This document shows, in pieces, positions 1 to 64,000 of a stretch of 64,000 nt of DNA. Numbering within the stretch: the first letter of the stretch is position 1; each line of letters starts with the position of its first letter. This stretch comes from Lachnospiraceae bacterium (lineage in GTDB: Bacteria; Bacillota; Clostridia; Lachnospirales; Lachnospiraceae). The translations under genes and the position numbers were made by a program. The DNA lies in contig JAETQI010000010.1 of NCBI GenBank assembly GCA_021770755.1, positions 1-64,000 of the forward strand, read 5' to 3'. The notes under the pieces were generated by a model, which worked only from the letters and a program-made list of their open reading frames with translations, searched no databases and had not been told where the DNA came from.

Positions 1-78
1 TTACCAGACCTGCATTCATTATACAGCGGAGTTTTCTATTTTGATACTCTACTCACCGCCTCCAGCATCTGTTAGTCT

Positions 79-95
79 CCCCAGCTCTGCTGGGG
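79..95. other. perfect 7-bp hairpin
   Basis: CCCCAGC and GCTGGGG flank a TCT loop. It lies downstream of the TetR gene, but no T-tract follows on either strand, so it is not a clear terminator. The rest of 1-126 shows no gene. Confidence 0.4.
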
Positions 96-126
96 GATTT
101 ATGATTGTTTCATTAATTTTCATCTG

Positions 127-711
127 CTATGGCTTCATATAAGACAGTACTGCATCTATACCATACAGTATCGTATCCAGCCCGTCCTGATATCTATAAT
201 TCGTGTTCGCTGCCAGCATGCCGCTGATCCCTGTCATAAGGATCCATATATTCGCCGCCGCCTTGTGGATGTCTGCATCCGCGCGCACTTCACCTGTCGA
301 TTTTCCCTCCCTGATCAGCTCCGCCAGCGCCTGGAGGACTTCATTCCTCACCCCTTCGTCCGTGACTTTATACAGCGCGGTATAGTACTGGAAATTGGCA
401 TTTTTTTCATATATATAAGCAAATGCTGTCCTGAGCAGTGCTGAGAGATTATCATAAAACGACATCTGCGGATCGATGGCTGTCCTCGCCTTTGACAGCA
501 GCTCCTCATTACATCGCTTCGCCACGATCATGTTGATCTCATCGATATCGCGAAACCGGTTATAGATCACTCTCCTGTCGCAGCTCAGCTCCCTGCAGAG
601 CCTTGTGACAGTCAGCGCATCCACCCCCTCCCGGCAGCCTATGTTCACCGCAAGATCAACAATCCTTTTACTGGTCTCATCTTCAATACGCTTTCCTTTC
701 GAGAATGCCAT
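127..711 (-). CDS. TetR/AcrR family transcriptional regulator
   Basis: Predicted DNA-binding repressor of 194 residues. The N-terminal 50-60 residues carry the TetR helix-turn-helix pattern (ALTVTRLCRELSCDRRVIYNRF), followed by a helical ligand-binding and dimerisation part of variable sequence. The start at 711 (MAFSKGK) is preceded by a GGGGTGAGG ribosome binding site; in-frame starts further upstream lack one. The gene is divergent from the chemoreceptor at 965, with about 250 bp between them, so it could act on that gene or on itself, but no operator palindrome was identified. The ligand is unknown. Confidence 0.8.
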   Translation of the reverse strand: MAFSKGKRIEDETSKRIVDLAVNIGCREGVDALTVTRLCRELSCDRRVIYNRFRDIDEINMIVAKRCNEELLSKARTAIDPQMSFYDNLSALLRTAFAYIYEKNANFQYYTALYKVTDEGVRNEVLQALAELIREGKSTGEVRADADIHKAAANIWILMTGISGMLAANTNYRYQDGLDTILYGIDAVLSYMKP

Positions 712-909
712 ATCCCTCACCCCATTCATACCCAAGTGCGATGCCAATAGAATTATTTACATTCATCTTATCAGTTTTGACCAAAGATAGCAAGGAAAGC
801 ACACAAAATTTTCTTTTTTATCCTACAAAAATGTATTCCTTATTTCAGCACTTAGCAACAATAGCAATCCTTTTTTTCGACAAAATTGTGCAGAATATAC
901 ACTTTTTTC

Positions 910-938
910 TTTACCAGCGTTTTCCGCAGTGATATAAT
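910..938 (+). promoter_or_regulatory. sigma-A-type promoter for the chemoreceptor gene
   Basis: TTTACC (910-915), a 17-bp spacer and TATAAT (933-938) lie 26 bp before the start codon. The -10 box is perfect; the -35 matches 4 of 6. No sigma-28 type motif was seen, which is more usual for chemotaxis genes. Confidence 0.55.
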
Positions 939-964
939 GTCATCCAGAAGGGAGAGATGTATTT

Positions 965-2743
965 ATGAAAAATCTGAGTGTGAAACTGAAAATGACGATT
1001 ATCGGCGTAATGGTCGTTATCTTTATGCTGTTCAGCGTCAATTTCTCTGTGAGCAGCATGCGGGCGATCGACGAGCGCATCCTGCAGGAAGAGGAGGAAA
1101 ATATCCGAAAAGATTACGACGACTCTATACGGCAGCAGGTCGGGCAGGTCATCTCGCTTCTTAAGACCTATCAGGCCGAGATCGACGCCGGCGTCTATAC
1201 CCGCGAGGAGGGAATGGATCTTGCGGCTGCCAAAGTCCGCGCGCTGCGCTACGGCACAGACGGGTATTTCTGGATTGACCAGTCTGACGGAACCAATGTC
1301 GTTTTGCTCGGAAATGATACCGAGGGCACCAACCGTCTGGGAACCAAAGATGTGAACGGATTTGAGATGGTGAAGGACTTTATACAGGGCGCGGTCGCTG
1401 AGGGAAGCTATTTCTGTGACTATCAGTATCCAAAGGAAGGCGGCACGGAGCCTATGCCAAAACGGGCTTACACGGAATACTTCGAGCCGTTTGACTGGGT
1501 TGTCGGCACCGGCAACTACACTGACAATATCGATGCGCAGATCGCTGCATCCACCGCGACTGCCAATGCGTATACCAGCCAGAAGATCCAGCTTTTCATC
1601 ACAGCATGTATTGTCTTTGCAATCTTCATCGTGCTGTATCTCATTGCGACGATCTTTAATATCACCAAACCATTGAATGAAGTCGGCGCGATCCTGCGCA
1701 GTATGTCCGGCGGGGATTTCTCGGTAAAGACTGCCGAAAAGACGCTGCGCCGCAAGGATGATTTCGGCGCGCTTTCCCAGATCCTGGAGAAGATGCGTGT
1801 CAATATCGGCTCACTGATCCATGATGTCAAGGAGGAAACCGACCTGACGACACAGAGTGTCAATGGCATATCGCAGAACATGATCCATCTGAACAACAAA
1901 GTAGAGGATGTCTCCTCGACAACCACACAGCTCTCGGCATCGATGGACGTGACTGCCGCCACTGCCGGAAATATCAACGAAATGACAAAGGAGATCGAGT
2001 ACGCGGCAAAAAATATCGCAGAGCGTGCACAGGAGGGCGCAGGGCGCGCTGAGACGATCCACAAGAAAGCTGTCAGCGCCAAGAGTTCCGCCGGCGAGAG
2101 CAAGAACAGCCTTGTACAGCAGAAGAAAGCGATCGAGACCAGCCTGCAGGAAGCGCTCGCCAAAGTCAAGGTCGTCTCCGAGATCTCAACACTTGCGGAA
2201 TCCATCATGGAGATCACATCGCAGACCAATCTCCTGTCCCTCAATGCCAGCATCGAGGCTGCAAGAGCCGGGGAAGCCGGAAAAGGGTTCGCGGTCGTCG
2301 CCGACGAGATCCGCAAGCTTGCCGAGCAGTCCCAGAACAGCACGGAGAATATCAAGAAAGTCACAGAGCAGGTCAACAGCTCCGTCGGAACCCTCGCAAG
2401 CGATGCGCAGCAGCTTCTGACGTTTATCGACACGCAGGTCATGGACAGTATCATCCTGTTTGAGACCATCGCAAACGACTATAATGAGGATGCCGGTGAG
2501 ATCGATTCGCTCGTCACGGATTTCAGCGCGATCTCCGAGGAGCTTCTCGCCTCGATCAACAACATTACCGATTCCCTCAACGGCATCGCACAGGCGGCGC
2601 AGGAAAGCGCGCAGGGAACTGCCAACATCGCCGACCGCGTCATGGAGGTTGTGCAGATCTCTGACTCTGTCAGCACTTCCCTGCAGGATGCAAACGGCAT
2701 CGTTGGCAGACTGAATGATTCGACAGGAAAATTTCAGGTATAG
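965..2743 (+). CDS. methyl-accepting chemotaxis protein with single Cache domain
   Basis: Transmembrane chemoreceptor of 592 residues that passes ligand signals to the CheA/CheW complex. TM1 is at about residues 11-32. An extracytoplasmic sCache_2-type domain follows (YGTDGYFWI near 96-104, [10 protein letters not shown] near 176-185), then TM2 at about 208-232, a HAMP linker, and a long cytoplasmic coiled coil. The signalling hairpin is near 408-455 ([20 protein letters not shown]). The GGGAGAG ribosome binding site sits 8 bp before the ATG. There is no C-terminal CheR-binding pentapeptide. sCache_2 receptors often sense small organic acids, but the ligand here is unknown. It converges on the ABC exporter gene with 6 bp between the stops. 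Confidence 0.93.
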
Positions 2744-2749
2744 AAACTT

Positions 2750-4654
2750 TTAATTCGCCGCGATCGCGTTGCCCGTATAAAGCTGGTAATATTTGCCTTG
2801 TGCCTCGATCAGTTCATCGTGCGTACCGCGCTCGATGATCCTGCCCTGCTCGAGCACCATGATGCAGTCGCTGTTCTTGACGGTCGAAAGCCTGTGGGCG
2901 ATCACAAATGTCGTCCTGCCTTTCATCAGCTTATCCATACCGTCCTGCACGATCTTCTCCGTGCGCGTGTCGATCGAGCTCGTCGCCTCATCGAGGATCA
3001 ATGCAGGCGGGTCAGCGATCGCTGCCCTCGCTATGGCGAGCAGTTGGCGCTGTCCCTGGCTTAAGTTGGCGCCGTCGCCTGTCAGCAGCGTATTGTAACC
3101 ATCCGGAAGCTTTTCAATAAATTCGTGCGCATTGGCAAGCTTCGCCGCCGCGATGACCTCCGCATCCGAAGCGTCCAGCTTTCCGTAACGGATATTTTCC
3201 ATCACTGTGGCTGTAAACAAATGTGTATCCTGCAGTACGATGCCCAGCGAGCGGCGCAGATCCGCTTTCTTGATCTTGTTGACATTGATATTATCATACC
3301 GGATCTTTCCGTCCTGAATATCATAAAAACGATTGATCAGGTTGGTGATCGTCGTCTTGCCCGCACCGGTAGAGCCTACAAACGCAATCTTCTGCCCCGG
3401 CTCCGCAAACATCTTGATATTGTGGAGCACGATCTTTTCATCTGTATAGCCAAAATCCACATCGTCAAACACCACACCGCCCTCAAGTCTCTGATAGGTA
3501 GTCGTGTCACTCGCCTTATGGTAGTGTTTCCATGCCCACATGCCAGTGTGCTTCTGTGTCTCCCGGATCTCACCGTTGATCTCCTCCGCATTGACGAGTG
3601 AGACGTAGCCGTCGTCTGTCTCGGGCTGTTCATCGAGCATCTTAAAGATCCGGTCCGCACCTGCAAGCGCCATGATGACGGAATTGAACTGCTGGCTCAC
3701 CTGGTTGATCGGCATGTTAAAGCTCTTGTTGAAGGACAGAAAGCTCGCAAGACCGCCAAGCGTCAGTCCGCCGATGTTTCCAAGTGCCAGTATACCGCCG
3801 ACGATCGCGCACACTACATAACTCAGATTGCCAAGCTGCGCGTTGATCGGACCGAGCATGTTGCCGAACTGGTTCGCGTTGTAAGCGCTCTCAAACAGCT
3901 CCTCGTTCAGCGCGTTAAAGCGCTCCTTGCTCTCCTCCTCATGGCAGAACACCTTGACAACCTTCTGTCCTTCCATCATCTCCTCGACAAATCCGTTCAC
4001 AGCGCCGATGGACTTCTGCTGCGCCACGAAATACCTGCCCGAAAGTCCGGTCGCCTTCTTGGTGACAAAGAGCATGAGGGCAACCATGACCAGCGTCGTA
4101 ACCGTCAGCGGCACGCTCAGGATGATCATGCTGACAAAGACACTGACGATCGTGATCGCGCTGTTTAAAAACTGCGGCATACTCTGGCTGATCATCTGCC
4201 TTAATGTATCGATATCGTTCGTGTACCTTGACATGATATCGCCGTGCGGATGTGTGTCAAAATATTTGATCGGCAGCGCTTCCATCTTGTTGAACATATC
4301 ATTTCTGATATTGCGCATCGTGCCCTGGCTGACATTGATCATGATCCTGTTATATAAGTAAGAAGCCAGTACGCCTACGGCATAGAAACATGCCACTCTA
4401 AAGATCGCCTGCGCGAGCCCCGAAAAATCCGGATCCGGTGTTCCGAGAAGCGGCATGATATACTCGTCGATCAGGGTCTGTGTAAACAATGTCCCCTGGA
4501 TATTGGCAAATACGCCCACAAATATGCATATGACAACAATGATCACATGCGGCGTATAGTTTTTGAGTACGTACCCCATAAGCCGTTTAAACAGCTTACC
4601 CGGATTCTCGATCTTTGGTCTTGGTCCTCTCGTATGATGTCCTGGTCCTGGCAT
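2750..4654 (-). CDS. ABC exporter half-transporter, catalytically competent subunit
   Basis: Fused membrane and ATPase protein of 634 residues, type IV (multidrug exporter) fold. Six TM segments lie in roughly the first 330 residues, followed by a nucleotide-binding domain with Walker A GSTGAGKTT, Walker B LILDEAT with the catalytic Glu, and the switch His in IAHR. Its signature motif is degenerate (LSQGQ instead of LSGGQ). The upstream subunit (4654-6402) has the reverse pattern, so the two should form a heterodimer with one full ATP site, like TM287/288 or BmrCD. The start codon overlaps the upstream stop (TGATG) and a GGAGGTGA site precedes it, so translation is coupled. A soluble insertion of about 50 residues sits just before the ATPase domain. 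Substrate unknown. Confidence 0.92.
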   Translation of the reverse strand: MPGPGHHTRGPRPKIENPGKLFKRLMGYVLKNYTPHVIIVVICIFVGVFANIQGTLFTQTLIDEYIMPLLGTPDPDFSGLAQAIFRVACFYAVGVLASYLYNRIMINVSQGTMRNIRNDMFNKMEALPIKYFDTHPHGDIMSRYTNDIDTLRQMISQSMPQFLNSAITIVSVFVSMIILSVPLTVTTLVMVALMLFVTKKATGLSGRYFVAQQKSIGAVNGFVEEMMEGQKVVKVFCHEEESKERFNALNEELFESAYNANQFGNMLGPINAQLGNLSYVVCAIVGGILALGNIGGLTLGGLASFLSFNKSFNMPINQVSQQFNSVIMALAGADRIFKMLDEQPETDDGYVSLVNAEEINGEIRETQKHTGMWAWKHYHKASDTTTYQRLEGGVVFDDVDFGYTDEKIVLHNIKMFAEPGQKIAFVGSTGAGKTTITNLINRFYDIQDGKIRYDNINVNKIKKADLRRSLGIVLQDTHLFTATVMENIRYGKLDASDAEVIAAAKLANAHEFIEKLPDGYNTLLTGDGANLSQGQRQLLAIARAAIADPPALILDEATSSIDTRTEKIVQDGMDKLMKGRTTFVIAHRLSTVKNSDCIMVLEQGRIIERGTHDELIEAQGKYYQLYTGNAIAAN

Positions 4655-6402
4655 CAGTTGTCACCTCCATTCTGGTCAAAGTCCGCATTTCCGCCGGTCT
4701 GGGATTCATAGACCTCACGGTAGATCGGACTGTTCTCGAGCAATTCATCATGTGTTCCAAATGCGGTTACAGCGCCGTTATCCATCACGATGATGCGGTC
4801 CGCATTCTGCACGCTGCTCACCCGCTGCGCGATGATCAGCTTGGTCGTATCAGGGATCTCCTGTGCAAACGCCTTTCTGATCCTGGCATCCGTGGCGGTA
4901 TCCACCGCGCTGGTGCTGTCGTCAAGGATCAGGATCCTTGGCTTTTTGAGCAGCGCCCTCGCGATACAGAGCCGCTGCTTCTGTCCGCCAGAAACATTTG
5001 TTCCTCCCTGTTCGATAAACGTATTGTATTTGTCAGGCATTTTCTGTATGAACTCATCCGCACATGCCAGCCTGCACGCCCTGATGCACTGCTCCTCTGT
5101 CGCCTCCTTGTCCCCCCAGCGGAGATTTTCAAGGATCGTGCCGCTGAAAAGGACGTTCTTCTGCAGCACGACTGCAACCTGGTTCCGGAGCGCCTCCATA
5201 TCATACCTGCGCACATCCAGTCCCCCTACCAGCAATTCCCCCGATGTGACATCATACAGGCGGCTGATCAGATTGACGAGACTGGACTTTGCACTGCCCG
5301 TTCCGCCGATGATACCGATCGTCTCACCCGAGTGGATATCCAGACTGATGTTATTGAGGACAGGTTTGCTTTCCTTATTGTAGGCAAAAGATACATCTCT
5401 GAACGTAATGCTTCCGTCCTTCACTTCCGTGACAGGATCCTCCGGATTGCTAAGATCCGTCTGTTCTGTCAGGACCTCCGCGATACGCTTCGCGCTGGCG
5501 TAGCTCATGGACAGCATGACAAAGATCATCGATACCATCATGAGACTCATCAGGATATTCATGCAGTATGCCAGCAGACTCATCATCTCACCTGTCGTGA
5601 GACCGCCCGCGACGATCGACTTTGCTCCAAGCCATGAGATCAGCAGGATACAGCCGTACACAGTCACCATCATCAGCGGCATATTGATGACGACCAGCTT
5701 CTCAGCCTTTAAGAACATGTTGTAGATATTCTGGTTTGCCCTGGCGAATTTGTCCTTCTCGTAGTCTTCGCGCACATATGCCTTGACGACGCGGATCGCA
5801 GACACGTTTTCCTGCACGCTTGCGTTCAGGTCGTCGTACTTCTCAAACACCTGCCGGAAATACTTGTTTGCCCTTGGCATGATAAAGGCAAGACAGACCG
5901 CCAGGAACAGGACTGCCACCAGATATATGCTTGCAAGCCTCGCGTTGATGGAAAATGCCATCACCATCGCGATGATCATGGAAGCCGGTGCGCGCATCGC
6001 CATGCGCAGGATCATCTGATACGCGTTCTGCATGTTGGTCACGTCTGTTGTCAGCCTCGTGATCAGGCTTGATGTAGAATATTTGTCAATATTTGAGAAG
6101 GAGTATGTCTGGATATTCTCAAACATCGCTTTTCTAAGGTTCCGCGCAAAGCCTGTCGATGCCCTCGCTCCGTACTTCGCCCCCATAAGACCTGCCCACA
6201 ATCCGATCAGCGCCATCACGATCATCAGACCGCCGATCTTATAAATATGGTTCAGGTTTCCTGCATTGACGCCGTCATCGATGATCGATGCCATCAGCAG
6301 CGGGATGATCATTTCCATGATAACCTCTAAGATCATGAAAACAGGCGTAAGTATGGAATCTTTTTTGAATTCCTTAATTTGTGCGCCTAATACCTTCAGC
6401 AT
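4654..6402 (-). CDS. ABC exporter half-transporter, degenerate-site subunit
   Basis: Partner of the previous gene, 582 residues with the same layout: six TM segments, then an ATPase domain. The signature VSGGQ is canonical. However, Walker A reads GGTGSAKSS, the catalytic Glu after Walker B is Asp (LILDDSTSAVD), and the switch His is Gln (IAQR). These are the changes known from the degenerate subunit of heterodimeric exporters. GGAGG lies 7 bp before the ATG. It follows the MarR-family gene with a 65-bp gap, so the regulator probably controls the exporter. Drug, peptide or lipid export are all possible. Confidence 0.92.
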   Translation of the reverse strand: MLKVLGAQIKEFKKDSILTPVFMILEVIMEMIIPLLMASIIDDGVNAGNLNHIYKIGGLMIVMALIGLWAGLMGAKYGARASTGFARNLRKAMFENIQTYSFSNIDKYSTSSLITRLTTDVTNMQNAYQMILRMAMRAPASMIIAMVMAFSINARLASIYLVAVLFLAVCLAFIMPRANKYFRQVFEKYDDLNASVQENVSAIRVVKAYVREDYEKDKFARANQNIYNMFLKAEKLVVINMPLMMVTVYGCILLISWLGAKSIVAGGLTTGEMMSLLAYCMNILMSLMMVSMIFVMLSMSYASAKRIAEVLTEQTDLSNPEDPVTEVKDGSITFRDVSFAYNKESKPVLNNISLDIHSGETIGIIGGTGSAKSSLVNLISRLYDVTSGELLVGGLDVRRYDMEALRNQVAVVLQKNVLFSGTILENLRWGDKEATEEQCIRACRLACADEFIQKMPDKYNTFIEQGGTNVSGGQKQRLCIARALLKKPRILILDDSTSAVDTATDARIRKAFAQEIPDTTKLIIAQRVSSVQNADRIIVMDNGAVTAFGTHDELLENSPIYREVYESQTGGNADFDQNGGDN

Positions 6403-6467
6403 AAATAAACCTCCATTCGCATGTTATATTTCTGTCTGACCAGGCAGGAAAAAGCCCCTCTCTCCGG

Positions 6468-6935
6468 CTATTGACCCATATTGGATAAAAGCTTCTGTGC
6501 AACCCCGAAGAAAACCTCCAGCTCCTCCCTGGAGATCCCTTCGAGCACACTGCTCTCCATATGTCCGATCATCTTCTTTGTCCGGACCGCAGTCTCCTTG
6601 CCCTGTTCTGTCAGAAAGATCCGTTTCAGCCTGGCATCGCCTTCCACCGCCTCCCGCCGGATATAGCCCTTTTTTTCCATGAGCTGCAGGATCGTTGTCA
6701 CTGTGGATCTCTTGATGCCGAAATCCGACTCGATCGTTTTCTGATAGATCTCCTTGTCCTGATTGTGTTCAAGATATCCCATGATCCAGCCGTGCATCAG
6801 TGTCACTTCGTCCAGTCCCGCCGACGTACCGCATGTGATAAAATTCTTTTTAAATGCGCAGTTCAGCTCCCGGATCATTTTTCCGATCTGATTTGGTTCG
6901 GGCATATTCCCGCAACAACCGTTATCCTCATCCAT
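6468..6935 (-). CDS. MarR family transcriptional regulator
   Basis: Winged-helix regulator of 155 residues. The central part shows the MarR recognition helix and wing (FGIKRSTVTTILQLMEKKGY, then a basic DARLKRIFLTEQG wing). The N-terminus contains a Cys-Cys pair (DNGCCGN) that could sense oxidation or metal; this is only a guess. First gene of a probable three-gene unit with the heterodimeric ABC exporter, a common arrangement in which the MarR protein represses its own efflux operon until an inducer binds. Confidence 0.88.
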   Translation of the reverse strand: MDEDNGCCGNMPEPNQIGKMIRELNCAFKKNFITCGTSAGLDEVTLMHGWIMGYLEHNQDKEIYQKTIESDFGIKRSTVTTILQLMEKKGYIRREAVEGDARLKRIFLTEQGKETAVRTKKMIGHMESSVLEGISREELEVFFGVAQKLLSNMGQ

Positions 6936-7094
6936 ACCGCATACACCTCTTTTCTATCTCATGATCCATGTCAGGATCTTAAATTGTTCGGCATTGAACT
7001 GTTCGTGTGCTAACATATTATCTCCGATCTGAAAATAAGTCAATACTTTTTGCACACTTCACATTTTTTTCACATTCTGTTCGCTTTCCACACA

Positions 7095-8942
7095 TCACTT
7101 GCGATCCTGTTCCTCGATCTTTTCCGCCAGATCCTGCAGATACATCCACCGCTCCATCCGCTCTTCCAGAAGCTGCTCTGTGCGCTCCTTGTCCCCCGCG
7201 AGCACGTTCAGTTTCGCAAAATCGCTGGCGTTTGCCGCCATCTCTTTGTCCAGTTGGTCTATCTTTTCCTCCAGTCCCGCGATCTCGTCCTCGATCGACT
7301 CGTACTCCTTTTGCTCCTTATAGGAAAATTTCAGTCTGTCCTGACGGTTTTTCACGCTCTTTAAACGGACACCTGCCTTTTCCTCTGCTCTTGCCGGATT
7401 TCTGCCTGCGGGAGCGTCCGCGCTGTCTTCCGCTTCCTGCTGCCGCCTTGCCTGATAATCCGTGAACCCGCCCTCATACTGCCTGACCATACCATCCTCA
7501 AATGCAAAAATCCGCCTCACTACCCTGTCGAGAAAATACCGGTCATGGGAAACGGCAGCCACAATGCCGTCAAAATGATCCAGATAATCCTCCAGAATAG
7601 TGAGCGTCTGTATATCCAGATCGTTGGTAGGCTCATCGAGGATCAGGACGTTGGGCGCCTCCATCAGCACGCGCAGCAGGTTCAGCCTGCGCCTTTCCCC
7701 GCCCGACAGCTTGCCGAGCAGTCCGTACTGCTTCTCCGGCGGGAACAGAAATCTTTCCAGCATGGCGGAAGCGGAGACAGATCCGTCCACGGTCTGCACA
7801 TACTCCGCCGTGTTCCGGATATAATCGATGACACGCATGTCCGGTTCCATGTACGCAGGATCCTTTGGTCTGTCACTGCGGATCTCCTGCGCGTAATATC
7901 CGATCCGGATCGTCTGTCCGGTGATGACCTCGCCCGCATCCGGCTGCTCCATGCCGCAGAGGATTCTCATGAGCGTCGACTTTCCGCAGCCGTTTTCCCC
8001 GATAAAACCGACTCTGTCGTTTTTGAGGAAAATGTAGCTGAAATCATGGATCAATGTCCTTCCGTCATAGCCTTTTGTGATATTTCTAAGCTCCACGGTC
8101 GTCCTGCCCATGCGGGTGGATACCGAGCTCAGCTCCAACTGTGCATCCTGCTGCGGTCCCCGCTGCGCCGCGAGGTTCTCATAACGCTGTATGTGCGCCT
8201 TCTGCTTGGTGCTCCTGGCACGCGCCCCTCTCTTCATCCACTCGATCTCCACGCGCAGGATACTCTGCCGCTTCCGCTCGGTGGCAAGCTCCATGTCCTC
8301 GCGCTGCGCTTTCAGTTCCAGAAACCCTGTGTAGTTTGTCTGATAGCTGTAGATCTTCCCCTTGTCGATCTCCACGATCCGGTTGGAGACACTGTCGAGA
8401 AAATACCGGTCGTGCGTCACCATGACCAGTGCACCCCGAAAGTTTTTCAGATACGCCTCCAGCCAGTCCGCCATAGCGGAATCCAGATGGTTTGTCGGCT
8501 CGTCAAGCACCAGCACGTCCGCTTTTGAGAGCAGTGTATTGGCGAGCGCGATCCGTTTGCGCTGACCGCCTGACATCGTGCCGGCTTTCTGTCCATGATC
8601 GCTGATGCCCAGCCGCTGCAGCATTGTCCTGGCATCGCTCTCGAGCGACCATTCGTTGTCGTGTCTGTAGTTCCCCTCCATCACGGCCTCGAGCACGGTC
8701 GCATCCTTATGAAAATCCGGCGTCTGTGCCAGATACCGGATCACGATGTTGTTCGCCCTGGTGACCGTGCCTTTGTCCGGCGTCTCCATGCCCGTGAGTA
8801 TCTTTAGCAGGGTTGTCTTCCCGGTGCCGTTGATGCCGATGATCCCCACCTTTTCCATCTCGTCGACCGTGAAGGAAGCCTCCTCAAAAAGCGGTGTGTC
8901 CGTATAGTACTTTGTGATATTTTCTATATTAATAAGATTCAT
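7095..8942 (-). CDS. ABC-F family ATPase, Uup-like
   Basis: Soluble protein of 615 residues with two ABC ATPase domains and no membrane segments. Walker A motifs are GINGTGKTT (about 36-44) and GENGCGKST (about 316-324); signatures are MSGGQRKR and LSGGERRR; both Walker B motifs end in LDEPTN. A basic ABC-F linker lies between the domains (RGARARSTKQKAHIQRYE). The C-terminal 100 residues form a charged coiled coil, as in Uup. ABC-F proteins act on the ribosome E site in translation, and some give antibiotic protection. The coiled-coil tail argues for the housekeeping Uup type rather than resistance. GGAG lies 8 bp before the ATG. Confidence 0.9.
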   Translation of the reverse strand: MNLINIENITKYYTDTPLFEEASFTVDEMEKVGIIGINGTGKTTLLKILTGMETPDKGTVTRANNIVIRYLAQTPDFHKDATVLEAVMEGNYRHDNEWSLESDARTMLQRLGISDHGQKAGTMSGGQRKRIALANTLLSKADVLVLDEPTNHLDSAMADWLEAYLKNFRGALVMVTHDRYFLDSVSNRIVEIDKGKIYSYQTNYTGFLELKAQREDMELATERKRQSILRVEIEWMKRGARARSTKQKAHIQRYENLAAQRGPQQDAQLELSSVSTRMGRTTVELRNITKGYDGRTLIHDFSYIFLKNDRVGFIGENGCGKSTLMRILCGMEQPDAGEVITGQTIRIGYYAQEIRSDRPKDPAYMEPDMRVIDYIRNTAEYVQTVDGSVSASAMLERFLFPPEKQYGLLGKLSGGERRRLNLLRVLMEAPNVLILDEPTNDLDIQTLTILEDYLDHFDGIVAAVSHDRYFLDRVVRRIFAFEDGMVRQYEGGFTDYQARRQQEAEDSADAPAGRNPARAEEKAGVRLKSVKNRQDRLKFSYKEQKEYESIEDEIAGLEEKIDQLDKEMAANASDFAKLNVLAGDKERTEQLLEERMERWMYLQDLAEKIEEQDRK

Positions 8943-8964
8943 TTATAATACTCCGTCATCCCTG

Positions 8965-9468
8965 TCAAAATTTTCTAAGCTCGATCGAGTCATCATCCGG
9001 TGTGTTCACCACCGACTTCACCACCACATCATAGCCATAATCGCTGTTCACCTGCACATGCACGGTATCGCCGCACCTATGGCCTGCAAGCGCCTTTCCG
9101 ATCGGGGATTCGATGCTGATGAGTCCCTGCAGCGGATTGTTGCGCACGGTCGTCACCATGCGGTATGTCTCGACCGTACCGTCCTCCACAAACTCGACCT
9201 CCACGGTCTTGTTGAGTCCGATCTCATCCTCCCCGGCATCGTCCTCAATAATCTGCGCCGTCCGGATCATCCGCTCAAGGTAACGGATACGGCTTTCATT
9301 CTGATTCTTAAATTTCTTTGCCGCGTAGTACTCGAAGTTCTCGCTCAGATCGCCCTGTGCGCGCGCTTCTTTCACCGCCTCCAGTGCCTCCTTGCGTATC
9401 ACGAGTTTTCTGTGCTCGATCTCCTCCTCCATCTTTTTGATATCGTTTCTTGTCAGTTTATCATTCAT
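8965..9468 (-). CDS. GreA/GreB family transcription elongation factor
   Basis: Protein of 167 residues with the Gre layout: an N-terminal antiparallel coiled coil whose tip carries the acidic motif GDLSENFEYYAA (the Asp and Glu position Mg2+ in the RNA polymerase active site during cleavage of backtracked RNA), then a C-terminal FKBP-like domain ending with SPIGKALAGHRCGD. The ATG at 9468 is favoured because GGAGTGATCAAA precedes it. It ends 22 bp before the ABC-F gene, so the two may be co-transcribed. The region after the coiled-coil tip diverges from classical GreA, and a second greA may exist elsewhere. Confidence 0.85.
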   Translation of the reverse strand: MNDKLTRNDIKKMEEEIEHRKLVIRKEALEAVKEARAQGDLSENFEYYAAKKFKNQNESRIRYLERMIRTAQIIEDDAGEDEIGLNKTVEVEFVEDGTVETYRMVTTVRNNPLQGLISIESPIGKALAGHRCGDTVHVQVNSDYGYDVVVKSVVNTPDDDSIELRKF

Positions 9469-9517
9469 TTTGATCACTCCTCAAATTATATAAGATATAC
9501 TTCTATGCATAACAAAT

Positions 9518-9537
9518 CGAGCAGGTATCCCTGCCCG
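9518..9537 (-). terminator. hairpin after the FNT gene
   Basis: CGAGCAGG (9518-9525) and CCTGCCCG (9530-9537) form an 8-bp stem with one G-T pair and a 4-nt loop. The minus strand continues ATTTGTTAT. Probable weak terminator between the FNT gene and the Gre factor. Confidence 0.5.
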
Positions 9538-9567
9538 ACTTGTCTGTTCCTTATCCTTCATTTGGCA

Positions 9568-10419
9568 TTACTGCGCCTTATTGACCAGCTTACTCTTGTG
9601 GATCGCATACAGCGGGAGCGCGATAAATACCATGCCGCCGAGGATGTTTCCGATCGTGACCGGTATCAGGTTCGACACAAACCCGCCAATGTTGAGATTC
9701 GCGCTGATCTGATCCGCCGTGATCCCGTACAGCTCCTGTGTCTTTGCCACATAGGTACTGTTCATGCTGGCAATGATACCAGCCGGTATGTAGAACATAT
9801 TCGCCACACAGTGCTCCCAGCCGCCGATGACAAATGCGCAGATCGGGAAGAAGATCGCCCACACCTTGCCTGCGATATCCTTTGCAGCCGTCGCCATCAG
9901 CACCGCCATGCACACAAGGATATTGCAGAGGATTCCCGAACAGACTGCCTTAAACGGCGTGATGGTCGCCTTGCCGTAAGCCACCTTGATCGTAAAGGCG
10001 CCAAGTGCCCCGCCTGTATAGTCCAGCAGCCCGCTGAAATACACCAGCGCCGCGATCAGTACCGCGCCAGCCATATTGCTAAAGAAAACGATGACAAGCG
10101 TTTTGATCATCGCGAGCACACTGAACCGTCTGCCAACCACCCCTGCGATCATCAGACAGTCCCCTGTAAAAAGCTCGCCGCCGACAAATACGATCATCAT
10201 GAGGCCGACCGGGAAGATACAGCCCGCGAGCGTCTTGGATAATCCCTGGTTGGCAATGTTATGTACTGCCGCGTTGCTTGACGCACCGCCAAATGCAATA
10301 AATGCACCTGCCATGATACCAAGCAGTATGCACTTTAATAACGGGAGCTTTGATTTGCCCTCCCCTGCCTTCATATTCGCCTCCAGCACCTGTGCCGGAG
10401 AATTAAATGCATTGTCCAT
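9568..10419 (-). CDS. formate/nitrite transporter (FNT) family channel
   Basis: Integral membrane protein of 283 residues with about six TM helices. Family hallmarks are an N-terminal GIMAGAFIAFGG, a central VGGELFTGDCL and a later VANMFYIPAG. FNT proteins are pentameric channels for formate, nitrite or hydrosulphide. Formate is the likeliest substrate in a fermentative anaerobe, but nothing here (no pflB, nirC partner or asr genes) decides it. The start has AGGAG at 7 bp. Transcribed alone, divergently from the LacI-type regulator, with a hairpin downstream. Confidence 0.9.
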   Translation of the reverse strand: MDNAFNSPAQVLEANMKAGEGKSKLPLLKCILLGIMAGAFIAFGGASSNAAVHNIANQGLSKTLAGCIFPVGLMMIVFVGGELFTGDCLMIAGVVGRRFSVLAMIKTLVIVFFSNMAGAVLIAALVYFSGLLDYTGGALGAFTIKVAYGKATITPFKAVCSGILCNILVCMAVLMATAAKDIAGKVWAIFFPICAFVIGGWEHCVANMFYIPAGIIASMNSTYVAKTQELYGITADQISANLNIGGFVSNLIPVTIGNILGGMVFIALPLYAIHKSKLVNKAQ

Positions 10420-10641
10420 CTCTCTGTACTCCTTTTACTTTTTTCTAACTGTGATCCCCTGTTCCTACAGTTATTTGTTATTAATAAAAGTATACATCAT
10501 AACGCGCTTTGTTGTCCATACCTGATTATTTTTTCCTACTGCCATATCTAAAAATACCGTTAACATGCTCATCAAAACCGGTGCAAACCGATATTCTGCA
10601 ACGATACGGACAGCCGCGACCGGATTTTTTTATCGAATTGG

Positions 10642-10670
10642 TTGAAAACGGTTTCCATATCGTGTAAACT
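10642..10670 (+). promoter_or_regulatory. promoter and LacI-type operator of the lacI-family gene
   Basis: TTGAAA (10642-10647), a 17-bp spacer and TAAACT (10665-10670) form a promoter 41 bp before the start codon. A near-perfect palindrome TGAAAACGGTTTCCA (10643-10657; 6 of 7 positions symmetric) covers the -35 box. This suggests autorepression by the encoded regulator or control by a CcpA-like protein; it departs from the cre consensus at two positions. Confidence 0.55.
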
Positions 10671-10710
10671 ATTTTTATAAGTGAATTTGATGAAGGTGAG
10701 TATAACGATC

Positions 10711-11727
10711 ATGGTAACAATTAAAGATATCGCAAACCGCCTGGGCATTGCTCCCAGCACTGTCTCCAAAGGTTTAAACGACGCCAACGACATCAGCCCG
10801 GAATTGAAAAAGCTGGTGCTGGATACCGCAATTGAAATGGGCTATGTCACCAAACGCATGAAAAAAGAAACCCGAAAACGTTTGTGTGTTTTTATCGAGA
10901 ATATGCAGTACGAAAAGCCGGGGGATTTTGGATTTGACATCATACTGGGTTTCAAACAGGCCGCAGTGCGCGACAACTGGGAGATCACAGTCACCCCGAT
11001 CACCCCGCTGCTGCAGATGCGCGATCCTTATGACCGATATATGGTTCAAAACGGGTTCCATGGCGGCTTTCTGGTCGGCTTTGCCCTGAAAGATCCCTGG
11101 ATGGCGCAGCTTGAGACCACAACGATCCCGACAGTGCTCTTCGACAATTATATCAAAAAAAATCCCAACATCGCCTATGTCGGCACGGACAGCTTTGAGG
11201 GGATCGATCTTGCGATCGACCATCTGACCGGACTCGGTCACACGAAGATCGCGCTTCTCAACGGATCGCCCGACTCCATGGTGACTGTCAACAGATATGA
11301 CGCATATGCCAGCAGTATGCAGAATCACAGATTAAAGGTGGATAAGAACCTCGTCGCATACGGGTACTATGTAGAGGAGAGCGCAAAGTACCATCTGCCT
11401 ACGCTGATCGAAAACGGCGCCACCGCCGTTTTGTGCGGCAATGACCTTCTGGCTGTCGGCGTGATCAGGGAGTGTGAGCGGCTCCACGTCAAGGTTCCCC
11501 AGGAACTGAGCGTTGTCGGCTTCGATAACCTTCCGATCGCGGCAGAGATCTCCCCCTCCCTGACTACGATCAATCAGGACCGCACAGATCTGGGAAGAAA
11601 CTCCTATGCCGCGCTCTACTGGCTGATCGCCAAAGTGCCGATCTCCAGATCGATGCTGCGCCCGCGGCTGGTCGTGCGGGACTCGACCGCAGAAGCCGCC
11701 CCCGCATCCACAGAAACGCTCAAGTAG
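10711..11727 (+). CDS. LacI family transcriptional regulator
   Basis: Protein of 338 residues. The N-terminal helix-turn-helix is textbook LacI (MVTIKDIANRLGIAPSTVSK), followed by a periplasmic-binding-protein-like sensor domain ending in VVGFDNLPIAAEISPSLTTI. The ATG at 10711 is chosen because LacI proteins begin here and AAGGTGAG lies 10 bp upstream. LacI-type proteins usually sense sugars or sugar phosphates, but no sugar operon adjoins the gene. The palindrome over its own promoter suggests autoregulation. Confidence 0.92.
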   Translation: MVTIKDIANRLGIAPSTVSKGLNDANDISPELKKLVLDTAIEMGYVTKRMKKETRKRLCVFIENMQYEKPGDFGFDIILGFKQAAVRDNWEITVTPITPLLQMRDPYDRYMVQNGFHGGFLVGFALKDPWMAQLETTTIPTVLFDNYIKKNPNIAYVGTDSFEGIDLAIDHLTGLGHTKIALLNGSPDSMVTVNRYDAYASSMQNHRLKVDKNLVAYGYYVEESAKYHLPTLIENGATAVLCGNDLLAVGVIRECERLHVKVPQELSVVGFDNLPIAAEISPSLTTINQDRTDLGRNSYAALYWLIAKVPISRSMLRPRLVVRDSTAEAAPASTETLK

Positions 11728-11745
11728 TTTTCCTACTTGGGCGTT
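11715..11745. terminator. hairpin between lacI-type gene and lysA
   Basis: AACGCTCAAGTAG (11715-11727) pairs with CTACTTGGGCGTT (11733-11745), a 13-bp stem with one wobble and a 5-nt loop. It includes the lacI stop codon and separates two convergent genes. The T-tract is weak. Confidence 0.6.
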
Positions 11746-11763
11746 CCCATATTGAACCACGCT

Positions 11764-13035
11764 CTAACATCCAAGCTTCTCATAAATGTCAAAACAGTCA
11801 AATGTCGCAAAATAATCCTTTGGTGTCTCCGCACGTCTGATCAACTGCACGCTCCCATCCTCTTTCAGCAAAAGCTCTGCGGATCTTAATTTGCCGTTGT
11901 AGTTGTAGCCCATGGAAAATCCGTGTGCACCTGTATCGTGAATGACCAGATAATCGCCCATATCGATCTTTGGCAGCATCCGGTCCACGGCAAACTTGTC
12001 ATTGTTCTCGCAAAGGGAGCCTGTGATGTCATACTGATACGCGCAGGGCGCCTCCTCCTTGCCAAGCACAGTGATGTGATGATATGCCCCGTACATGGCT
12101 GGTCTCATGAGGTTGACCGCACAGGCATCGACGCCGATATATTCCTTGTGCGTGTGCTTTTCATGGATCGCCTTCACGACCAGATGTCCGTACGGTCCCA
12201 TCATAAAGCGCCCAAGCTCTGTGTAGATCGCCACATCTCCCATTCCGGCAGGCACAAGCACTTCCTCGTACACCTTTCGCACGCCCTCGCCGATCACCCG
12301 GATGTCATTCGGTTCCTGATCCGGTCTGTAAGGGATCCCGATACCGCCCGACAGGTTGATGAACCTGATATCCGCGCCCGTCTCGTTTTTCAGCTTTACA
12401 GCCACCTCGAACAGCGTCCTGGCAAGCGTCGGATAATATTCATTGGTGACCGTATTGCTCGCCAGAAATGCATGGATCCCGAAGTGTCTGACACCTCTTT
12501 CCTTTAAGATCCGGAATCCTTCAAAGAGCTGTTCTGTCGTAAATCCGTATTTCGCGTCTCCGGGATTGTCCATGATATCCGTCGTGATCTTGAAGAGTCC
12601 GCCCGGATTGTAACGGCATGAGACTGTCTCCGGCAGCCTGCCGATCGTTTTCTCCAGGAAGTCAATGTGTGTGATATCATCCAGATTGATCGTGGCACCG
12701 ATCTTTGCCGCATACGCAAATTCCTCTGCCGGCGTGTCGTTGGAAGAGAACATGATATCCTTTCCCTCCATGCCCATCGCACTGCTCAGCATCAGCTCTG
12801 TGAGGGACGAGCAGTCGCAGCCGCAGCCGTACTCGCGAAGGATATTGATCAGAAAAGGATTCGGCGTCGCCTTCACCGCAAAGTACTCCTTAAACCCCTT
12901 ATTCCACGAGAACGCCTCCTTCAACGCCTGCGCATTTTCCCGGATCCCCCGCTCATCGTAGATGTGAAACGGTGTGGGATATGTCTTTGTGATCTCCTCG
13001 ATCTGCTCCTTGGTAACAAACGCTTTTTTCTTCAT
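11764..13035 (-). CDS. lysA: diaminopimelate decarboxylase-like PLP enzyme
   Basis: Fold-type III PLP decarboxylase of 423 residues. YFAVKATPNP holds the PLP lysine (about K55). The glycine-rich phosphate-binding loop LSGGIGIPY and the C-terminal DYLVIHDTGAHGFSMGYNYNG are typical of meso-diaminopimelate decarboxylase, the last step of lysine synthesis. The length agrees with LysA. This is a divergent branch, so action on a related substrate cannot be ruled out. It starts 5 bp after the TrmB-type regulator gene ends, so the two are surely co-transcribed. Confidence 0.82.
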   Translation of the reverse strand: MKKKAFVTKEQIEEITKTYPTPFHIYDERGIRENAQALKEAFSWNKGFKEYFAVKATPNPFLINILREYGCGCDCSSLTELMLSSAMGMEGKDIMFSSNDTPAEEFAYAAKIGATINLDDITHIDFLEKTIGRLPETVSCRYNPGGLFKITTDIMDNPGDAKYGFTTEQLFEGFRILKERGVRHFGIHAFLASNTVTNEYYPTLARTLFEVAVKLKNETGADIRFINLSGGIGIPYRPDQEPNDIRVIGEGVRKVYEEVLVPAGMGDVAIYTELGRFMMGPYGHLVVKAIHEKHTHKEYIGVDACAVNLMRPAMYGAYHHITVLGKEEAPCAYQYDITGSLCENNDKFAVDRMLPKIDMGDYLVIHDTGAHGFSMGYNYNGKLRSAELLLKEDGSVQLIRRAETPKDYFATFDCFDIYEKLGC

Positions 13036-13040
13036 TTCAG

Positions 13041-13775
13041 TTAGTCTCCTTTAGTTAATTGTGTTAGCTTTATCTCATTTCTCAGTGAATCCTTAAAAAC
13101 ATCCACAAAATTCTTCTGCCCGCAGTACAGGCAGCTATCCGTCACACTTCCTGTCATCTCGCCTGTGAGGACATAACCGGAATCGACGATCAGCCTTAAC
13201 TGCCCCTCCCTCTTGTCCGTCTGGTACAGGATGCATCCCTTTATCTCAGGAGACGGCAGGTCGCCCGCCAGGATCACTACCTTTTTCCCGTCCGCTGCAA
13301 GCTGCTCGAGCTGATGCCGGAACTGCTCCAGATAAACTGCCGGCATGGACAGATACACCCGGTACTCGACATGCTCCAGCATATTGTAAATCTTATCCAT
13401 AATGTGCCTGTGGCTTGCGATCGTGATATAGCCCTCCGAACTGTCCCCGGTCCGCGGGATCTGCGCTGCAAGCTCCCGTTTCAGCTCCGTCAGCCGCCGG
13501 ATCCGGTTGTCGCAGAACTCTTCCGCCGGGACTGCCGTGTACTTGTTCGTCCCGCCTTCCAGCAAATACGCCGCCCCCTTCTCCACCAGGCTTGCCAGCG
13601 CGCTGTAGACATTGGAGCGCGATATGCCGGTAAGCTTAGACACCTCATACCCCGACAGGTCTTTATTTTGCATCAGGCACAGATATATGTTTGCCTCCTG
13701 TCTGGTCAGCCCAAACTGTGCCAGCTTTTCCGCCAATATTTCTGATCTCATATGATCCATGTCCACATCACCCAT
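13041..13775 (-). CDS. TrmB family transcriptional regulator
   Basis: Protein of 244 residues with an N-terminal TrmB winged helix (AQFGLTRQEANIYLCLMQ, then TGISRSNVYSALASLVEKG) and a C-terminal effector domain with a PLD-like look (IMDKIYNMLEHVEYRVYLSM). A Cys pair near the end (SCLYCGQ) could bind metal. It is joined to the lysA-like gene (5 bp), so it probably controls that gene, which is unusual because most TrmB proteins regulate sugar metabolism. The start is uncertain: ATGs at 13775, 13760 and 13751 are all in frame, and 13760 has a GGTGAT site. Confidence 0.8.
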   Translation of the reverse strand: MGDVDMDHMRSEILAEKLAQFGLTRQEANIYLCLMQNKDLSGYEVSKLTGISRSNVYSALASLVEKGAAYLLEGGTNKYTAVPAEEFCDNRIRRLTELKRELAAQIPRTGDSSEGYITIASHRHIMDKIYNMLEHVEYRVYLSMPAVYLEQFRHQLEQLAADGKKVVILAGDLPSPEIKGCILYQTDKREGQLRLIVDSGYVLTGEMTGSVTDSCLYCGQKNFVDVFKDSLRNEIKLTQLTKGD

Positions 13776-13823
13776 TTCCGTTCCAGACTGTCCAAAATAG
13801 TAGTACTTATCAGGAACACTATA

Positions 13824-14441
13824 CTATGAGATCCCGTAAATGTCAAGACGGTTCCTAAGCTCCGCCACATCTCCATAATATACGCACCCGTCCATGCCCA
13901 GATTGCCAGCCGCCTCTATATTCGCCGGCATATCATCGATAAAGAAGCACTCCCCGGGCTTCAATGAAAAAGTCCTGAAAAAATCCAGATATGCCTCCGG
14001 TTCCGGTTTCAGCAGTCCGTGCTCGCAGGAGATCCAGATCCCTTTCATATACGCGATGGACTTGATCTGCTGGCAAAACTTCCGGAAACGGTGCGACGTG
14101 TTGGACATCAGATACAGGTCATATCCCTGTCGGGACAGCTCTGCCACCAGCTCCTCCATCGGCGGATTGGGCGGCTGTACCATGCGGTATTCCTGTACAA
14201 ACCGCTTCGCGGTATCATGCAGATGCGCCGGCAGCCTTTTGCACACAGACGCGACCGCCTCCTCGTCCGATATCGTTCCCCTGTCCATCTGCAGCCATTC
14301 CACTGATGAACAGAGATGATTTTTGATCCACCGGTAATCCTCCTCGTTCCCTACATATCCATAGATATACTCCCTGGCGTTATATACCGTGAGGACATTC
14401 CCCATATCAAAGACAATATTCTTTATCGTATTTCTGATCAT
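13824..14441 (-). CDS. HAD family hydrolase, YihX-like
   Basis: Phosphatase-type HAD protein of 205 residues. Motif I is IVFDMGNVLTVY with the nucleophile Asp; the second position is Asn, as in the YihX/epoxide-hydrolase branch rather than the usual DxD. Motif II is LMSNTS, motif III includes HGLLKPEPEAY, and motif IV is FFIDDMPANIEAA. YihX removes phosphate from alpha-glucose-1-phosphate; the substrate here is unproven. The start at 14441 has AGGAGTGAG before it and overlaps the end of the AraC-type gene by 35 bp, suggesting coupling with that regulator. Confidence 0.85.
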   Translation of the reverse strand: MIRNTIKNIVFDMGNVLTVYNAREYIYGYVGNEEDYRWIKNHLCSSVEWLQMDRGTISDEEAVASVCKRLPAHLHDTAKRFVQEYRMVQPPNPPMEELVAELSRQGYDLYLMSNTSHRFRKFCQQIKSIAYMKGIWISCEHGLLKPEPEAYLDFFRTFSLKPGECFFIDDMPANIEAAGNLGMDGCVYYGDVAELRNRLDIYGIS

Positions 14442-15354
14442 TTTTCTCACTCCTGTCCTGCTGATGCCGGTACGCACGCGGCGTACAGCCCATATACCGG
14501 TGAAAATAGCTGCCAAAATGACTCGGACTGCAGAATCCTGTCATCTCCGCGACATCCAGCACGCGCAGATCCTTGTTTCGCAGCAGTACGACCGACTGGC
14601 GTATCCTGTACTGCATCAGAAATTCCATGGGTGTCATGCCGATCGTGCGCTGAAAGCTGCGGCACAGCTCGCTCCGGCTGATATATGCCGCCTCCGCGAT
14701 ATCGTCGAGCCGTAGCTGTTCCTGATAATGTTCCTGCATGTACTGGATCGCAGCCTTCACCCGCTGCTTGTCCCGCGCAGACTCCGCTGTCACAACCGGA
14801 TTTCCTTCCGGCAGCCGGCTAAGAATGCACAGCCACGATCCGGCGATCTGATACGCGATCTTCAACTGGTACGCAGGCTCCTTTCCCTCGTATAGACGGA
14901 CAACCTCGCGAAGTGCTGCCGCCATCCGATCATGATCCGGGTCCGTGCTGTACCACTTTAGGCAGGACAGACCGCCGTTTAACACCGGCGCGACACATTC
15001 CTGATAGATATCCGTATTTCTGCTCCCTCCGATCAGCTCCCCCCGCCATATGAAAGAATAGAGCTTCCCCTGCGCCCGCCTGCACGGCCTGATCTGATGC
15101 ATCAGTCCGGAATTGATGAAGACGATATCCCCCTCCTGCAGGCAGATCTCATTCGTCTCCACCTGGCAGGTGAAACTGCCCTCGATGATCATCGTCATCT
15201 GCACTTCCTCATGCCAGTGCCAGCAGATATATCCGTTTTCAAAATCTGCGAAGTCATCCAGGTACACACCGATCGGAAACCCCTCCGTGCCGTGCGCCTT
15301 CGTCTCGCGCAGACTGCCGTCCACGATCGTCTGTGTCGCCCTCAGCCGCTCCAT
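14407..15354 (-). CDS. AraC family transcriptional regulator
   Basis: Protein of 315 residues: N-terminal cupin sensor (WHWHEEVQMTMIIEGSF) and C-terminal double helix-turn-helix of the AraC type (IAEAAYISRSELCRSFQRTI; VAEMTGFCSPSHFGSYFHR). The ATG at 15354 is preceded by GAGGTGG at 3 bp; an alternative ATG lies at 15378. It is divergent from kduD with 171 bp between starts, so it probably activates kduD in response to a sugar acid. The C-terminus overlaps the HAD gene start. Confidence 0.88.
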   Translation of the reverse strand: MERLRATQTIVDGSLRETKAHGTEGFPIGVYLDDFADFENGYICWHWHEEVQMTMIIEGSFTCQVETNEICLQEGDIVFINSGLMHQIRPCRRAQGKLYSFIWRGELIGGSRNTDIYQECVAPVLNGGLSCLKWYSTDPDHDRMAAALREVVRLYEGKEPAYQLKIAYQIAGSWLCILSRLPEGNPVVTAESARDKQRVKAAIQYMQEHYQEQLRLDDIAEAAYISRSELCRSFQRTIGMTPMEFLMQYRIRQSVVLLRNKDLRVLDVAEMTGFCSPSHFGSYFHRYMGCTPRAYRHQQDRSEKNDQKYDKEYCL

Positions 15355-15525
15355 ATTCCACCTCGTTTCGAGTAACATATCGCTACTATCATGATACTTT
15401 TGACGTCGATCATGTTTGTCATTTCACCGCATCTGCATTATAATAAAAACAGTTCCGATGTTTTACCATCACAATAATGATACTAATTTAACCGTTTCGT
15501 GTCAACAGGAAAGGAAGAGATTATC

Positions 15526-16293
15526 ATGCCACAGAATTTGAACATGTTTTCGCTGGAAGGAAAGACCGCTCTCGTAACAGGTGCCAACACAGGATTGGGA
15601 CAGGGCATCTGCACTGCCTACGCCGGAGCCGGAGCCAATGTGATCGGCGTCGCAAGGCGTAGCTGCCAGGAGACAGCCGAAAAGGTCAATGCGGCCGGCG
15701 GCAATTTTACGGAGATCATAGCCGACCTCTCCGATACCAACGTCATCACACAGATCGTGGAAGAAGCCTATAAAGCCTATGGCAGCGTAGACATCCTTGT
15801 CAACAACGCCGGCATCATCAAGCGGTGCGACGCGTCAGAAGTCACGATGGAAGACTGGGATGCCGTCATCGACCTGAATGAAAAAATGGTGTTCTTTCTC
15901 TCGCAGGCGTTTGCCAGGGTCTGGATCAGGGACAACAAGGGCGGCAAGATCATCAATATCGCCTCCATGCTGAGTTACCAGGGCGGTATCCGCGTGCCTT
16001 CCTACACGGCAAGCAAGAGCGCCGTCATGGGGCTCACACGCGCGCTTGCCAACGAATGGGCGTCACACAACATCAATGTCAACGCGATCGCCCCCGGCTA
16101 CATGGCGACCAACAATACCCAGAATCTGAGAAATGACGGGCAGAGAAGCGACGAGATCCTCAGCCGTATCCCCGCAGGGCGCTGGGGCACACCGGACGAC
16201 ATCGCCGGAGCCGCGATATTCCTCGCCTCCGATGCCGCATCCTATGTACATGGATTCACTTTAGCGGTAGATGGCGGCTGGCTGGCGCGATAA
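15526..16293 (+). CDS. kduD: 2-dehydro-3-deoxy-D-gluconate 5-dehydrogenase (KduD-like SDR)
   Basis: Short-chain dehydrogenase of 255 residues. The NAD(P)-binding loop is TGANTGLGQG; NNAG is present; catalytic Ser, Tyr and Lys are in SMLSYQGGIRVPSYTASKSA. The N-terminal MFSLEGKTALVTG and the ending FTLAVDGGWLAR are close to KduD, which interconverts keto-deoxy-gluconates during pectin and uronate breakdown. Its usual partner kduI is absent, so a gluconate 5-dehydrogenase role is possible. The start at 15526 follows AGGAAAGGAAGAG; an in-frame GTG at 15499 is less likely. Confidence 0.85.
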   Translation: MPQNLNMFSLEGKTALVTGANTGLGQGICTAYAGAGANVIGVARRSCQETAEKVNAAGGNFTEIIADLSDTNVITQIVEEAYKAYGSVDILVNNAGIIKRCDASEVTMEDWDAVIDLNEKMVFFLSQAFARVWIRDNKGGKIINIASMLSYQGGIRVPSYTASKSAVMGLTRALANEWASHNINVNAIAPGYMATNNTQNLRNDGQRSDEILSRIPAGRWGTPDDIAGAAIFLASDAASYVHGFTLAVDGGWLAR

Positions 16294-16301
16294 GACAGAC
16301 A

Positions 16302-16341
16302 AAAAGCCTAAACGGTACTGTCATGTACTGCTTAGGCTTTT
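16302..16341. terminator. bidirectional terminator between kduD and lepB
   Basis: AAAAGCCTAA (16302-16311) and TTAGGCTTTT (16332-16341) form a 10-bp stem with A and T runs on both sides, so it can end transcription from both convergent genes. Confidence 0.85.
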
Positions 16342-16349
16342 CATCTATT

Positions 16350-16862
16350 TTATCTCAGAACCTTGATCTCCGGATAGTACTCAAACTCCGCTTTTCCTAT
16401 GATGTCTCCCAGCGTCACGAACTTGTTGATCCAGTATCTGGAATCCCATGAATTGCTGCGGTTATCTCCCATCATGAAATAACTGCCCTCCGGTATCCGG
16501 TACGGTCCGAAGTCTTCATAAAATCTGTTTTGTGTAAAATCCGGTATCCTTTTCCCGTCAATATATACCCTGCCGTCAATACCCTCGATCACTTCCCCCG
16601 GAAGTCCCAAGACACGTTTCAGATACAATGTCTCCCCGTCATCAGGATAATAAAAAGAAACGATATCTCCCCTCTGTGGCGTGTCATACATATATGCGAG
16701 ACGGTTGATCACGATCCTGCTCCCAGTCATGACCGTCTGCTCCATCGAGCCGGTCGGCACCAGGGCACTCGCAACGACATTATTTTTCAGCCAGAACGCA
16801 ATGACCACCGCAAATAAGATCAACTTTGACCATTCGTATATTCCCCTTAAAACCCTTTTCAT
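16350..16862 (-). CDS. lepB: type I signal peptidase
   Basis: Membrane serine protease of 170 residues that cleaves signal peptides on the outer face. One N-terminal TM (about 14-32) is followed by the catalytic Ser in PTGSM (S39) and the general-base Lys in LYLKRVLGLPG (K82); the box MGDNRSNSWDSRYW is present. A TTG at 16868 is also in frame, but ATG at 16862 is assumed. It lies 32 bp after the ApbE-like gene and is probably the last gene of the opp operon, so the operon may supply its own exported-protein processing, or this is a housekeeping copy. Confidence 0.92.
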   Translation of the reverse strand: MKRVLRGIYEWSKLILFAVVIAFWLKNNVVASALVPTGSMEQTVMTGSRIVINRLAYMYDTPQRGDIVSFYYPDDGETLYLKRVLGLPGEVIEGIDGRVYIDGKRIPDFTQNRFYEDFGPYRIPEGSYFMMGDNRSNSWDSRYWINKFVTLGDIIGKAEFEYYPEIKVLR

Positions 16863-16894
16863 GTCCAAGAAACCTCTCTACCCTACTCCTCCTA

Positions 16895-18169
16895 TTATTC
16901 GCCCGCATACTGCGAAATATACTTCACGCCGCCCTGGTCGTACAGATCCGTCAGCACCAGGGACGGGTCATTGTACAGGATCGCCTGATCCTCGCAATAG
17001 ATCGAATAGATCTCCTGCCTGGCCAGCAGGGATAACGCCTCTTTCTGAAACTGATCCGCGATATAGACCGGCATGACCTGCAGCAGTATGTCTGCACAGC
17101 TACTGCCGCGCGCATAAGAGACAAGATTGTTGACAGCGCTCTTGCAGTACCCGTCTGCCGCATCTATATAAGCGGTCCGGATCTCACCGTCGCGAAACTC
17201 ATAATAATGCTGCCAGTCCAAACTGCTGTTTGCCGGATAATTGCGCAGATAGACGATGCTCATCGCCCGGTCGTACCGCATGACTCCCGCCTGATATACC
17301 GCGGTTCCGACCCGGTCAAACAGATTGAACGCATACTCTGTACCGCTGGCATCATCCAGATTTCTGACAAAACCGTCATAGCTGGAGATCGAACCGAGCA
17401 CAAACCCGTTCGCCCTCATGGTATCCGCGATATAGTCCGCGATAAACGCATTCTTCATCCAATAGAAATCAATATATTCGGAAAAACCAGTCTCGTTGGC
17501 ATAATCCATATATGCATCAGACACATGGAGCCTGATCTTACGATCCCCTAAAAGTCTGACATCGACTGCCTCCCGATCCCCCGCAAACGATGCGATCTCG
17601 GCAAAGTATCCGGCGATCTCTTCATTCTGCCACGGATCGAAACTGACGGTCTCCACATCGTCATTGCAGCCAAACAGATTGTTGTACTGAACATAGACCG
17701 GCGCCAGATAGATTTCCCTGTTTCCGTACTTCTCGATCGCAGCAAACGCCTGATACAGAACCTCGTCTACTTCGATCTCCTCATTAGGATGCTGATTGAT
17801 ATAATATAGATTGTGCACCCCGTCAAACCCCTGACTCGTGTGGAACAACTGATACGCTGTCCTGGCGGTCTCGGTGTACAATGCCCTTACCGCCTTGTTT
17901 TCCGCTGTCGCCGACTGTTCTCCTGCGCCGAGATAATATTGAAATATAAACTCATCGGCACAGTTTGCTTCCGACGTCCCCGCCTCGATCGTCGTCCAGC
18001 CTGCATCCGCTGTCAAAAAAGAGATCAATGCATACCCCAGCGCGCACACGGCAACCAGGATCATCGCGATCGTAAGAACCAGTCTGCTCTTAGGATATTT
18101 TTCCTGCAGTTCGATCCGCTTCACAGGTTTGGGGTGATTTTCATTTCTGTTTCCAACTGTACGATTCAA
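16895..18169 (-). CDS. membrane-anchored protein, degenerate ApbE-like
   Basis: Protein of 424 residues not matched to a named family with certainty. A short basic cytoplasmic tail is followed by one TM (about 31-53) and a large extracytoplasmic domain. Part of that domain resembles ApbE flavin transferases: a YYINQHPNEEIEVDEVLYQA stretch (compare LNPHPGEPVEVSPEL in ApbE), YLAPVYVQYNNLFG in place of FDPTVGPLVDLWG, and FIADYIADTMRANGF in place of KGYAADRVAELLKEAG. The glycine-rich FAD-site motif (DLGGIAKG) is lost, so catalysis is doubtful. Translation starts at TTG 18169; no ATG lies before the TM, and GGTGATC from the end of oppF acts as ribosome binding site. Co-transcribed with opp genes upstream and lepB downstream. 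Confidence 0.6.
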   Translation of the reverse strand: MNRTVGNRNENHPKPVKRIELQEKYPKSRLVLTIAMILVAVCALGYALISFLTADAGWTTIEAGTSEANCADEFIFQYYLGAGEQSATAENKAVRALYTETARTAYQLFHTSQGFDGVHNLYYINQHPNEEIEVDEVLYQAFAAIEKYGNREIYLAPVYVQYNNLFGCNDDVETVSFDPWQNEEIAGYFAEIASFAGDREAVDVRLLGDRKIRLHVSDAYMDYANETGFSEYIDFYWMKNAFIADYIADTMRANGFVLGSISSYDGFVRNLDDASGTEYAFNLFDRVGTAVYQAGVMRYDRAMSIVYLRNYPANSSLDWQHYYEFRDGEIRTAYIDAADGYCKSAVNNLVSYARGSSCADILLQVMPVYIADQFQKEALSLLARQEIYSIYCEDQAILYNDPSLVLTDLYDQGGVKYISQYAGE

Positions 18170-18170
18170 A

Positions 18171-19490
18171 CTAGATCACCACTAATATCAATAATACGAC
18201 AAACAGGACAACGACCGCTCCAAGCACGATCAAACCGGTGACCGCGCCCTTTTTGCATGCGGTGTAATTGCGGTAATAATGAAAATGTCTGAACACAAAG
18301 GCTGCGATCAATCCGAGTACAGGCAGGAAAAAGGACAAAACCCTGTACCATACGCTTCCCGTATCGTGAACCGGCGCCTGCAAAAATTCGTCCTCCGACG
18401 CCGTGTGCACATCTGCCGCCTTCTGCGGGGCACTCTTTGACTGCGGCGCGTCTGGATCGACAATATTGATCGACTTCAAAGGCACGCCCTTCTCACGGAT
18501 CGCCCTGTATTCCGCGATCTCCTTCTTATTTCCATATACATAATGGTCATGACCGATATTGACAAGCTCAGGCTGGTCCGTACTGTAATCATGCATCGAC
18601 GGATCATAGGTGTAGAGCACCTTGTTCTTCTCCAGCTTGGGATCCGGAATCGGGATCGCCGAGATCAATGAATGCGTATACGGATGCAGCGGAAATTCAA
18701 ACAGCTCATCCGCCTCCGCGATCTCCACGATATTTCCCTTGTAGATCACACCGATCCGGTCCGATATAAAACGCACGATAGAAAGATCATGTGCAATGAA
18801 CAGATACGTGACATTCTTCTCGACCTGGAACTTCTTGAGCAGGTTCAGCACCTGTGCCCTGATCGAAACATCCAGGGCAGAGATCGGCTCATCTGCGACA
18901 ACAAGCTCCGGCTCCATTACCATGGCGCGTGCCAGTCCGATCCTTTGGCGCTGTCCGCCCGAGAATTCATGCGGATACCGCGTCAGATGCTCCGGCAGGA
19001 GGCCGACCTCGTTGATCATCTCCTCGACCTTGCGGACACGGTCCGCCTCATTTTCAAACAGATGAAAATTATATAAGCCTTCCGACACGATGTAATCGAC
19101 TGTGGCACGCTCGTTGAGCGATGCCGCCGGATCCTGGAATACCATCTGGATATTCCGGATCACTTCCCTGTCCAGCGAATGCGGAATCTTTCCGGAAATG
19201 CGGACGCCTTTATACAGTATCTCACCGCTGGCGCACGGATTGACACGGATCACTGCCCTTCCGACAGTCGTCTTGCCTGACCCGGACTCGCCTACAAGTG
19301 AGAAAGTCTCTCCCCGATATATATCAAAGCTGGCATTCTTGACAGCCTTCACCGCACTGTCGCCCTTGCCGAAAGTGATATCTACATTTTTGACCGATAA
19401 TAAGATCTCTTTGCCGTTTTTTTCATCAATCGGACCGTGCTCCGGCAAATGGGTCACACGTCCTGCTTTTTCTTGATTTAGGTTTGACAC
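18171..19490 (-). CDS. oppF: oligopeptide ABC transporter ATPase OppF with C-terminal membrane tail
   Basis: ATPase subunit of 439 residues. Walker [10 protein letters not shown] (about 68-76), signature FSGGQRQR, Walker [13 protein letters not shown] and an oligopeptide C-terminal domain ([14 protein letters not shown]) are all present. It then departs from the family: about 60 extra residues (about 381-439) with two hydrophobic segments separated by a basic, Cys-containing loop ([10 protein letters not shown]). Normal OppF is soluble and about 320-340 residues long. The tail may anchor the ATPase to the membrane or contact the ApbE-like protein encoded 1 bp downstream. Confidence 0.88.
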
Positions 19491-19532
19491 GTTCTAAATC
19501 TCCTATCTAAAGTCTCGATTTTTCCAAGCTTC

Positions 19533-21281
19533 TTATATATTAAACGCTTTTAACAGTTTCTCGTGGATATTCTGGATCGCCTCCGGCTTCTCGATCCTGG
19601 GTGAGCGCGGATCCAGCAGCCATGTCTTGGCATAATGCGTATCCGTGACCTTAAACATTGGCGGTTCCTTCAATGTATCAATCTTCATACAATACGGGTT
19701 TCTCGGAGCAAATGCATCTCCCACCACCTTGTTGTAGAGAGAAGGCGGTGTACCCGTGATCGAGTACAGCTTCGTATTCTTCTCCGCAAGCTGCGGCATG
19801 GAGGATAACAGTGCCCACGTATACGGATGCCTTGGATCATAGAATATCTCATCCACCGATGCAAGCTCTATGATCTGTCCGGCATACACAACTGCCACAC
19901 GGTCCGCTATATTTGCCACCACACCGAGATCATGTGTGATAAAGACGATCGTGTAATTAAACTCCTTCTGCAGATCCTTCAAAAGCTTTAAGATCTGTGC
20001 CTGGATCGTAACGTCAAGCGCCGTCGTCGGCTCATCACAGATCAGGATCTTTGGCTGGCAGGACAATGCGATCGCGATGACGATCCTCTGCCGCATACCG
20101 CCCGAATACTGGAACGGATAGTCGTCAAAACGTGCCTCGGCATTGGGGATCCCCACTTTCTTCATCAGATCCAGCGCCTGTGCCCTCGCCTGTGCCTCCG
20201 TCACATCCTGATGCTTCATAATGATCGAAGTGATCTGCTTTCCGATCGTGATGATCGGATTGAGCGAAGTCATGGGATCCTGAAATACTGTCGCGATCTT
20301 CTTGCCACGGATCTGATACCAGTCCTTGGCGTATTTCACATTCGCCAGATTCAAAACGCACGTTCCATGGAAGCGATCCGCCGTCTCATCAAGATACTTT
20401 ACGCGGAAAGCCACCTTGTCAAATACAGCATTCCGCTGTGCATCGTCAGACAGATCGACACCTGTGACCATTGCCTGCCTGATCGCCGCCAGGAGCCTGA
20501 TCAGCAGCTTTGCCCGTTTAAAGAAACTGTATCTTCCGATCGAGAGATAGACTTCTTTTGCAAGGATCTCATTGCGCGCTCTCGTCTCCGCAGAGATGCT
20601 TCCCTTCACTGCCGCGTCATACTTTGCTTTCAGCCCTGACATCGCAGCGTCATACTTGCTCGTGTAGGCGGTGTCCTCTTTGACTCTTTTGGATGCTGCA
20701 AGCTCCATTGCCATCCTGTCTTTCAAGAGCTTCTTGATCTCCCGCTCCATGTCCTTGATCGACCTGGACAATTCCTTGATCTTCGCCTTGTCCGTCTTTG
20801 GATCCAGCGTCTGCTTTAAGTTAAACGCCTCTGTCTTCCTGACGCCAAGCTCCGCGATCGCCTGATCGCTTGCCTCGCCTTGCTCCTTACTGATCTTTTC
20901 CTTCTCGGAGCGCTCTGCTTTCAAGGCTTCCATCTCTTTGTAGATGTCTACGCCAAGCTCATACTGGGAGTACGCGTTCAGTTTTGACAACGCATATCCG
21001 ACCATCTTACTGGAAACTGCAGTCTTTCTGACAACCGTGTCCGAAAGCTCCTCGTCGTTGAACAAAATACTGCCGTTGTCAATATAACCATTGCTGTCGA
21101 GCATTCCCGCAAAAGTTTTTGTGAACACAGATTTGCCGGAACCGGACTCGCCCACGATCGCGATCGACTCATTCTCATAAATGTCAAGGGATACTCCCCG
21201 GATCGCAGTCAGCCGTTTTCCGCGCACGCGGAACTTCACCTGCAAATCTTTGATTGATAATAATACTTTTTTATCTTCCAT
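19533..21281 (-). CDS. oppD: oligopeptide ABC transporter ATPase OppD with large coiled-coil insertion
   Basis: ATPase subunit of 582 residues, where about 330-350 is usual. Walker A GESGSGKS is at 44-51, but the Q-loop (FQDPMTSLNP, Q334) comes about 283 residues later instead of about 45. The gap (about 82-322) is filled by a Lys/Glu-rich, helical, probable coiled-coil insertion. Signature YSGGMRQR (about 392-399), Walker B ILICDEPTTALD (catalytic E417) and the C-terminal peptide-transporter domain (RHPYTWALLSSMP) are intact, so ATPase activity is expected. It starts 12 bp after oppC ends. Confidence 0.9.
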   Translation of the reverse strand: MEDKKVLLSIKDLQVKFRVRGKRLTAIRGVSLDIYENESIAIVGESGSGKSVFTKTFAGMLDSNGYIDNGSILFNDEELSDTVVRKTAVSSKMVGYALSKLNAYSQYELGVDIYKEMEALKAERSEKEKISKEQGEASDQAIAELGVRKTEAFNLKQTLDPKTDKAKIKELSRSIKDMEREIKKLLKDRMAMELAASKRVKEDTAYTSKYDAAMSGLKAKYDAAVKGSISAETRARNEILAKEVYLSIGRYSFFKRAKLLIRLLAAIRQAMVTGVDLSDDAQRNAVFDKVAFRVKYLDETADRFHGTCVLNLANVKYAKDWYQIRGKKIATVFQDPMTSLNPIITIGKQITSIIMKHQDVTEAQARAQALDLMKKVGIPNAEARFDDYPFQYSGGMRQRIVIAIALSCQPKILICDEPTTALDVTIQAQILKLLKDLQKEFNYTIVFITHDLGVVANIADRVAVVYAGQIIELASVDEIFYDPRHPYTWALLSSMPQLAEKNTKLYSITGTPPSLYNKVVGDAFAPRNPYCMKIDTLKEPPMFKVTDTHYAKTWLLDPRSPRIEKPEAIQNIHEKLLKAFNI

Positions 21282-21293
21282 TCTGCCATCCTC

Positions 21294-22313
21294 TTACATA
21301 TGTGTTCTTGGATCGGACGCATCACCGAGATTCTGACCGACCACATACAATACAATCGTGATAATCGAAGCAACCGCAACCGGACTCCAGAACTCAAATC
21401 CCCATCCGGGTGTCAGCATCGCACTCTCCGCCTCGTAGATCAACCGGCCAAGCGACATCTCCTTGAGTCCCATGCCGATGTAGGCAAGGAACACCTCATA
21501 GGAAATGTACGACGGGATCTCCGTCGCCGCAAGCGTCACAATAACAGAAGTCATGAACGGCAGTATATTCTTCATCGCGATCCGGATCGTCGACGTCCCC
21601 AGACATTTCGAAGCCAGATTGTACTCCCTGTCGCGGATGATGACAACCTGCGTGCGGATAAAATACGCGATAAACAGCCAGCCTGTGACCGTCATGGCAA
21701 ATACCATGGTCCAGAAGCCTGCCGTAAAGATCATCACCATGACAGAGATCACCAGGATATAAGGAAGGTTCGCAATGACGTTATAGACGATCATCATCAC
21801 ATTGTCAACCTTCTTGGAAAATCCCCAGACCGCCCCGACGATGACACCGACCGTCATGTTGATCAGCGCTACGACGAGCGCCAGCGATATGGAGATCTGC
21901 GAGCCGTACCAGATCGCGTCAAAAGTGGACTGTCCGGCCGCGCCGGCACCCAGGATCCAGTGAATACTATAGCCAAACTGTTTGAACGCCGCGGAGGGCA
22001 TCAGGTGCTTCGCCTCCGGATTCAGCAGATTGCCGTACCGGTCATACTCCACGAAAATCGGGTACAGGTAAGCCATCAGGATAATGACAGCCAGCAGTCC
22101 CAGCATTATGATATTGATCTTTTTTCTGAAAAATACGCGAAATACAGAGTGCCAGTACGAGTATCTGGGCGCCGTGATCTTCTCCGACTCCAGATCACTG
22201 TGGTTGATCACCTGAAAAAGCTCCGCATCCGACATTCCTTTTGTCGGGTCAACCTCCTCCAGATTGTCCACCGTCACTGTCACATGTTTCCCCATCTTAA
22301 AATCTACATTCAT
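21294..22313 (-). CDS. oppC: oligopeptide ABC transporter permease OppC
   Basis: Inner-membrane permease of 339 residues with a roughly 65-residue soluble N-terminus and about six TM helices. The coupling (EAA-like) segment NLASKCLGTSTIRIAMKNIL docks on the ATPases. The OppC-type ending QNLGDASDPRTHM is present. Between TM1 and TM2 there is an external loop of about 50 residues. Forms the channel with OppB. Start supported by co-linearity with oppB (29-bp gap). Confidence 0.9.
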   Translation of the reverse strand: MNVDFKMGKHVTVTVDNLEEVDPTKGMSDAELFQVINHSDLESEKITAPRYSYWHSVFRVFFRKKINIIMLGLLAVIILMAYLYPIFVEYDRYGNLLNPEAKHLMPSAAFKQFGYSIHWILGAGAAGQSTFDAIWYGSQISISLALVVALINMTVGVIVGAVWGFSKKVDNVMMIVYNVIANLPYILVISVMVMIFTAGFWTMVFAMTVTGWLFIAYFIRTQVVIIRDREYNLASKCLGTSTIRIAMKNILPFMTSVIVTLAATEIPSYISYEVFLAYIGMGLKEMSLGRLIYEAESAMLTPGWGFEFWSPVAVASIITIVLYVVGQNLGDASDPRTHM

Positions 22314-22342
22314 ATTCTCTTCCTCTCCTCTTGCCCGATGAC

Positions 22343-23914
22343 CTATCTCGCCTTACTTGAGAAGGAGATCCGAGGGTCGACCATGGACATCAGCACATCA
22401 CCCAATATAATCGCCACGACGCTGAGCACCGCATAGAATAAGGAAACGCCGACAATAACGCCGTTATCGTACTTATTGATCGCCTCAGTCAGCAGGTTAC
22501 CGGCACCAGGCACCACATACACGCGCTCCGTGATGATCGCACCCGTCAGACATCCCAGCACACTTCCCGGAATACCGTGGATGATCGGGATCGCCGCATT
22601 CTTTAAAATATGCTTTGTAAAAATCTCATTCTCGGAAAGGCCGCCTGCCCTGGCAAACTTCACATAGTCCGAGTTCATCTGGTCGATCATATAGCGGCGC
22701 AGCCACTTCATCAGGTTGGCAACCTGCGGCAGCGCAAGCGAGATGATCGGCAGCACATACACCAGTCTGTTGGTCGTATCCATATCAAAGGTTGTCGGGA
22801 ATCCCAGCTTGCTTCCCATCGCTTTGAACAGGAAGATATACGCCAGCGAAGGTACTGCAATGATAAACACAATATACAGCGTACCGATCTTATCGATCAG
22901 TTTATCCTTTCTGCGCGCCATGGCAATCCCGAGGGGCACCCCGAGCAGATATGCCAGGACGGTGGCAATGATACCGATCAGGAAAGAGTAGCCCATCTTG
23001 GAGAACCCGCCCTTCACCGTGTCCACCACGGTATAGTCATCGACGTAGCGCGTCTCATACACGAGACTCGAGTGCATGGAATCCGCCAGATACGTTGCCG
23101 AGTGCAGATCGTCCGCACTCTCCTCCACCAGTCCTGTCGGATAGGTGACTGTCGACGCAATGTAAGAACCCTGCGTCTTTGTCATGGTCGTGAACACATC
23201 AACCCCCGTGTTGACAGAATAGGAGGTTCCCAGCCGGATCGTCAGCATATTCTGGTGGATAAACGGAAATGTGGAATCACAATAGAACAGATACTTGTGT
23301 CTCGTCCCGTTTCCGATGATTGCCGGTGAAAATTTCTCCCCGCCGTAGACAGGGTCATATAAAGTAAAGGAAATACCGCGATCTCCCACATCATTTTCAA
23401 TCTTATTAATATTATCAATCTCTATTATTCCCGTAAAATAATCCCACACGCGGTGGAACAGCGGAATATTCTTGTAGGCATACAACTGTTGCTGCCCGCC
23501 GCTGGCAATCTTCTTCTTGCCCATCAGAACGGCATCCAGGCGCTCCACTGTATAACCCTGTGATCTGTAATAATTCGTAAACTTATCTACATATTCTTTT
23601 ACAAGCTCCGAATCTTTGTCCGGAGTCCTGCCAAACCCAACGGCCGCGGATCTGGTCTCCTCGTCGATCTCCCCGCTCGCTGTAAGGGCACTCAGATAAT
23701 CGGAGTATGTCACATAGTCCAGATAGCCGTAATCTTCCCATTTCTGATACTTGTAAGTCGCTTTCTGGTTGTTCTGCTGCTTCGTGTACGTCGGATCTGA
23801 TGCAAAGATCAGATTGCGATCCAGCAGGGAATAGATCATGATCATGATCAGTATAACGACTGCAACCACCGATAACAGTCCATACAATAAACGTTTCAAT
23901 AAATACTTAGCCAT
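22343..23914 (-). CDS. oppB: oligopeptide ABC transporter permease OppB with large ectodomain
   Basis: Permease of 523 residues; standard OppB has about 310. TM1 (about 12-33) is followed by an extra extracytoplasmic domain of roughly 260 residues before the normal permease core starts near GYSFLIGIIATVLAYLLG. The coupling helix is KFARAGGLSENEIFTKHILK, and the ending VLMSMVDPRISF is typical of OppB. The insertion may help hold the lipoprotein OppA. A hairpin separates oppA from this gene. Confidence 0.9.
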   Translation of the reverse strand: MAKYLLKRLLYGLLSVVAVVILIMIMIYSLLDRNLIFASDPTYTKQQNNQKATYKYQKWEDYGYLDYVTYSDYLSALTASGEIDEETRSAAVGFGRTPDKDSELVKEYVDKFTNYYRSQGYTVERLDAVLMGKKKIASGGQQQLYAYKNIPLFHRVWDYFTGIIEIDNINKIENDVGDRGISFTLYDPVYGGEKFSPAIIGNGTRHKYLFYCDSTFPFIHQNMLTIRLGTSYSVNTGVDVFTTMTKTQGSYIASTVTYPTGLVEESADDLHSATYLADSMHSSLVYETRYVDDYTVVDTVKGGFSKMGYSFLIGIIATVLAYLLGVPLGIAMARRKDKLIDKIGTLYIVFIIAVPSLAYIFLFKAMGSKLGFPTTFDMDTTNRLVYVLPIISLALPQVANLMKWLRRYMIDQMNSDYVKFARAGGLSENEIFTKHILKNAAIPIIHGIPGSVLGCLTGAIITERVYVVPGAGNLLTEAINKYDNGVIVGVSLFYAVLSVVAIILGDVLMSMVDPRISFSSKAR

Positions 23915-23969
23915 AGAAATCTCCCATTCCTGCTGTGTGAACCTCTTTTCACTTTATTTATTTTTTATC

Positions 23970-24005
23970 TTATCCGGGAAACGGCGCAGGCCGCTCCCCG
24001 GATAA
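23970..24005 (-). other. strong intercistronic hairpin between oppA and oppB
   Basis: TTATCCGGG (23970-23978) and CCCGGATAA (23997-24005) pair perfectly, extended by inner GC pairs. No T-tract follows on the minus strand, so it is more likely an RNA-stabilising or partial-stop element that keeps OppA more abundant than the permeases. Confidence 0.55.
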
Positions 24006-24020
24006 CATTGTATCACATGA

Positions 24021-26285
24021 TTAGAAAATACCAAGACTCTTTGTTACATAGCCTGAATAATCAGGTAAGAATGTGTCAAGATATGTTGCCGGATCGCCGT
24101 AGTCAGGACCCCAGCCGGATATATCCGTGATATTGTAGTTCGCTTCATATCCGTAATCTGTAAAATATCCTGTATAATGCCACTCATTGTTGTCCGCGCA
24201 ATCTGCAAGGACGATCTCAACCTTATCGCCAAGGGCACCCTCGATCGACTGCTTCACAGCGTTTGCCTGATTGGTGACCCACTCGATGCTTGATGTGTAC
24301 GGAAGCTCCAGACGAACCGGATGCTCCGCGTCGATCACAACACCCTGTGCCGCAAGCTCCTCGATCGCCTTATCCAGATAAGCCGCTGCATTTTCCGGAT
24401 TGTACCATCCATCATAGCCGTCACTGCTTCCGACACCATCATCCGCATTCTTGTCAAACGCCTTGATCGGATATCCGTCCGCGTCAAGCTGTGCCTGCAC
24501 GATCTCGCCGTAGTTTGTTCCTGCCGGGAATGTTGTCGCTGTACCATTGATATCGATCGTCGTCTCGCTCTCCAATGTCACAAAGTTGCCGGGCAGGTAA
24601 GCGTTTCTAAGTCTTCCCAGCTTGAGATCCTCGCCCACGCGCTGTGCCTGTCTTGCAGCCTTATCTGTCGCAAACGAAACTGCAAGACGGAAACTGGCAT
24701 TTCCAAGCGCAGCATTCGCCAGATCCTTCTCCTCGTCTGTGAGGACAGATACAACCTTTGTCTCATCATTGCTGTTTGCATATGCTGTACGATAAAGATT
24801 GTAGTAGATCGGGAAGGTAGAACCGTTTGTAGAGCTTACATATACATACTCGTCAAACAGTCCGTCCGCCTTCGCAGTCTCAACCTCAGAAGTACTCAGG
24901 CCAGATCCGGTCAGCACGCCGCTCTTGACATCATTGTACATCTTTGTGGCATCGGACTGATCCTCATACGGCCATGTCATGGACTTGATGGTCACGTTGT
25001 CCTTATTCCAATATGATTCATTCTGCTTAAATGCGATCACATTCTTTGATGTAAAGTTTGTGATCAGGAACGGTCCGCAGTACGCGATATTGTCAGGCGA
25101 CTTTCCATAAGAATAGTCTGCTGCGGAAGCGTCAAACTCCTCGCCGAACTTACCGCCCTGTGAAGTATAATAATCCCTGCTGAGCGGAGCGAACACATTG
25201 TATCCGAGCATGGACGGGAAGTACGGGATCGCCTCCTCCAGCGTGTACTCCAGTGTATAGTCGTCAACCGCCTTCACACCCACCTGTGAAAAGTCTGTGA
25301 TCTCGCCTGAGATATAGCCGGAAGCGTTGAGGACAACTCCGTCGACCAGATCGCCCAGACCGCCATTCGTGTCGATCATGTGCTGGAAACCTGCAACCCA
25401 GTCATCCGCCTTGACATCCGCCACTTTTCGTCCCTGGGAGTCCACCCAGTCAACGCCCTCGCGGATATGGAATGTGTATGTCTTTCCGTCGTCAGAAACA
25501 TCGTAGCTCGTCGCCAGTGCAGGCTGCTGTATGTTTTCATTATCATACTCGAGCAGACCATCGTATGTGTTCACCGGCGCATAACTGTCAACAGTCTGGC
25601 TGGTAGAAAGGATATCCCACGTTGTCGGATCAGAGTTAAAGGCATTGAACGCATAGGAATCCATAAGCTCGTAGCCCTTCTCCTCAAGGTATGTCTTCAC
25701 CCAGTCAAGGTAAGTCCCTGTACCCTGAAGCTCCGCCCACTTCTGCTTCATCTCCGTCCTGTCCGCGGTCTTGATCAGCTCTGTCGTCACGAGCGCGTTG
25801 TGGAATCTGTACTCGTCATTGCCCCAAAGCACGGATGTCACTGTGCCGGGCACCACTCTTGACATCGCATAGGATCCGCCCTGCGCCGTCTGCGGATTCA
25901 GCACACCAGACTCCAGAAGCTTTGCCTCCGCTACCGCCATCATGGCGTGACGCTTCGAGAGATCGCTGACCTCAGCCTTCGCTTCCATATAAAGCTCATA
26001 GAACTCGCCGAGATTCTGCTCATACAGGTATGTAGAGCGCTCGTCATACTCCATGGCAGCCAGCTCCTCCATCGTCTTTGCCGATGACGCCGCCGGCTCT
26101 TCACCCTCTGCCACAGTCTCATCTGTTCCTGCCGCCTCTGTCCCAGCCGTCGTCTCCGTCTGGTTATTGTTCTCCACTGCAGGCGTATCTGTCGCCGGCG
26201 CATTTCCGCCGCCGCAGCCCGCCAGAGAACCAGCGACCATCGTTCCTGCCAGCAATACGGCAAGAACTTGTTTTCTGTTTTTCAT
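24021..26285 (-). CDS. oppA: oligopeptide-binding lipoprotein OppA (SBP_bac_5)
   Basis: Extracellular solute-binding protein of 754 residues, about 200 longer than classical OppA. A signal peptide ends in a lipobox (SLAGC, lipidated Cys about 24). A Thr/Glu/Ala-rich linker and a helical spacer (about 70-200) precede the SBP_bac_5 domain (VDSYAPVNTYDGLLEY, then YTFHIREGVDWVDSQG). It captures peptides and delivers them to OppBC. AGGAGG lies 11 bp before the ATG. It is the first gene of the operon, behind a structured leader. Substrate size and type are unknown. Confidence 0.92.
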   Translation of the reverse strand: MKNRKQVLAVLLAGTMVAGSLAGCGGGNAPATDTPAVENNNQTETTAGTEAAGTDETVAEGEEPAASSAKTMEELAAMEYDERSTYLYEQNLGEFYELYMEAKAEVSDLSKRHAMMAVAEAKLLESGVLNPQTAQGGSYAMSRVVPGTVTSVLWGNDEYRFHNALVTTELIKTADRTEMKQKWAELQGTGTYLDWVKTYLEEKGYELMDSYAFNAFNSDPTTWDILSTSQTVDSYAPVNTYDGLLEYDNENIQQPALATSYDVSDDGKTYTFHIREGVDWVDSQGRKVADVKADDWVAGFQHMIDTNGGLGDLVDGVVLNASGYISGEITDFSQVGVKAVDDYTLEYTLEEAIPYFPSMLGYNVFAPLSRDYYTSQGGKFGEEFDASAADYSYGKSPDNIAYCGPFLITNFTSKNVIAFKQNESYWNKDNVTIKSMTWPYEDQSDATKMYNDVKSGVLTGSGLSTSEVETAKADGLFDEYVYVSSTNGSTFPIYYNLYRTAYANSNDETKVVSVLTDEEKDLANAALGNASFRLAVSFATDKAARQAQRVGEDLKLGRLRNAYLPGNFVTLESETTIDINGTATTFPAGTNYGEIVQAQLDADGYPIKAFDKNADDGVGSSDGYDGWYNPENAAAYLDKAIEELAAQGVVIDAEHPVRLELPYTSSIEWVTNQANAVKQSIEGALGDKVEIVLADCADNNEWHYTGYFTDYGYEANYNITDISGWGPDYGDPATYLDTFLPDYSGYVTKSLGIF

Positions 26286-26373
26286 AATACGTAAACCTCC
26301 TTACAAAATTTATGTTTTAACCTGTATTTAAGGTAAAAACCTGCCTAATTTTGCCATTTTTAAAAAGAAAAAG

Positions 26374-26411
26374 CAAAAAAGTGCCTGTGAACGCCATTGT
26401 CCAGAGCACTT
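26374..26411 (-). terminator. intrinsic terminator inside the oppA leader
   Basis: On the minus strand AAGTGC-T-CTG (26411-26402) pairs with CAG-GCACTT (26387-26379), followed directly by a T run. It stands 56 nt downstream of the -10 box and about 90 nt before oppA, so it acts on the opp leader transcript. Confidence 0.7.
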
Positions 26412-26473
26412 ACTTCCTATTCCCGACATAAGCTTTCGCTTTAGTACGCTAAAGTAAGTTTATGTCAAACGAC
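26402..26473 (-). promoter_or_regulatory. putative riboswitch or attenuator ahead of oppA
   Basis: The leader RNA can form hairpin P1 (GACATAA/TTATGTC, 26466-26460 with 26431-26425) enclosing P2 (CTTTAG/CTAAAG, loop CGTA, 26454-26449 with 26444-26439). Alternatively ACTTACTT (26459-26452) can pair perfectly with AAGTAAGT (26415-26408), whose last four bases are the start of the terminator stem. The pairings exclude each other: P1/P2 lets the terminator form; the alternative blocks it. No known riboswitch class was recognised. Together with the promoter and the terminator this accounts for the gene-free stretch 26286-26632. Confidence 0.55.
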
Positions 26474-26479
26474 TATTTA

Positions 26480-26508
26480 ATTATACTTACAATGAAAAAT
26501 TTTGTCAA
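26480..26508 (-). promoter_or_regulatory. consensus sigma-A promoter of the opp operon
   Basis: TTGACA (26508-26503), a 17-bp spacer and TATAAT (26485-26480) match the consensus at all 12 positions. Transcription should start near 26473. Such a strong promoter fits a mechanism in which control is exerted later, in the leader RNA. Confidence 0.9.
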
Positions 26509-26632
26509 TAGCCTGCATTGCCACACTATCTTCCAGTTCTGCTATTTTTTATGCAATATCACCTACAAAAATGCAATAAAAGTCTGCTGCATTCATTCTT
26601 TTACTGCATTTTTGTACATTTTAACCAATTTT

Positions 26633-27319
26633 TCAAGGTTTGCTAATGTTCTCGATCTGCCAGTCAACCGGTTCCACCCCGTTTGCCGTCAGAAACGCAT
26701 TTGCCTGACTGAAATGCCTGCACCCGAAAAAGCCGTTATTGGCAGACAGTGGACTGGGATGCGCCGCTTTCAGGATCAGATGCTTCGGATTGGTGAGCAT
26801 CGGGATCTTTCGCTGTGCCGGCCTCCCCCACAGCATATACACGATCGGCCTGTCCTGCGCATTGACTGCCTGAATGATGGCATCCGTAAATTTCTCCCAC
26901 CCTTTTCCCTGATGGGAATTTGCCTGATGCGCGCGCACGGTCAGAACTGTGTTGAGCAGCAACACGCCCTGATCCGCCCATTTCTTCAGATAACCGTTAT
27001 TGGGAATATAGCATCCAAGGTCCGCGTTCAGTTCCTTGTAGATATTCTGCAGCGATGGCGGCAGCTTCGTCTGGCTAGGAAGCACCGAGAAGCTCAGCCC
27101 GTGCGCCTGATCCACATTGTGATATGGATCCTGCCCCAGCAGCAGCACCTTCACCTTGTCAAGCGGTGTGAAGTGCATCGCATTGAATATGTCATCCGCA
27201 GGCGGAAAAACCTGTACGGTACTGTACTCTTCCTTCACGAACTGATACAGCTCCCTGTAATAAGGCTGATGAAACTCCCCCTGCATCGCCTCTAACCATT
27301 CTCCTGTCAACATTGCCAT
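26633..27319 (-). CDS. ung: uracil-DNA glycosylase
   Basis: Family 1 UDG of 228 residues that removes uracil from DNA in base excision repair. Motif A is GQDPYHN with the catalytic Asp; the later loop HPSPLSANNGFFG carries the catalytic His; LLLNTVLTVRAHQANSH is the Ung signature. The ATG at 27319 is chosen because AGGAG lies 8 bp upstream; the one at 27325 is too close. It follows hisF by 34 bp and is followed by the opp promoter. Confidence 0.96.
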   Translation of the reverse strand: MAMLTGEWLEAMQGEFHQPYYRELYQFVKEEYSTVQVFPPADDIFNAMHFTPLDKVKVLLLGQDPYHNVDQAHGLSFSVLPSQTKLPPSLQNIYKELNADLGCYIPNNGYLKKWADQGVLLLNTVLTVRAHQANSHQGKGWEKFTDAIIQAVNAQDRPIVYMLWGRPAQRKIPMLTNPKHLILKAAHPSPLSANNGFFGCRHFSQANAFLTANGVEPVDWQIENISKP

Positions 27320-27353
27320 AATCATTTCTCCTTTGCACTATATATAACCACAC

Positions 27354-28115
27354 CTATAACCGCACCGGGACGCCCCGATCCCTCAGATACTTTTTGACTT
27401 CCCTGATCTCCAGCTCCTTGAAGTGGAACAGCGATGCCGCAAGCGCCGCGTCCGCTTTTCCCTCCACGAGCGAATCATAGAAATGCTCTGGCCGTCCAGC
27501 GCCGCCCGATGCAATGACCGGTATGGACACCCTTTCGGATATCGTTCTGGTAAGCTCGATATCATAACCGTTTTTCGTCCCGTCACGATCCATGCTCGTG
27601 AGCAGGATCTCCCCGGCACCAAGCTCGTTTGCCCGGACTGCCCACGCTACCGCATCGATGCCCATATCGATGCGTCCGCCATTCTTATAAATATTCCAGC
27701 CGCTTCCGTCCGGCCTGCGCTTCGCGTCGATCGCGACAACGACACACTGGCTCCCAAACTTGTCGGCTGCGTCGCTGATCAGTGACGGATTCATGATCGC
27801 CGCGCTGTTCACTGCCACCTTATCCGCCCCTTCGCGAAGGATCGCCCTGAAATCCTCCACAGTCCGTATACCGCCCCCGACCGTAAATGGGATAAATACC
27901 TTCTCTGCCACTCTGCGCACCATATCCACCGTTGTGGCGCGATCGTCTGACGAAGCTGTGATATCCAGAAAGACTACCTCGTCCGCGCCCGCCTTGTCAT
28001 ACGCCGCCGCGATCTCGACCGGATCGCCTGCATCGATCAGATTGACGAAATTGACACCCTTGACCACTCTGCCGTTATTGACATCCAAACATGGAATAAT
28101 CCTCTTTGTTATCAT
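27354..28115 (-). CDS. hisF: imidazole glycerol phosphate synthase subunit HisF
   Basis: Cyclase of 253 residues, (beta/alpha)8 barrel. It uses ammonia from HisH to turn PRFAR into imidazole glycerol phosphate and AICAR, in histidine synthesis. [17 protein letters not shown] holds the catalytic Asp of the first strand (D11), VAIDAKR the second catalytic Asp; phosphate-binding [10 protein letters not shown] and ASGGAG are present. GGAGG precedes the ATG. It follows hisH by 37 bp. The other his genes are not in this window. Confidence 0.97.
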
Positions 28116-28152
28116 TTATTTCCTCCATACGCGCTCCATCCGGGCACCGAAT

Positions 28153-28758
28153 CTATATCGCCACAAAATTCTGCAGGATCCGCAGTCCCACATCAGAACT
28201 CTTCTCCGGATGGAACTGGCAGGCAAACACATTTCCCTTCTCGACAGAAGCGTGGATCTGTACCCCGTACACAGTCGTCGCTGTCACGATCTCTGGTTCT
28301 TCCGCCTGCAGATAATAGGAATGTACGAAATACACATAGGATTCCTCCCCGATCCCGCGAAAAAGCCTGCCGCTGTTTGGAAATCTCAAGGAATTCCACC
28401 CGATCTGCGGCACTTTCAGTCCCCCGTCGTCCGGTATCTTTATGATCCTTCCCCGTAAGATCCCAAGCCCCTGTACGCCCGGCGTCTCCTCGCTGGACTC
28501 AAACAGCAGTTGCAAGCCCAGACAGATCCCAAGAAAAGGCGTCTTTCTTGCGACCACTTCCTGAATGATCTCCTCCAGGCCATACCCCCTGATCTTTTCC
28601 ATGGCATCTCCAAAGGCGCCGACCCCCGGCAGGATCACTTTCTCCGCCCCCAGTATCGTCTCCTTGTCCCTTGTGACTACTGCCGTTTCACCCAGTGCCA
28701 TCAGCGCTTTTTCCACGCTCTTAATATTTCCGGCATCATAATCGATTATCGCTATCAT
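28153..28758 (-). CDS. hisH: imidazole glycerol phosphate synthase subunit HisH
   Basis: Class I glutamine amidotransferase of 201 residues that releases ammonia for HisF. Catalytic Cys is in [13 protein letters not shown], and the His and Glu in [12 protein letters not shown]; the N-terminus [15 protein letters not shown] is typical. It sits 28 bp after the acidic membrane protein gene, so histidine synthesis genes are read together with a signalling-type cluster, which is unusual. Confidence 0.97.
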
Positions 28759-28786
28759 CTGTCCCTGCCTTTCTGCGCATACCGTC

Positions 28787-30388
28787 TCACGCTCCTGCTA
28801 TGACCTTCTTTAACGCGATCGTGTAGGACACGGCATCCTGATTGGCTATAATGGCTCTGGCATCCGCCTCGTCAAGCCCATACTTCTGGGACAGGATCTC
28901 CAGGATGTCCGCCTTGACTGCATCGACCTCCGCCATCACTTCATACCGCTCCGCATCCGCATTGACGCTGTCATACGCCGTGATCCCCCGCAACAGCGCG
29001 TCAAGCGCTTCCACTTCCCTTCCTGTCTTTATGTATGTCTGATAAGAATCGTACCTGCGCTGGACTGTAAAGATCACTTTGCTTCTCGCCTGGATCAGAC
29101 CGTCATTCTTGCTGTCATCAAGCTCCATGCCGTAGGTCGCCGCATATACCGTCTTGTAATCTCCGTCGTAGTACGCATTTCGCGCCGTCTGCAGAAATCC
29201 CTGTGTCGAGAGCACGTTTGACGCCAGAACGATCGCACCGCCCACCGAAGCGCCAAAAGCAACGGCAACCGCAATCTTTTTGGGCGGTATCCGTTTCTTG
29301 GGACCCTCCGCTGCAAGTTTTGCCTTCTGTGCCGCTTTCTTTGCGAGCTTCTCCTTTTTCTTCTGCGCTGCCGCCTCCTGCTTTGCGCGATTGGCTGCCG
29401 CTTTCTCCTCCGCCTTTGCCTTTTTTTCCTCTTCCCTGGCGAGTTTTTCCTCTTCCTTCTTGGTCAGATTCTCCTGTTTCTTTGCCGCTTTTGCTTCCTT
29501 CTCGGCGGCAAGCTCCTCCTCCGTCGGTTCCGGCACGATCTCCTCTGTCAGCAGATTGAAAAACTTTCCCAGTTTACCGGGCTGCTTTGGCTTCTCCGTA
29601 TCGGACTCCGCATCTTCCTTATCGCCCTTTTTCTTCTTTTTCCCTGCCTTTTTATCCTTTTTCTTCGGCTCGCTTTCCTCCGGCTCGGACTTAAGACGGG
29701 ACAGGTCCGGAAGCGGCACTCCGTCATCGTCGTCATCCATGTGCTTTCCCGCGTTCACGGATGCTGCCTCGTCGTCCGCCATCTGATGCAGCAGATCCAT
29801 CATATCATCCTGGATCGGCTCATTGTTGTCCGATTTTTTGAGCATGTCATTGATCTCTGCAAGCTCCGCGTCATCATCAAGCATATTCAGCACATCCTCG
29901 AGATTGTCATCCAGACTGATCGATGCGTCGTTCATATCCTCATTGTCATCCAGCATAGCCAGATCTCCGGTTCCGGCACTGATATTGTCAAACTCCAACT
30001 CGTCAATATTCAATTCGCCAGCCATCTGACACTCTGTCTCCGACTGGATCGCCTGATCAAGCCCGTCAATGCTCAGGTCATTCCCCAAAAAGGATTCATC
30101 AATATCTTCTAATTTAAGTTCGCTATCTGACTCCGGCATCTCTATATCCTCCAAATCTATTTCTTCCTCTGCCTCTGTCGCACCAGATCCCTCCCCTGGC
30201 ATCACGATATCGGACAGCTCCAGATCAGAGAGATCCAGATCGGGTATCTCCAGATCAGGTATCTCCAGGTCGGGCGCCTCCGGTATCTCAAGTGAGTCAA
30301 TATTCAGTTCTTCCATCAAAGCCGGCTCATCTACAGATATTGGCGCCGCTGTCCCTGTCGTATCTCCTGTTATCACTGGTTCTTCCAT
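28787..30388 (-). CDS. acidic, single-pass membrane protein of unknown function
   Basis: Protein of 533 residues, not recognised. The N-terminal third is very acidic with short repeats (EIPDLEIPDLDLSDLELSD) and many Asp/Glu-Ile/Leu units. A Lys/Glu/Ala-rich, probably helical stretch (about 225-365) leads to one TM (about 371-394), followed by a C-terminal domain of about 140 residues with a helical, TPR-like start (NAYYDGDYKTVYAATYG). The basic run before the TM predicts a cytoplasmic N-terminus and an outside C-terminus. ATG 30388 has GGAGGAGG at 8 bp. The layout recalls FimV-like scaffold proteins, but that is only a resemblance. Confidence 0.75.
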   Translation of the reverse strand: MEEPVITGDTTGTAAPISVDEPALMEELNIDSLEIPEAPDLEIPDLEIPDLDLSDLELSDIVMPGEGSGATEAEEEIDLEDIEMPESDSELKLEDIDESFLGNDLSIDGLDQAIQSETECQMAGELNIDELEFDNISAGTGDLAMLDDNEDMNDASISLDDNLEDVLNMLDDDAELAEINDMLKKSDNNEPIQDDMMDLLHQMADDEAASVNAGKHMDDDDDGVPLPDLSRLKSEPEESEPKKKDKKAGKKKKKGDKEDAESDTEKPKQPGKLGKFFNLLTEEIVPEPTEEELAAEKEAKAAKKQENLTKKEEEKLAREEEKKAKAEEKAAANRAKQEAAAQKKKEKLAKKAAQKAKLAAEGPKKRIPPKKIAVAVAFGASVGGAIVLASNVLSTQGFLQTARNAYYDGDYKTVYAATYGMELDDSKNDGLIQARSKVIFTVQRRYDSYQTYIKTGREVEALDALLRGITAYDSVNADAERYEVMAEVDAVKADILEILSQKYGLDEADARAIIANQDAVSYTIALKKVIAGA

Positions 30389-30409
30389 GATCGGTCCCTC
30401 CTCCAAGCT

Positions 30410-31222
30410 TTAGTCATGCCCATACTCCCGCAGATAATCAACTGCGTTCATACCTATACTGATCCCCTTATCGCTCAACTCCTCGGTCATCTGGAACAGG
30501 GAGGCATTCACCCTGAAAAAACTTGCTTTCTGATTATAAAACGCAACCTTTTCAAACGGCCACCTGATAATATTGGGCAGATTCAGTTCCACTCCCAGTT
30601 CAAGGATACAGAGCTTCCTGTTCAACGTTAGCTGCAGCCACTTCGTGTACCGCTCCCACTGCGCCTGATAACCTTCCTCTACATAATTCTGCTCACACAG
30701 GATATTGTTGTAAGCCAGCGGCTTCCCGCAGGCAGGGCACCGGGGGATCTCAAGAGAATCCAGTCCCACGCCGTCGAGGATCGCCTGCTTTACCAGATCC
30801 GAAAACTCCATAGAAGGATACAGCGCATTGCTGCACTTGCCGCTGCACTGAAGCATCTCATGATTTCCGCACGGTTCCACCACTCGCTCTGTGTCAAATG
30901 CAGCTTTCCTGATATTCTCATCAATGCAGGTTGTGATCACAAAATAATCTTTGTCCCTGATCATCTCATAAAGATTCCGGTACGCTTCCACAAGTCTGCC
31001 ATCCTCGTGCTCGATCAGGAAACGATGCTCCAGAAACGGCACTGTCCACTCAAGCGTCTGGTCGATGTCCACCTCTTCGAGTGCGGACATGAGATGCGGA
31101 AACCTGCCGATATCACTAAAATCTTCGTTGAACTCCTCACCGATGCCCACAAGCACCCGGTCTGCATCGGCGATCTTTTGTAACAGTAATCTATGTTTCT
31201 CAACGATCTCCATCTTGTCCAT
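30410..31222 (-). CDS. sirtuin-like protein with altered catalytic residues
   Basis: Protein of 270 residues with a Sir2-type plan: nucleotide-binding VLVGIGEEFN (24-32; GAG in sirtuins), VITTCIDENI (95-104; TQNID in sirtuins), a zinc site C126-X3-C130...C162-X2-C165, and LELGVELNLP near the end (compare ELGTSLxVxP). The residues that matter for deacetylation are changed: the Asn of TQN is Cys99, and the catalytic His of the HG motif is Cys118 (EPCGNHE). It may bind NAD or ADP-ribose without deacetylating. ATG 31222 has TAGGAG 5 bp upstream. It stands between cheV and the acidic membrane protein gene. Confidence 0.65.
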   Translation of the reverse strand: MDKMEIVEKHRLLLQKIADADRVLVGIGEEFNEDFSDIGRFPHLMSALEEVDIDQTLEWTVPFLEHRFLIEHEDGRLVEAYRNLYEMIRDKDYFVITTCIDENIRKAAFDTERVVEPCGNHEMLQCSGKCSNALYPSMEFSDLVKQAILDGVGLDSLEIPRCPACGKPLAYNNILCEQNYVEEGYQAQWERYTKWLQLTLNRKLCILELGVELNLPNIIRWPFEKVAFYNQKASFFRVNASLFQMTEELSDKGISIGMNAVDYLREYGHD

Positions 31223-31240
31223 GCTATCTCCTAACTTACG

Positions 31241-31266
31241 AGAGCCGGGCATCCCATCCCGGCTCT
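31241..31266. other. 9-bp perfect hairpin between cheV and the sirtuin-like gene
   Basis: AGAGCCGGG (31241-31249) and CCCGGCTCT (31258-31266) flank an 8-nt loop. No T-tract follows on the minus strand, so it may slow or process the transcript rather than end it. Confidence 0.5.
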
Positions 31267-31292
31267 ATAAGCAAAATCTTAATAAGAAAACA

Positions 31293-32189
31293 TTATCTTG
31301 CGAGCAGCTCATCAATAACCTTGACAAGATTTCCGATTTCAGGTTTGGATAACTGTGCGTCCGCACCCAGATCTTCACCCTTCCTCCTCATTTCCTCATT
31401 GACGAGTGAGGAGAAGATGATCACTGGTATGTGCTTTGTCGCATCATCTGATTTCACAAGCTTTGTAAGACGATGTCCATCCATGAGCGGCATCTCGATA
31501 TCCGTGATCAGCAGATGCACCTCTTTATCCAGCGTTCCCGCATCCCTGCACTTCACTATGTACTCCCAGGCTTCCTCTCCGTTTTCTGCCTTGATGATAT
31601 TCTCATATCCCGCTTTCTTGAGGGAATCGATGATAAGCTTCCTCAGAAGGGATGAATCCTCCGCGATCAGGATCGGAACCTCTGTATTTTCCCGCGCGCC
31701 CAGCGCATCGATCTCTGTCACTTTCAGTCCTGTCTCCGGATTGATATCTGTAATGATCTTCTCAAAATCCAGAATGATGATGATCTTTCCATCGATCTTG
31801 ATGATACCTGTAGAGATACCGTCTTCCGCTGACGTCACGGTTGCACCCGGTTTAATGATATCAACCCACGAAACTCTGTGGATACCGATTACTGCGTCAA
31901 CATGAAAAGCAATGTCGAGTTTATTAAAACTTGTGATGATAAACAGACCGCCCGGCTGGGACTGTCCGCGCTGCAGGCAGTTGCGCAGGTCGATCGCCGT
32001 GATCATGGCATCGCGCGGCATGAAGATGCCCTCCACGCTGGGATGTGCATTGGGCACGGGCGTTACCGGGGAATAGGTGATGATCTCCCTGATCTTTGCC
32101 ACATTAATGCCGTAAGAATTTCCATCCACCACAAATTCCAATACTTCCAACTCATTAGTTCCGTTCTCCAAGAGAATCTTAGTCTCCAT
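31293..32189 (-). CDS. cheV: CheV-type chemotaxis coupling protein (CheW plus receiver)
   Basis: Protein of 298 residues. The N-terminal CheW-like domain (EVLEFVVDGNSYGINVAKIREI) couples receptors to CheA; the C-terminal receiver domain has the acidic pocket (ILIAEDSS), the phosphorylated Asp in LLITDIEMPLMDG, and the conserved Lys in LSKPE. CheV phosphorylation by CheA tunes adaptation of receptor arrays. It has its own promoter and a leader of roughly 90 nt. The start has GGAGG before it. Confidence 0.93.
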   Translation of the reverse strand: METKILLENGTNELEVLEFVVDGNSYGINVAKIREIITYSPVTPVPNAHPSVEGIFMPRDAMITAIDLRNCLQRGQSQPGGLFIITSFNKLDIAFHVDAVIGIHRVSWVDIIKPGATVTSAEDGISTGIIKIDGKIIIILDFEKIITDINPETGLKVTEIDALGARENTEVPILIAEDSSLLRKLIIDSLKKAGYENIIKAENGEEAWEYIVKCRDAGTLDKEVHLLITDIEMPLMDGHRLTKLVKSDDATKHIPVIIFSSLVNEEMRRKGEDLGADAQLSKPEIGNLVKVIDELLAR

Positions 32190-32282
32190 ATTAAACCTCC
32201 ATTCTACCAGACGACCAAAATATACTTTTGTATAATCGATCTCTTTATCTCCACTGCTGCGCAGAGCGTTTATCTTTAACTA

Positions 32283-32312
32283 ATTATAACATATGTATAT
32301 GAATAATTACAA
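32283..32312 (-). promoter_or_regulatory. promoter for cheV
   Basis: TTGTAA (32312-32307), an 18-bp spacer and a perfect TATAAT (32288-32283) on the minus strand. Confidence 0.6.
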
Positions 32313-32351
32313 ATATTTTCAGGAATTTTTTCATTTTTTTATTCACATCCA

Positions 32352-33110
32352 CTATTTCAGCCGCACTGTACAGGACTGACTATCGGAAGATGCCCACAAG
32401 TCCAGTGTCTGGATCTCCTCCTCTGTCATGTCGTCGATCTGTGCGACAGCCACCACGTCAACAATGTCGCCAGCGTGTACCACATCCATATAGGAGGCAA
32501 GGTCATTGGGAAGCATCGTGCTCAGCACCGCCGCGGACGCCGTGCCGTTGATGTTCACCCGCATCTTAATGTCGTGGTCAAACAGGTTGCAGTCTACATC
32601 CTCCTCGGGCAGCCCTTCCATATCAAAATGAATCACCAGAAGCTTCTTACCCTGGGCTGCATCCACGCTAAAGCCCGAATTGTCCTTCGGGAACGAACTG
32701 CATATCTCAAACGACTGATACCTGATGATCAGATCGTCGATGCCCAGTTCTGCCGCAAAATCAAGATCTGCCACAAGCTGCACCGGATTCTGCTCCGTCT
32801 CTGATCCCGGCTCTGTCTCCGGCGAAACCGTTTCCTGACCTGTCCCGTCATCCGCCTGCCCGCTGTCTGTCTCTGCCGCCTGCTCCGTCTCCGGTTCTGA
32901 TGCTTCCTGCCCAGCCGCCATGGCCGCTGCCACTTCCTCCTCGCTCGCAATCTTATAATTATAGTTGGAAGAATATTTCAGCAGCAGCCCGGCCGCATAT
33001 TCCGAGATGATCTCCGACTGCTCCGCCGTGAGCTCCGGCATGTGATCCACGCAGCCGGTCATCAGCATTGCCGACATCGCCAGAAGCCCTAATACTTTCC
33101 CCTTTTTCAA
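32352..33110 (-). CDS. putative lipoprotein of unknown function
   Basis: Protein of 252 residues with a lipoprotein signal (LAMSAMLMTGC, lipidated Cys about 20), an acidic Gln/Glu/Thr-rich linker (about 65-115) and a C-terminal domain (about 120-252) that looks like a beta-rich, possibly immunoglobulin-like fold. It begins with TTG at 33110; GGAGGTG 5 bp before it supports this start, and the site lies directly after the histidine kinase stop. Its place 14 bp behind the kinase suggests an extracytoplasmic partner or target of the two-component system. No family was recognised. Confidence 0.75.
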   Translation of the reverse strand: MKKGKVLGLLAMSAMLMTGCVDHMPELTAEQSEIISEYAAGLLLKYSSNYNYKIASEEEVAAAMAAGQEASEPETEQAAETDSGQADDGTGQETVSPETEPGSETEQNPVQLVADLDFAAELGIDDLIIRYQSFEICSSFPKDNSGFSVDAAQGKKLLVIHFDMEGLPEEDVDCNLFDHDIKMRVNINGTASAAVLSTMLPNDLASYMDVVHAGDIVDVVAVAQIDDMTEEEIQTLDLWASSDSQSCTVRLK

Positions 33111-33124
33111 ACCGACACCTCCGT

Positions 33125-34621
33125 TTATTTGGTTTCAAGTTCAAACCAGAACTCGACACCATTGGTATAATTGATAACACCGTAACGCTGATTCATGGAT
33201 TCCATGATTGCCTTTACGATAGATAATCCAACTCCGCTGCCCCCATATTCACGCGTTCTCGCCTTATCTACCTTGTAAAATTTCTCCCATATATGAGGAA
33301 GGGAATCCTCCGGTATCGGCTCGCCTGTATTAAATACACTAATCCGCACTCTGTTGGCATGTTCTTCTTCGATCAATCTATATTTCACTTCAATGATCCT
33401 GTCACCGTTTACATGGTTCATCGCATTGCTGAAAAAATTCCGCACGATCTCCTCCGTCTTGAACTCATCCGCCCACACATAAATCGGTGCCGACTCATCT
33501 ATTCGCACATTCACATCATTCTGGCTGATCAGGATCTCCGCCGAAGCGATAAAATTTCTGACAAGCGCTGTAATATCAAACCGCTCCATGGTCACAATAT
33601 CGTTGCCAAATTCCAACTGGTTCAGATCCAGCAGCTTTCTGACCATGGTGTTCATCTTCAAAGCTTCATCCATGATCACATCACAGTAAAAATCTCTGTT
33701 CTCGGCATCATCGTCATTGATGCCCTCCTTGAGTCCTTCCGCATATCCCTGTATCAGCGCGATCGGCGTCTTCAGCTCATGGGACACATTGGACAAAAAC
33801 TCCTTGCGCATCTCATCGATCTGTTCTTTTTTCTCGATATCCCGCATCAGTTCGTTGTTTGCGGTCTTTAACTCCGAGATCGTCCTCTCCAGCGTGCTCG
33901 ACAGCTCATTCATGTGTTCACCGAGCTGGTCGATCTCATTCTGCCCGCGGCTCTCGTATTTTGTCTCAAATCTGAGTTTTGTCATCTCCTCGGAAATGGT
34001 CTTTAGTTCCATGATCGGCCTCGTGATCCTTGTCGTCACAAACCAGATCAGCACTGCGCTGATCAGCGTCGCGATGATCCCGACATACGCCAGAAAACGG
34101 TTGGACAGATTCACACTGTCACGTATGCTCTCGATCGGAGACCGTATCAGAAACAGATTCCCATTGTTGAGCAGCCCCCACATCTCCAGGTACTCCGTAT
34201 TGGTGGACTGGTCCATCGCCTTTGCGATGGAGTAGCTGCTGCTGCCCTCGTCGAGATAATCAATATCATTGCCCGGACTGAAAAAATTGTCATAGAGCCT
34301 GCTCAGCAGCTTATCCACATCCCTCGTGCTGGAAATCTTGGTATTGGATGCGGCATCGATGACAAGCAGTCCGATATTGTACATATCACAAGTCTTTCGC
34401 AGCTCGAGACGAAATGCGTCCGACGATATGTCACCGTACGTCATCACTTCATTGATCCTGTAATACGCATCTATGATGGCGCTTTTCTTATTCTGTATAT
34501 AAAAATTTTCCAGAAAAATATTGTTGATGATCCAGCAAAGAACGATCGTCCCAGCCATCACAGCGATAAATACAAGGGCGATCTCCTGTTTGATGGAATA
34601 TTTGTTCTTTAATAGCCTCAT
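33125..34621 (-). CDS. membrane sensor histidine kinase
   Basis: Protein of 498 residues: TM1 (about 14-36), an extracytoplasmic sensor of about 130 residues, TM2 (about 175-195), HAMP, a DHp helix with the phospho-accepting His281 (VSHELKTPI), and an HATPase domain with N-box (RNFFSNAMNHV), G1 (FNTGEPIP) and G2 (YGGSGVGLSIVKAI). It phosphorylates the regulator encoded just upstream; start and stop overlap as ATGA. The sensor domain sequence did not point to a ligand. Confidence 0.94.
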   Translation of the reverse strand: MRLLKNKYSIKQEIALVFIAVMAGTIVLCWIINNIFLENFYIQNKKSAIIDAYYRINEVMTYGDISSDAFRLELRKTCDMYNIGLLVIDAASNTKISSTRDVDKLLSRLYDNFFSPGNDIDYLDEGSSSYSIAKAMDQSTNTEYLEMWGLLNNGNLFLIRSPIESIRDSVNLSNRFLAYVGIIATLISAVLIWFVTTRITRPIMELKTISEEMTKLRFETKYESRGQNEIDQLGEHMNELSSTLERTISELKTANNELMRDIEKKEQIDEMRKEFLSNVSHELKTPIALIQGYAEGLKEGINDDDAENRDFYCDVIMDEALKMNTMVRKLLDLNQLEFGNDIVTMERFDITALVRNFIASAEILISQNDVNVRIDESAPIYVWADEFKTEEIVRNFFSNAMNHVNGDRIIEVKYRLIEEEHANRVRISVFNTGEPIPEDSLPHIWEKFYKVDKARTREYGGSGVGLSIVKAIMESMNQRYGVINYTNGVEFWFELETK

Positions 34622-35292
34622 ATCTCCAGTTTGTAGCCCATCCCCCAGACTGTTTTGATCAGTTTTCCCTTCTCACCCAGCTTGCTCCGCAGTTTCTTTA
34701 CGTGGGTGTCGATCGTTCTGGCATCGCCAAAATAATCATAATTCCAGACACTGTTGAGGATCTTCTCCCTCGACAGCGCGATCCCCCTGTTCTCCATAAA
34801 ATACGTCAGCAGTTCAAATTCCTTAAAGCTCAGATCGATCGTCTGTCCGTCGATCATCACGACATGGGCCGCCTGGTCGATCGATATCCCGCCGTAAGAG
34901 AGCACTTCATCCTCTGCCATCTGGTTCGTCCTGCGCAGGATCGCCTCCACCCGCGCAACCAGGATCTTGGGGCTGAACGGTTTGGCGATATACTCATCCA
35001 CCCCCAGTTGGAAGCCCTGGAGTTCGTCGCGCTCGTCCGTGCGGGCTGTCAGCATGATGATCGGCACTTTCGAGTAATTCCTCACTTCCCTGCAGACCTG
35101 CCACCCGTCCATCTTAGGCATCATCACGTCCAATATGATCAGCGCGATATCCTGATCGCCAAAAAAAATATCAAGTGCCTCGCTTCCGTCGCCAGCTTCC
35201 AGCACTTCATAATTCTGTTTCACCAGGAAATCCTTCACAAGCTTACGCATCCTGCTCTCATCATCCACTACAAGTATCTTCAGCTTATTCAT
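34618..35292 (-). CDS. OmpR/PhoB family response regulator
   Basis: Protein of 224 residues: receiver domain with acidic pair D10-D11, phosphorylated D55 (ILDVMMPKMDG), Thr (MLTARTD) and Lys (IAKPFSPK), then a winged-helix DNA-binding domain (FKEFELLTYFMENRG; RTIDTHVKKLRSKLG). Partner of the kinase that follows it with a 4-bp overlap. It begins 20 bp after the membrane protein gene and is part of the cheA-led operon. Confidence 0.95.
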   Translation of the reverse strand: MNKLKILVVDDESRMRKLVKDFLVKQNYEVLEAGDGSEALDIFFGDQDIALIILDVMMPKMDGWQVCREVRNYSKVPIIMLTARTDERDELQGFQLGVDEYIAKPFSPKILVARVEAILRRTNQMAEDEVLSYGGISIDQAAHVVMIDGQTIDLSFKEFELLTYFMENRGIALSREKILNSVWNYDYFGDARTIDTHVKKLRSKLGEKGKLIKTVWGMGYKLEI

Positions 35293-35312
35293 AGCAAAAC
35301 CATATCCTCTTC

Positions 35313-35921
35313 TTACTCCGCGATCAGGAGTTCTCTCTCCTTCTCCCTGATCACCTGCTCCCGCTCAGACAATTGCTGCTCCCACTCCGCGTACCGGTTC
35401 TGAATCACTTTCTCATAATTTAGTACCGTCGGATTCGAGCTTGTCGTTGATATCACAAACATGACGACAACCAGCACCAGCAGTCCGATATTGAATAGTA
35501 TTGAAGTTTTTCTGCTGAAAAATTCCTGTTTGGGCTTTTCTTTTTTGGCAGGCTTGCGGCTTGCCTGTATCCGCTCCACCGTCTGATTGGCGCTTTCCCT
35601 CATACTGTACACGCCATACACCGGTATATTGTCGATTTCCTCCTCCGGCAGAGGGTTGTCCTGCAATATCCGCTGGAGCCTTTTGAGAAAATCATAACCT
35701 ACCGGCGTCTTGAACACCCGGTTGCCCAGTGCCTTTTTATATACCGCACTGACCATCTCATAATTCTGATAATCCAGTTTTTCTTCGAGCCGCTCTATGC
35801 GGAACTGCTCGTTCCGGGCAAGTTCCGCATCCTGCTGCGTTCCAAACTGGAAGCCGTCCACAACCCAATCTGCCTTATCTGCCATCTGGTATTCCCTGCC
35901 TTTCCCGGCATTGTCAGTCAT
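35313..35921 (-). CDS. single-pass membrane protein of unknown function
   Basis: Protein of 202 residues, not recognised. The N-terminal 140 residues are soluble and charged, followed by one TM (about 150-170) and a C-terminal charged helix, probably coiled coil (YAEWEQQLSEREQVIREKER). The basic segment before the TM puts the N-terminus inside. The start ATG shares one base with the Hpt gene stop (TGATG), with AGAGG upstream, so the two are translationally coupled and their products may act together. It could be an anchor for the Hpt protein or the CheA complex; this is a guess. Confidence 0.8.
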   Translation of the reverse strand: MTDNAGKGREYQMADKADWVVDGFQFGTQQDAELARNEQFRIERLEEKLDYQNYEMVSAVYKKALGNRVFKTPVGYDFLKRLQRILQDNPLPEEEIDNIPVYGVYSMRESANQTVERIQASRKPAKKEKPKQEFFSRKTSILFNIGLLVLVVVMFVISTTSSNPTVLNYEKVIQNRYAEWEQQLSEREQVIREKERELLIAE

Positions 35922-36271
35922 CAAAGTTCCTCTATGATCTTGTAGGTTTCCTCGTACAGCACCGCTAGCTCCTTCATCTCGCTGTCAAGGTTCATATCCT
36001 GGACCCTGAGCTTTTCCACCATCGGTATCAGCAGGTGGTACATCTTGTTGATGCCCAGATTCGACACGAAGCCTTTCATCGTATGCGCTCCCTCAAACGC
36101 CTCCTTGCAGTTCCCTTTCTCGTACGCCTCCTTCAGCTTGTCATAGCTTGCGTCATCCAGAAATTTTCTGAGACATTTCAGATATAGATTCTCATTATTC
36201 AAAAAGCGCTTCATCGTGCCATCTACGTCAAATCCCTTTTCCTCTAAAAATTTCTTCCGGTCTGCATCCAT
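35921..36271 (-). CDS. stand-alone Hpt (histidine phosphotransfer) domain protein
   Basis: Protein of 116 residues, essentially one four-helix Hpt domain with the phosphorylatable H63 in GAHTMKGFVSNLG. Such proteins shuttle phosphate between receivers. ATG 36271 has GGAGGAG 5 bp upstream. It lies between cheA and an OmpR-type two-component pair, so it could carry phosphate between CheV, CheA or the regulator; no direct evidence decides which. Confidence 0.88.
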   Translation of the reverse strand: MDADRKKFLEEKGFDVDGTMKRFLNNENLYLKCLRKFLDDASYDKLKEAYEKGNCKEAFEGAHTMKGFVSNLGINKMYHLLIPMVEKLRVQDMNLDSEMKELAVLYEETYKIIEEL

Positions 36272-36290
36272 GTAGTCTCCTCCATTCATC

Positions 36291-38447
36291 TTAATCCTGC
36301 ATCAGTCCGCTCACATCCAGTATCAGTGCGATACTGCCGTCGCCAAGCTGCGTACAGCCTGATATCCCGTGCACTTTCTTCACGTATGGCGGTATCGGCT
36401 TTACAACGATCTCCTGCGTTCCGATCAGCTCATCGATCAACACGCACAGCGTGTTTCCCTCGTATTCGAGAAGGAGCATTACACCGTCCTCGACATCCGT
36501 CACCGCATCTTCCAGGTCATACTTCTGGCTCAGCCTGAGGATCGGATAGCATTCGCCCCGGATCATGACATACTCTTCACCGTTAGGCTCATGGATCAAC
36601 TGGTCGTCCGTCACGCGGATGAACTGCTTGATCGCACCTGTCTCCATCACAAACTTCATGTTGCCGTTTCTCATGACGATACCGTCTATGATCGCCATCG
36701 TCAGCGGTATCTTCATCGTCATCGTGGTGCCTTCGCCCTCGACCGAATCGATATCGAGCACACCGCCGATCTTCTGGATATTTTTCACCACGACGTCCAT
36801 ACCGACACCGCGCCCAGAAAATTCAGTGACTTTTTCCTTTGTCGAAAATCCGGGAAATGTGATGAACTGGAATATTTCTTTGTCTGAATAATCGCTCTCC
36901 ACACGGTTATCCGGGAGGATCCCGTTCTCCCATGCTTTCTTGTAGAGTTTATTCCTGCTGAGTCCCTTTCCGTTGTCCCTCACGGAGATCCATACCTTGC
37001 CGCCCTCGTTCTTCGCCTCGAGTGTGACCTTTGCAGGCTCCTTCTTCCCGGCTGCGGCTCTCTCCTCCGGCGTCTCAACACCGTGATCGACCGAATTTCT
37101 GACAAGGTGCATCAGAGGATCCGATATATTTTCGATGATATTCTTATCCACTTCCGTCGTGTCGCCTATCATCTCGAACTCAATATTCTTGCCAAGCTTT
37201 CTTGACATGTCAAACACAGTCCTGTTCATCTTCTGGAATGTGTTTGTCAGCGGCATCATACGCATCGACATGATGAGCTCCTGCATCTCTGTCGTGATCT
37301 TTGACAGTTGCGATGCCGCTTTCTGGAAGTTGGTCAGATCGAGGTTTGGCACCTGCAGGTCCGGATTCTGCAGTACAACGGACTCCGCAATGACCATCTC
37401 TCCCATCAGATCCATCAGCATGTTCATCTTATCGATATTGACGCTCATGAACGCCTGCTTTACTTCTTTTTTCTTCTTCTTGGTGATCTGCTTTGCCTTG
37501 CCGGCTTCCTTCTGAATGACATAGTCGCCTGGCTGCGGTTCTGCCTCCGGCTCCTTCTTCTGTTCCTGCGGAGCCGCCGCCGGAGCTGCGCTGACCTCCT
37601 CCTGAATAGGCTCGTTCGAAAATCCCCGCTCAAACTCCGCGTTGGAGCATTCCATGATATCGATACTGCTGATCTCCGACGTCGTGTCAAGCAGCTCATG
37701 GAGCTTATCCTCCGTGAAATCTCCCCTGACAAGCATCTTGAAACCGTCCGCCAGTATCGTGTCCGACGAACTCTCATCCGTCAGGATATCCTCCGGCGAA
37801 TAGTGCACGTCCTCCGTAAATTCTTTCAGGGCATACGTGGCAGAATATGCGCGCAGATTGCTCATCTGCGTATCTTCATGATATGTAATCTTGATGCGGA
37901 AACACTTCGCATCACCCGATGCCTGCGGCGCAATGTAGAACTGGTTCGGACCCAGATCCATACTTGACGCAGCAGTCGCGGGCGCCGCGTCCGCCTTTGT
38001 CTCCGCCGCCCCTGTACTCTCACCGGAAGAGTCGATCACACCTTTTAATTTCACAAGGAATTTCTCCATCAGGTCGATCAGTTGGGTATTATCGCCATCC
38101 GGATCATTGCCGTCCTTGATCTTCTCCATCTCCCCATTGATGAAATCCAACACCTGGAACACGATATCCGTAAGCTCCATGTGCGGCTCCTCGATACCGA
38201 TGTTCTCGCGCAGGTAGTAGAATATGTCCTCCAATTTGTGGGACACTTTCATAATATTGTCATACATCATGACACCTGATGAACCCTTGATCGTGTGCAT
38301 GATCCGAAAGATCTCATTGATGCTGTTCTCATCAAACGCATCATCGTCCTTCGTTTCCAGTACGATCTCCTCAAGATTTTCCAAAAGCTGGCCATTCTCA
38401 TAAATATATATGTCCACCATTCCGTCTAAATTGAATTCCTCAGCCAT
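36291..38447 (-). CDS. cheA: chemotaxis histidine kinase CheA
   Basis: Protein of 718 residues with domains in order: P1/Hpt with phospho-accepting H51 (IMHTIKGSSG), a linker and P2-like domain (about 170-270), a variable linker, P3 dimerisation, P4 kinase (HLVRNSVDHGVE; DNGKGL; GRGVGMDVV), and a P5 CheW-like domain at the C-terminus. It autophosphorylates under receptor control and feeds response regulators. ATG 38447 (MAEEFNLD) with AAGGGG upstream is preferred to the longer frame. First gene of a six-gene operon from a promoter at 38528-38556. No cheY, cheB or flagellar genes are in the window. Confidence 0.93.
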   Translation of the reverse strand: MAEEFNLDGMVDIYIYENGQLLENLEEIVLETKDDDAFDENSINEIFRIMHTIKGSSGVMMYDNIMKVSHKLEDIFYYLRENIGIEEPHMELTDIVFQVLDFINGEMEKIKDGNDPDGDNTQLIDLMEKFLVKLKGVIDSSGESTGAAETKADAAPATAASSMDLGPNQFYIAPQASGDAKCFRIKITYHEDTQMSNLRAYSATYALKEFTEDVHYSPEDILTDESSSDTILADGFKMLVRGDFTEDKLHELLDTTSEISSIDIMECSNAEFERGFSNEPIQEEVSAAPAAAPQEQKKEPEAEPQPGDYVIQKEAGKAKQITKKKKKEVKQAFMSVNIDKMNMLMDLMGEMVIAESVVLQNPDLQVPNLDLTNFQKAASQLSKITTEMQELIMSMRMMPLTNTFQKMNRTVFDMSRKLGKNIEFEMIGDTTEVDKNIIENISDPLMHLVRNSVDHGVETPEERAAAGKKEPAKVTLEAKNEGGKVWISVRDNGKGLSRNKLYKKAWENGILPDNRVESDYSDKEIFQFITFPGFSTKEKVTEFSGRGVGMDVVVKNIQKIGGVLDIDSVEGEGTTMTMKIPLTMAIIDGIVMRNGNMKFVMETGAIKQFIRVTDDQLIHEPNGEEYVMIRGECYPILRLSQKYDLEDAVTDVEDGVMLLLEYEGNTLCVLIDELIGTQEIVVKPIPPYVKKVHGISGCTQLGDGSIALILDVSGLMQD

Positions 38448-38527
38448 GCAGGGCACCCCTTCCATTTCAAACATTAATCTTACGTTTTTGCATTGTGTTT
38501 CCCGTTGACACAATACAGCTATTTACA

Positions 38528-38556
38528 ATTTTATATCCATTTTGTACAATAGTCAA
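38528..38556 (-). promoter_or_regulatory. promoter of the cheA operon
   Basis: TTGACT (38556-38551), a 17-bp spacer and TAAAAT (38533-38528) on the minus strand; five of six matches in each box. Confidence 0.6.
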
Positions 38557-38585
38557 TGTTTTCTGATAATTTTATTCCATTAGTT

Positions 38586-38780
38586 CTATCCATTTTTTTC
38601 TAACAGGCCGCTTTTGTTCAATAAAACCGACATTGCCGGACTCTGGATCCTGCTTCTGCCAAACATCAGAAATTCTATATCCGCCCCGTCGATCTCGGCA
38701 CTTCCGCACTTCGGGCACCTTCCCTGCGCGTAGTCGAGCAAACCGCATTTTCTGCAAAAAAATATTTTCTGTCGATCCAT
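38586..38780 (-). CDS. small zinc-ribbon protein
   Basis: Protein of 64 residues. Two CxxC knuckles (FCRKCG at about 8-13 and CPKCG at about 22-26) form a rubredoxin-like zinc ribbon; the rest is not recognised. The start at 38780 has no close strong ribosome binding site, so the exact start is uncertain. It stands alone upstream of the cheA promoter and divergent from the SGNH hydrolase gene. May be a small nucleic-acid or protein adaptor. Confidence 0.6.
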   Translation of the reverse strand: MDRQKIFFCRKCGLLDYAQGRCPKCGSAEIDGADIEFLMFGRSRIQSPAMSVLLNKSGLLEKNG

Positions 38781-38911
38781 ACGTTCTTATTTTCGTCTCC
38801 TTACATATATTGTATAATGTTATTTTGGTATTGTTGTAACTTTTTTGTAATATTTTCGAAATTTTTCGACACTTTTTTATTACATTCTGAAATATTTTTT
38901 TAAAATTAGTA

Positions 38912-38940
38912 TTGAATAAATTGCCATCTGCATTTATAAT
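38912..38940 (+). promoter_or_regulatory. promoter of the SGNH hydrolase gene
   Basis: TTGAAT (38912-38917), a 17-bp spacer and a perfect TATAAT (38935-38940). Confidence 0.65.
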
Positions 38941-38994
38941 AATGGAAGAATTATTTACTGATGAAAAGGAGTATATGAAAGGAGCTTTCAAGCT

Positions 38995-39882
38995 ATGAAA
39001 AAATACACCAACTCAGTGATCGCACTTTTTATCTGTATGCTGATTCTGACCCCATCAACAGTATATGCTGAGGAGATGGCATATATGCCTTCTTTCTCCG
39101 TCATACAGCCGATCACGGGCGCGGCGCTTCCGAACGAAGATCTCTCGGAAAGCCTCACGACGCGGTTAAATCTCTATCTTGTGGACAGCTTCACGAACGG
39201 CAGCATCGATGAACAGGAGTTCAACGAGATCGTCTCCAGCGGTATGATCTCCGAAAATGCGTTCTTTGCCGATTCTGTCTTTGTAGGGGATTCGATCACG
39301 GTCGGTTTTCGGGATTACTGCCGTACCCACAGCGATTCCATCGTCTCTGATTCCACTTACTTCCTCGCGAGGGTGAGCTGCTCTGCCAGGGCTGCCATTT
39401 CAGGGAATGCCCTCACTGCCCACGCCAACATCATGCCGATCTATAACGGTCAGGTTCAGTACATCGAGGACTCTGTGGCACAGCTTCCCAATGTATCAAA
39501 GATGTTCATATGTTATGGTATAAACGATCTGACCAACAGCACGCCGGAACAGTTTGTGGCTGATCTCCAGACGCTCATCGCAAGGATCACTGCCAAGACA
39601 CCCGGTCTGCAGGTCTATGTGATCTCTATCCCATGCGTCATGGCTGACGTCAACAACGGCAGATTGAACAACGCAAACATCCAGTCCGCAAACATTCTCC
39701 TGCAGGATGCCTGCGCACAGAACGGCTGGGGCTTTATCAATATCACAGAGCATCTGATGGGTGCGGACAACGCGATCCGACCGGAATACAGTGCCGATCA
39801 GTACGTCCACGAGAACAGCCGCGCGTACAAGATCTGGAACAGTGTCCTGAAAGACTACGCTTTTATGGAGATCACGAAATAA
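38995..39882 (+). CDS. secreted SGNH/GDSL-type hydrolase
   Basis: Protein of 295 residues with a signal peptide (about 1-25, cleavage near VYAEE). Block I FVGDSITVG holds the catalytic Ser, block III ICYGINDL the Asn, and DQYVHEN near the C-terminus the Asp and His. SGNH enzymes remove acyl groups from polysaccharides, lipids or cell-wall glycans; the export signal suggests cell-wall or dietary polysaccharide acetyl esters. The N-terminal 85 residues before the catalytic domain are unassigned. Strong AAAGGAG site. Confidence 0.88.
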   Translation: MKKYTNSVIALFICMLILTPSTVYAEEMAYMPSFSVIQPITGAALPNEDLSESLTTRLNLYLVDSFTNGSIDEQEFNEIVSSGMISENAFFADSVFVGDSITVGFRDYCRTHSDSIVSDSTYFLARVSCSARAAISGNALTAHANIMPIYNGQVQYIEDSVAQLPNVSKMFICYGINDLTNSTPEQFVADLQTLIARITAKTPGLQVYVISIPCVMADVNNGRLNNANIQSANILLQDACAQNGWGFINITEHLMGADNAIRPEYSADQYVHENSRAYKIWNSVLKDYAFMEITK

Positions 39883-39892
39883 CTTCCAAATC

Positions 39893-39922
39893 AAAAAACA
39901 GCTCGAACTGAGCTGTTTTTTT
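39893..39922. terminator. terminator after the SGNH hydrolase gene
   Basis: AAAACAGCTC and GAGCTGTTTT flank a short loop with a T7 run on the plus strand and an A run on the other side, so it can serve both convergent genes. Confidence 0.85.
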
Positions 39923-39938
39923 GTTTCTGTATCATCTG

Positions 39939-40736
39939 TTACCTGACCATATTGGCAAAGTTCATAAAGCTGTCCTCTCCTCCTGCTTCGGAAGAAGATA
40001 CGCTGACAGCGACAAATTTAGCCCCCCGTGCAACCGCCTCATCAAGCACGTCTTTTCCTGCCGTCAGTGTGAAGACGCCGCCTTTTTCAGAAACCTCCAC
40101 CATGCCGGATCCCCTTCCTGCCACGTTATCATCCGTCCTGATCGACGAGGGATTCAGCTCCATCATCTTCTCAAAGCTGCCGTTCTGGTAATCTGCCATT
40201 TTATCCAGTATTTCCTGCGCGATGTCGTCCGGCGACGCATTCGTACTCTCGATGACGAGATTGTAATTGCACATATCATAGTAATCGATATCGTAAACCT
40301 CTTTGTACCGCACTGTCTCTAATTTCTGTCTGTTGACCAGCGCCTTTCTGCAGGTGTCCTGAGACTCATAGGACTCTGAGTCTGCGCGGAGACTGTCGCT
40401 GAACACACGGCGGCTTGCCTCATCAATATCCGTGATGATAAATACCTTGAAGCTCTTGGGTGCAAAGTGCCATGCAAGGCGCGAGTCAAACACGACGTTG
40501 TCCCGTTCCCTCCCGATCCTTGCCGTCGTATCATCGATCATCTTGTCCACGGAATGATCCCCGCGTTCTGCCGCCTCATTGACCTGCCTGTTAAACGCCT
40601 CGACCGAAAGCCCTTTTTCCATGGCAAGCTGCCGGAACACGTTCCCTGTGGAAGAATATTCATACCCTCGCTCTTTCAATATCTTCGCCACACTGGATTT
40701 GCCGCTTCCAAGATTTCCTGTGATCGTAATGTTCAT
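39939..40736 (-). CDS. cytidylate kinase-like P-loop protein
   Basis: Protein of 265 residues. The P-loop is GNLGSGKSS near the N-terminus, followed by FDSRLAWHFAP and a lid-like region, resembling the short CMP kinases (Cmk/AAA_33 type). Extra: about 80 C-terminal residues (from about 185) beyond a normal kinase core, with a Gly/Ser-rich, beta-like pattern. ATG 40736 is chosen over upstream in-frame codons because of GAGAGGAAC 5 bp before it. The substrate is uncertain; a second, different CMP-kinase-like gene lies at 56155. Confidence 0.75.
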   Translation of the reverse strand: MNITITGNLGSGKSSVAKILKERGYEYSSTGNVFRQLAMEKGLSVEAFNRQVNEAAERGDHSVDKMIDDTTARIGRERDNVVFDSRLAWHFAPKSFKVFIITDIDEASRRVFSDSLRADSESYESQDTCRKALVNRQKLETVRYKEVYDIDYYDMCNYNLVIESTNASPDDIAQEILDKMADYQNGSFEKMMELNPSSIRTDDNVAGRGSGMVEVSEKGGVFTLTAGKDVLDEAVARGAKFVAVSVSSSEAGGEDSFMNFANMVR

Positions 40737-40773
40737 CTGATGTTCCTCTCCTTTTCCACATTCTTCCGCAGTT

Positions 40774-41559
40774 CTACTCTGCCACGCTTCCATAGACTTC
40801 GATCTGTGTCAGTGCCGGAAACGGCGACTCCGTCTCCGCCTTGATCAGATCTTTCACCTCCACCCATGTGACAGTCCGCTTCTCAAAAGAAATCGTCTGG
40901 CCGGTCGCAAGCTTTTCCATTCTTCCCGTCACAGTGCTTCCATCAGAAAATGCGAATGTCATTTCCTTCCACCAGTTATCATGCGGAAAATCCGCCCGCA
41001 GATACACGACGATCTTATCCGTCTCGATCGCATGTCCGAAATCGACCCGCAGACATGCCGCCGGATCCCGGTTGATCCCCCATGAAGCGTAGGGCCATTC
41101 GCCGTGCGCGCTGTTTGCCTTCACGCCGTCGATCGCATTCCTTGCTGCAAAAACCGCCTCATTTCTCGTCTCCACATTCGCGGAAGCATGCGGATAAGAA
41201 TTTACATTCTCATGACTGTCGTATACGTTCAGCGCCTGATTCCGGTACGCGCCGATCTCCTCCCTGGATGCAAATCTCGCATAAATATAATGGCAACTGC
41301 CCGCAAAAGCCTTTGGAGAATAACCGCGCCTCGCCTCCCCAAAGGGAACCTTCACCACGACGATCCCCTTCACAAAGACCAGCGCCGCCCCCATGGCATC
41401 ATCCGCCTGAAATACAAAATACCTTGGCTCCCCACAGTACTCGAGCACCACCATGTCGCCTTCCTCATACTCGGACGTCGCTACCAGATATACTTCCTCC
41501 TCGCCCCGCCCGACAAATTTTGTCTCTCCGTTCGCCTTTAACACTTTGATTGAAAACAT
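40774..41559 (-). CDS. discoidin (F5/8 type C)-like protein
   Basis: Protein of 261 residues without signal peptide or TM. The C-terminal half (about 125-258) has a discoidin-like carbohydrate-binding pattern (ARNAIDGVKANSAHGEWPYASWG; LRVDFGHAIETDKIVVYLRAD). The N-terminal half is a small beta-rich domain with no recognised family. A predicted cytoplasmic location is odd for this fold, which normally binds glycans or lipids outside the cell. It precedes the kinase-like gene by 37 bp on the same strand. Confidence 0.7.
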   Translation of the reverse strand: MFSIKVLKANGETKFVGRGEEEVYLVATSEYEEGDMVVLEYCGEPRYFVFQADDAMGAALVFVKGIVVVKVPFGEARRGYSPKAFAGSCHYIYARFASREEIGAYRNQALNVYDSHENVNSYPHASANVETRNEAVFAARNAIDGVKANSAHGEWPYASWGINRDPAACLRVDFGHAIETDKIVVYLRADFPHDNWWKEMTFAFSDGSTVTGRMEKLATGQTISFEKRTVTWVEVKDLIKAETESPFPALTQIEVYGSVAE

Positions 41560-41602
41560 TTCGCTTCCGCCTTTCTATATAATATATGATCATAAAATGA
41601 TT

Positions 41603-42715
41603 TTAAGGATTGCACCGCTTGCACGGCTCATACCCCTGTGCAATGATACTTTCCCTGCTATCCGACGAATCCTTCCGGTTTGTTGTCGGCAGACCGCTGC
41701 AGGATGGTTTGTGGAATTTCATGGTCTTTGTGTTCAGCACATAGGTGACCGCGTCCGGATCATTCCCCGTTTCCTGCTTCTGAACCGGCGCTGTCCAGAC
41801 AGAACTGTTTCCATCCGGCTCTCCGGCCTTCCATGTCTCCGATGCCGGAACATTAAATGTGATCTTCTTCCCGTCTGACGCGGCTATGATCGTTCCGTCC
41901 TCGTCTGTCCTGTATACTTTGACACCATTCATGCGAAATGTGTTGAGTGTCTCGGCATGCGGATGACCGTAGGAATTGTCCTCCCCACAACTGATCACCG
42001 CGCAGGAAGGATTTACGGACTCAAAAAACTGCTGCGACGTGGAAGTCCTGCTTCCATGATGTCCCGCTTTGTAGACATCTGCGGAGAGGTCCACATCCGC
42101 CGCCAACATGTCCTGTTCTGCCTCCTCCCCCGCATCCCCCGTAAAAAGGAACCTGTTCTCGCCGTTCTGGATCATCAGGGCGATCGAGGCGTCATTTGGA
42201 TTGTCATATGTACCGTTGGGCGCCAGTATGGTTATCTTTGCAGTTCCCAGGGCGTACTGTGCCCCGACCCTGGGCGTCGTGTATTTCAGCCGCTTATTGT
42301 CGAGCGCCTGGATCAGCTTCTGATAAGTCTTGTTATCCTTTTCATAATTGGACATAAAGACTTTATCGATCTCAAACTTTGTGATTATGACTGGCGCACC
42401 GCCGATATGGTCCGAATCAGGGTGCGTCAGGATCAGGTAATCAAGCTTTTTCACTTTCTGCTTCTGCAGATAATTCTGGATCGCCGTTCCCTTCGAATAA
42501 TCCCCCGCATCGATCAGCATGGCATGCCCGTCGCACAGGATCAGGGTGGAATCCCCCTGCCCCACGTCGATGAAATGGACTTCCATATTTCCGGCTTTCG
42601 TGTTTTCCGCTTTCGAACCCGATGCGAGGGTCATCTGGGAATTTACCAGAATCCCTCCAGTCAGGATCACTGCCACCAGAAATATGTACCATAAATGCCT
42701 ATGTATTTTCTTCAT
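41603..42715 (-). CDS. exported metallo-beta-lactamase-fold hydrolase, ComEC-like
   Basis: Protein of 370 residues with an N-terminal membrane or signal segment (about 9-30). The MBL domain is close to the C-terminal domain of ComEC/Rec2: FIDVGQGDSTLI, metal ligands THPDSDHIGG, FTGDAGEEAEQD, YKAGHHGS, and AVISCGEDNSYGHPH. The last 45 residues form a separate small domain with a His and three Cys (FHKPSCSG...CKRCNP), as in Ada-type zinc-binding tails. ComEC-related proteins of this kind may cut extracellular DNA. It is followed by the discoidin-like gene (43 bp). Confidence 0.85.
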   Translation of the reverse strand: MKKIHRHLWYIFLVAVILTGGILVNSQMTLASGSKAENTKAGNMEVHFIDVGQGDSTLILCDGHAMLIDAGDYSKGTAIQNYLQKQKVKKLDYLILTHPDSDHIGGAPVIITKFEIDKVFMSNYEKDNKTYQKLIQALDNKRLKYTTPRVGAQYALGTAKITILAPNGTYDNPNDASIALMIQNGENRFLFTGDAGEEAEQDMLAADVDLSADVYKAGHHGSRTSTSQQFFESVNPSCAVISCGEDNSYGHPHAETLNTFRMNGVKVYRTDEDGTIIAASDGKKITFNVPASETWKAGEPDGNSSVWTAPVQKQETGNDPDAVTYVLNTKTMKFHKPSCSGLPTTNRKDSSDSRESIIAQGYEPCKRCNP

Positions 42716-42875
42716 ACCCGGCTGTGCCTCCTTCCATGTCCTGTTTCCTGTTCTCTATCTTATTTCTGTCCTGATTTTAATTATATCAGATTGCCCGTTA
42801 TTTTCAAGCAATTCAAAATTTTTACTTGACTATTTTTACATTCTCTGTTATGATTAATTAACCTTGATTGATCAA

Positions 42876-43220
42876 GGGGTAGTAAAGGTTTCGACAGGGA
42901 ATCTGAAGATGGAGAAGCAGGTCGCAGGCATGCGTCAAATCCAAAATTAAAATTAAACGCTGAAGACAATTTAGCATACGCAGCCTAATGGCTGCTGTCT
43001 GACCCAGTGCACCTACACATTGGGAGCCAGGCATCGATCATGTAGGAAACGACACATATCAAGCTTTGCGTATGTGGGCGTATCATGAAGCTACTGACTG
43101 TATAGGGGCGTTGGTTCGCCTGTACAGAAGGGAAATGAGCACCGCTCGAAACAATCAACTAAGCCTGTAGAAGTACATGGGATGGTTTTTTGGACACGGG
43201 TTCGACTCCCGTCTACTCCA
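42876..43220 (+). ncRNA. ssrA: transfer-messenger RNA (tmRNA)
   Basis: The 5' end GGGGTAG pairs with CTACTCC near the 3' end (7 bp, one G-U), giving the tRNA-like acceptor; GGTTTCGACAGGG and the T-arm GGTTCGACTCCC are the standard tmRNA landmarks. The tag reading frame runs from the resume codon GCT at 42959 to TAA at 42986-42988 and encodes AEDNLAYAA. CCA is not encoded, so it must be added. tmRNA with SmpB rescues stalled ribosomes and marks the unfinished protein for proteolysis. Confidence 0.95.
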
Positions 43221-43274
43221 TTCATGGGAGCCCTTATGATTTATTAACAGAGGGTTTTCAGGAATTTCAACTAT

Positions 43275-43348
43275 GGAAGCATAGCTCAGCTGGGATGAGC
43301 GCTCGCCTGACTAGCGGGAGGCCAAGGGTTCGAGCCCCTTTGCTTCCA
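43275..43348 (+). tRNA. tRNA-Val (anticodon GAC)
   Basis: A 74-nt cloverleaf: perfect 7-bp acceptor (GGAAGCA/TGCTTCC), D arm GCTC/GAGC, anticodon loop CTGACTA with GAC, and T arm AAGGG-TTCGAGC-CCCTT. Discriminator base A; CCA not encoded. It reads valine codons GUC and GUU. It lies 54 bp after tmRNA. Confidence 0.93.
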
Positions 43349-43444
43349 TTTTTTTTGCATTTCTTTGTATCTTTCCTCCGGAATATTTGTACCGCGCACA
43401 TAGTTATCCCTCCAACGGAACACACTATTCATGAGGTAATCTTC

Positions 43445-43957
43445 ATGAAACATTTAAAACGCTGTATGATCATCGGAATCATCTTTGTCCTGTCTGCCGG
43501 AACGCTCTCCCATTTTTTGTTTGAGTGGTCCGACTGTAATTTTGTCGTTGGTCTTTTTACACCAGTCAATGAGTCTGTGTGGGAACATATGAAGCTGTTG
43601 TTTTTTCCAATGCTGGCCTACACACCGATCCCGGTCTGCAGGTTCCGGCGCCAATACCCGTGTATCCTATCCGCAATGTGTTTCGGGCTCCTGTCAGGCG
43701 CGCTTCTGATACCGCTTTTGTACTATGCTTATACAGGTATCATTGGCAAAAATATCTTTGTCCTGGATATCGGTATATTCCTGCTGAGCATTGTCACTGC
43801 CTTTTGGCTTGCCTGCAGACTCACTTTGTCCCGCAGGCTGAAATCTTATACGGTGCTGCTGTGCATTTTAACTGGTCTGCTTGTTGTATGCTTTATTGCA
43901 TTTACTTACCGCGCCCCAGAGCTTACCCTTTTTATCGATCCTTTAAAGAAGGGATAA
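43445..43957 (+). CDS. multi-pass membrane protein, DUF6512-like
   Basis: Protein of 170 residues with about five TM helices. It resembles the DUF6512 family of small Firmicute membrane proteins, including NESVWEHMKLLFFP after the second helix. Function unknown. ATG 43445 follows GAGGTAA; a longer frame would read through the tRNA and is rejected. It precedes the thioesterase gene by 68 bp on the same strand. Confidence 0.75.
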   Translation: MKHLKRCMIIGIIFVLSAGTLSHFLFEWSDCNFVVGLFTPVNESVWEHMKLLFFPMLAYTPIPVCRFRRQYPCILSAMCFGLLSGALLIPLLYYAYTGIIGKNIFVLDIGIFLLSIVTAFWLACRLTLSRRLKSYTVLLCILTGLLVVCFIAFTYRAPELTLFIDPLKKG

Positions 43958-44025
43958 GGCAAAAGAAGGTTGAAAAATATCGAAAATGGGTTAAAATATA
44001 CTTTAGGAAAAGAGGGATCAGTAAT

Positions 44026-44439
44026 ATGAAAAACTATGATGAGATCAGAAATCACTTTTATGGGACACTGGGATTTATACAACTGCTGAATATGAAGATC
44101 ACAGAACTCTCGGAAGGGTACTGCAAAGGCGAGATGCCCCTGCGGCCTGAGATCCTCAATCCGCTTGGCACCGTGCACGGCGGATGTACTTTTGCACTTG
44201 CCGATACGATCGGCGGCAGCGCCGCGCTCACACACGGCGACAGTATCGTGACAGTCGACAGCAACATCCATTACCTTGCGCCGGCGTGCGACACGGAAAA
44301 ACTGATCGCGGAGGCAAAGGAGATCAAGTACGGCTCCACCATCGCAGTCTATGAGGTAAATGTCTACAAGGCGGACGGAACCATGGTCGCCACCTCCACC
44401 CAGTCCTATTTTATCATATCGAAACCGGGCAGGGAATGA
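44026..44439 (+). CDS. PaaI-type hotdog-fold thioesterase
   Basis: Protein of 137 residues, single hotdog domain. The family motif NPLGTVHGGCTFALADTIGG contains the conserved HGG on which acyl-CoA thioesterases of the PaaI/YbgC-like group are built. It converges on a phenylacetate-CoA ligase gene, which fits a shared role in aryl-acyl-CoA handling, such as clearing phenylacetyl-CoA, but the substrate is inferred only. Confidence 0.88.
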   Translation: MKNYDEIRNHFYGTLGFIQLLNMKITELSEGYCKGEMPLRPEILNPLGTVHGGCTFALADTIGGSAALTHGDSIVTVDSNIHYLAPACDTEKLIAEAKEIKYGSTIAVYEVNVYKADGTMVATSTQSYFIISKPGRE

Positions 44440-44449
44440 CCCCTGCCCG
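44426..44449. terminator. hairpin between thioesterase and paaK
   Basis: CGGGCAGGG (44426-44434) and CCCTGCCCG (44441-44449), a perfect 9-bp stem covering the thioesterase stop codon, between two convergent genes. T-tracts are poor. Confidence 0.6.
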
Positions 44450-44454
44450 CGGCA

Positions 44455-45759
44455 TTATTTATAAAGATCGCGTTTGTCGATGACGCGGACTGCCTTTCCT
44501 TCGCTCCTGGTGATCGTCTTGGGCTCAACCACCTTCACATCCACCTTGATGCCGAGCATGGACTTCAATCCTGCCACGATCACCCGCTCGCGTTCCGCCG
44601 TGTTGAATCCGGCGTCTGCCGCCATCTCCGGCGTCTTCTCCACCTGTACTTCGATCGTGTCATTGTTTCCGATGCGGTCAACCACGATCTGGTAATTCGC
44701 CTCGTAGCCCTTGTTCAGCAGAACGGTCTCGATCTGCGACGGCCACACATTGACGCCCTTTACAACCATCATATCGTCGCTTCTTCCCATCGGCTTGTGC
44801 ATGCGGATATGCGTGCGCCCGCAGGAGCATTTCTTCCGCGTCAGGTAGCACAGATCCCGTGTGCGGTATCTTAGGAGCGGGAACGCTTTCTTGGTGATGC
44901 AGGTAAACACAAGTTCTCCAATCTCTCCCTCCGGAAGCACTTCACCCGTATCCGGATTGATGATCTCCGGGATAAAATGGTCTTCCTGGATGTGCATGCC
45001 CTGCTGCTCCTCGCACTCAAATGAAACGCCCGGCCCGGAGATCTCCGTAAGCCCGTAGATATCATACGCCTTGATGCCAAGTGATTTCTCGATATTTCTG
45101 CGCATCTCCTCCGTCCATGGCTCCGCTCCAAAGATCCCGGCTTTTAGCCTGAGCTGATCCTTAAGTCCCCGCTCATTGATCGTCTCCCCGAGGTTTGCCG
45201 CGTAGGACGGCGTACAGCAGAGGATCGTGGAACCCAGATCCGTCATAAATTGGAGCTGGCGCTCTGTATTTCCAGAAGACATCGGCAGCGTCAGGCAGCC
45301 TACCTTGTGCGAGCCGCCGTTCAGTCCCGGCCCTCCTGTAAAGAGTCCGTAGCCGTAGCACACATGGCACACGTCGTCCTTTGTGCCGCCTGCCGCGACG
45401 ATCGCCCGCGCACAGCACTCCTCCCACACGTCGATATCCTCCTGCGTATAGAATGCCACCACGCGGCGTCCTGTCGTGCCGCTCGTGGACTGGATCCGCA
45501 CGCAGTCTGACAGCGGCACGCCCAACAGACCATACGGATACTGGTCACGCAGATCGTCCTTCGTGATAAACGGAAGCTTATGTAGATCCTCTATTCCCTT
45601 CACATCATCGGGTTTCACGCCCAACTCGTCCATTTTATCATGATAAAATTTTACATTGTCATATACGAATCGTACCTGTTCTGCCAGCCGTCTGCTCTGC
45701 AGGGCCTGGATCTGCTCCACCGGCATCGTTTCAATTTCTGGTTGATAATAGTTTGCCAT
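44455..45759 (-). CDS. paaK: phenylacetate-CoA ligase
   Basis: Adenylate-forming enzyme of 434 residues that activates phenylacetate (or a similar aryl acid) to its CoA ester with ATP. The AMP-binding P-loop is STSGTTGRRVV, followed by DIYGLTEISGPG and YRTRDLCYL; the C-terminal lid carries TRSEGKAVRVID. In anaerobic gut bacteria such genes often work with indolepyruvate oxidoreductase (not seen here). AAGGAG precedes the ATG. Transcribed alone, divergent from the GH43 gene. Confidence 0.93.
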   Translation of the reverse strand: MANYYQPEIETMPVEQIQALQSRRLAEQVRFVYDNVKFYHDKMDELGVKPDDVKGIEDLHKLPFITKDDLRDQYPYGLLGVPLSDCVRIQSTSGTTGRRVVAFYTQEDIDVWEECCARAIVAAGGTKDDVCHVCYGYGLFTGGPGLNGGSHKVGCLTLPMSSGNTERQLQFMTDLGSTILCCTPSYAANLGETINERGLKDQLRLKAGIFGAEPWTEEMRRNIEKSLGIKAYDIYGLTEISGPGVSFECEEQQGMHIQEDHFIPEIINPDTGEVLPEGEIGELVFTCITKKAFPLLRYRTRDLCYLTRKKCSCGRTHIRMHKPMGRSDDMMVVKGVNVWPSQIETVLLNKGYEANYQIVVDRIGNNDTIEVQVEKTPEMAADAGFNTAERERVIVAGLKSMLGIKVDVKVVEPKTITRSEGKAVRVIDKRDLYK

Positions 45760-45927
45760 TCATAATTCTCCTTCACTTTCATTATTTAAAGTAGTACACT
45801 CTTAAAGTCTACCACATTTTCTCTAAAATGTTAACATATTTTTTGTAATTATGAGGGTATCTTTTTTGTACATTTCACTCTATACTGATGATGTATCGAT
45901 TATCAAGCACAAAGGAGTGATCATTTC

Positions 45928-47478
45928 ATGAAATACACAAATCCCATAATTTCAGGCTTCCACCCTGATCCGAGTATCTGCCGGGTTGGCGGCGACTTCT
46001 ATCTGGTGACGAGCAGCTTCGAATATTTTCCGGGACTCCCGCTGTTTCACAGCACGGATCTCGTTCACTGGGAGCAGATCGGCCATATCCTCAGCCGGAA
46101 CAGTCAGTTCACCCTGACAAAAGAGTCTCCAAACTGTCTGGGCATCTATGCCCCGACGATCCGCTATCACGAGGGTGTCTACTACTGCATCGTCACAAAC
46201 GTGGGCGGTCCTGCGGGCGGCAATTTCTTTGTCTACACGACGGATCCCTACGGTGACTGGTCCGATCCGGTCATGCTCCCCTTTGGAGGGATCGATCCCT
46301 CCCTGTTCTTTGACGACGACGGAAAAGTCTACTACAGCGGTACGGACACAGGAGTCTTTATCGCGGAGCTGACGCTGACAAAGACCACCGGCGAAAACGG
46401 CATACAGATCCGCTGCGATCACGTCGGCCCACAGATATATGCATGGAACGGTTCCGGCGGCAACAACCCCGAGAGTCCGCATCTCTACAAGATCAACGGA
46501 ATGTACTATCTCATGCTCGCGGAGGGCGGCACCGAATACTGCCACATGGTCACGATCGCAAGGAGCCAGTCTGTCTGCGGTCCATATGAAGCGTGTCCCT
46601 TCAATCCGATCCTCACCAACCGCAGCACCGATCTTCTGATCAAGGCAGTAGGCCATGCCGATCTGGTCGAGGATCAGAACGGAAACTGGTGGGCGGTATG
46701 CCTCGGAATCCGTCCGCTGGGCTATCCGTTCCGGCACAACCTGGGGCGCGAGACCCTGCTTGTGCCCGTCACATGGGAACAGGGCTGGCCTGTCATGGGC
46801 ATGAACGGCGACGGTCGTGTCGACGCCGAGATCGAGACTTCGCTGCTGCCCTGCACTCCCTTTGAGAGTGACCGCTATATCCCTGGCAGCAATATGGTTG
46901 ACAACTTTGATACCGGATCCATGCACCCGTCGTGGAACACGATCTACAACCCGGATCACGCTTTATATGAGTTTACGGAAAACGGGCTGATCCTGCACGG
47001 AAACGGGCATGATCTGTCCTGCCGCGACGTTAAGTCCCTCCTATGCCGTCGCCAGGAGCATTTTGACTTTACGGCACGGCTGACTCTTACCGTGGCAAAT
47101 ATCTCCGGCAGCGGCGAAGCCGGACTCTCGATCTACATGAATAACCGGCATCATTACGAGATCGCCCTGACTGTGACCGACCAAAAGCGCTGTCTGATCG
47201 TCCGGCGCCAGATCGGAAGCCTGCGTGCCGTGGAAAACGTCATTGAGTACGACAGCGACACCGTTGTCCTGCAGTTGACCGGTTCCCGGGAAACATACAC
47301 TTTTGCTTACTGCGGTGACGGACAGGACACGCCCGTGACGATCGGTTCCGGCGAGGCGCAGTATCTCACCACAGAGGTTGGCGGTTGTTTCACAGGCAAT
47401 TATATCGCCGTATACGCCACAAACACAGATGCCGTTTGCAGGCAGTTCAGCTATGAACAGGGACACCCGTGCGCATAA
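45928..47478 (+). CDS. glycoside hydrolase family 43 (beta-xylosidase/arabinofuranosidase type)
   Basis: Protein of 516 residues without signal peptide, so cytoplasmic. The five-bladed propeller carries the catalytic base D14 (FHPDPSI), the pKa-modulating Asp in GGIDPSLFFDDDG, and the acid Glu in NNPESPHLYK. A C-terminal beta-sandwich (about 330-516) is typical for GH43 beta-xylosidases. It would cut short xylo- or arabino-oligosaccharides already taken into the cell. AAAGGAG precedes the ATG. No transporter or other xylan gene adjoins it. Confidence 0.93.
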   Translation: MKYTNPIISGFHPDPSICRVGGDFYLVTSSFEYFPGLPLFHSTDLVHWEQIGHILSRNSQFTLTKESPNCLGIYAPTIRYHEGVYYCIVTNVGGPAGGNFFVYTTDPYGDWSDPVMLPFGGIDPSLFFDDDGKVYYSGTDTGVFIAELTLTKTTGENGIQIRCDHVGPQIYAWNGSGGNNPESPHLYKINGMYYLMLAEGGTEYCHMVTIARSQSVCGPYEACPFNPILTNRSTDLLIKAVGHADLVEDQNGNWWAVCLGIRPLGYPFRHNLGRETLLVPVTWEQGWPVMGMNGDGRVDAEIETSLLPCTPFESDRYIPGSNMVDNFDTGSMHPSWNTIYNPDHALYEFTENGLILHGNGHDLSCRDVKSLLCRRQEHFDFTARLTLTVANISGSGEAGLSIYMNNRHHYEIALTVTDQKRCLIVRRQIGSLRAVENVIEYDSDTVVLQLTGSRETYTFAYCGDGQDTPVTIGSGEAQYLTTEVGGCFTGNYIAVYATNTDAVCRQFSYEQGHPCA

Positions 47479-47481
47479 CGT

Positions 47482-47508
47482 AAAAAAGAGCACCCAGAGT
47501 GCTCTTTT
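47482..47508. terminator. bidirectional terminator after the GH43 gene
   Basis: GAGCAC (47488-47493) and GTGCTC (47499-47504) with A6 before and T4 after; shared with the convergent PilZ gene. Confidence 0.8.
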
Positions 47509-47524
47509 ATTACTTTATATCGTA

Positions 47525-47872
47525 TTATTGCTCAATATAGCTTTCCGCGTCGCTGACTACATTGTATACATCGATCCTCTGCAGGTCGATCTCGGGCATT
47601 CCGATGAAAAGACCGCCGTACTCATACGTATCCACGTCCTTCTCGATACGGACGATCTCAATGAACGCATGGATCACTTCCTTGGTCCAGATCGTCAGAT
47701 ACGCCTCGTACACTGCCCCTATATCCAGGATCTCATCACAGTAGAAACCGATCCCTGTCTTGGAGACATTCTTGATATCCACTCCGATCTCCTGCTGATC
47801 GCCCGAATCAATCCTTTTTGCCAGAATCCTTGACTGCAGATCCGTCCTCTTGCTCCTTCTTCTCTCTTCCAT
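47525..47872 (-). CDS. PilZ domain protein
   Basis: Protein of 115 residues, one PilZ domain. The N-terminal MEERRRSKRTDLQSR provides the RxxxR c-di-GMP site, and the later IKNVSKTGIGF matches the (D/N)xSxxG part. It is therefore a likely c-di-GMP receptor. ATG 47872 with AGGAG 10 bp upstream. It stands alone with its own promoter, so its target (motility, adhesion or polysaccharide) cannot be read from the neighbours. Confidence 0.82.
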   Translation of the reverse strand: MEERRRSKRTDLQSRILAKRIDSGDQQEIGVDIKNVSKTGIGFYCDEILDIGAVYEAYLTIWTKEVIHAFIEIVRIEKDVDTYEYGGLFIGMPEIDLQRIDVYNVVSDAESYIEQ

Positions 47873-47950
47873 ATCAACCATACTCCTTTGCAATATAACC
47901 ATTTAAGGAACTATTCAAGTAAACCCAGACATGCAACTTCTTACAATACA

Positions 47951-47979
47951 AAAATAGCAAATAACACTGTAAAAGTCAA
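47951..47979 (-). promoter_or_regulatory. promoter of the PilZ gene
   Basis: TTGACT (47979-47974), a 17-bp spacer and TATTTT (47956-47951) on the minus strand, directly after the queA stop. Confidence 0.5.
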
Positions 47980-47988
47980 CAAAGAATA

Positions 47989-49023
47989 TCACTTGATAAA
48001 ACATGCGTCCCCAAAAGAGAAGAATCTGTACCGCTCCTGCACCGCTGTACGATATGCATTCAGTACATTCTCGCGCCCTGCAAGCGCAGACACGAGCATG
48101 ATGAGTGTGGACTCCGGCAGATGAAAATTCGTGATCAGATCGTCGGTCACTTTGAACTGATATCCCGGATAGATAAAGATCTCCGTGTCGCCGCTCCCGG
48201 CAATTACTTTTCCGTCCGCGTCAGCGGCGCTCTCCACGGTGCGGCAGCTTGTCGTCCCCACACAGATCACCCTGCCGCCCGCCTGCTTTGTACTGTTGAT
48301 CAGATCCGCCGCCTCTTTCGTCACCTGATAGGATTCGGAATGCATATGGTGATTTAGGAGATTTTCCTCCTTGACAGGGCGAAAAGTCCCGAGACCGACA
48401 TGCAGCGTGACATACGCAAGCTTCACCCCTTTATCCCGGATCGTTTCTAACAGTGCCTCTGTAAAGTGCAGTCCGGCTGTCGGCGCCGCAGCCGAGCCTT
48501 CATATCTTGCATACACTGTCTGATAACGGTTCTGATCCGCAAGCTTGTGCGTGATATATGGCGGCAGCGGCATCTCTCCAAGCCTGTCAAGAACCTCCTC
48601 GAAGATCCCCTCGTACTGAAACTGGATGAGCCTGTTCCCCTCGTCGACCACATCGATGACCTTTCCGGTGAGCAGTCCGCCGCCAAAGCTTATGACGGCG
48701 CCTTCCCTTGCCTTTTTCCCCGGTCTGACGAGCGTCTCCCACACATCATTCTCACGGCGTCTGAGCAGGAGCACCTCGACCGCCGCCCCTGTCTCCGCCT
48801 TTGTCCCCATCAGTCTCGCCGGAATGACTTTCGTATTGTTCAGTACCAGGCAGTCTCCCTCATGCAGATAATCCACGATATCCGTAAATTTTTTGTGTTC
48901 GATCCCGCCTGTCTTCCTGTCGAGCACCAGCAGCCTCGAACCCGATCTGTCCTCGAGCGGATCCTGGGCGATCAGCTCGGGCGGCAGGTCAAAATAAAAA
49001 TCCTTCTTCAACAATTCTTTCAT
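47989..49023 (-). CDS. queA: S-adenosylmethionine:tRNA ribosyltransferase-isomerase QueA
   Basis: Protein of 344 residues that adds the ribosyl part of SAM to preQ1 in tRNA, giving epoxyqueuosine at the wobble position. [18 protein letters not shown] at the N-terminus, then VVEVL-like and GLGTFRPVK, and [14 protein letters not shown] at the C-terminus are all QueA signatures. It starts 8 bp after pheT, so it is the third gene of the T-box-controlled operon. Confidence 0.96.
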
Positions 49024-49031
49024 ATTATATA

Positions 49032-51452
49032 CTATGCCCTCAGCTCGATGCCAAGTCCCTCCAGACCGTTCAGGATCTTCTTCATAGCTCCCGACACATC
49101 ACTGTCCTCGAGCGTTCTGTCCTTGGCGCGGAACGTGATGGAATACGCCACTGACTTGTAACCCGGCTTGATCTGGGTTCCCTCATAAATATCAAACAAC
49201 TGGTACTCTTCCAGGATCTTGCCGCCGCGCTGCTCGATCACCTTCTCGATATCGCCCACGAGGATATTCTTGGGCACGACCATACTGATGTCGCGCGACA
49301 CTGCAGGATATTTCGCAATGCCCTCGTATTTCCTGTCGAACGAAGCGAACGGAAGGATCTCCGGCAGATCCAGCACAGCGACATACACTTTCACATCGAT
49401 ATCATAATTGTCCCCCACTTCGGGATGGATCTCACCCAGATAACCGATCACCTTGTCCTCATACCGGATCAGCGCCTGACGGCCCGGATGAAGGAACGTC
49501 TTCTCCGCCTTTGGATCATAATCTGCCTTTTTCTTCATGCCAATGCTCTCGAGAAATTCCTCGACCACGCCTTTCATCGTAAAGAAATCGCCTTCCCCGT
49601 ACATGCCCAGTGTGAACTGCATCCGCTCATCCGGATAATCGACTACCGGAACGCTCCTGGGAATATAGATATTGCCAAGCTCGTAGAGGCGCACATTCTT
49701 ATTTCTGCGGTTGTAGTTCGATGCAAGCGATGTCAGGATACCGTTCAGGGAGATCGTTCTCATGACAGAGAAATCCTCGCCAAGCGGATTTGCGATCGTC
49801 ACTGTCTGCCGAAGCGGACTGTCTGCCGGGATCAGAAGTTTGTCAAATACTTTGGGACTCTCGAACGAATAGCACATTCCCTGCGAGAATCCGCAGTATT
49901 CGGCGATATCCCTCGCCTTCTCCTCAACCCGCAGCTTGAACGACAGTTTGCCGGTCGTCGCCTCACCGGTCGGAAGTGTCGTCGGGATCTTATCATATCC
50001 GTAAAATCTCGCAACCTCCTCCGCGATATCCGCAAAGCACTCAATATCCTGGCGGAAAGAGGGCGCCGTGATCATGCCTGTGCCCTGATCGTACGCCAGT
50101 TCTAACCGTTCAAAGATCTGGAGCATTTCCTCCTCCGCGATCTCTGTGCCGAGGAATCTGTTGATCCGCTCCGGCTCAAACCGGATCTGCTTTAATTCCT
50201 CAAACGGCTCTCTGACATCGACGATCCCGCCGACAACTTCACCGCATCCAAGCTCCTCGATCAACTGGCATGCCCTGTTGATCGCCGCCTCTGCATTTCT
50301 CGGATCCAGCCCTTTCTCAAAGATGCCGGACGCGTCTGTTCTAAGTCCCACTCTCTTGGAAGACTTCCTGATATTGGCGCCGTTAAATGTAGCCGCCTCA
50401 AACAGTACCGTCTGCACCTCATCCGTGATCTTCGAATTCTCGCCGCCCATGATGCCCGCAAGCCCGATCTCTTTCTCCGCGTCACAGATCATCAGCATCT
50501 CCGAGTCGAGTTTCCGCACCTGTCCGTCCAGTGTCTGAAACGTATCGCCGTCTTTCGCGCGCCTCACGATGATCCTGTTTCCCGACACGTTATCCAGATC
50601 ATACGCGTGCATCGGCTGACCGTACTCCATCATGACGTAGTTTGTGATATCGACGAGATTGTTGATCGGGCGGATCCCGCACGCTGCCAGACGCCGCTGC
50701 ATCCATTCGGGCGACGGTGCGATCCTGATATTCTTGCAGACCCTTGCGCAGAAACGCGTGCAGAGATCCCTGTCCTGAATCTCGACCGCGATATAATCAT
50801 TGACGTCCTCGTCATTTCCCCTGACTTCCACAACCGGCGGCACAAAGGGCTTCCTGAAAGTAGCCGCGGCTTCTCTTGCGATCCCCAGGATGCTGTAGCA
50901 GTCCACACGGTTCGAGGTCACCTCATACTCTACCACGGTGTCATGCAGCCCGAGGGCTTCGACCGCGTCCTCCCCGGGTGTCACTGGCTTCTGAAATACA
51001 TAGACGCCGTCCTCCGGTGCCTCCGGATACATCTCACGGCTGGAGCCAAGCTCCTCGATCGCGCACATCATACCGCACGATTCGATCCCCCGCAGTTTGC
51101 CTGCCTTGATCCGGATCCCGTCCTCGGGAAGCGGCCCCCCGTCATGTCCGCCGGCAACCCTCCCGCCGTCAAGGACTGTCGGTACATAATCTCCTTCTTT
51201 CAGATTCTGCGCGCCTGTGACGATCTGCACGGTCTCTGTACCGACATTGACCTGACAAACGATCAGTTTATCCGCGTCAGGATGGCGCTCGATCTTCTCG
51301 ATATGCCCCACAACGATCCGCTCCAGATTGTTGTCCAGCCGCTCATATCCTTCTACCTTAGTTCCCGACAATGTCATGGCATCACAGTACGCCCTGTCCT
51401 CACATTCCAGCCCGGGAACATATGCTTTTATCCACGATAATGGTGTATTCAT
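49032..51452 (-). CDS. pheT: phenylalanine-tRNA ligase beta subunit
   Basis: Protein of 806 residues, the usual bacterial length. In order: N-terminal tRNA-binding (OB) domain ([17 protein letters not shown]), B3/B4 editing region, B5, catalytic-like module and a C-terminal ferredoxin-fold anticodon-binding domain ([20 protein letters not shown]). Forms the alpha2-beta2 enzyme with PheS; beta edits Tyr-tRNA-Phe. ATG 51452 follows GGAGG by 5 bp. It is 57 bp after pheS. Confidence 0.97.
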
Positions 51453-51509
51453 GTTATCCTCCAATCTATGACATACGTGTCACATTTCAATCTATTTTAC
51501 GGATCCATA

Positions 51510-52529
51510 TCAGAACTGCTTTAGGAATCTGATATCATTCTCATACAGGAGCCGCATATCGTCGATCTCATACTTTAACAGCGCGATCCGCTCCAGACCA
51601 ACGCCAAATGCAAAACCGGTGTATGTCTCCGGATCGATATCGCACATCTTTAACACCTTGGGATGCACCATACCGCAGCCAAGGATCTCGATCCAGCCCT
51701 CGCCTTTGCAGAAACGGCATCCGCTCCCGCCGCACTTAAAACACGACACGTCCATCTCGGCGGAAGGCTCCGTGAACGGGAAATGATGCGGTCTGAACTT
51801 GACTCTGGTATCCTCCCCGAAAAGCTCCTTTGCAAACTCCGCAAGCGTGCCCTTCAGATCGGCAAACGTGATATTCCTGTCGATCACAAGTCCCTCGATC
51901 TGGTGGAAGGAGGGAGAGTGTGTCGCATCCACTTCATCTGCGCGGAACACCCGCCCCGGAGCGATCATCCGGATCGGAAGCTTCCCCTTCTCCATCTCAT
52001 GCACCTGCACGCCGGAAGTCTGCGTCCTGAGCAGGATATCATTGTTAATATAAAATGTGTCCTGCTCATCCTTTGCCGGATGGTCTGCCGGGATGTTCAG
52101 CGCCTCGAAATTATAATAATCCTTCTCAATCTCAGGTCCCTCCACGACCTCATAGCCCATCCCGATAAAGATGCGCTCCACTTCCTCCAGCGCGATGGTG
52201 TTCGGATGGCGGTGTCCGACCTTATTTCGCTGCGCGGGAAGTGTCACGTCGATCACTTCCGCCCGCATCTTCGCCTCGCGGAGCCTGCGCTCCATGCTTA
52301 CTCTCGCCTCGTCAAGCACCCGCTCGATCTCCTCGCGCGCATCATTGACAAGCTGCCCGATCTTGGGTCTGTCCTCGGGTGCTACGTCTTTCATGCCCTT
52401 GAGCACCGCCGTGAGTTCGCCCTTTTTCCCCAGAAAATTGACACGGACGTCATTTAATCTGTCCAGCGCTTCGCTCTCGTTGATCTGCCGGATCGCCTCT
52501 GCCTTGATCTGTTCTAACTTCTCTTTCAT
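51510..52529 (-). CDS. pheS: phenylalanine-tRNA ligase alpha subunit
   Basis: Class II synthetase subunit of 339 residues: N-terminal coiled coil that touches tRNA, then the catalytic core with motif 2 (PGRVFRADEVDATHSPSFHQ) and motif 3 (GFAFGVGLERIALLKY). ATG 52529 follows AGGAG by 7 bp. Expression is controlled by the T-box leader upstream, which senses uncharged tRNA-Phe. Confidence 0.97.
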   Translation of the reverse strand: MKEKLEQIKAEAIRQINESEALDRLNDVRVNFLGKKGELTAVLKGMKDVAPEDRPKIGQLVNDAREEIERVLDEARVSMERRLREAKMRAEVIDVTLPAQRNKVGHRHPNTIALEEVERIFIGMGYEVVEGPEIEKDYYNFEALNIPADHPAKDEQDTFYINNDILLRTQTSGVQVHEMEKGKLPIRMIAPGRVFRADEVDATHSPSFHQIEGLVIDRNITFADLKGTLAEFAKELFGEDTRVKFRPHHFPFTEPSAEMDVSCFKCGGSGCRFCKGEGWIEILGCGMVHPKVLKMCDIDPETYTGFAFGVGLERIALLKYEIDDMRLLYENDIRFLKQF

Positions 52530-52566
52530 CACCAATCTCCTTTTCTATATGATTCTATATGATCAA

Positions 52567-52864
52567 AATGAAAAATCCCCTGTAGAAATCATTCTACAAG
52601 GGACGATTAAAACCGCGGTACCACCCATGTTCCTATGATATCCATGCGGCACAGCCATACGCCGCCCGCATACCATAGACGCTCACAAGACGTAACGTGT
52701 CACTCCGTCTCTCCCTACAATGCTGACTGACAGCACTTCAGGAAAGCTGCTCCGGTGGGAACTTTGGTATCATATCTGAACTGAGGAGGCTTTCAGCCGG
52801 TGACCTCCGATCTCTGACAGAAAATATGACCCTACTTACACCTTCATTGCATTTTGATATTATT
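52567..52864 (-). promoter_or_regulatory. T-box riboswitch of the pheST-queA operon
   Basis: On the minus strand GGGTGGTACCGCGG (52626-52613) is the T-box sequence that binds the tRNA acceptor end. It is followed by a terminator (CCCTTGTAGAA/TTCTACAGGGG, then T5; 52603-52571). Upstream lies the structured Stem I region; a TTC triplet at 52761-52759 is the candidate Phe specifier, but its placement in the specifier loop was not folded. Uncharged tRNA-Phe should favour antitermination. This and the promoter fill the gene-free stretch 52530-52938. Confidence 0.93.
52571..52603 (-). terminator. T-box leader terminator
   Basis: An 11-bp stem with a T run on the minus strand, competing with the antiterminator that holds the T-box sequence. 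Confidence 0.85.
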
Positions 52865-52871
52865 GAAAACT

Positions 52872-52900
52872 ATAATATGTTATCCGACAGAAAATGTCAA
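52872..52900 (-). promoter_or_regulatory. promoter of the pheS leader
   Basis: TTGACA (52900-52895), a 17-bp spacer and TATTAT (52877-52872) on the minus strand; perfect -35 and five of six in the -10. Confidence 0.85.
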
Positions 52901-52938
52901 GACCCAAAACAAAATTTATATCATCAGACACAAGATTT

Positions 52939-53661
52939 TCAAGCAGTGCACCCGCCGGTTTCCATCCATAAGATCCTCGACAAATCCGGCGCATACGGCG
53001 ACATCAGGACTATAAAATCCCGGCACAGCCTTGCCGCATCGGAATTTTGCCTGACCTTCCCTCCCGCATGGCTCCCGCTCCCAGAAGTCAGTCCCCCGTG
53101 CGGTGCGGCTGACGCGATCGCCTGGTCATGCAGCGAAGTGACGATCCTGCCTGTTTTCAGTTCTTTCTGGTATGCGTTCACAAGCCCCATCATCGCCGCC
53201 ACCATATTATGCCTGTTTGGCATGGTATTTCCGCGGTCAATGCACTTTCTGATCCTTGCCACGGCATCTTTCAGTGCGCAGTCGAGTGTGGCAGCGCATG
53301 ATGCCGGAAGCATCTCCTCATCATATCCGCCGCGCCGGTTCCACTCATCCGCGGCAAGGATCATCCTTCTGTACCTGCCAAGGAATTTGTATATGCCTTC
53401 CAGCGCCCCCTCATTCCAGCTATCATAGTAAGGCGCATCGTTCTCCCTGGGTGTATTTTCAAATAACAGATAGAGCCGCAGGCAGTCTGTGCCGTAATCC
53501 ATCACCAGATCCTCGTCAAACACCCGCTTTCCAGTTTCGTCCAGCCATTGCAGCAGGGACTTGTCATATATGGGACTGTCGGGGATCACGCACCCCGACA
53601 GCTTCTTGGCATGATATTCGATCTCCCGGTGGTTCATCGGCGTAAACATATCATGAACCAT
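52939..53661 (-). CDS. stand-alone LeuRS C-terminal (anticodon-binding) domain-like protein
   Basis: Protein of 240 residues resembling only the part of leucyl-tRNA synthetase after the KMSKS loop: DLVMDYGTDCLRLYLLFENT and EGALEGIYKFLGRYRRMI (compare [20 protein letters not shown] and [14 protein letters not shown] in the neighbouring LeuRS), then the helical anticodon-binding part (NRHNMVAAMMGLVNAYQKEL). No HIGH or KMSKS motif. A Gly/Ser-rich loop (GGLTSGSGSHAGGK) replaces part of the domain, and the end (DFIVLMSPYAPDLSRILW) matches the Leu[16 protein letters not shown] region. Its ATG overlaps the leuS stop (TAATG), so it is co-translated. Intact reading frame; likely a tRNA-Leu-binding or LeuRS-partner protein. 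Confidence 0.75.
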   Translation of the reverse strand: MVHDMFTPMNHREIEYHAKKLSGCVIPDSPIYDKSLLQWLDETGKRVFDEDLVMDYGTDCLRLYLLFENTPRENDAPYYDSWNEGALEGIYKFLGRYRRMILAADEWNRRGGYDEEMLPASCAATLDCALKDAVARIRKCIDRGNTMPNRHNMVAAMMGLVNAYQKELKTGRIVTSLHDQAIASAAPHGGLTSGSGSHAGGKVRQNSDAARLCRDFIVLMSPYAPDLSRILWMETGGCTA

Positions 53662-56075
53662 TATTTTGCCACAATGTTCAGGATCCTGCCCTTCACATAG
53701 ATCTCCTTTACAATGTTCTTTCCCGCAGTGAGCTCTCCGATGACAGGGATCGCATGTGCCTTCTCTTTCACGGAAGCCTCATCCTCGTCAAGTCCGACCA
53801 TCAGTGTCGCTTTCACTTTGCCGTTGATCTGCACTGCGATCTCCACTGTGGACTCCACCGTTTTCGCCTCATCGTACTCGGGCCATTTCTGCTGGTAAGC
53901 CCTGCCGTTTCCAAAGTACATCTCCCAGAGCTCTTCCGTCATATGTGGTGCAACCGGGTTGAGCAGCAGGATCAATGTCGCATACTCGTCTTTTGTGATG
54001 CTGTTTGCCTTGTAGAAATCATTGACAAGCGCCATCATCGCCGCGATCGCCGTGTTAAACTTTAATCCCTCAAAATCGCCTGATACTTTCTTGATCGTCT
54101 GATGAATCCTTGTCTCCATCTCCGGGCGGTAGCCCTCGCCGTCAACGAGCATGTCCTGCAGCTTCCACACGCGGTCAAGGAAACGCCTGCAGCCTTTTAC
54201 GCCCTCCATGCTCCACGCGGCACTCAGGTCAAACGCCCCGATGAACATCTCATAAGTCCTGAGTGTATCCGCACCAAACTCATTGACCACATCGTCGGGA
54301 TTGACGACATTTCCTCTCGACTTGGACATCTTCTCACCGTTCTCGCCAAGGATCATACCGTGCGAGGTGCGTTTCTTATAAGGCTCGCTGCACGGCACCA
54401 GCCCCTGGTCATAGAGGAACTTGTGCCAGAACCGCGAGTACAGCAGATGGAGTGTCGTGTGCTCCATGCCGCCGTTGTACCAGTCTACCGGCATCCAGTA
54501 CTCGAGCGCTTCCTTTGACGCAAACTCCCTGTCATTGTCCGGATCGATATAGCGCAGGAAATACCACGAGGAACCTGCCCACTGCGGCATGGTGTCCGTC
54601 TCGCGCTCCGCCTTGCCGCCGCACTTTGGACACGTCGTCTCCACCCAGTCGCGCATCGCCGCAAGCGGTGACTCGCCTGTGTCTGTCGGCATGTAGCTCT
54701 CCACCTCCGGAAGCTTTAACGGGAGATCATGCTCATCAAGCGGAACATACCCGCAGCACGGACATTTTACGATCGGGATCGGCTCACCCCAGTAACGCTG
54801 GCGGGAAAATACCCAGTCTCGGAGCTTGAAGTTGACCTTCTTATGCCCGATCCCCTTCTCCTCGAGCCACTCTGTGATGGCTGCCTTGGCATCCTTCACT
54901 TCCATTCCGTCCAAAAAGTCCGAATTGCAGAGCTTTCCAGTGGCAACATCCGTGTACGCTTCCTTCTGTACGTCGCCGCCGGCTACCACCTCTATGATCG
55001 GAAGCCCGAACTTCTTTGCAAACTCCCAGTCCCTTGTGTCGTGCGCCGGAACTGCCATGATCGCGCCTGTACCATATGACATCAGTACATAGTCAGAAAC
55101 CCATACCGGGATCTCTTTATTGTTGACAGGATTGACTGCCGAGATCCCCTTGATGCACACGCCTGTCTTATCCTTTGCAAGCTCCGTGCGCTCGAAATCC
55201 GATTTCCTGGACGCCTGCTCGCGGTAAGCCGCGATCTCCTCATAATTGCCGATCTCGTCCCTGTACTTCTCGATCAGAGGATGCTCCGGGGAGATAACCA
55301 TGTATGTGGCGCCAAACAATGTATCCGGTCTGGTCGTATAGATCAGAAGCGTCTCATCCTTATCTTTGATCCGAAACGCTACCTCCGCTCCCTCGGAACG
55401 GCCGATCCAGTTCTTCTGGGAGACCTTGACTTTCTCGATATAGTCCACATGGTCAAGCCCTTCGATCAGCTTGTCCGCGTAGTCGGTGATCTTGAGCATC
55501 CACTGCGACTGCATCTTTCTGATGACCTCGGAACCGCAGCGCTCGCACACGCCGTTCACAACCTCCTCATTGGCAAGCCCTACCTTACATGAGGTACAGA
55601 AGTTGATCGGCATCTCGCTCTTGTATGCGAGTCCTTTCTTGAAGAGTTGTAAGAAGATCCACTGTGTCCACTTGTAATACTTCTCGTCTGTCGTGTTCAC
55701 TTCCCTGGTCCAGTCAAACGAATAACCCAGCGCCTTTAACTGGTTCTTGAAATGCTCCACGTTATTTTTGGTGACGATCTTCGGATGGATCTTGTTCTTG
55801 ATCGCATAGTTTTCTGTCGGCAGTCCGAACGCATCCCAGCCCATCGGGAACAGTACGTTGTAGCCCTGCATCCTGCGCTTCCTCGACACGATATCCATCG
55901 CCGTATACGGCCGCGGATGTCCCACATGAAGCCCCTGTCCTGACGGATACGGAAACTCTACCAGCGCGTAATACTTTGGTTTTGTCTTGTCCACACCGGC
56001 CTTGAACGCTTCCTCCTTATCCCAGATATCCTGCCATTTTTTCTCAATGTCCTTTGGAGAGTACTCTTTGTTCAT
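53661..56075 (-). CDS. leuS: leucine-tRNA ligase
   Basis: Class I synthetase of 804 residues, complete. HIGH-type motif is [18 protein letters not shown]; the CP1 editing domain has [14 protein letters not shown] and [18 protein letters not shown] is in [12 protein letters not shown]; the C-terminus has its own anticodon-binding domain and the LeuRS tail ([13 protein letters not shown]). ATG 56075 is 10 bp after AGGAG. It has its own full C-terminus, so it does not need the fragment-like gene that follows it. Confidence 0.97.
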
Positions 56076-56154
56076 CTCTTTCTTGCTCCTTTTCAACGCC
56101 CTGTTCTCGCCCTGGACGCTTATTTTTCTGATATTTTTATAATACGCTCATGAG

Positions 56155-56781
56155 TTATTTTATCGCAATCATTTTTATATTGCAAGTTTTTATTTCCAAT
56201 GCCCTGATGATCAACTCCGCGCACTGTGTCTTGGTGAATGTGCTGGAATCAAGGGAGAGTGTGTAGTTTTCGACTCTTCCCCACTCCTGCTGCGAGAAAT
56301 ATCTGTAGTACGTTGCCCGGGAGCGGTCCTTCTGCTCAAGCTCTTTGCGGATGCGCTCCTCCTGGTCCGTCACTCCCTCGTGACGCTGCACCCGTCTCAC
56401 GCGATGCTCCATACTCGCATGGATAAAGACGTGAAACGCATCTTCCCGCCCGCGCAGAATGTAGTCAGCCCCGCGCCCCACGATGATGCAGTCGCCCTTT
56501 TCGGCAATGCTCCTGATCACCCTGTCCTGTGCCTCCTTGATCTCCTCGTAGGGCACTTCCTGCTTCTTGTAATGCGGTATGAAACCGCTCTTCATGTCAA
56601 TATAGTCCTGATCGGACATATTCTCCCCGTTTTCCAATATGAGCTTCTCGTTGATCCCCATCGCTTTTGCGGCGGATGCCACGATCTCCTTATCATAAAA
56701 TGCGTATCCGAGCCTTTCCGCCAGCAGCTTCCCTATTGTATGTCCGCCGCTGCCCGTCTCACGGCTGATCGTTATGACCAT
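56155..56781 (-). CDS. cytidylate kinase-like family protein
   Basis: Protein of 208 residues of the cytidylate kinase-like (Cmk-like 2) family. Walker A is SRETGSGGHTIGKLLAERL, followed by YDKEIV and CIIVGRGADYILR. Members are common in gut Firmicutes and lack proof of CMP kinase activity. GGAGGGAG precedes the ATG. It lies between rtcB (24-bp gap) and leuS (79-bp gap). Confidence 0.87.
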   Translation of the reverse strand: MVITISRETGSGGHTIGKLLAERLGYAFYDKEIVASAAKAMGINEKLILENGENMSDQDYIDMKSGFIPHYKKQEVPYEEIKEAQDRVIRSIAEKGDCIIVGRGADYILRGREDAFHVFIHASMEHRVRRVQRHEGVTDQEERIRKELEQKDRSRATYYRYFSQQEWGRVENYTLSLDSSTFTKTQCAELIIRALEIKTCNIKMIAIK

Positions 56782-56805
56782 ACCTCTCCCTCCTTCTGCT
56801 ATCTC

Positions 56806-57942
56806 CTATTTTTCCCCGCCTGCCTTAAAGTTATAGACTGGTCTGATGATTTTGTCCACCGTGACCGTCTCGCCGACCACCCGCAGCATATCATCCATTT
56901 TCCGGTATGCAAACGGTGACTCATCCAGCGTATCCTTGTTGACGCAGATCGAATGAATGCCCTCCATGGCTTTCTTAAACTCCGATACGGTATAGTGCTC
57001 CTTCACCTCGGAGCGCCTGTACACCCTGCCGGATCCATGCGGTGCGGAACAGTTCCAGTCCTCATTGCCAAGTCCGCTTCCCAGGATGATCCCGTCGCGC
57101 ATATTGATCGGAATGACAACCTGCTCTCCCGCCTTTGCGCTGATCGCGCCCTTTCTCAGCAGCGGGACATCCTCCGAAAAATCAACGTAATTGTGAATGC
57201 AGGTATAACTGTCAAGCACTTTCCATTTCATGCCGCGCACGATCTCATCGACCATCGCCTCCCTGTTGAGCCTGGCAAACGCCTGCACAACGCCCAGATC
57301 GTGCAGATACCTGTCAAGCAGGTCACCCTCCAGACAGGTCAGATCATACGGGGCATACCCCTGCTTCTTCGCCTGCGACGCTTTCTGACCCTCTTTGAGA
57401 TAATACTCCGTCACTTCCATGCCCAGGTGGCGGCTGCCGGAATGGATCACGAGATAGTAAGCGCCCGCTTCGTCGCGGTCCACTTCAATAAAGTGGTTGC
57501 CCCCGCCCAGCGTCCCGATACTGCGCTCCGCCTTTGCCGCATCGACCGCCTTGTAGCAGTACAGGCTGTGCAGCACCGCCTGATCACTGAGCCTGTGGCA
57601 CGTCTTTCTCACCGCCCCGCCGACAGGAACATTGTCGCGGATGACGGTATCGAGCTTCTGGCACTCCATGCCCTTCGTCCTGATCTTTGCGATCGTCATG
57701 CCGCAGCCGATATCCACCCCGACAAGATTCGGCATCAGCGAGGCACCCACTGTCATGGTCAGACCGATCGTCCCCACCTTGCCCGGATGCACATCCGGCA
57801 TCACACGGATCCTGCTGCCTGCGGCACTGGGATGGTCGCAGATCATCTGCAGTTGTTTTCTTGCATAGTCGTCGATGGCATACTGCTCATTGTCCGTCGT
57901 GTACACGATCGCATTTGTATATTTTCCGTATATTGTAATCAT
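56806..57942 (-). CDS. rtcB: RtcB family RNA-splicing ligase
   Basis: Protein of 378 residues that joins RNA 2',3'-cyclic phosphate (or 3'-phosphate) ends to 5'-OH ends using GTP and Mn2+. VGVDIGCGMTIAKI holds the metal-binding Asp and Cys; IGTLGGGNHFIEV and VIHSGSRHLG hold further metal ligands; the guanylylated His is in APHGSGR. It is shorter than E. coli RtcB (408), as in the short bacterial group. ATG 57942 is 5 bp after AGGAG. No RtcA, RtcR or archease gene is near. Confidence 0.93.
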   Translation of the reverse strand: MITIYGKYTNAIVYTTDNEQYAIDDYARKQLQMICDHPSAAGSRIRVMPDVHPGKVGTIGLTMTVGASLMPNLVGVDIGCGMTIAKIRTKGMECQKLDTVIRDNVPVGGAVRKTCHRLSDQAVLHSLYCYKAVDAAKAERSIGTLGGGNHFIEVDRDEAGAYYLVIHSGSRHLGMEVTEYYLKEGQKASQAKKQGYAPYDLTCLEGDLLDRYLHDLGVVQAFARLNREAMVDEIVRGMKWKVLDSYTCIHNYVDFSEDVPLLRKGAISAKAGEQVVIPINMRDGIILGSGLGNEDWNCSAPHGSGRVYRRSEVKEHYTVSEFKKAMEGIHSICVNKDTLDESPFAYRKMDDMLRVVGETVTVDKIIRPVYNFKAGGEK

Positions 57943-57994
57943 AAAAACTCCTTTGTTTGAAATTCCGGTGTTCTCCTGTCCCGCATTCCGGTAA

Positions 57995-58025
57995 CAAAAA
58001 AACACCTCATACTAAGGTGTTTTTA
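57995..58025. terminator. intrinsic terminator upstream of rtcB
   Basis: AACACCT (58001-58007) and AGGTGTT (58015-58021) with A and T runs on both sides. On the minus strand it ends transcription from the small ORF and metal-binding protein gene before rtcB. Confidence 0.75.
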
Positions 58026-58060
58026 TCCGCACAAATTAAATACAATGCAATAAGAGATCC

Positions 58061-58135
58061 TTATTGCATCCTGAGGACAATCACACCTTCCCGGCAAGTT
58101 ATCAGATTTTGTAGATCATTCATGATGTGCTGCAT
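58061..58135 (-). CDS. putative 24-residue small protein
   Basis: An ORF of 24 codons (starting MQHIMNDLQNLITC) with an excellent AAGGAGG site 5 bp before the ATG, too short for standard gene finders. Its stop codon lies in a hairpin (TGCAATAA at 58068-58061 with TTATTGCA at 58053-58046). No known family. It could be a real small protein or a leader peptide; no gene is read through from it except rtcB behind a terminator. Confidence 0.45.
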   Translation of the reverse strand: MQHIMNDLQNLITCREGVIVLRMQ

Positions 58136-58202
58136 TTTGTCCTCCTTATCGAAAATAGGTTGATTGTTACTCGCAAAGCTCGTGCACTCTGCTTTGGATG
58201 TC

Positions 58203-58622
58203 TTACCAGCAGTGTCCTCCGTGATGTCCGCCTCTCCTGCCGTGGCATCCGCCATAGTATCCATATCCGCCATAGTACGGGCTGGCACTGTAGCCTGCTG
58301 ACGCGTTGTAAGCCGCCTGTACCGGTCTGCCATGGTTGTGGCAGTGATCACAGATACCGTCGCCGTCCGCATCTGTATAGAAATCGCAGAGTCCGTCATA
58401 ATTCGCATCCGTGTAGCAATGCAAATCACAGATACCGTCGCCGTTCTCGTCCACAAAATAGTGATTGCCGCAGATGCCGTCGCAATCCAGATCCCTAAAG
58501 CAGTCCCCAAGATTGCATCCGCCGATATGACAGGTTGCCGGCGGAAGCTCTGCCGCACTAACAGAAGCTGCAGGAGCCAGCACGATCATACACGCAAGTC
58601 CCATAGCCAATATCTTCTTCAT
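58203..58622 (-). CDS. secreted Asp/Cys/His-rich metal-binding protein
   Basis: Protein of 139 residues with a signal peptide (cleavage near VSAAE, about 23). The middle holds four units resembling EF-hand/thrombospondin-type calcium loops with Cys (DLDCDGIC, DENGDGIC, DANYDGLC, DADGDGIC). The C-terminus is Gly/Tyr/His rich (GRRGGHHGGHCW). Calcium binding by Asp loops and transition-metal binding or disulphides by Cys and His are inferred. AGGAGG precedes the ATG. No enzyme domain; a metal store, sensor or surface peptide is possible. Confidence 0.75.
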   Translation of the reverse strand: MKKILAMGLACMIVLAPAASVSAAELPPATCHIGGCNLGDCFRDLDCDGICGNHYFVDENGDGICDLHCYTDANYDGLCDFYTDADGDGICDHCHNHGRPVQAAYNASAGYSASPYYGGYGYYGGCHGRRGGHHGGHCW

Positions 58623-58700
58623 GAAAATTACCTCCTAAAATGAATATAGAAAACCGTTGCTTTTCTTAACCATATCACACTCCACCGGCTTTTTCAACCT

Positions 58701-59549
58701 TTATTTGCAGTTTTCGCCCAATTCCCTGATTTCCCCTTTTGCAGCCGCGTCATCCATGATGATCTCGCCCACCGAGGGTACAGTGACCGTGCCCGAAAGC
58801 GGATTCTTGATACTGATCACCGGTGTTGTGATCTGCGCATCCACCTCGGATTTCTCAAAGCACAGATCGGTATCCACCATCTCGCAATCGATCAGTTTCA
58901 GATTTTTACAGTAGCACAGCGGCTGCGTGCCGATGATCCTGCAGTGCTCGAAGGTCAGTCCGTCCGCATACCATGCCAGATACTCCCCCTTGACGACGCT
59001 GTCCCTCACCACGACATTCTCGCCGTGCCAGAACGCGTCCTTCGTGTCAAAGGTACAGTGCTCAAACACCGCGTTTTTGATATACTGAAAGGAGTATTTT
59101 CCCTTGAATGTCACATTTTTAAAAGTGATATTCCCAGAACGCATCATGAAATATTCGCTCTCCGCAGCGGAGTCTTCCATCACGATATTGTCGACAGACC
59201 ATCCAAACTCCGGCGATATGATGTCACAGCCGCGGATCACCACATCCCTGCACTCCCTGAGCGCCTTGATCCCGTGCATCCTGGTTCCCGTGATCTCTAT
59301 ATGATCCGAATACCACAGCGCGGCGCGGCACAGCGGTGTCATCTCGGAATCGTGAATGCCAAGATTATGTACATGCCAGAACGGATAGCGCAGGTTGAAA
59401 AAGCAGTTCTCTGCCTGTATGTCTGACGCCTCCTTCACTGCACTCTCCCCGTCCGCCGGTCCGTCAAAAGAACACTCGCGTATGATCACATCCCTGCTTC
59501 CGTACAACGCTCTCTCCTCATCAAACGTTTGTTTTTCAATTATCTTCAT
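58701..59549 (-). CDS. DUF3737 family protein (right-handed beta-helix-like)
   Basis: Protein of 282 residues made of repeating short beta-type units (VIRECSFDG, FKNVTFKGKYSFQYIKN, FEHCTFDTKDAFWHGEN), typical of the DUF3737 family with a predicted parallel beta-helix. No signal peptide. Family function is unknown; links to carbohydrate recognition are only by fold. ATG 59549 is preferred because GGAG lies 9 bp before it. The neighbours give no hint. Confidence 0.85.
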   Translation of the reverse strand: MKIIEKQTFDEERALYGSRDVIIRECSFDGPADGESAVKEASDIQAENCFFNLRYPFWHVHNLGIHDSEMTPLCRAALWYSDHIEITGTRMHGIKALRECRDVVIRGCDIISPEFGWSVDNIVMEDSAAESEYFMMRSGNITFKNVTFKGKYSFQYIKNAVFEHCTFDTKDAFWHGENVVVRDSVVKGEYLAWYADGLTFEHCRIIGTQPLCYCKNLKLIDCEMVDTDLCFEKSEVDAQITTPVISIKNPLSGTVTVPSVGEIIMDDAAAKGEIRELGENCK

Positions 59550-59668
59550 TTGCCCCATCTCCATCTACATAATATTTTGCAGCAGTATTCTGCGATATCA
59601 TACATTAGTATATTAGTTTTGTCAGAAAATGGCAAATAAAATAATTATAATCTTTTGATCCGTATCTT

Positions 59669-61768
59669 TTATTTATCCTGCGGACGCACGCTCTCGCCCT
59701 GCTTTAGCTCCTTTGTCGCGTATGTGATCACCTTTGTATCCGCGCTTACCGTCCCGGGTTCCAGCGCGGCAAACCTGTCGTTCTTGTCTTTGATCTGCAC
59801 TTTGATCTTTTCGGCATAGTACTCGCTTCCGAGGATGCCCTCCTTTTCATTTAAAGTATAGATGTAATATCCGCCTGTCTCCTCAAAGACCGCGTCGACA
59901 GGAAGTGTCAGATCGTGGTACTCTCCCTGCACGGATCTTTCTATGCTCCCGCTCAGCCCCGGCTTGCCCACGCCCTCCGGAAGCATACAGATCAGATCAT
60001 AGCCGCCCTGCGCGTTTTCCGTGAAGTAATCGACCGTGGCTTCCATCGCGGACTGCCCGTTCAGTTTCAGGCTGACCGTGTCATTCAGATGTACGTACTT
60101 CCCCTGCTCCTTTGTGATCCCGAACTTGAACTGACACGGACGCTGTGTATCTGTCATCAGAACAGCCGCCAGATCTGATGTCCTGCCGCCGACTTCAACC
60201 TGGATATTTGAAATTACGCCTTCATTTTCCGCCTTGATCTCGCCCTTTTGCTTCTGTAATGAATAAAGACTTGCAAGCTGCGTCTGTATCCGCTGTATGT
60301 CCAGCTCATAGATCGCTGCCGTGGAATCCGCCCTTGTCGTCACCTGCGCATTGGCAATGTCCCGCTGCTTCTGCCGCAGGGTCACTTCGCGGTTGTAGCT
60401 CACATCATTATAGTTTTCTTTCGCTTTCTGTATGTCGGCCTCCAGTGCCAGCCGTGTGTTCTGCCATTCGTCAAATTTTAGCTCCTCCACAGAATAATCC
60501 GGCTGTTCCACCACACTTCTGCCATGTTTTGTCAGCGAGTCCTGCAGTGCGAGCAGCTCTGCGTTCGCTCTCCTGATCTGATCTTGCAAGGCTTTCCGCG
60601 CTGCGATCTCCTCGTCTGTCATCTCCTGATCCTTGTCCTCTTCCGGCGGATCTGCCGTGCTGTCATCTCCCTTTTGCGATCCGTCCGTCTGCGTATCGTC
60701 CGCAGGGCTATCGTCCGGTTCCGTTCCATGATCTGTATCTGTCTTGTCATCCGGTTCCGTTCCATGATCCGTATCTGCCTTGTCGTCCGGTTCCGTTCCA
60801 TGATCCGTATCTGTCCTGTCGTCCGGTTCCGTTCCATGATCCGTATCTGTCCTGTCGTCCGTACCGCTCTCGTTGTTTGCTGGATCCTCTGTACTTATAT
60901 CGTTATCCATGTCCTCATTATCACCATCACCGATATCGCCATCCGCATCACCGCTTCCATCTGCTCCATCGCTGCTTCCCGCATCGGCACTGTTGTCCGG
61001 ATCTTCCGCGTTTTGTTCCCCGCTCCCTGTCTGGTCATCCGCGCTGATGCTGCCCGAAAGTACCTTTTTTTCCGTCTGTCCCAGCAGGGCAAGCTGTTCC
61101 TCCAGATCCCGGATCTCGCGCTCCTTTGCCGTGATCTGGTCGGATATGCTGTATCCCTGGTTTACCCAGTCATGATAATCCTCCCACGCCTCCCCACGCG
61201 CGCTGTCGGACGTGTATGGCACCGGCTCCGCCAGATGCTTTCCAAGCGCCGCCTCCGCCTGGTCGAGTGCCTCCTTCGCGCGCTCCTTCGCAGTCTGTGT
61301 CTCTTTGTCCGCCGTCTCGTAATCCTCCTGCGCCCAGAGGATCGCCACTTCCTTCTTCTGCGCGTCGATCACCGCATTGACCTGGATATCCGAGAGATTG
61401 TGCTGCAGCTTTGCCAGCTCCATCTCTTTTGTGCTGATGATATCCGCGATATCTTTCAGATCGATCGTAAACAGCACATCCCCCGCTTTGACTGGATCCC
61501 CCTGCATGACATAGATCCTGTCCACCCGAAGTCCTGACTGTGTATTGACCGCGATCTCTCCGCCTGTCGTCACGATGCCGTCCGCCTCCACGATGTGCTC
61601 CACATATTTTTTCGACGGCGTGTCCGCCTTGACGATCGTCAGACCTGATACATAGATGCTCTTTGAAATGATCGTGCACAGCCATACAAATGCCAGAAAG
61701 ACCAGAAAGATCCTGATCCATTTCTCCATCCGCCTGCGGCTCATCAGCTTCTCCTCATCCTTTTCCAT
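59669..61768 (-). CDS. large HlyD/MFP-type membrane-fusion protein with acidic repeat insert
   Basis: Protein of 699 residues: N-terminal TM (about 17-39), a biotinyl/lipoyl-like half (VEADGIVTTGGEIAV...GDPVKAGDVLFTIDL), a long coiled coil, then beta-barrel parts and the ending GTVSADTKVITYATKELKQG typical of efflux adaptor proteins. The coiled coil is interrupted by a roughly 140-residue Asp/Gly/Thr-rich stretch containing four 12-residue repeats (TDTDHGTEPDDK type). Such adaptors need an ABC or RND partner; none is encoded next to it. ATG 61768 follows GGAGG by 9 bp; ATG 61744 (GAGGAG, 6 bp) is equally possible. Confidence 0.8.
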   Translation of the reverse strand: MEKDEEKLMSRRRMEKWIRIFLVFLAFVWLCTIISKSIYVSGLTIVKADTPSKKYVEHIVEADGIVTTGGEIAVNTQSGLRVDRIYVMQGDPVKAGDVLFTIDLKDIADIISTKEMELAKLQHNLSDIQVNAVIDAQKKEVAILWAQEDYETADKETQTAKERAKEALDQAEAALGKHLAEPVPYTSDSARGEAWEDYHDWVNQGYSISDQITAKEREIRDLEEQLALLGQTEKKVLSGSISADDQTGSGEQNAEDPDNSADAGSSDGADGSGDADGDIGDGDNEDMDNDISTEDPANNESGTDDRTDTDHGTEPDDRTDTDHGTEPDDKADTDHGTEPDDKTDTDHGTEPDDSPADDTQTDGSQKGDDSTADPPEEDKDQEMTDEEIAARKALQDQIRRANAELLALQDSLTKHGRSVVEQPDYSVEELKFDEWQNTRLALEADIQKAKENYNDVSYNREVTLRQKQRDIANAQVTTRADSTAAIYELDIQRIQTQLASLYSLQKQKGEIKAENEGVISNIQVEVGGRTSDLAAVLMTDTQRPCQFKFGITKEQGKYVHLNDTVSLKLNGQSAMEATVDYFTENAQGGYDLICMLPEGVGKPGLSGSIERSVQGEYHDLTLPVDAVFEETGGYYIYTLNEKEGILGSEYYAEKIKVQIKDKNDRFAALEPGTVSADTKVITYATKELKQGESVRPQDK
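60717..60860. repeat. four tandem 36-bp repeats
   Basis: Units at 60717, 60753, 60789 and 60825 begin GGTTCCGTTCCATGAT and differ at only a few bases. They keep the reading frame of the membrane-fusion protein, giving four copies of a 12-residue acidic repeat, and are likely to vary in number. Confidence 0.95.
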
Positions 61769-61832
61769 CGCGCAAATCCTCCATACTCCCATACAACACT
61801 GCAGCATCATGAAAAACGCTGTACTTTTCACG

Positions 61833-62699
61833 CTACCCCTTCAAGCCGGAATACACAATCCCCTGCTCCAGATAATCCTGCCCCATGACAAACACAAACA
61901 CCGACGGCACCAGCATCACCACCGACGCCGCAAACGCGGATCCTGCCTGCGTCCAACTGATCTCCGGCAGATACAGTGACAGCGGCCACAGCGTCTTGTC
62001 CTCAAGAAATGCAAACGGCTGCTCGATCATATTCCAGTACTCCAGAAAGCCGAGCACGAGCGCCGAGAGGATCCCTCCTTTGCCAAGACCGATCCCCAAA
62101 AGCCAGAAGATGCGCAGCTCCCCCGCCCCGTCGATCCGTGCAGCCTCGATCAAGGCGATCGGCAGCGACCGGAACCCGCCGTAGATCACAAAGATCGGAA
62201 ACGTGCCAAACACCGCCGGAAGAATGACTGCCCAGTGCGTATTGAGCAGCGACATGCTGTCAAGTGTCAGATAACTCGACAGCATCGTCACCTGAAACGG
62301 CAGGAGCATCAGCACGACATATATCGTAAAGATCACATTTTTCCCCCTGACCCGATATGTTGCAAACGCCCACGCCGCAGGCACTCCCACAAGCATCTGT
62401 CCCAATAATATCAGTGACACCAGCTTTGCCGAGTTCCAAAACAGCACGAAAAACTCCGGCGAATAGAACAGCAGATGAATGTAGTTCTCCACCGTGGGAT
62501 ACTGCGGGATCAGCTTCCACGACACAAACCCTGTCCCCTGCTGAAAAACCGGCGCCAGGCATTCATACAGATCCCCCTGTCCCATGACGGAGCCTGTCAC
62601 CACGAGAAATACCGGCGCGCAGATCACGATGCCTGCCGCTATAAATATGAACTTCGTCACCGCCTCTGTCGCCATGCGCAGAAACCTTTTTATCCTCAC
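61833..62699 (-). CDS. carbohydrate ABC transporter permease (MalG type)
   Basis: Protein of 288 residues with six TM helices and the coupling motif EAARIDGAGELRIFWLLGIGL. N-terminal and C-terminal layout match the MalG/UgpE group. It begins with GTG 62699, supported by AAGGAG 7 bp upstream. It pairs with the MalF-type permease encoded 46 bp upstream. No solute-binding protein or ATPase gene is adjacent, so the full transporter is completed from elsewhere. The sugar is unknown. Confidence 0.9.
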   Translation of the reverse strand: MRIKRFLRMATEAVTKFIFIAAGIVICAPVFLVVTGSVMGQGDLYECLAPVFQQGTGFVSWKLIPQYPTVENYIHLLFYSPEFFVLFWNSAKLVSLILLGQMLVGVPAAWAFATYRVRGKNVIFTIYVVLMLLPFQVTMLSSYLTLDSMSLLNTHWAVILPAVFGTFPIFVIYGGFRSLPIALIEAARIDGAGELRIFWLLGIGLGKGGILSALVLGFLEYWNMIEQPFAFLEDKTLWPLSLYLPEISWTQAGSAFAASVVMLVPSVFVFVMGQDYLEQGIVYSGLKG

Positions 62700-62745
62700 T
62701 TCAAGTCTCCTTGTTTCAAGAACGCCCCTATTTTTCTACAGTTCC

Positions 62746-63516
62746 TTATCTCTGACTGTAATGCTGAAACAGCAGGATAAACACAAACAGCACTCCCGCC
62801 ACCATCACGCTCGCCGCCGCCATCTTGTCAAACTCCAGATTGACATACCAGTTGTTGAACGTGTGCTGCAGCAGATAGATATCCTTTCCCGGATAGGAAC
62901 CTCCTACAAGATACGCCTCCCTATAGATCTTCATGGAATTCAGAAACGATAAGATCACGATCGTGTAGACACTGCCCTTCAGACAGGGAAGCTTCACGAA
63001 GAGAAGACACTGCAATCCGTTTGCGCCGTCCACCCTCGCCGCCTCGACAAGCTCGTTTGGGATCCCCGCGATCCCGGCAAGCCACAGCACGATCGTGTAC
63101 CCGGTGTTCTTCCACAGATAGCTGACGACAAGGCTGTCAAAATCCTGTTTATAAAAAAACATCCGCCACACGATAACGACGGTGGCTGTCGGCAGCGCCA
63201 TCGGGAACAGATACAGGCTTTTGATGACTCGGATATCACGGATCCTGCTCAGCACGAGCGCTGCCGCCAGACTGATCACGACCAGCAGCGGGATCGCCAC
63301 GCCCACGAAATGGAGCGTGTTTCCCACTGCCAGCCGGAACGCCTGGTTGCCGATCACCGTTCTATAATTGTCCAGCCCTGCAAACTCCCCTGACATGACT
63401 GTCATGAAGGAACGCCGCACCACATCCGCAAACGGGATCAGCACAAAGACCGACACCCCGGCAAGGCTCATGCCGATAAAAAGCAGGAAATAGCCAGGCT
63501 CTCTGAACTTTCTCAT
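62746..63516 (-). CDS. carbohydrate ABC transporter permease (MalF type)
   Basis: Protein of 256 residues, short for the MalF/UgpA group (about 290), with six TM helices and coupling motif EAARVDGANGLQCLLFVKLP. First of a two-permease unit. GAGGAG precedes the ATG. No binding protein lies between it and the upstream PIN gene. Which sugar is moved cannot be told. Confidence 0.88.
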   Translation of the reverse strand: MRKFREPGYFLLFIGMSLAGVSVFVLIPFADVVRRSFMTVMSGEFAGLDNYRTVIGNQAFRLAVGNTLHFVGVAIPLLVVISLAAALVLSRIRDIRVIKSLYLFPMALPTATVVIVWRMFFYKQDFDSLVVSYLWKNTGYTIVLWLAGIAGIPNELVEAARVDGANGLQCLLFVKLPCLKGSVYTIVILSFLNSMKIYREAYLVGGSYPGKDIYLLQHTFNNWYVNLEFDKMAAASVMVAGVLFVFILLFQHYSQR

Positions 63517-63585
63517 AATTGTACTCCTCTTTTCAATCTTCCTCTATATAAATCATTGTAACACAATTTTCTCTAATCAATCTCT

Positions 63586-63626
63586 AAAAAAGGTGTATGA
63601 TAATCATTTCTCAATTATCATACACC
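63586..63626 (-). terminator. terminator of the PIN-domain gene
   Basis: GGTGTATGATAAT (63592-63604) and ATTATCATACACC (63614-63626) form a perfect 13-bp stem; on the minus strand a T6 run follows. Confidence 0.92.
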
Positions 63627-63651
63627 CCTGACTGCCAGAAAACGCTTTTCG

Positions 63652-64000
63652 TCACCAAAACAGGTCCATATTATATTTTCTGATGTTGGAATCATGCGTG
63701 ATCAATAGAAGTCCTTCCTCCAATGCCGTGGACATGATCAGTCTGTCAAATGGATCGCCGTGAATCAACGGCAACTGCTGGACTCTTTCGAGATACTGTA
63801 TCTTGACGGGCAGAATCGTGATCCCATAATCCTCACAGATATCTGCAATTTCCGTGACCGTTTCCTCCAGTTCAAGCTTTCCAATTGTCTTTTTGATCGC
63901 AATCTCCCACAGTGAAACAATACTCACATACAGCGCATTACTTTTCCCGATAACATCTCTGGCTTTTAATGACAGACTGGGATTATCATCGAGAAACCAC
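63652..64000 (-). CDS. PIN-domain nuclease, VapC-like (5' end outside window)
   Basis: The reading frame stays open to the window edge, so the start lies beyond it; 116 residues are visible. The visible part starts WFLDDNPSLSLKARD and contains VSIVSLWEIAIKK, a Glu in the active site, then HGDPFDRLIMSTA and LLITHDSNI with the acidic residues of the PIN pocket. It matches VapC-type RNases, the toxin half of toxin-antitoxin systems. The antitoxin, if present, would be upstream, beyond 64000. An internal GTG at 63927 gives a shorter frame and is not the true start. Confidence 0.85.
   Translation of the reverse strand, partial: WFLDDNPSLSLKARDVIGKSNALYVSIVSLWEIAIKKTIGKLELEETVTEIADICEDYGITILPVKIQYLERVQQLPLIHGDPFDRLIMSTALEEGLLLITHDSNIRKYNMDLFW

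Follow-up and report, generated by a model that had tools for sequence, protein, structure and literature searches.

What decides whether these gut bacteria transcribe their oligopeptide transporter genes? The window analyzed here, a 64,000-nucleotide stretch of contig JAETQI010000010.1 from a Lachnospiraceae bacterium, holds an oppABCDF operon preceded by a short leader on the minus strand. A preliminary description of the window took this leader for three mutually exclusive structures behind a consensus promoter, with the logic of a riboswitch or a protein-controlled attenuator. All of our evidence comes from sequence, and several of the genomes compared are metagenome bins. It suggests that nitrogen probably controls peptide import through a protein, and not through a riboswitch.

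A promoter, a hairpin, and a terminator precede oppA

The sequence confirms the leader, with a promoter, a 5′ hairpin, and an intrinsic terminator ahead of oppA (Table 1); ung-like and hisF-like genes, both named by inspection, lie upstream. The promoter had been described as a 12-of-12 match to consensus, which was borne out; it is the sole such site within 20000-32000, and its two hexamers are identical in all 11 sequences from the genus. The stem P1/P2 is likewise present in the computed fold, and a terminator does lie before oppA. The predicted fold of the 105-nt leader has an energy of -30 kcal/mol (z -2.97), which 1 of 200 dinucleotide shuffles equals or betters. However, the minimum-energy fold contains P1/P2 and the terminator together, so the leader has two competing layouts rather than the three proposed, and only the 8-bp pairing excludes the others. 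The range given earlier for the leader, 26402-26508, also misses most of the terminator (26411-26375), its most conserved part.

Table 1. Features of the opp leader and operon in the window.
Feature	Position	Strand	Details
Promoter, TTGACA-N17-TATAAT	26480..26508	-	TTGACA 26508-26503, TATAAT 26485-26480; 12/12 consensus
5′ hairpin	26422..26469	-	P1 26469-26460 with 26431-26422; 3-bp stack adjoining; inner P2 26454-26449 with 26444-26439
8-bp pairing	26408..26459	-	ACUUACUU 26459-26452 with AAGUAAGU 26415-26408; perfect in the window; possible antiterminator, not conserved
Intrinsic terminator	26375..26411	-	Lower stem AAGUGC/GCACUU, apical hairpin, U6 26380-26375
ANTAR-type hairpin, UGGAC-AAUGGC-GUUCA	26388..26403	-	Hexaloop 26398-26393 with A1 and G4; 14-mer GGACAATGGCGTTC 26402-26389
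Conserved imperfect palindrome	26311..26341	-	GGTTTTTACCT...AGGTTAAAACATA; between terminator and Shine-Dalgarno; 8-sequence alignment
oppA, family-5 solute-binding protein	24021..26285	-	First gene behind the leader, ATG at 26285; Pfam SBP_bac_5
oppB, permease	22343..23914	-	Pfam BPD_transp_1
oppC, permease	21294..22313	-	Pfam BPD_transp_1
oppD, ATPase	19533..21281	-	Pfam ABC_tran with oligo_HPY
oppF, ATPase	18171..19490	-	Pfam ABC_tran with oligo_HPY

The palindrome behind the terminator shows both-sided changes in L003 and is a candidate second hairpin or repressor operator.

Conservation of the leader

The preliminary description had proposed a covariance comparison with the leaders of oppA homologues. 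Run here, it found covariation for the 5′ hairpin and the terminator, but none for the alternative pairing among homologues from the genus. Across P1, P2, and the terminator, 93.8% of cells pair in 10 distinct rows from the genus. Both-sided changes occur in 9 cells against 3.3 in shuffles (0 of 500 had as many) and involve 5 pairs, a number reached by 58 of 500 shuffles; of these pairs, the 5′ helix has four (three within P1 and one within the 3-bp stack) and the terminator one. For the terminator hairpin in 13 sequences (10 from the genus, plus G328, G193, and L036), 3 pairs have both-sided changes, as many as in 19 of 500 shuffles.

The terminator apex, GGAC-AAUGGC-GUUC, is nearly invariant, while the 5′ hairpin varies more and finds only poor matches beyond the genus. 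The loop itself reads AA(U/G)GGC in 11 of 11 sequences from the genus. Intrinsic termination does not depend on the letters of the loop. That they are kept all the same suggests that something should read them.

The 8-bp pairing fared less well. It is perfect in the window, as first described, but stays intact in no more than 4 of 11 rows (the window, L002, L003 with one G-U, and L004). None of its pairs has both-sided changes, and the share of cells that pair, 87.5%, is the same after shuffling. Before the 3′ arm of the terminator is made, its 5′ arm is predicted to pair upstream with a probability of 0.59 in the window versus 0.58 with shuffled upstream sequence, and 55 of 100 shuffles are as high. 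Among the 18 leaders put through this comparison, the shuffles as high per 100 number 5 for L005, 6 for L011, and 11 for L010; for L050, L054, and L121, which are leaders of another type, they number 2 each. We therefore reject the 8-bp antiterminator as a conserved switch, given that it is broken in most rows, without covariation, and at chance level. In several leaders the terminator arm does find a partner upstream, though the strand differs. For L010 and L011 this could be GCACAUGCUUAU with GUAAGUAAGUGC, so there may be an antiterminator whose partner varies. We also discarded a helix between the hexaloop and the 5′ tail (GUCGUU:AAUGGC), for which L003 and L010/L011 show, by eye, no compensating change.

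Distribution of the leader

Within the genus, 11 of 38 genomes carry the leader, each in a single copy and ahead of a solute-binding-protein gene. It stands directly behind ung in 10 of them, and in the eleventh (G021) ung and the leader are at the ends of different contigs; 30 of 37 ung matches were looked at for this synteny. By inspection, G003 and G021 (L010 and L011) have a different solute-binding lipoprotein gene behind the same leader. In two more genomes of the genus, G024 and G029, ung is followed by an opp-type gene, but the leader is different. In their ung-opp intergenic regions (L050 and L054), a hairpin UAUUCAC-AAGGGA-GUGAAUA overlaps the terminator, and both carry an 18-codon ORF (MYYSILFLL..., read by eye). 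This ORF was considered as a leader peptide and dropped, being not kept in L121 (by eye).

Some relatives hold a structured insert of ~120 nt between the 5′ hairpin and the terminator (L005, L006, and L008; shorter in L009), which is absent from the window. It occurs once each in G036, G007, and G006 and partially in G023, i.e., in 4 of 38 genomes. Since it is single copy in each and confined to the opp leader, we rejected the idea of a dispersed, mobile repeat.

Outside the genus, the terminator hairpin precedes OppA homologues in G328 and G193, which belong to two other genera, and in L036 (= G433, a Lachnospiraceae contig). A whole-leader model built from the genus only and run on 397 genomes reached the oppA leader of G328 at E 0.036, behind a match that looks like chance (L083, E 0.0096, better than L084); L085, which precedes a bioD-like gene, looks like chance as well. 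Over 70 kb, the same model found L120 (E 1e-4) and L036 (E 1e-3), both leaders of OppA homologues, and it matched upstream of 3 of 13 such homologues (12 from other genera, plus L036).

A model of the hairpin, R2, had its three strongest matches among the 397 genomes in G000, G193, and G328, all members of its own seed; under strict filters, with 16 candidates scored per genome, it gave no other strong site. The next matches, G301 (32.1 bits) and G148 (29.7 bits), are without such a hexaloop and not before oppA, and were set aside. In L187 and L188 (G118 and G356), a GGGCAAAGGCGTTC hairpin lies just before a T-run, with the same membrane-protein-like ORF downstream in both.

The terminator apex resembles an ANTAR target

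Searches of Rfam with the opp leaders, at gathering and permissive thresholds, returned nothing credible. The best permissive matches (sraL at 17.2 bits versus 39, and miRNA families) look like chance, and the T-box model RF00230 has no match at 26270-26560 with E up to 5. The opp leader shares its attenuator layout before transport genes with T-box and riboswitch leaders; however, it has no match at gathering score, and the T-box of the window is elsewhere. The earlier statement that no known class is recognizable can nevertheless be refined: the apex, judged by its letters and predicted pairing, carries an ANTAR-type hexaloop hairpin near identical to those in the leaders of glnA-ANTAR operons.

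The comparison draws on the A1/G4 hexaloop rule and the eut core AGCAANGRRGCUY, as given in PMC3369931. The window hexaloop, AAUGGC, has A1 and G4, is closed by C-G, and tops a stem of at least 3 bp; the loops AAUGGC, AAGGGC, and AAUGGG fit both rule and core. According to the same source, the dual-hexaloop antiterminators of EutV (eut of Enterococcus, Listeria, and Clostridium; nasF; amiE) have A1/G4 hexaloops of the AANGR type closed by C-G, in an attenuator leader, with an ANTAR protein in the genome and a nitrogen theme, all of which recur here. Two differences stand out against that source (PMC3369931): the opp leader has one hexaloop instead of two, and its hairpin is nested in the terminator apex, whereas the eut hairpin overlaps the terminator 5′ arm, an arrangement excluding termination that is not found in the window leader. 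No second A1/G4 hexaloop was found in the window leader, be it at the 5-12 nt linker of eut or elsewhere. Among the 11 leaders from the genus, L010 alone has a second hexaloop upstream (AGGGCA), as does L036 (ACAGTT), both much more than 12 nt away. In the 2022 EutV-RNA structure paper (PMC8934654), a single hexaloop is the minimal ANTAR binding motif; the window hairpin conforms to this motif in sequence and predicted structure, as do the glnA-ANTAR leaders, and is a putative binding site.

The fit is uneven beyond the genus. The loop of G193, GGUGGA, is without A1, although G193 encodes an ANTAR protein. Hairpins with AANGRN loops occur before oppA in 8 of 16 cases versus 0.79 expected, a count that we do not rely on, because the L119 site is in an apparent terminator of a neighboring gene and the second L116 site is a Shine-Dalgarno. 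The opp leaders of G159, G167, G024, G029, and G221 have AANGR-like loops in other flanks (G221 by eye).

The hairpin recurs in glnA-ANTAR leaders

ANTAR leaders before nitrogen genes, including that for glutamine synthetase, are already known (PMC3369931; PMC3369936), as is the antiterminator nitR for ammonia assimilation in C. acetobutylicum (PMC4676874). Here, 40 of 41 ANTAR loci hold glnA, and the 41st begins at a contig edge. We fetched 55 stretches before glnA and placed glnA in 54. An AANGRN hexaloop hairpin overlapping the terminator 5′ arm is present in 14 of the 54 (mean 0.25 and maximum 1 over 20 rounds of shuffles). The 14-mer RRRC-RANGGB-GYYB, a pattern composed after the glnA set had been seen, occurs in 20 of 54 glnA stretches (200 mononucleotide shuffles: mean 0.115, maximum 2) and in 12 of 20 opp leaders, two of them identical; the 20 do not count six OppA homologues in which no leader terminator is evident (L115, L117-L119, L123, and L124).

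With a weight matrix made from the 14 glnA hairpins, all from outside the genus, the oppA site comes out on top among 127,974 window positions at 18.3 bits; the second-best site, at 16.0 bits, is a Shine-Dalgarno (57958). Beyond the genus, L036 (15.5) is the one opp leader with a good score. The leaders of G328 (3.3) and G193 (0.6) score low because their flanks or loop differ, and the five leaders with AANGR-like loops noted above score from -3.2 to 7.5. In the opposite direction, a hairpin pattern derived from the opp leaders was written before any glnA leader had been viewed. It found 26 sites in 24 of 397 genomes (the window's own included), versus 14 sites for the reversed pattern, which indicates that most are chance. 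The one useful match is L108 (G417), with a TATAAT box, the hairpin, and a T-run, the hairpin lying 165 nt before a glnA gene (61% identical).

The two kinds of leader have a close promoter, a GRAC-AANGGC-GUUC-type hairpin, and a terminator in common, within the same family. In the glnA leaders, the hairpin begins 7-12 nt behind the -10 box in 12 of 14, with the promoter picked by script; 11 of the 14 promoters match at 10-12 of 12 positions, L257 matches at 9, and those of L254 and L259 are poor and further off. Their hairpin is mostly at the RNA 5′ end, overlapping the terminator 5′ arm, whereas the opp hairpin is ~70 nt in and nested in the terminator.

The own-genus glnA stretches lack the 14-mer hairpin (0 of 6), and that of G000 has none by eye. 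When stretches further upstream of glnA were taken from five other genomes, the hairpin appeared in G433 only, and not in G328, G159, G193, or G002. In some genomes a hisA-like gene lies between leader and glnA, so a 300-nt stretch before glnA can miss the leader. The two loops of G433, AAUGGG in the opp leader and AAAGGG in the leader before the hisA-like gene, both end in GGG. At position 380 of L250 (G140), before a hisA-like gene preceding glnA, stands GTGGACAATGGCGTTC, 16 letters identical to several opp leaders.

A candidate regulator beside glnA

The ANTAR domain (PF03861) has a match in 33 of the 38 genus members, among them every one of the 11 that carry the leader; five had no match, and that of G014 is below the curated cut-off. 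Among genomes outside the genus with an OppA homologue, 11 of 13 have an ANTAR protein, and the two without, G252 and G151, have no AANGRN hairpin before oppA. However, the domain was also matched in 175 of 200 genomes sampled from the family, and a protein this nearly ubiquitous means that its co-occurrence with the leader carries little weight.

In G000, the genome of the window, the sole ANTAR match detected (C59:13238-13378) belongs to a 182-aa protein encoded directly behind glnA, and both genes are on a contig other than that of opp. Alignments of the protein with EutV (6wsh) and with a "putative antiterminator" (1s8n) have E values of 2 to 3e-6. Unlike EutV, it has a receiver-like part without the phospho-acceptor Asp: G stands in that column, and Asp is found in 0 of 36 aligned relatives (the script missed 6 of 42). 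Judged from these alignments, the signal is therefore probably not phosphorylation. Sensing by GlnA would be a guess. The protein also seems, in the alignment, to be without several of the residues with which EutV contacts RNA. In L155:7727-8275 (-) and relatives, whose receiver-like part is without the Asp, a mostly conserved HRYxQKxSMD stands where EutV has RNA contacts.

Proposed mechanism

Of the two readings first offered, the protein-controlled attenuator has good support: 11 of 38 genomes of the genus retain the promoter, 5′ hairpin, and terminator ahead of solute-binding-protein genes, and the terminator hairpin is found again beyond the genus. The riboswitch is not supported. We consider it fairly probable that the opp leader is a protein-controlled attenuator with the ANTAR protein beside glnA as most likely regulator, responding to nitrogen through a single hexaloop. 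RNA polymerase would start at or near the predicted start site of the consensus promoter and make ~100 nt to the terminator, whose apical hairpin would present one ANTAR-type hexaloop, AAUGGC. The best candidate for the regulator, the one ANTAR protein detected in the genome and encoded on the other contig, would bind this hexaloop depending on nitrogen status. Binding would then decide whether the lower stem AAGUGC/GCACUU closes, giving termination, or transcription reads through into oppABCDF.

Which way would binding act? The hairpin of glnA leaders competes with the terminator, as it does in eut, so a bound ANTAR protein should block termination there. By analogy, binding probably prevents termination at opp too, aided by upstream pairing of the released 5′ arm. 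However, the opp hairpin lies within the terminator, whose closure leaves it intact, so binding by itself does not exclude termination, and because of this nesting an effect that promotes termination is also possible. A bound protein could sterically hold the lower stem open, favor its closure, or be held by the terminated RNA as a decoy. Constraining the fold to read-through costs 6.2 kcal/mol in the window leader, and between 4.2 and 10.4 kcal/mol across 13 leaders.

According to PMC8934654, both hexaloops must be contacted to block termination. This makes the antitermination step somewhat less likely and a decoy somewhat more likely, and it moved our odds a little. A related possibility, which we hold to be doubtful, is that the hexaloop survives termination and the ~100-nt RNA stays a ligand of the glnA-linked ANTAR protein, either aiding closure of the terminator or titrating the protein. 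In that case, peptide import and ammonia assimilation would be coupled through one RNA hairpin, and, where closure is aided, an ANTAR protein would act as a termination factor.

Alternative explanations

It is unlikely that the promoter and terminator simply make a ~100-nt small RNA, strongly produced and always terminated, that acts as an ANTAR decoy like EutX/Rli55 or by pairing with a target, with oppA served by leakage or another promoter. Such an RNA would fit the hairpin being intact after termination, unlike in the glnA leaders, and the promoter and terminator being kept while the gene behind them changes (L010 and L011). It would also fit PMC8934654, which expects single-hexaloop sites where the transcription time limit of antitermination is absent and names EutX and Rli55 as ANTAR-sequestering RNAs, EutX with an extra single hexaloop. 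The terminated opp RNA would resemble these in being short and displaying an ANTAR hexaloop, but it has only one hexaloop and no known riboswitch match, and sequestration here is hypothetical. However, the element stands again before OppA homologues in G328, G193, and L036, and in G328, where synteny was seen, the gene upstream is not ung, which fits a role in cis. A good second promoter between terminator and oppA is also missing (best 8 of 12 in the window, up to 9 of 12 in relatives).

A metabolite riboswitch, in which P1/P2 and the 8-bp pairing (possibly a pseudoknot) sense a ligand and shift the balance of antiterminator and terminator, is quite improbable. The 5′ hairpin does covary within the genus, the 8-bp pairing is perfect in the window, and the insert of some relatives could be an aptamer domain. 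However, besides the Rfam result, the 8-bp pairing is neither conserved nor above chance, and the 5′ hairpin, the putative aptamer, has fewer of the conserved letters than the terminator apex and fades beyond the genus. Least probable of all is a plain, leaky, unregulated terminator behind a strong promoter, its loop kept for termination efficiency only: similar stems are found in many intrinsic terminators, and weak matches of the hairpin model elsewhere resemble ordinary ones, but this would explain neither the uniform loop in the genus nor the 14-nt motif common to glnA leaders.

Implications for nitrogen control

As far as the literature was searched, three things are new: opp as a target, a 14-nt consensus for this family, and a single hexaloop nested in the terminator. 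Judged by title and abstract, none of the papers found ties ANTAR proteins to oligopeptide transport in Lachnospiraceae, and our search found no paper with both "ANTAR domain" and "Lachnospiraceae." If attenuation by the ANTAR protein is correct, oligopeptide import would join the ANTAR targets and provide an example of a single-hexaloop site, a kind of site whose role needs more work according to PMC8934654. GRAC-AANGGC-GUUC is a concrete candidate RNA target for a widespread ANTAR protein, with glnA adjoining in 54 of 55 stretches, and with it nitrogen control in these gut bacteria becomes directly testable.

The window has other RNA features. The T-box leader mentioned above is at 52596-52856 (-), where it scores 93.2 bits against a gathering score of 93, and a tmRNA (42876-43223, +) and a tRNA (43275-43348, +) are also present.
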